DNA of 8,701 bases from Acidimicrobiaceae bacterium (GTDB taxonomy: Bacteria > Actinomycetota > Acidimicrobiia > Acidimicrobiales > MedAcidi-G1). The stretch's first letter is position 1; each line of letters starts with the position of its first letter. The stretch is from assembly GCA_003541675.1 (NCBI GenBank), contig DPMC01000252.1, positions 1 to 8,701 on the forward strand, written 5' to 3'. A program made the position numbers and the translations under genes. Under the pieces are notes generated by a model that saw only the letters and a list, made by a program, of their open reading frames with translations, was not told where the DNA came from and did no database searches. Below are positions 1 through 8,701 of this stretch, in pieces.

Positions 1-357
1 GCATGCACCACCGACCTGCCAGATGAAGTCATCGCTGCCTACGACGCCCCCTTCCCAGACGACTCCTACAAGGCCGGAGCCCGGATCTTTCCGTCTCTTG
101 TGCCCACCAACTCCGACGACCCGGAAGCATCCGCCAACAAGGCGGCGTGGAAGGTGCTCGAACAGTTCGAAAGGCCGTTCCTGGTTGCGTTCAGTGACCT
201 CGATCCGGTGACCAAGGGCGGCGAAACTCCCTTCCTGGCCAGAGTTCCTGGAGCCCAAGGCCAACCGCACACGACAATCGAGGGCGCAGGTCACTTCCTC
301 CAAGAAGACCAGGGACCGCTGCTGGCTGCACTGCTCGTCGACTTCATGGCCTCATGA
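1..357 (+). CDS. Haloalkane dehalogenase, C-terminal part (5' end outside window)
   Basis: This is the last 118 residues of an alpha/beta-hydrolase that hydrolyses carbon-halogen bonds to give an alcohol and halide. The frame is open from base 1 to a TGA at 355-357. Family members run near 300 residues, so about 180 residues, including the nucleophile Asp and most of the cap, lie upstream. Visible signatures are the segment YDAPFPDDSYKAGARIFPSL (residues 14-33 of the fragment), AFSDLDPVT (63-71), where D66 is the likely catalytic acid after strand beta-7, PGAQGQPH (83-90), and GAGHFLQED (95-103), where H98 is the catalytic His. These fit the HLD-I/DhmA-like branch. The stop overlaps the next start as ATGA (354-357), implying translational coupling. 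Another alpha/beta-hydrolase is possible but less likely, because the GHFLQED and YKAGAR motifs are typical of dehalogenases. Substrate cannot be inferred. Confidence 0.88.
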   Translation, partial: ACTTDLPDEVIAAYDAPFPDDSYKAGARIFPSLVPTNSDDPEASANKAAWKVLEQFERPFLVAFSDLDPVTKGGETPFLARVPGAQGQPHTTIEGAGHFLQEDQGPLLAALLVDFMAS

Positions 358-803
358 CCACTATCGAGCGGTCCCGTCTCGTCGATGCCGCACCGACCGA
401 GGTCTGGAAGGTGCTGTCCGAGTTCGAGGCCATAAGTTCGTGGGCGCCCAACGTCGAACACTCATGCTTCCTCACCGAGGGAGCATCCGATGTCGGTACA
501 ACTCGTCGTGTGCAGGTTGGTCGATCAGCTCTCATAGAGACGGTCGTTGAGTGGGAGGAGCCACACACCTTGTCGTACTCCCTCAAAGGAATCCCACCAG
601 TGATCCGCTCGGCTACCAACACCTGGCGGCTCGAACCAACCGAAGACGGAACGAAGGTGAGGCTGACCACCGACATTGATGCCGGCCCGCGACCCCCACA
701 GAAGTTGATCGCACGCATTGTCGGACGCAGGCTCGGGGCGGCATCCGACGAGATGCTCTCAGGGCTCGTAGCCCATTTGGGTCGGAGAGGGCAGCGGCCA
801 TGA
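354..803 (+). CDS. SRPBCC (START-like / polyketide cyclase-type) family protein
   Basis: This 149-residue protein has the length and pattern of a single SRPBCC helix-grip domain, a fold with a deep pocket for hydrophobic ligands. The opening strand (TTIERSRLVDAAP, 2-14) and the following helix with the family-typical PTEVWKVLSEFEAISSWAP (14-32) are the clearest marks. Alternating strands follow (ETVVEWEEPHTLSYSLKG, 62-79; TNTWRLEP and TKVRLTTDIDA, about 89-110), then a long C-terminal helix (about 114-142) that usually closes the cavity. No catalytic residues can be assigned, because the superfamily includes binding proteins, cyclases and dehydratases. It is translationally coupled on both sides: its start overlaps the dehalogenase stop, and its TGA (801-803) overlaps the sulfatase start. 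It may bind a ligand handled by those enzymes, which is inference. The last residues (GRRGQRP) are basic and probably disordered. Confidence 0.8.
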   Translation: MTTIERSRLVDAAPTEVWKVLSEFEAISSWAPNVEHSCFLTEGASDVGTTRRVQVGRSALIETVVEWEEPHTLSYSLKGIPPVIRSATNTWRLEPTEDGTKVRLTTDIDAGPRPPQKLIARIVGRRLGAASDEMLSGLVAHLGRRGQRP

Positions 804-3376
804 CCGTTCGACCCGACGTCATCGTCATCATGACCGACGAGGAACGCGCCGCCCCACCGTACGAAAACTCAGACATCGCCCGGTGGCGTGCAGAAACGCT
901 GACCGGTCGGGCCTGGTTCGACGAACACGCACTCAACTTTGGGCGCCACTACACGGGCTCGCTGGCCTGCGTTCCCAGTAGGCCGACGATCTTCACCGGG
1001 CACTACCCCGACGTTCATGGTGTGACCCAGACCGACGGCCTGGGAAAGATGGCTGACGACTCGCGCCTGCGTTGGCTGCGTGCCGGCGAGGTCCCCACGC
1101 TCGGTCACTGGTTCAGGGCCGGCGGTTACGACACTCATTACGACGGGAAGTGGCACATCTCCCACGCCGACCTGATCGACGAGAACACCGGCCAGGTTCT
1201 TGCAACCAACAACGCCGCCGGGGAGGTCGATCAGGAAGCCGTCGATGCATACCGTGCAGCCGATCCGCTCAAGCCCTTCGGCTTTTCCGGTTGGGTAGGT
1301 CCCGAACCCCATGGCGGCGCACTCGCCAACAGCGGCTTCCGGCGTGATCCGCTCATCGCAGACCGAGTAGTCGCCTGGTTGCAGGACCGTTACCGCCGGC
1401 GAGAGGAAGGAGACGCAAACGCCCTGCGTCCCTTCCTGCTCGTCGCGAGTTTCGTCAACCCCCACGACATCGTCTTGTTCCCAGCCTGGGTTCGACGCGG
1501 AATCCCGATCAAGAACCAACCAGAACTAGATCCACCCTCGATACCCGCATCGCCCACTGACGACGAAGACCTGTCCACCAAGCCAGCAGCCCAGGTCGCG
1601 TATCGGGCGACTTATCCGACGGGATATGGGCCGGCAGCAGCTATTGCGCGGGCCTACGACAAGAACGCCCAGAAATACCGCGACCTCTACTACCGGCTAC
1701 ACGCAGAGGTCGATGCCCCAATTGATCGGGTGCGTCGAGCCGTAACTGATGGAGGATCTGAACACGCGGTGATCGTGCGTACTTCTGACCACGGCGAGTT
1801 GCTGGGCGCCCATGGCGGCCTTCACCAGAAATGGTTCAACCTCTACGACGAAGCTACCCGCGTCCCATTTTCAATTGCCCGGATCGGCACCAACGCCACC
1901 ACCGGGACATTGATCCACGACGCCCCGACCTCCCACATCGACATCGTGCCCACCCTGTTGTCAGCGGCAGGTATCGACGAAGCGATGACGACCAGCGTGC
2001 TCCAAGAATCATTCACCGAGGTCCATCCGCTGCCCGGTACGAACCTCATGCCGGTCGTTGATGGCGCCGCAACTCCAAATCCCAATCGCACCGTCTACCT
2101 GATGACGCGCGACAACATGCTCGAGGGTGACTCCGGTGCCTCCGGCGTGGCCCGCGCTACCGGTCGTGCCGCAAAACCGCCTGGGATGCTACGAATCCGA
2201 GTTCCGGAACATGTGGGTTCAAACTTTGAAGGGATCGTTGCACGGGTTGACGACTCGATCAATCGTGGTGAAGGCCATCTGTGGAAGGTGGTTCGTACCT
2301 TTGACGACCCGGCTACGTGGACCAATCCGGGAGTCCGCCACCTCGCCTCAAGCGGCCTGGCTGGCGAGACGACCCGGACCATCCCACTCCCAGACCAGTG
2401 GGAGCTCTACGACATCGACGCCGACCCAACCGAAGCCGTCAACCGATGGAACGATGATTCGGCCCGGGACGTGTTCATCCACATCCGCGCCCTCCTGAAA
2501 GAGGAGCGCTTCCGAGCCGTGCCCGAGCGAAACAACCCGTGGCCCTATGCATCACGTCAGCCAACCGGGGGACCGGTGAAGAAGCGCCCACCCCCACCAG
2601 CGAGAATGCTTCGAAAGCTTGTACAGAAGATTGGCATGCACCCCGAAGATCTGAACGCAGTCGAGTTCGGGCTCGCTGGAAAGCGTGCCCTCATGGTCGC
2701 AACGAACACTGCAGTAATGGACATTGGCAAGCCCACCGGCGTCTTCGCCAGTGAGATGACCGTTCCCTACTACGCGTTCCTCGACGCGGGCATGAAGGTC
2801 GACGTGGCAAGCCCTCTAGGAGGTGTGATTCCAGTCGACCCACAGTCGCTCAAGCCGGTCATGCGAAGCGGTGACGACGACCGTTTCCTCGCCGACGACG
2901 ACTTCCGGAACCAGGTCACCAACTCGTTGGCGATCGGGCGATTGGACATGGCCGAGTACGACGTGGTGTTCCTCTCCGGAGGTTGGGGCGCAGCGTTCGA
3001 CTTCGGATTCTCAGACGGCCTAGCAGCCAAGATCACCGAGGCGAACGCGCAAGGGAAGATCATCGGGGGTGTATGCCACGGCCCGCTCGGACTCCTCAAC
3101 GCAAAGGATGTCGCCGGGGAACCGCTGGTCAAGGGCCGTCGGATTTCCGCAGTCACCGACAAGCAGGTGAGAGAACTCGGCATCCAATCCACCCCGCACC
3201 ACCCGGAGAGAGAACTACGTAGAGCCGGTGCGGTCTTCGAGAGCATCACCAGGTTCCGTGACCCGTTCGCCAACCACTGGGTGGTCGACGGCAACCTCGT
3301 CACCGGTCAGAACCAGAATGCCGGCCCAATGGTTGCAAGGGAAATGATGGAACTCCTCGCTGCCCGGGATCTGTAG
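800..3376 (+). CDS. Fusion of type I sulfatase-superfamily hydrolase and DJ-1/PfpI (Hsp31-like) domain
   Basis: This single 858-residue frame contains two enzymes. Residues 1 to about 580 are an alkaline-phosphatase-superfamily sulfatase. The exact formylglycine motif C57-V-P-S-R61 is followed by T66-G67. Early metal-ligand acids are D13-E14, with Glu where Asp is usual. GKWH is at 116-119, NPHD at 220-223, SDHGE at 329-333 with D330/H331, and K344. The Asp-His pair resembles phosphonate monoester hydrolases and choline-sulfatase-like members, so sulfate, phosphonate or phosphate esters are all possible. A proline/lysine-rich linker (about 586-605) leads to a DJ-1/PfpI domain (about 627-858). 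Its elbow GGVCHGP (756-762) holds C759-H760, with conserved E652, a likely third triad acid E803, and the typical DGNLVTGQNQNAG ending. DJ-1/Hsp31 relatives act as glyoxalases, deglycases or chaperones. There is no signal peptide, so it is probably cytoplasmic. The start follows a GGAGAGGG-like site and overlaps the previous stop. Domain calls are firm; the substrate is unknown. Confidence 0.92.
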   Translation: MTVRPDVIVIMTDEERAAPPYENSDIARWRAETLTGRAWFDEHALNFGRHYTGSLACVPSRPTIFTGHYPDVHGVTQTDGLGKMADDSRLRWLRAGEVPTLGHWFRAGGYDTHYDGKWHISHADLIDENTGQVLATNNAAGEVDQEAVDAYRAADPLKPFGFSGWVGPEPHGGALANSGFRRDPLIADRVVAWLQDRYRRREEGDANALRPFLLVASFVNPHDIVLFPAWVRRGIPIKNQPELDPPSIPASPTDDEDLSTKPAAQVAYRATYPTGYGPAAAIARAYDKNAQKYRDLYYRLHAEVDAPIDRVRRAVTDGGSEHAVIVRTSDHGELLGAHGGLHQKWFNLYDEATRVPFSIARIGTNATTGTLIHDAPTSHIDIVPTLLSAAGIDEAMTTSVLQESFTEVHPLPGTNLMPVVDGAATPNPNRTVYLMTRDNMLEGDSGASGVARATGRAAKPPGMLRIRVPEHVGSNFEGIVARVDDSINRGEGHLWKVVRTFDDPATWTNPGVRHLASSGLAGETTRTIPLPDQWELYDIDADPTEAVNRWNDDSARDVFIHIRALLKEERFRAVPERNNPWPYASRQPTGGPVKKRPPPPARMLRKLVQKIGMHPEDLNAVEFGLAGKRALMVATNTAVMDIGKPTGVFASEMTVPYYAFLDAGMKVDVASPLGGVIPVDPQSLKPVMRSGDDDRFLADDDFRNQVTNSLAIGRLDMAEYDVVFLSGGWGAAFDFGFSDGLAAKITEANAQGKIIGGVCHGPLGLLNAKDVAGEPLVKGRRISAVTDKQVRELGIQSTPHHPERELRRAGAVFESITRFRDPFANHWVVDGNLVTGQNQNAGPMVAREMMELLAARDL

Positions 3377-3420
3377 CCCCATCCAAGATGACCACGACTC
3401 CTAACTGAAGGAAGCGCCAG

Positions 3421-4248
3421 ATGAGCAGCGATGGACCTCGCTACGGTCTCGTTGACCGGGAATACGGCATCCGGTTGGCCGCCACCTCACCATCTGACGA
3501 TGGCCCGGTATGGATGGTCAACCTGATGAAATACCGTGAAGTGGCCGACTACGTAGACGGCCGAAAGACGGCCATCTCTGGTCAAGAGGCAGACGACCTC
3601 TACTCCCCAATCGACTCGCTAACGGCGGTCGGAGCCGAGATCGTCTTCTTAGGAGACGTCGACCAGCAACTCCTCGGCGACAACACCGTCTGGGATCGCA
3701 TCGCTGTTGTGAAATACCCAACCCGCAGGTCCTTTATCGAGATGCAGTCACGCCCAGAGTTCCAGGAGTCGCACAAGCACAAGGACGCTGGGATGGATAA
3801 GACCATCGTCATGGGATGCCAACCCCTGACCATTCCGAGAGCATCCGACATGGGATCCGCGAATCGGTCCGATGTCCCGCACCCCTCGACCAAAGGTGAT
3901 GGACCGATAGTTGTGCTGCACGTGCTCCGGTTCGAAGACATGGAATCCGGGGTCCAGACCCCCGCATATATGGAGGCTTATCAGTCGGTCGCAGCAGGAG
4001 TCGCCTCAAAGCACGGCGTGAGAGTCTCCGGTTGGTTCACAGTTGAAGGAACAATCATCGGTGACGGGCGCGAGTGGCACCAGGTGCGCTTCAACCAATT
4101 CCCAAGCAAGGCAGCGTTCAAGGCAGTGGTTGCTGATCCAACCCGTCTAAAAGCTCAACATGACCATCGCGAGACAGCGATTGCTGATACCTACACGATG
4201 GTCGTTCAACCGAAAGTCGACCAGCTAAGAGAGTCGATTCAGGATTGA
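3421..4248 (+). CDS. Tandem DUF1330-like (dimeric alpha/beta-barrel) protein
   Basis: This 275-residue protein appears to be two ferredoxin-like alpha/beta-barrel (ABM) repeats of the DUF1330 kind. Repeat 1 (about 28-138) has GPVWMVNLMKYR (28-39), a GAEIVFLG strand (71-78), the WDRIAVVKYPTRRSFIEM core (91-108) and PEFQESHKHKDAG (112-124). Repeat 2 (about 161-265) repeats the layout with GPIVVLHVLRFED (161-173), YMEAYQSVAAGVASKHGV (183-200), the WHQVRFNQFPSKAAFKAV core (219-236) and a closing TYTMVVQP strand. A polar, probably flexible linker (about 140-160) joins them. ABM proteins normally form the barrel by dimerising, so fused repeats could make it within one chain. Family members are mostly uncharacterised; some relatives are monooxygenases or isomerases. 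A good ribosome site (AAGGAAG, about 3408-3414) lies 6 bases before the ATG. No catalytic residue can be named. It lies 44 bases after the sulfatase fusion and may belong to the same operon. Confidence 0.75.
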   Translation: MSSDGPRYGLVDREYGIRLAATSPSDDGPVWMVNLMKYREVADYVDGRKTAISGQEADDLYSPIDSLTAVGAEIVFLGDVDQQLLGDNTVWDRIAVVKYPTRRSFIEMQSRPEFQESHKHKDAGMDKTIVMGCQPLTIPRASDMGSANRSDVPHPSTKGDGPIVVLHVLRFEDMESGVQTPAYMEAYQSVAAGVASKHGVRVSGWFTVEGTIIGDGREWHQVRFNQFPSKAAFKAVVADPTRLKAQHDHRETAIADTYTMVVQPKVDQLRESIQD

Positions 4249-4255
4249 GGTCGCA

Positions 4256-4417
4256 ATGCGCGAAGGGCTCTCACAACCACACAGCAGTGACGTATTCGGT
4301 GCAGAACTCGCCCTGGTCGCTACGCGGCGAGCCTTACACCCAGTCGCCTCAACTGGTTTGGCCGAACCGGTTCGGGATGTCCGCCTAGTCGTTGCTCCAG
4401 CCACTCATCTCTCGTAA
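4256..4417 (+). CDS. Possible small ORF, 53 residues, unknown
   Basis: An ATG at 4256 opens a 53-codon frame ending in TAA at 4415-4417. A GAGG (4247-4250) lies 5 bases before the ATG, and the frame begins only 7 bases after the preceding stop. The product starts MREGLSQPHSSDVFG and contains a hydrophobic stretch, AELALVATRRALHPVASTGL. No family is recognised. Third-position GC is about 56 percent, lower than the neighbouring genes, and the last 33 bases overlap the 3' end of the minus-strand DUF971 gene. It could be a real small gene, a decayed remnant or chance. It is the only gene-like content in 4249-4384. Confidence 0.25.
   Translation: MREGLSQPHSSDVFGAELALVATRRALHPVASTGLAEPVRDVRLVVAPATHLS
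4362..4375. repeat. 14-base perfect palindrome between convergent genes
   Basis: CCGAACCGGTTCGG is its own reverse complement. The 11 bases just before it (AACTGGTTTGG, 4351-4361) form a second, imperfect inverted pair with CCGAACCGGTT (4362-4372; 9 of 11 positions). As RNA this could fold into short stems, but there is no T-tract on either side. It sits between the DUF1330-like gene and the convergent DUF971 gene, 9 bases from the latter's stop, inside the possible small ORF. It could be an operator-like site or part of a factor-dependent or bidirectional terminator; neither is proven. Confidence 0.4.
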
Positions 4418-4699
4418 CAACTCGAAGGTGTAGATACCCGTGCTGTGATCATCGTTCCACGTGATGTTCAATCCCCATGCGCCATGGAGTGCAGCATCCT
4501 TAATCTGTAGCCGAGCTGGGTTGCCATGACGGGGCCAGGCTGCCTCTCCACGTTCCCTTAGTGAACGACAGGCCGCACAAGGGCAAAGCAGGCGAAGTCG
4601 CATTAAATCGAGTTCCGCAACGTACCCGTCAGCGAACGTGGCAGTCACCCCACGACTTCGTTCGACGACAACATCAACGACGTCGTCACAGTCCTCCAC
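4385..4699 (-). CDS. DUF971 / GBBH-like N-terminal domain protein with zinc-type Cys motif
   Basis: This 104-residue protein matches the stand-alone DUF971 domain, related to the N-terminal domain of gamma-butyrobetaine hydroxylase. The family features are in order: a strand pair with FADGYVAEL (22-30), LRLLCPCAACRSLRE (35-49), a strand around ARLQIKDAALHGAWGLNITW (62-81), and the signature WNDDHSTGIYTFELLREM (81-98). C39, C41 and C44 form C-x-C-x2-C and H85 lies in the W-x-D-x-H segment, matching the zinc ligand arrangement known in human GBBH (Cys38, Cys40, Cys43, His82). No dioxygenase domain follows, so it is probably a small binding or accessory protein, sometimes linked to iron-sulfur assembly. 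The start is GTG, with an in-frame TAG immediately upstream, so the frame cannot extend further. The ribosome site is poor (AAGG about 12 bases away), and an internal GTG at codon 18 is an alternative. Confidence 0.8.
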   Translation of the reverse strand: MEDCDDVVDVVVERSRGVTATFADGYVAELDLMRLRLLCPCAACRSLRERGEAAWPRHGNPARLQIKDAALHGAWGLNITWNDDHSTGIYTFELLREMSGWSND

Positions 4700-4732
4700 C
4701 TAGACATCATGCCTTGGCACCGGACCCGACTC

Positions 4733-4750
4733 GTCAGGCCACCACCTGAC
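4733..4750. repeat. Inverted repeat in divergent intergenic region (candidate operator)
   Basis: GTCAGG (4733-4738) and CCTGAC (4745-4750) are exact inverse complements separated by 6 bases (CCACCA). An outer, imperfect pair, GCCTTGGC (4711-4718) and GGCAAGGC (4755-4762), flanks it asymmetrically with 7 of 8 pairing. It lies in the only divergent gap of the window, between the DUF971 gene (minus) and the plus-strand run that contains the amine oxidase. That is a natural place for a regulator site. No clear -10/-35 boxes could be picked out, so an operator role is inference. Confidence 0.35.
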
Positions 4751-4794
4751 AGTAGGCAAGGCCCTCCACAAGACATCCGCACAATGGTGTCGAA

Positions 4795-4875
4795 ATGGAG
4801 TCAAAACTGGAGTTCAACGTGTGGCATGCCGAACCGAACGAGGAATACGTGCCCAACATTCCAAAAGTTCAATGA
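4795..4875 (+). CDS. Possible 26-residue ORF coupled to the next gene
   Basis: ATG at 4795 opens a 26-codon frame with product MESKLEFNVWHAEP followed by NEEYVPNIPKVQ, ending in TGA at 4873-4875. Its stop overlaps an ATG of the next gene as ATGA (4872-4875). Third-position GC here is about 62 percent, while the competing frame through 4821-4871 is only about one third GC at third positions. This frame is therefore the more coding-like one. No Shine-Dalgarno is visible. It could be a coupled leader peptide or the true N-terminus of the next protein joined by a frameshift. No homologue is recognised. Confidence 0.3.
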   Translation: MESKLEFNVWHAEPNEEYVPNIPKVQ

Positions 4876-5498
4876 TGACCAACGTGTCCGGCGGTAGCGA
4901 CGGGCGTTCCGTTGTCAAGGGGACCATCTCGTCAGCGGCATTTGCTAGCGGAGACCAGTTCGTCATCGGTTACTGGCCACAGTCTCCGCTTGGACCCTTT
5001 CACGACATCATGTGGCTCGACGCAAACGACACCAGAACCTTGATCGCCTCCTCACGAGATGCAGCCAACTTCATCACGAGTACCTATCACTTTGATCACG
5101 TCATGGTCGCGTCGCTTCATGTCGAGAGCGAGGGTGCAACCACGACGGCTTGGACAGACAAACTTGCGATACAGATGAACGGAGGCTGGCTACGCCCCCT
5201 TCCGCCCCGGCGCCCACTCACCGTGACCCGCTACATCGAAGCACCCATCGCAAGATGGCTAATGGGTGTTGAAACCTACGGGTTGAGCCCGACCGGTGCC
5301 CGCGAGTGGTATCAAGCTCGCGGGTGGCGGTGGGTAAAGACCGCCACTGCCCGACACGGAAACGAGGACCTTGGGGAACTGGTTGAGGTCACCCGACCCA
5401 TGAACGTCGGATTCTCCAACCCACCGAGGCGAGCTTCGATCGTCTCCGTCACTGTCACGATCGAACAACCCATCGCCGGCAGCGAGCCTGGGACCTGA
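4872..5498 (+). CDS. Conserved-looking protein of unknown function
   Basis: This 208-residue protein (from ATG 4872) is not assigned to a named family. It has no signal peptide, no membrane helix and no nucleotide-binding motif. Tryptophan- and proline-rich segments look conserved: VIGYWPQSPLGPFHDIMWLD (31-50), TYHFDHVMVASLHVES (71-86), TRYIEAPIARWLMGVETYG (119-137), LSPTGAREWYQARGWRWV (138-155), and a C-terminal MNVGFSNPPRRASIVSV (177-193). It loosely resembles hypothetical proteins of high-GC actinobacteria, from memory only. The start is uncertain. GTG at 4821, with GGAG 8 bases upstream, would add 17 residues, but that stretch has AT-rich third positions. ATG 4872 or 4875 has no Shine-Dalgarno but overlaps the stop of the upstream small ORF. 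It lies 18 bases before the amine oxidase, so co-transcription is likely. No function is proposed. Confidence 0.75.
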   Translation: MMTNVSGGSDGRSVVKGTISSAAFASGDQFVIGYWPQSPLGPFHDIMWLDANDTRTLIASSRDAANFITSTYHFDHVMVASLHVESEGATTTAWTDKLAIQMNGGWLRPLPPRRPLTVTRYIEAPIARWLMGVETYGLSPTGAREWYQARGWRWVKTATARHGNEDLGELVEVTRPMNVGFSNPPRRASIVSVTVTIEQPIAGSEPGT

Positions 5499-5516
5499 GC
5501 ACGGAGGCCCACCGAG

Positions 5517-6905
5517 ATGTCGAACACCAACGTCCCCTACTCCCTGCTACGTAGTCGTCGCGAGGTGCTAGCCGGACTGTCGTCGTTGGCTCTGGCAACC
5601 ACGCTGAGCTGTGGACGCGGTGACCGCACCACGACTTCACCTCTCACCACAACCTCAAATCTCCCAGCGTTATTCGACCATCGGATCACTCGCTGGGGTC
5701 AGGACCCCTGGTCGCGAGGTTCGTATTCGTACCTGGGCCCGGGAGCATCGTCAGCTACCCGTCGGATGCTCGCCCGACCAATCGACCACCGTCTGTTCTT
5801 CGCCGGAGAGGCAACCGACACCGAGCACCCGGCAACCGTCCACGGTGCTCTCGCCTCAGGACAGCGGGCGGCTATCGAAATCCAAGAAGCCAGTAAGCCA
5901 GGTCTCATCGTGGTGATCGGTGCGGGTGTCGCCGGATTGGGAGCAGCACGTGATTTGACCGCCGCTGGCCGCGAGGTGGTAGTGGTCGAGTCACGCCAAC
6001 GCATCGGTGGTCGTGTCTGGTCGGACACCGTGGGCGGTGCCCCAGTGGACCTAGGCGGCTCATGGCTACACGGCTTGCGAGACAACCCGCTGACCGATCT
6101 AGCGGCCTCGCTGGGCATCGACCTGGTCCACACCGACTACGAAGACGCAGTGCTGTTCGATGCCGACGGCAAGTTGGTGAACTGGTCCGACCTGAACCAC
6201 CTGTACGACCTGGTTGAAGACATGCTGTCATCTAGTCGGTCCACGAAATCGATGGAGACAGCCGTGGACGAGTTACGCAGTCAGGTTGAGGGCGAAGACC
6301 GAAGGTATCTGGAGTACGTGCTGGCCTCCGAGATCGACCACTGGTTCGCGGCGGGACCCGAGGACCTCGCCTTCTCCGGAGTTCACGAAGGTGGGTGGTC
6401 ACGAGGCGGTGACGCCGTTCCCGCTACCTCCTACCGGCCGATCATTGAGCACCTGGCGACCGGCCTCGACATCCGCCTAGGCCATCCGGTTTCTGAAGTC
6501 ATTCGGACCGAAAACGGAATCCGGATTGCCACGGAGGAGACCGAGTTCCACGGAGGGGCCGTCGTCATAACGGTCCCACTGGGAGTTCTCCAGGCCGGGT
6601 CCATCCGGTTTGACCCCGCCCTCCCAGCGGTTAAGTCGACAGCCATCCAAACCCTCGGTATGGGAACCATGGACAAGGTGGTTCTCCACTTCGACGAGCC
6701 GTTCTGGAATCCCGACGTAGACCTGATCGCCTACGCCTCATCCGAACCTGGTCGGTTCATCGAGTGGTACAACGCAGTTCCGTGGACCGGCCACCCGATC
6801 CTGGTCGGGTTCAACGCCGGCCGACCGGCAGCAGAGGTTGAGTCCTGGAGTGACGAACGGATCTTGACCGCCTCCTTGGACGTTCTAGGTCGTCTCCGCT
6901 GGTGA
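5517..6905 (+). CDS. Tat-signal flavin amine oxidase with circularly permuted domain order
   Basis: This 462-residue FAD-dependent amine oxidase resembles the polyamine oxidase/LSD1 group, which oxidises amines to imines and releases H2O2. Residues 1-32 are a Tat signal (S13-R-R-E-V-L-A-G, a hydrophobic run, then TLSC with C32 as a weak lipobox), so it is probably exported, perhaps lipid-anchored. A Ser/Thr-rich linker (38-48) follows. Residues 57-122 (ITRWGQDPWSRGSYSY, LFFAGEAT at 93-100, HPATVHGALASGQRAA at 104-119) are the block that normally ends the family. Only then comes the Rossmann start VVIGAGVAGLGAARDL (132-147), R162-x3-R166, LGGSWLHG (179-186), VPLGVLQ (353-359), and K387 with the FDEPFW motif (LSD1 Lys661 position). 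The chain stops after SWSDERILTASLDVLGRLRW (443-462), exactly where the displaced block is expected. No part seems missing. The start follows GGAGG (5503-5507) by 9 bases. Confidence 0.9.
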   Translation: MSNTNVPYSLLRSRREVLAGLSSLALATTLSCGRGDRTTTSPLTTTSNLPALFDHRITRWGQDPWSRGSYSYLGPGASSATRRMLARPIDHRLFFAGEATDTEHPATVHGALASGQRAAIEIQEASKPGLIVVIGAGVAGLGAARDLTAAGREVVVVESRQRIGGRVWSDTVGGAPVDLGGSWLHGLRDNPLTDLAASLGIDLVHTDYEDAVLFDADGKLVNWSDLNHLYDLVEDMLSSSRSTKSMETAVDELRSQVEGEDRRYLEYVLASEIDHWFAAGPEDLAFSGVHEGGWSRGGDAVPATSYRPIIEHLATGLDIRLGHPVSEVIRTENGIRIATEETEFHGGAVVITVPLGVLQAGSIRFDPALPAVKSTAIQTLGMGTMDKVVLHFDEPFWNPDVDLIAYASSEPGRFIEWYNAVPWTGHPILVGFNAGRPAAEVESWSDERILTASLDVLGRLRW

Positions 6906-6922
6906 ACGAGCATGCTGCTCGT
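6906..6922 (+). repeat. Hairpin just after the amine oxidase stop
   Basis: ACGAGCA (6906-6912) and TGCTCGT (6916-6922) are exact inverse complements around a 3-base loop, a 7-bp stem starting directly after the TGA at 6903-6905. No T-run follows, so it is not a typical intrinsic terminator. It could stabilise or pause the transcript between the amine oxidase and the enoyl-CoA hydratase-like gene. It also contains the ATG at 6912, which argues against that codon as the start of the next gene. Confidence 0.45.
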
Positions 6923-6953
6923 GGTAGCCACGGTCTACGAGGAAGGCGAGCCG

Positions 6954-7733
6954 ATGGACTACGAACACCTCCGATGTGAGCGGGACGGTGGGTTCGTCAC
7001 CATCACACTGGCCCGTCCGGAGCGACGGAATTGTCTGTCCACGGGCGTCCTGACCGAACTCCACCACGTCTTCAGCGCGACTGGTGAGATGTCCGATGTC
7101 TCGGGAATCGTGTTGGCCTCCACCGGGTCTGTCTTTTCCGCAGGCCACGACCTGGCCGAGATGGTCGAGATGACAGAGGAGGAGCTACGCCAACTGTTCG
7201 AAGTATGCACCGTGGCGATGAGGTCGATGGCTGAGGTCCCCCAGGTGGTGGTCGCCCAGGTACAGGGCGTGGCCACCGCGGCCGGCGCCCAGTTGGCGGC
7301 CAGTGCTGATCTCATCGTGGCCAGCGAGGACGCCTCCTTCTCCACGCCGGGCGGCAAGGGCGGATTGTTCTGCCACACGCCGATGGTGGCCGTAGCACGT
7401 CAGATTGGTCGCAAGCGGGCGGTTGAGTTAGCCCTGACGGGAGGCGAGATCCCAGCCGCCACGGCACTCGACTGGGGTCTGGTGAACCGGGTCGTGGCCC
7501 ACGACGACCTCGAGTCGGAGACCCTCGAGTTCCTCCGCTATGCCACCAGGGGCAGCCGCTACGCGAAGGGGCTCGGTAAGCAGACCCTTTACGCCCAACT
7601 CGAGATGACCACCGACGATGCGTACGATTTGGCTGTCGACGTGATGTCTCGTGCCGCGGCCACCGGCGACGGAGCCGAATGGCCCCGAGCGTTCGTTGCG
7701 AAGCGCAAGCCGGAGTGGACCCACACGGAGTGA
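6954..7733 (+). CDS. Enoyl-CoA hydratase/isomerase-fold protein, ECHDC3-like, catalytic Glu pair absent
   Basis: This 259-residue crotonase-superfamily protein has the usual family length. Recognisable parts are the N-terminal strand pair and GFVTITLARPERRNCLS (13-29), the first oxyanion-hole loop FSAGHDLAEM (61-70), the second loop GVATAAGAQLAASADL (105-120), SFSTPGGKGGLFCHTP (128-143), and the C-terminal ending FVAKRKPEWTH. The pattern resembles human ECHDC3. The two hydratase glutamates (rat Glu144 and Glu164) are replaced here by Q113 and G133, so classical enoyl-CoA hydration is unlikely. Acyl-CoA binding or another crotonase reaction remains possible. ATG 6954 is chosen because GAGGAAGG (6939-6946) lies 7 bases upstream. 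The upstream in-frame ATG at 6912 lies in a hairpin, lacks a ribosome site and would add 14 atypical residues. It lies 48 bases after the amine oxidase and converges on the SDR gene 36 bases downstream. Confidence 0.88.
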   Translation: MDYEHLRCERDGGFVTITLARPERRNCLSTGVLTELHHVFSATGEMSDVSGIVLASTGSVFSAGHDLAEMVEMTEEELRQLFEVCTVAMRSMAEVPQVVVAQVQGVATAAGAQLAASADLIVASEDASFSTPGGKGGLFCHTPMVAVARQIGRKRAVELALTGGEIPAATALDWGLVNRVVAHDDLESETLEFLRYATRGSRYAKGLGKQTLYAQLEMTTDDAYDLAVDVMSRAAATGDGAEWPRAFVAKRKPEWTHTE

Positions 7734-7769
7734 CGACTATTCACAGGTGATTCGCGTACACCCGGTTGT

Positions 7770-8507
7770 CTATGAGGTGAAGGCGCCGCCATTGAGTCCG
7801 ATGGTCTGCCCGGTCACCCAGCCAGCCTCATCGGACGCCAGCCACAGGCACGTCGCACCGACGTCGCCAGGTGACCCGAGGCGCCCGACGGGTATCGACT
7901 TCGTGAGCGCGGCAGCTGTCTCGGGCCGAACCGAGTCCATGACCCCAAGAGCCACCGAGTTGGCGGTGATGCCGTCGCGGCCGTGCTCGAGTGCCAAGCT
8001 CCGCATGAGGCTGAGAGAGCCGCCTTTGCCCACCGAGTAGGTCGCGAAGCCGATGCCCACCCCGTGGGTTCCGGCGGCCGACGAGATGGTGATGATCCGA
8101 CCGTGTCCCCCGTCGACCATGCCGGGTAGTACAGCGTGGCAGCAGTGCAGTACGCCATCCAGGTTGACCTCCATCGGTCCCCGCCAGTCGTCGGGATCGG
8201 TGTCGGTGAACTTCTTCGGGAGCATGGCCTCGGCACCACCGTTGCCGGCGTTGTTGACAAGCACGTCAACCGGTCCGAGGTCGGCAACTGCGGCCAGCAC
8301 GGCATCCCGGTCGGTTACGTCAAACGGCGCTGCGGTGGCCTGGCCACCGCTTTCGACGATGTCGGCGACGATCTTCTCGGCCCGGTCGGCCCGTAGGTCG
8401 TTGACGAGTACGAGGGCCCCTGCGGTAGCCAACATCTGGGCGATCCCGGCGCCGATGTTCTGGCCTCCACCTGTCACGAGTGCAATGCGCCCAGTTAGAT
8501 CGAACAC
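7770..8507 (-). CDS. Short-chain dehydrogenase/reductase, classical SDR (FabG-like)
   Basis: This 245-residue classical SDR has all family marks: the cofactor motif T12-G-G-G-Q-N-I-G19, FDV at 62-64 with D63 positioned near adenine, NNAG at 85-88, helix Asn N115, the active-site Ser region ISSAAG (141-146, S143 most likely) and Y157-x3-K161. The chain ends with the usual VTGQTIGLNGGAF. D37 after the second strand (VNDLRAD) suggests NAD(H) preference over NADP(H). Members oxidise secondary alcohols or reduce 3-oxoacyl thioesters, and the exact substrate cannot be read from sequence. The start is GTG at 8507, supported by GAGGA (8514-8518 on the plus strand as TCCTC) 6 bases upstream. It lies 35 bases after the end of another minus-strand gene, so the two are probably co-transcribed. 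No convincing terminator is visible in the 36-base convergent gap to the hydratase-like gene. Confidence 0.93.
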   Translation of the reverse strand: MFDLTGRIALVTGGGQNIGAGIAQMLATAGALVLVNDLRADRAEKIVADIVESGGQATAAPFDVTDRDAVLAAVADLGPVDVLVNNAGNGGAEAMLPKKFTDTDPDDWRGPMEVNLDGVLHCCHAVLPGMVDGGHGRIITISSAAGTHGVGIGFATYSVGKGGSLSLMRSLALEHGRDGITANSVALGVMDSVRPETAAALTKSIPVGRLGSPGDVGATCLWLASDEAGWVTGQTIGLNGGAFTS

Positions 8508-8542
8508 GACGTTTCCTCAGAGTTTCCCAACGGTCTTCTTCC

Positions 8543-8701
8543 TCAACCGTCTTTGCTTTGGCGTGATACTGCCCGCTCCGCCAAGAGGCGTTGACCGAGG
8601 TGTTCGACCTGTCCGTCTTGGTTGGTCAACAGCGCGTCGTTGTAGTGGCGGCCACCGAGGTGGTGACTGGGACCGGCCGGGGCAAACCCCATGAGCACTG
8701 A
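8543..8701 (-). CDS. C-terminal end of an unidentified protein (5' end outside window)
   Basis: The minus-strand frame is open from the window edge to a TGA at 8545-8543, giving 52 codons. The visible product includes MGFAPAGPSHHLGGRHYNDA (from residue 4) and then LLTNQDGQVEHLGQRLLAER. Third positions are mostly G or C, as in the neighbouring genes. The gene runs in the same direction as the SDR and ends 35 bases before its GTG, with the SDR ribosome site in the gap. That arrangement and composition support a real gene, but I do not recognise the family. A chance open frame of this length cannot be fully excluded. Confidence 0.55.
   Translation of the reverse strand, partial: SVLMGFAPAGPSHHLGGRHYNDALLTNQDGQVEHLGQRLLAERAVSRQSKDG

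Follow-up and report, generated by a model that had tools for sequence, protein, structure and literature searches.

Several flavin amine oxidases, among them MAO, LSD1 and the polyamine oxidases, are widely used as drug targets and biocatalysts. LSD1 and LSD2 act on histone substrates and carry an additional SWIRM domain, and LSD1 also has a tower domain. The amine oxidase domains of LSD1 (KDM1A) and LSD2 (KDM1B) are, by sequence and by fold, the best solved relatives of the protein described here, which is encoded by gene 5517-6905 of the window (the whole stretch of 8,701 nucleotides that was analyzed). By alignment, they share its motifs, its lysine and its aromatic residues, but they keep the canonical order of parts. 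The polyamine oxidases (maize PAO, 1b37; murine N1-acetylpolyamine oxidase, 5lae) are eukaryotic and canonical in order, again unlike this protein.

The protein belongs to the PF01593 superfamily by profile score, matching the Pfam profile in two stretches at 220.7 bits against a gathering score of 19.8, far above chance. The larger stretch pairs residues 138-460 with positions 1-364 of the 443 in the profile. The dinucleotide glycines, the lysine, FAGE..T and the aromatic pair, residues conserved in the superfamily for FAD and the active site, are all present. The canonical order seen in solved PF01593 members is not. That order is not needed for homology, so we file the gene as a permuted variant by homology and not as a canonical member. 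The parts (Table 1) can be followed through their motifs, which in the block are RWGQDPW (59-65), RGSYSY (67-72), FAGEAT (95-100) and ATVHGA (106-111); the Rossmann motif GAGVAG (135-140) comes only after the linker. The chain ends in the helix SDERILTASLDVLGRLRW (445-462), which is the one preceding the block in canonical enzymes. Signal, block and core make up all 462 residues. An earlier note made from the sequence alone had the reading frame, its coordinates and the motif positions right when we rechecked them, as well as the join of about eight residues and the terminal helix as the one before the displaced block in LSD1. It had put the block at residues 57-122; the end stands, but the match to the canonical profile begins earlier, at residue 53.

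Table 1. Parts of the permuted gene in window coordinates.
Feature	Position	Strand	Description	Basis
Whole gene	5517..6905	+	462-aa circularly permuted flavin amine oxidase with Tat-type signal; stop included	ORF, PF01593, rotation test
Residues 1-48	5517..5660	+	Predicted Tat signal (RR 14-15) with Cys32, then a tether rich in Thr/Ser; evolves fast	
Residues 49-122	5661..5882	+	Displaced block; homologue of the canonical C-terminal FAD/active-site segment (W60, Y70, E98)	
Residues 123-130, QEASKPGL	5883..5906	+	Junction of old C-terminus to old N-terminus	Position
Residues 131-462	5907..6902	+	Core: GAGVAG dinucleotide fold, substrate domain, lysine K387	

The relationship to canonical enzymes was measured on a profile of 420 positions built from 51 relatives in canonical order. 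On it, the native protein falls into two pieces, residues 53-122 on profile positions 350-419 and residues 131-458 on positions 2-339, and the roughly 10 positions left unmatched form a loop. These complementary pieces merge on rotation, so there has been almost no loss or duplication, in keeping with the earlier claim that neither shows obviously at the two ends. The best single match rises from 358.6 bits in the native order to 468.1 bits in the rotated order. A chain start anywhere in residues 121-132 gives one match of 465-468 bits, at its fullest covering positions 2-419; over all rotations of the protein, the minimum is 222 bits and the median is 330. Rotation is a gain in 66 of 66 permuted sequences, by a mean of 97 bits and by as little as 0.3 bits in L017, a sequence truncated where its contig stops. 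When the canonical controls are permuted in silico, 51 of 51 lose at least 111 bits. Counts out of 66 and 51 refer to rows left after thinning at 75% identity, which took 169 tree rows to 117 (66 permuted and 51 canonical). Open reading frames below 150 bits or with no block match were left out of the rows, as were L001, L086, L092, L095, L011 and L056 for being duplicate, cut or interrupted. Between block and core, the 66 permuted relatives have 4-15 residues (5-8 for 55 of these), and their chains run on for 0-8 residues past the core; C-terminus and junction are nearly constant. A leftover duplicate, with the block at both ends, is found in 0 of 219 classified open reading frames. The protein has two sequence marks of a natural permutant, namely two complementary homologous segments in swapped order and a short linker that joins the old termini with no duplicate.

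A swapped order in a single genome could come from fragments of a normal amine oxidase misjoined in the MAG, and the assembly holding the window, with 306 contigs and 66% completeness, is of a kind to invite that suspicion. The same order, however, recurs in 98 of the 121 proteins classified and in 38 of the 80 named loci, on contigs of up to 1.1 Mb, and seven genomes of the genus, the window's own included, carry the gene in one uninterrupted frame to its end. With so many independent relatives of the same order, misassembly is as good as ruled out. The 121 proteins are the query and the best 120 of 3096 matches, from 7998 candidates scored; besides the permuted ones there are 21 canonical and 2 with no recognisable block. 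The named loci come from a scan of species genomes that found 566 relatives, and the remainder are 41 canonical and one unclassified (L012, cut at a contig end). Because permuted queries were used and both sets hold the best matches to them, the fractions do not measure prevalence among amine oxidases. By label, the 38 permuted loci are from Actinomycetota (20), Pseudomonadota (13, all Alphaproteobacteria), Cyanobacteriota (2) and Verrucomicrobiota (1), with 2 unplaced; the cyanobacterial and verrucomicrobial labels rest on MAGs and may reflect misbinning. Among the permuted records that have strain titles and no MAG mark are Nitratireductor sp. XY-223, Tropicibacter sp. Alg240-R139, Cochlodiniinecator piscidefendens M26A2M, Nioella sp. 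MMSF_3534, Cryobacterium sp. Y11 and Actinobacteria bacterium IMCC26207. At least 20 of 395 genomes in the window's class, its own among them, give a single match that starts at profile position 58 or lower and reaches 450 or higher. The permuted gene is in 10 of the 16 genomes of the genus and in 15 of the 41 in the whole relatives set; the other six of the genus, several of them incomplete, give no match at E 1e-40. The homologues of the same order that the note had proposed to look for therefore exist, and the permuted order is a large family, not a single case.

Some variation within the family was also seen. A shorter permuted type, mostly alphaproteobacterial (L034, L039, P0078 and P0105), has a core of about 295 residues vs. 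about 330 and is without some helices of the substrate domain. Genome G227 appears to carry matches of both kinds on contigs C12 and C2, one permuted (profile 42-200, then 249-449) and one in canonical order (118-452, then 39-117). Some permuted copies look interrupted or decayed: L092 (G194:C42) has one stop, G403:C29 lies in two frames, and G211:C12 is partial, with stops.

The displaced block is under constraint. Against the close relatives L098 and L099, the dN/dS values of the window gene are 0.006/0.128 and 0.032/0.562 in the block, a ratio of about 0.05, and 0.034/0.172 and 0.041/0.307 in the core; L003 gives figures identical to those of L099. In residues 1-48, dN is above that of both block and core. 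Across 59 aligned permuted proteins, W60, D63, G68, Y70, S71, G97, E98, the dinucleotide glycines and W183 are invariant. W60 and Y70 align with the RW and GSY of LSD1 and are presumably the counterparts of its aromatic cage. K387 falls inside a stretch matching LSD1, and we take it to be the lysine serving flavin chemistry. The complementary pieces, the same order in many separate assemblies and the constraint on the block together support a true permutation over a random fusion, as had been argued from the sequence. By its order, complementarity, short junction and homology of both parts, gene 5517-6905 is circularly permuted.

Structure prediction gave a confident AlphaFold2 model (pLDDT 90.1, pTM 0.87). 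Judged by this confidence, the model gives no sign of the refuting structure named in the note, one whose N-terminal block could not complete the FAD site. In it, the block is predicted at pLDDT of about 91-98 from residue 51 onward, residues 1-46 are mostly below 50, and a predicted helix spans 108-125, across the end of the block into the junction. The best sequence matches in the PDB are LSD1 and LSD2. Three LSD1 alignments give the stretches in swapped order, with residues 49-122 aligned to the last part of LSD1. When overlaid on LSD1, the permuted model stops at 736, and a canonical control reaches 828. LSD1 has extra sequence outside the overlay; 330 residues of the permuted model span its residues 278-736, so the LSD1 insert is absent from the permuted protein. 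Nor does the protein have a Pfam match to SWIRM at E 0.001. A solved structure in permuted order was also looked for: among the best 60 of 231 matched PDB sequences, none has a best stretch passing from block into core, and every best stretch begins at profile position 117 or later.

We asked how often the order changed. A free quick tree of the 117 rows has three changes of order, at least two of them forced by well-supported branches, with L017 among the canonical rows and the canonical L064, L081 and P0072 among the permuted ones. Taken at face value, this would mean independent, repeated origins. Holding all 66 permuted rows together, however, improves the likelihood by 26.4 over the free search (p-AU 0.741). 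A core-only tree, with the block left out and a simpler model, has two changes of order, and the same constraint improves it by 57.4 (p-AU 0.878). The near constancy of junction and termini argues in the same direction, and we regard repeated origins as distinctly improbable. One permuted clade is not rejected, and a reversal of order in L064, L081 and P0072 is conceivable. A single origin is thus favoured by the sequence comparison, though not proven.

The route is a separate matter, since the same order could be reached by fusion, with a block from a second amine oxidase gene set before a core that lacked its tail. The canonical rows nearest to the block differ from those nearest to the core, and 74 residues are too short for the block to be traced. 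The pieces complement each other cleanly, with hardly any loss or overlap, which goes against a fusion, as does the correlation among canonical rows between similarity to the permuted core and similarity to the block (Spearman 0.52). We think a fusion unlikely, and its end product would be a circular permutant either way. The 74-residue block cannot tell duplication with loss apart from a fusion of two genes, and the intermediate of the duplication route, with a double block, is found in 0 of 219 classified open reading frames. The preferred reading is one permutation event in an exported ancestor, probably through a partial duplication and a loss in which the signal stayed where it was, followed by spread. 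The RR motif is found in both permuted and canonical rows, so the ancestor was probably already exported and the tail was moved beneath the signal.

The N-terminus itself has the twin-arginine motif SRREVLAG (13-20) followed by a hydrophobic stretch, the pattern of a Tat substrate, and then a Thr/Ser-rich linker. The RR motif is carried by 61 of the 66 permuted relatives and by 44 of the 51 canonical ones, which supports, at the level of the motif, the Tat export proposed earlier. In the 59 aligned permuted proteins, RR is kept in 57 and Cys32 in 55. The window protein has TLSC at Cys32, which we take not to be a strict lipobox consensus; 43 of the 66 permuted rows and 17 of the 51 canonical ones have a loose lipobox pattern. 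The conservation of Cys32 suggests a lipid anchor in many of the permuted relatives.

We propose the following mechanism. The C-terminal helix of a canonical enzyme would lie close to its first Rossmann strand, so that a junction of 4-15 residues could join them, and the chain could be cut in the loop preceding the RW strand. The block, behind the predicted Tat signal, would then dock onto the Rossmann core and remake the normal FAD site, the block contributing W60/Y70, the aromatic pair, along with the FAGEAT/ATVHGA segment, and the core contributing the dinucleotide fold and K387. A hydride would pass from the C-N bond to FAD, leaving an imine, and the flavin would most likely be reoxidized by O2. 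We hold it highly probable that the protein is a permuted flavin amine oxidase whose block is predicted to rebuild the FAD site and which likely oxidizes amines outside the cytoplasm.

The likely acceptor is O2. A cytochrome c candidate (a small CxxCH protein with a hydrophobic stretch) is absent within 2.5 kb at 53 of 54 permuted open reading frames, 29 of which had the full 2.5 kb on both sides; the lone candidate is at locus L014. According to PMC12224317, most of the Tat-signal members tested there react fast with O2 when no cytochrome c is encoded close by; one is an exception. It is on these two grounds that O2 is proposed, and a cytochrome c partner as a constant feature is rejected on the count over the 54 frames, 29 of them with full flanks. 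A kept fold with the amine oxidase role lost, to another substrate class or to a dehydrogenase with another acceptor, is rather unlikely. It would suit position 387, which is K in 51 and R in 8 of the 59 permuted proteins, the cytochrome c dehydrogenases described among Tat-exported relatives in PMC12224317, and neighbour genes with no constant substrate clue. The invariance of W60, Y70 and E98, the near absence of cytochrome c candidates and the amine-type neighbours at L039 and L040 speak for a retained role. At L039 (Tropicibacter), the gene has a polar-amino-acid-type ABC permease on one side and, on the other, two glutamine-synthetase-like genes together with a glutamine amidotransferase. 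These surroundings resemble gamma-glutamyl amine catabolism, with the synthetase and amidotransferase genes falling below every NCBIfam cut-off shown. A glutamine-synthetase-like gene is also present at L040 and at the canonical L060. If amines are the substrates, our guess is polyamines first.

Neighbours vary at the other loci inspected, with no constant substrate clue, and a conserved neighbourhood was rejected as a guide because, among the loci searched, the window's synteny is common only to the nearest relatives. In the window, the permuted gene is flanked by an enoyl-CoA hydratase and an unknown gene. The frame directly upstream (4821-5498, +) encodes 225 aa with no Pfam or NCBIfam match; L003 and L087 have it in the same upstream place, with products 89-93% identical, along with a gene for a GBBH-like N domain (4385-4699). 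Further upstream, an 858-aa protein (800-3376, +) combines a sulfatase (PF00884, residues 5-392) with DJ-1/PfpI (PF01965, 650-851) in an unusual-looking fusion. At L010, a frame just upstream of the permuted gene (4320-4808, +) has a weak match to MauE of methylamine utilisation (29.1 vs. a cut-off of 27).

The permuted order is a rewiring of the family to which MAO, LSD1 and the polyamine oxidases belong. Provided that activity is intact, it shows a cut point and a junction tolerated by evolution, explains the two partial matches seen in profile annotation and would be a natural test of how freely flavin amine oxidases can be re-cut. The large natural set of permuted and canonical proteins, both with Tat-type signals, would then allow chain order to be set against folding and cofactor loading before export.

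A further comparison is with the canonical Tat relatives of Chloroflexota, Cyanobacteriota and others (such as P0081 and P0097). They have at most 53.5% identity to the permuted proteins over core and block, and they differ in keeping the block at the C-terminus. NicA2, Pnao and their kin, Tat-exported flavin amine oxidoreductases of bacteria likened here by their description in PMC12224317, share the superfamily and the Tat signal; the members cited there use cytochrome c, unlike the O2 proposed for the permuted proteins, and the word stem "permut" is absent from the text of that paper that was searched. Natural permutations are on record in other flavin proteins: in the proline dehydrogenase barrel of PutA (PMC3779223) and the multi-FMN-bind proteins (PMC11334425), both of which concern different domains, and in a flavin-binding domain (Murzin 1998, as cited in PMC2395249). 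PMC4432964 counts 54 circular permutations among its set-aside cases. No permuted amine oxidase was found in the library of 5.39 million papers searched, which lay outside most subscription papers and bioRxiv, and within that scope the earlier statement of knowing no described permutation in this family agrees. We consider it probable that this unrecognised bacterial family, descended from one permutation beneath an intact Tat signal and spread over Actinomycetota and Alphaproteobacteria (and MAG labels in two more phyla), is the first case in nature of a circularly permuted LSD1/MAO/PAO fold. Permutation in other flavin proteins and the amine oxidase superfamily were both already known; their combination appears to be new.
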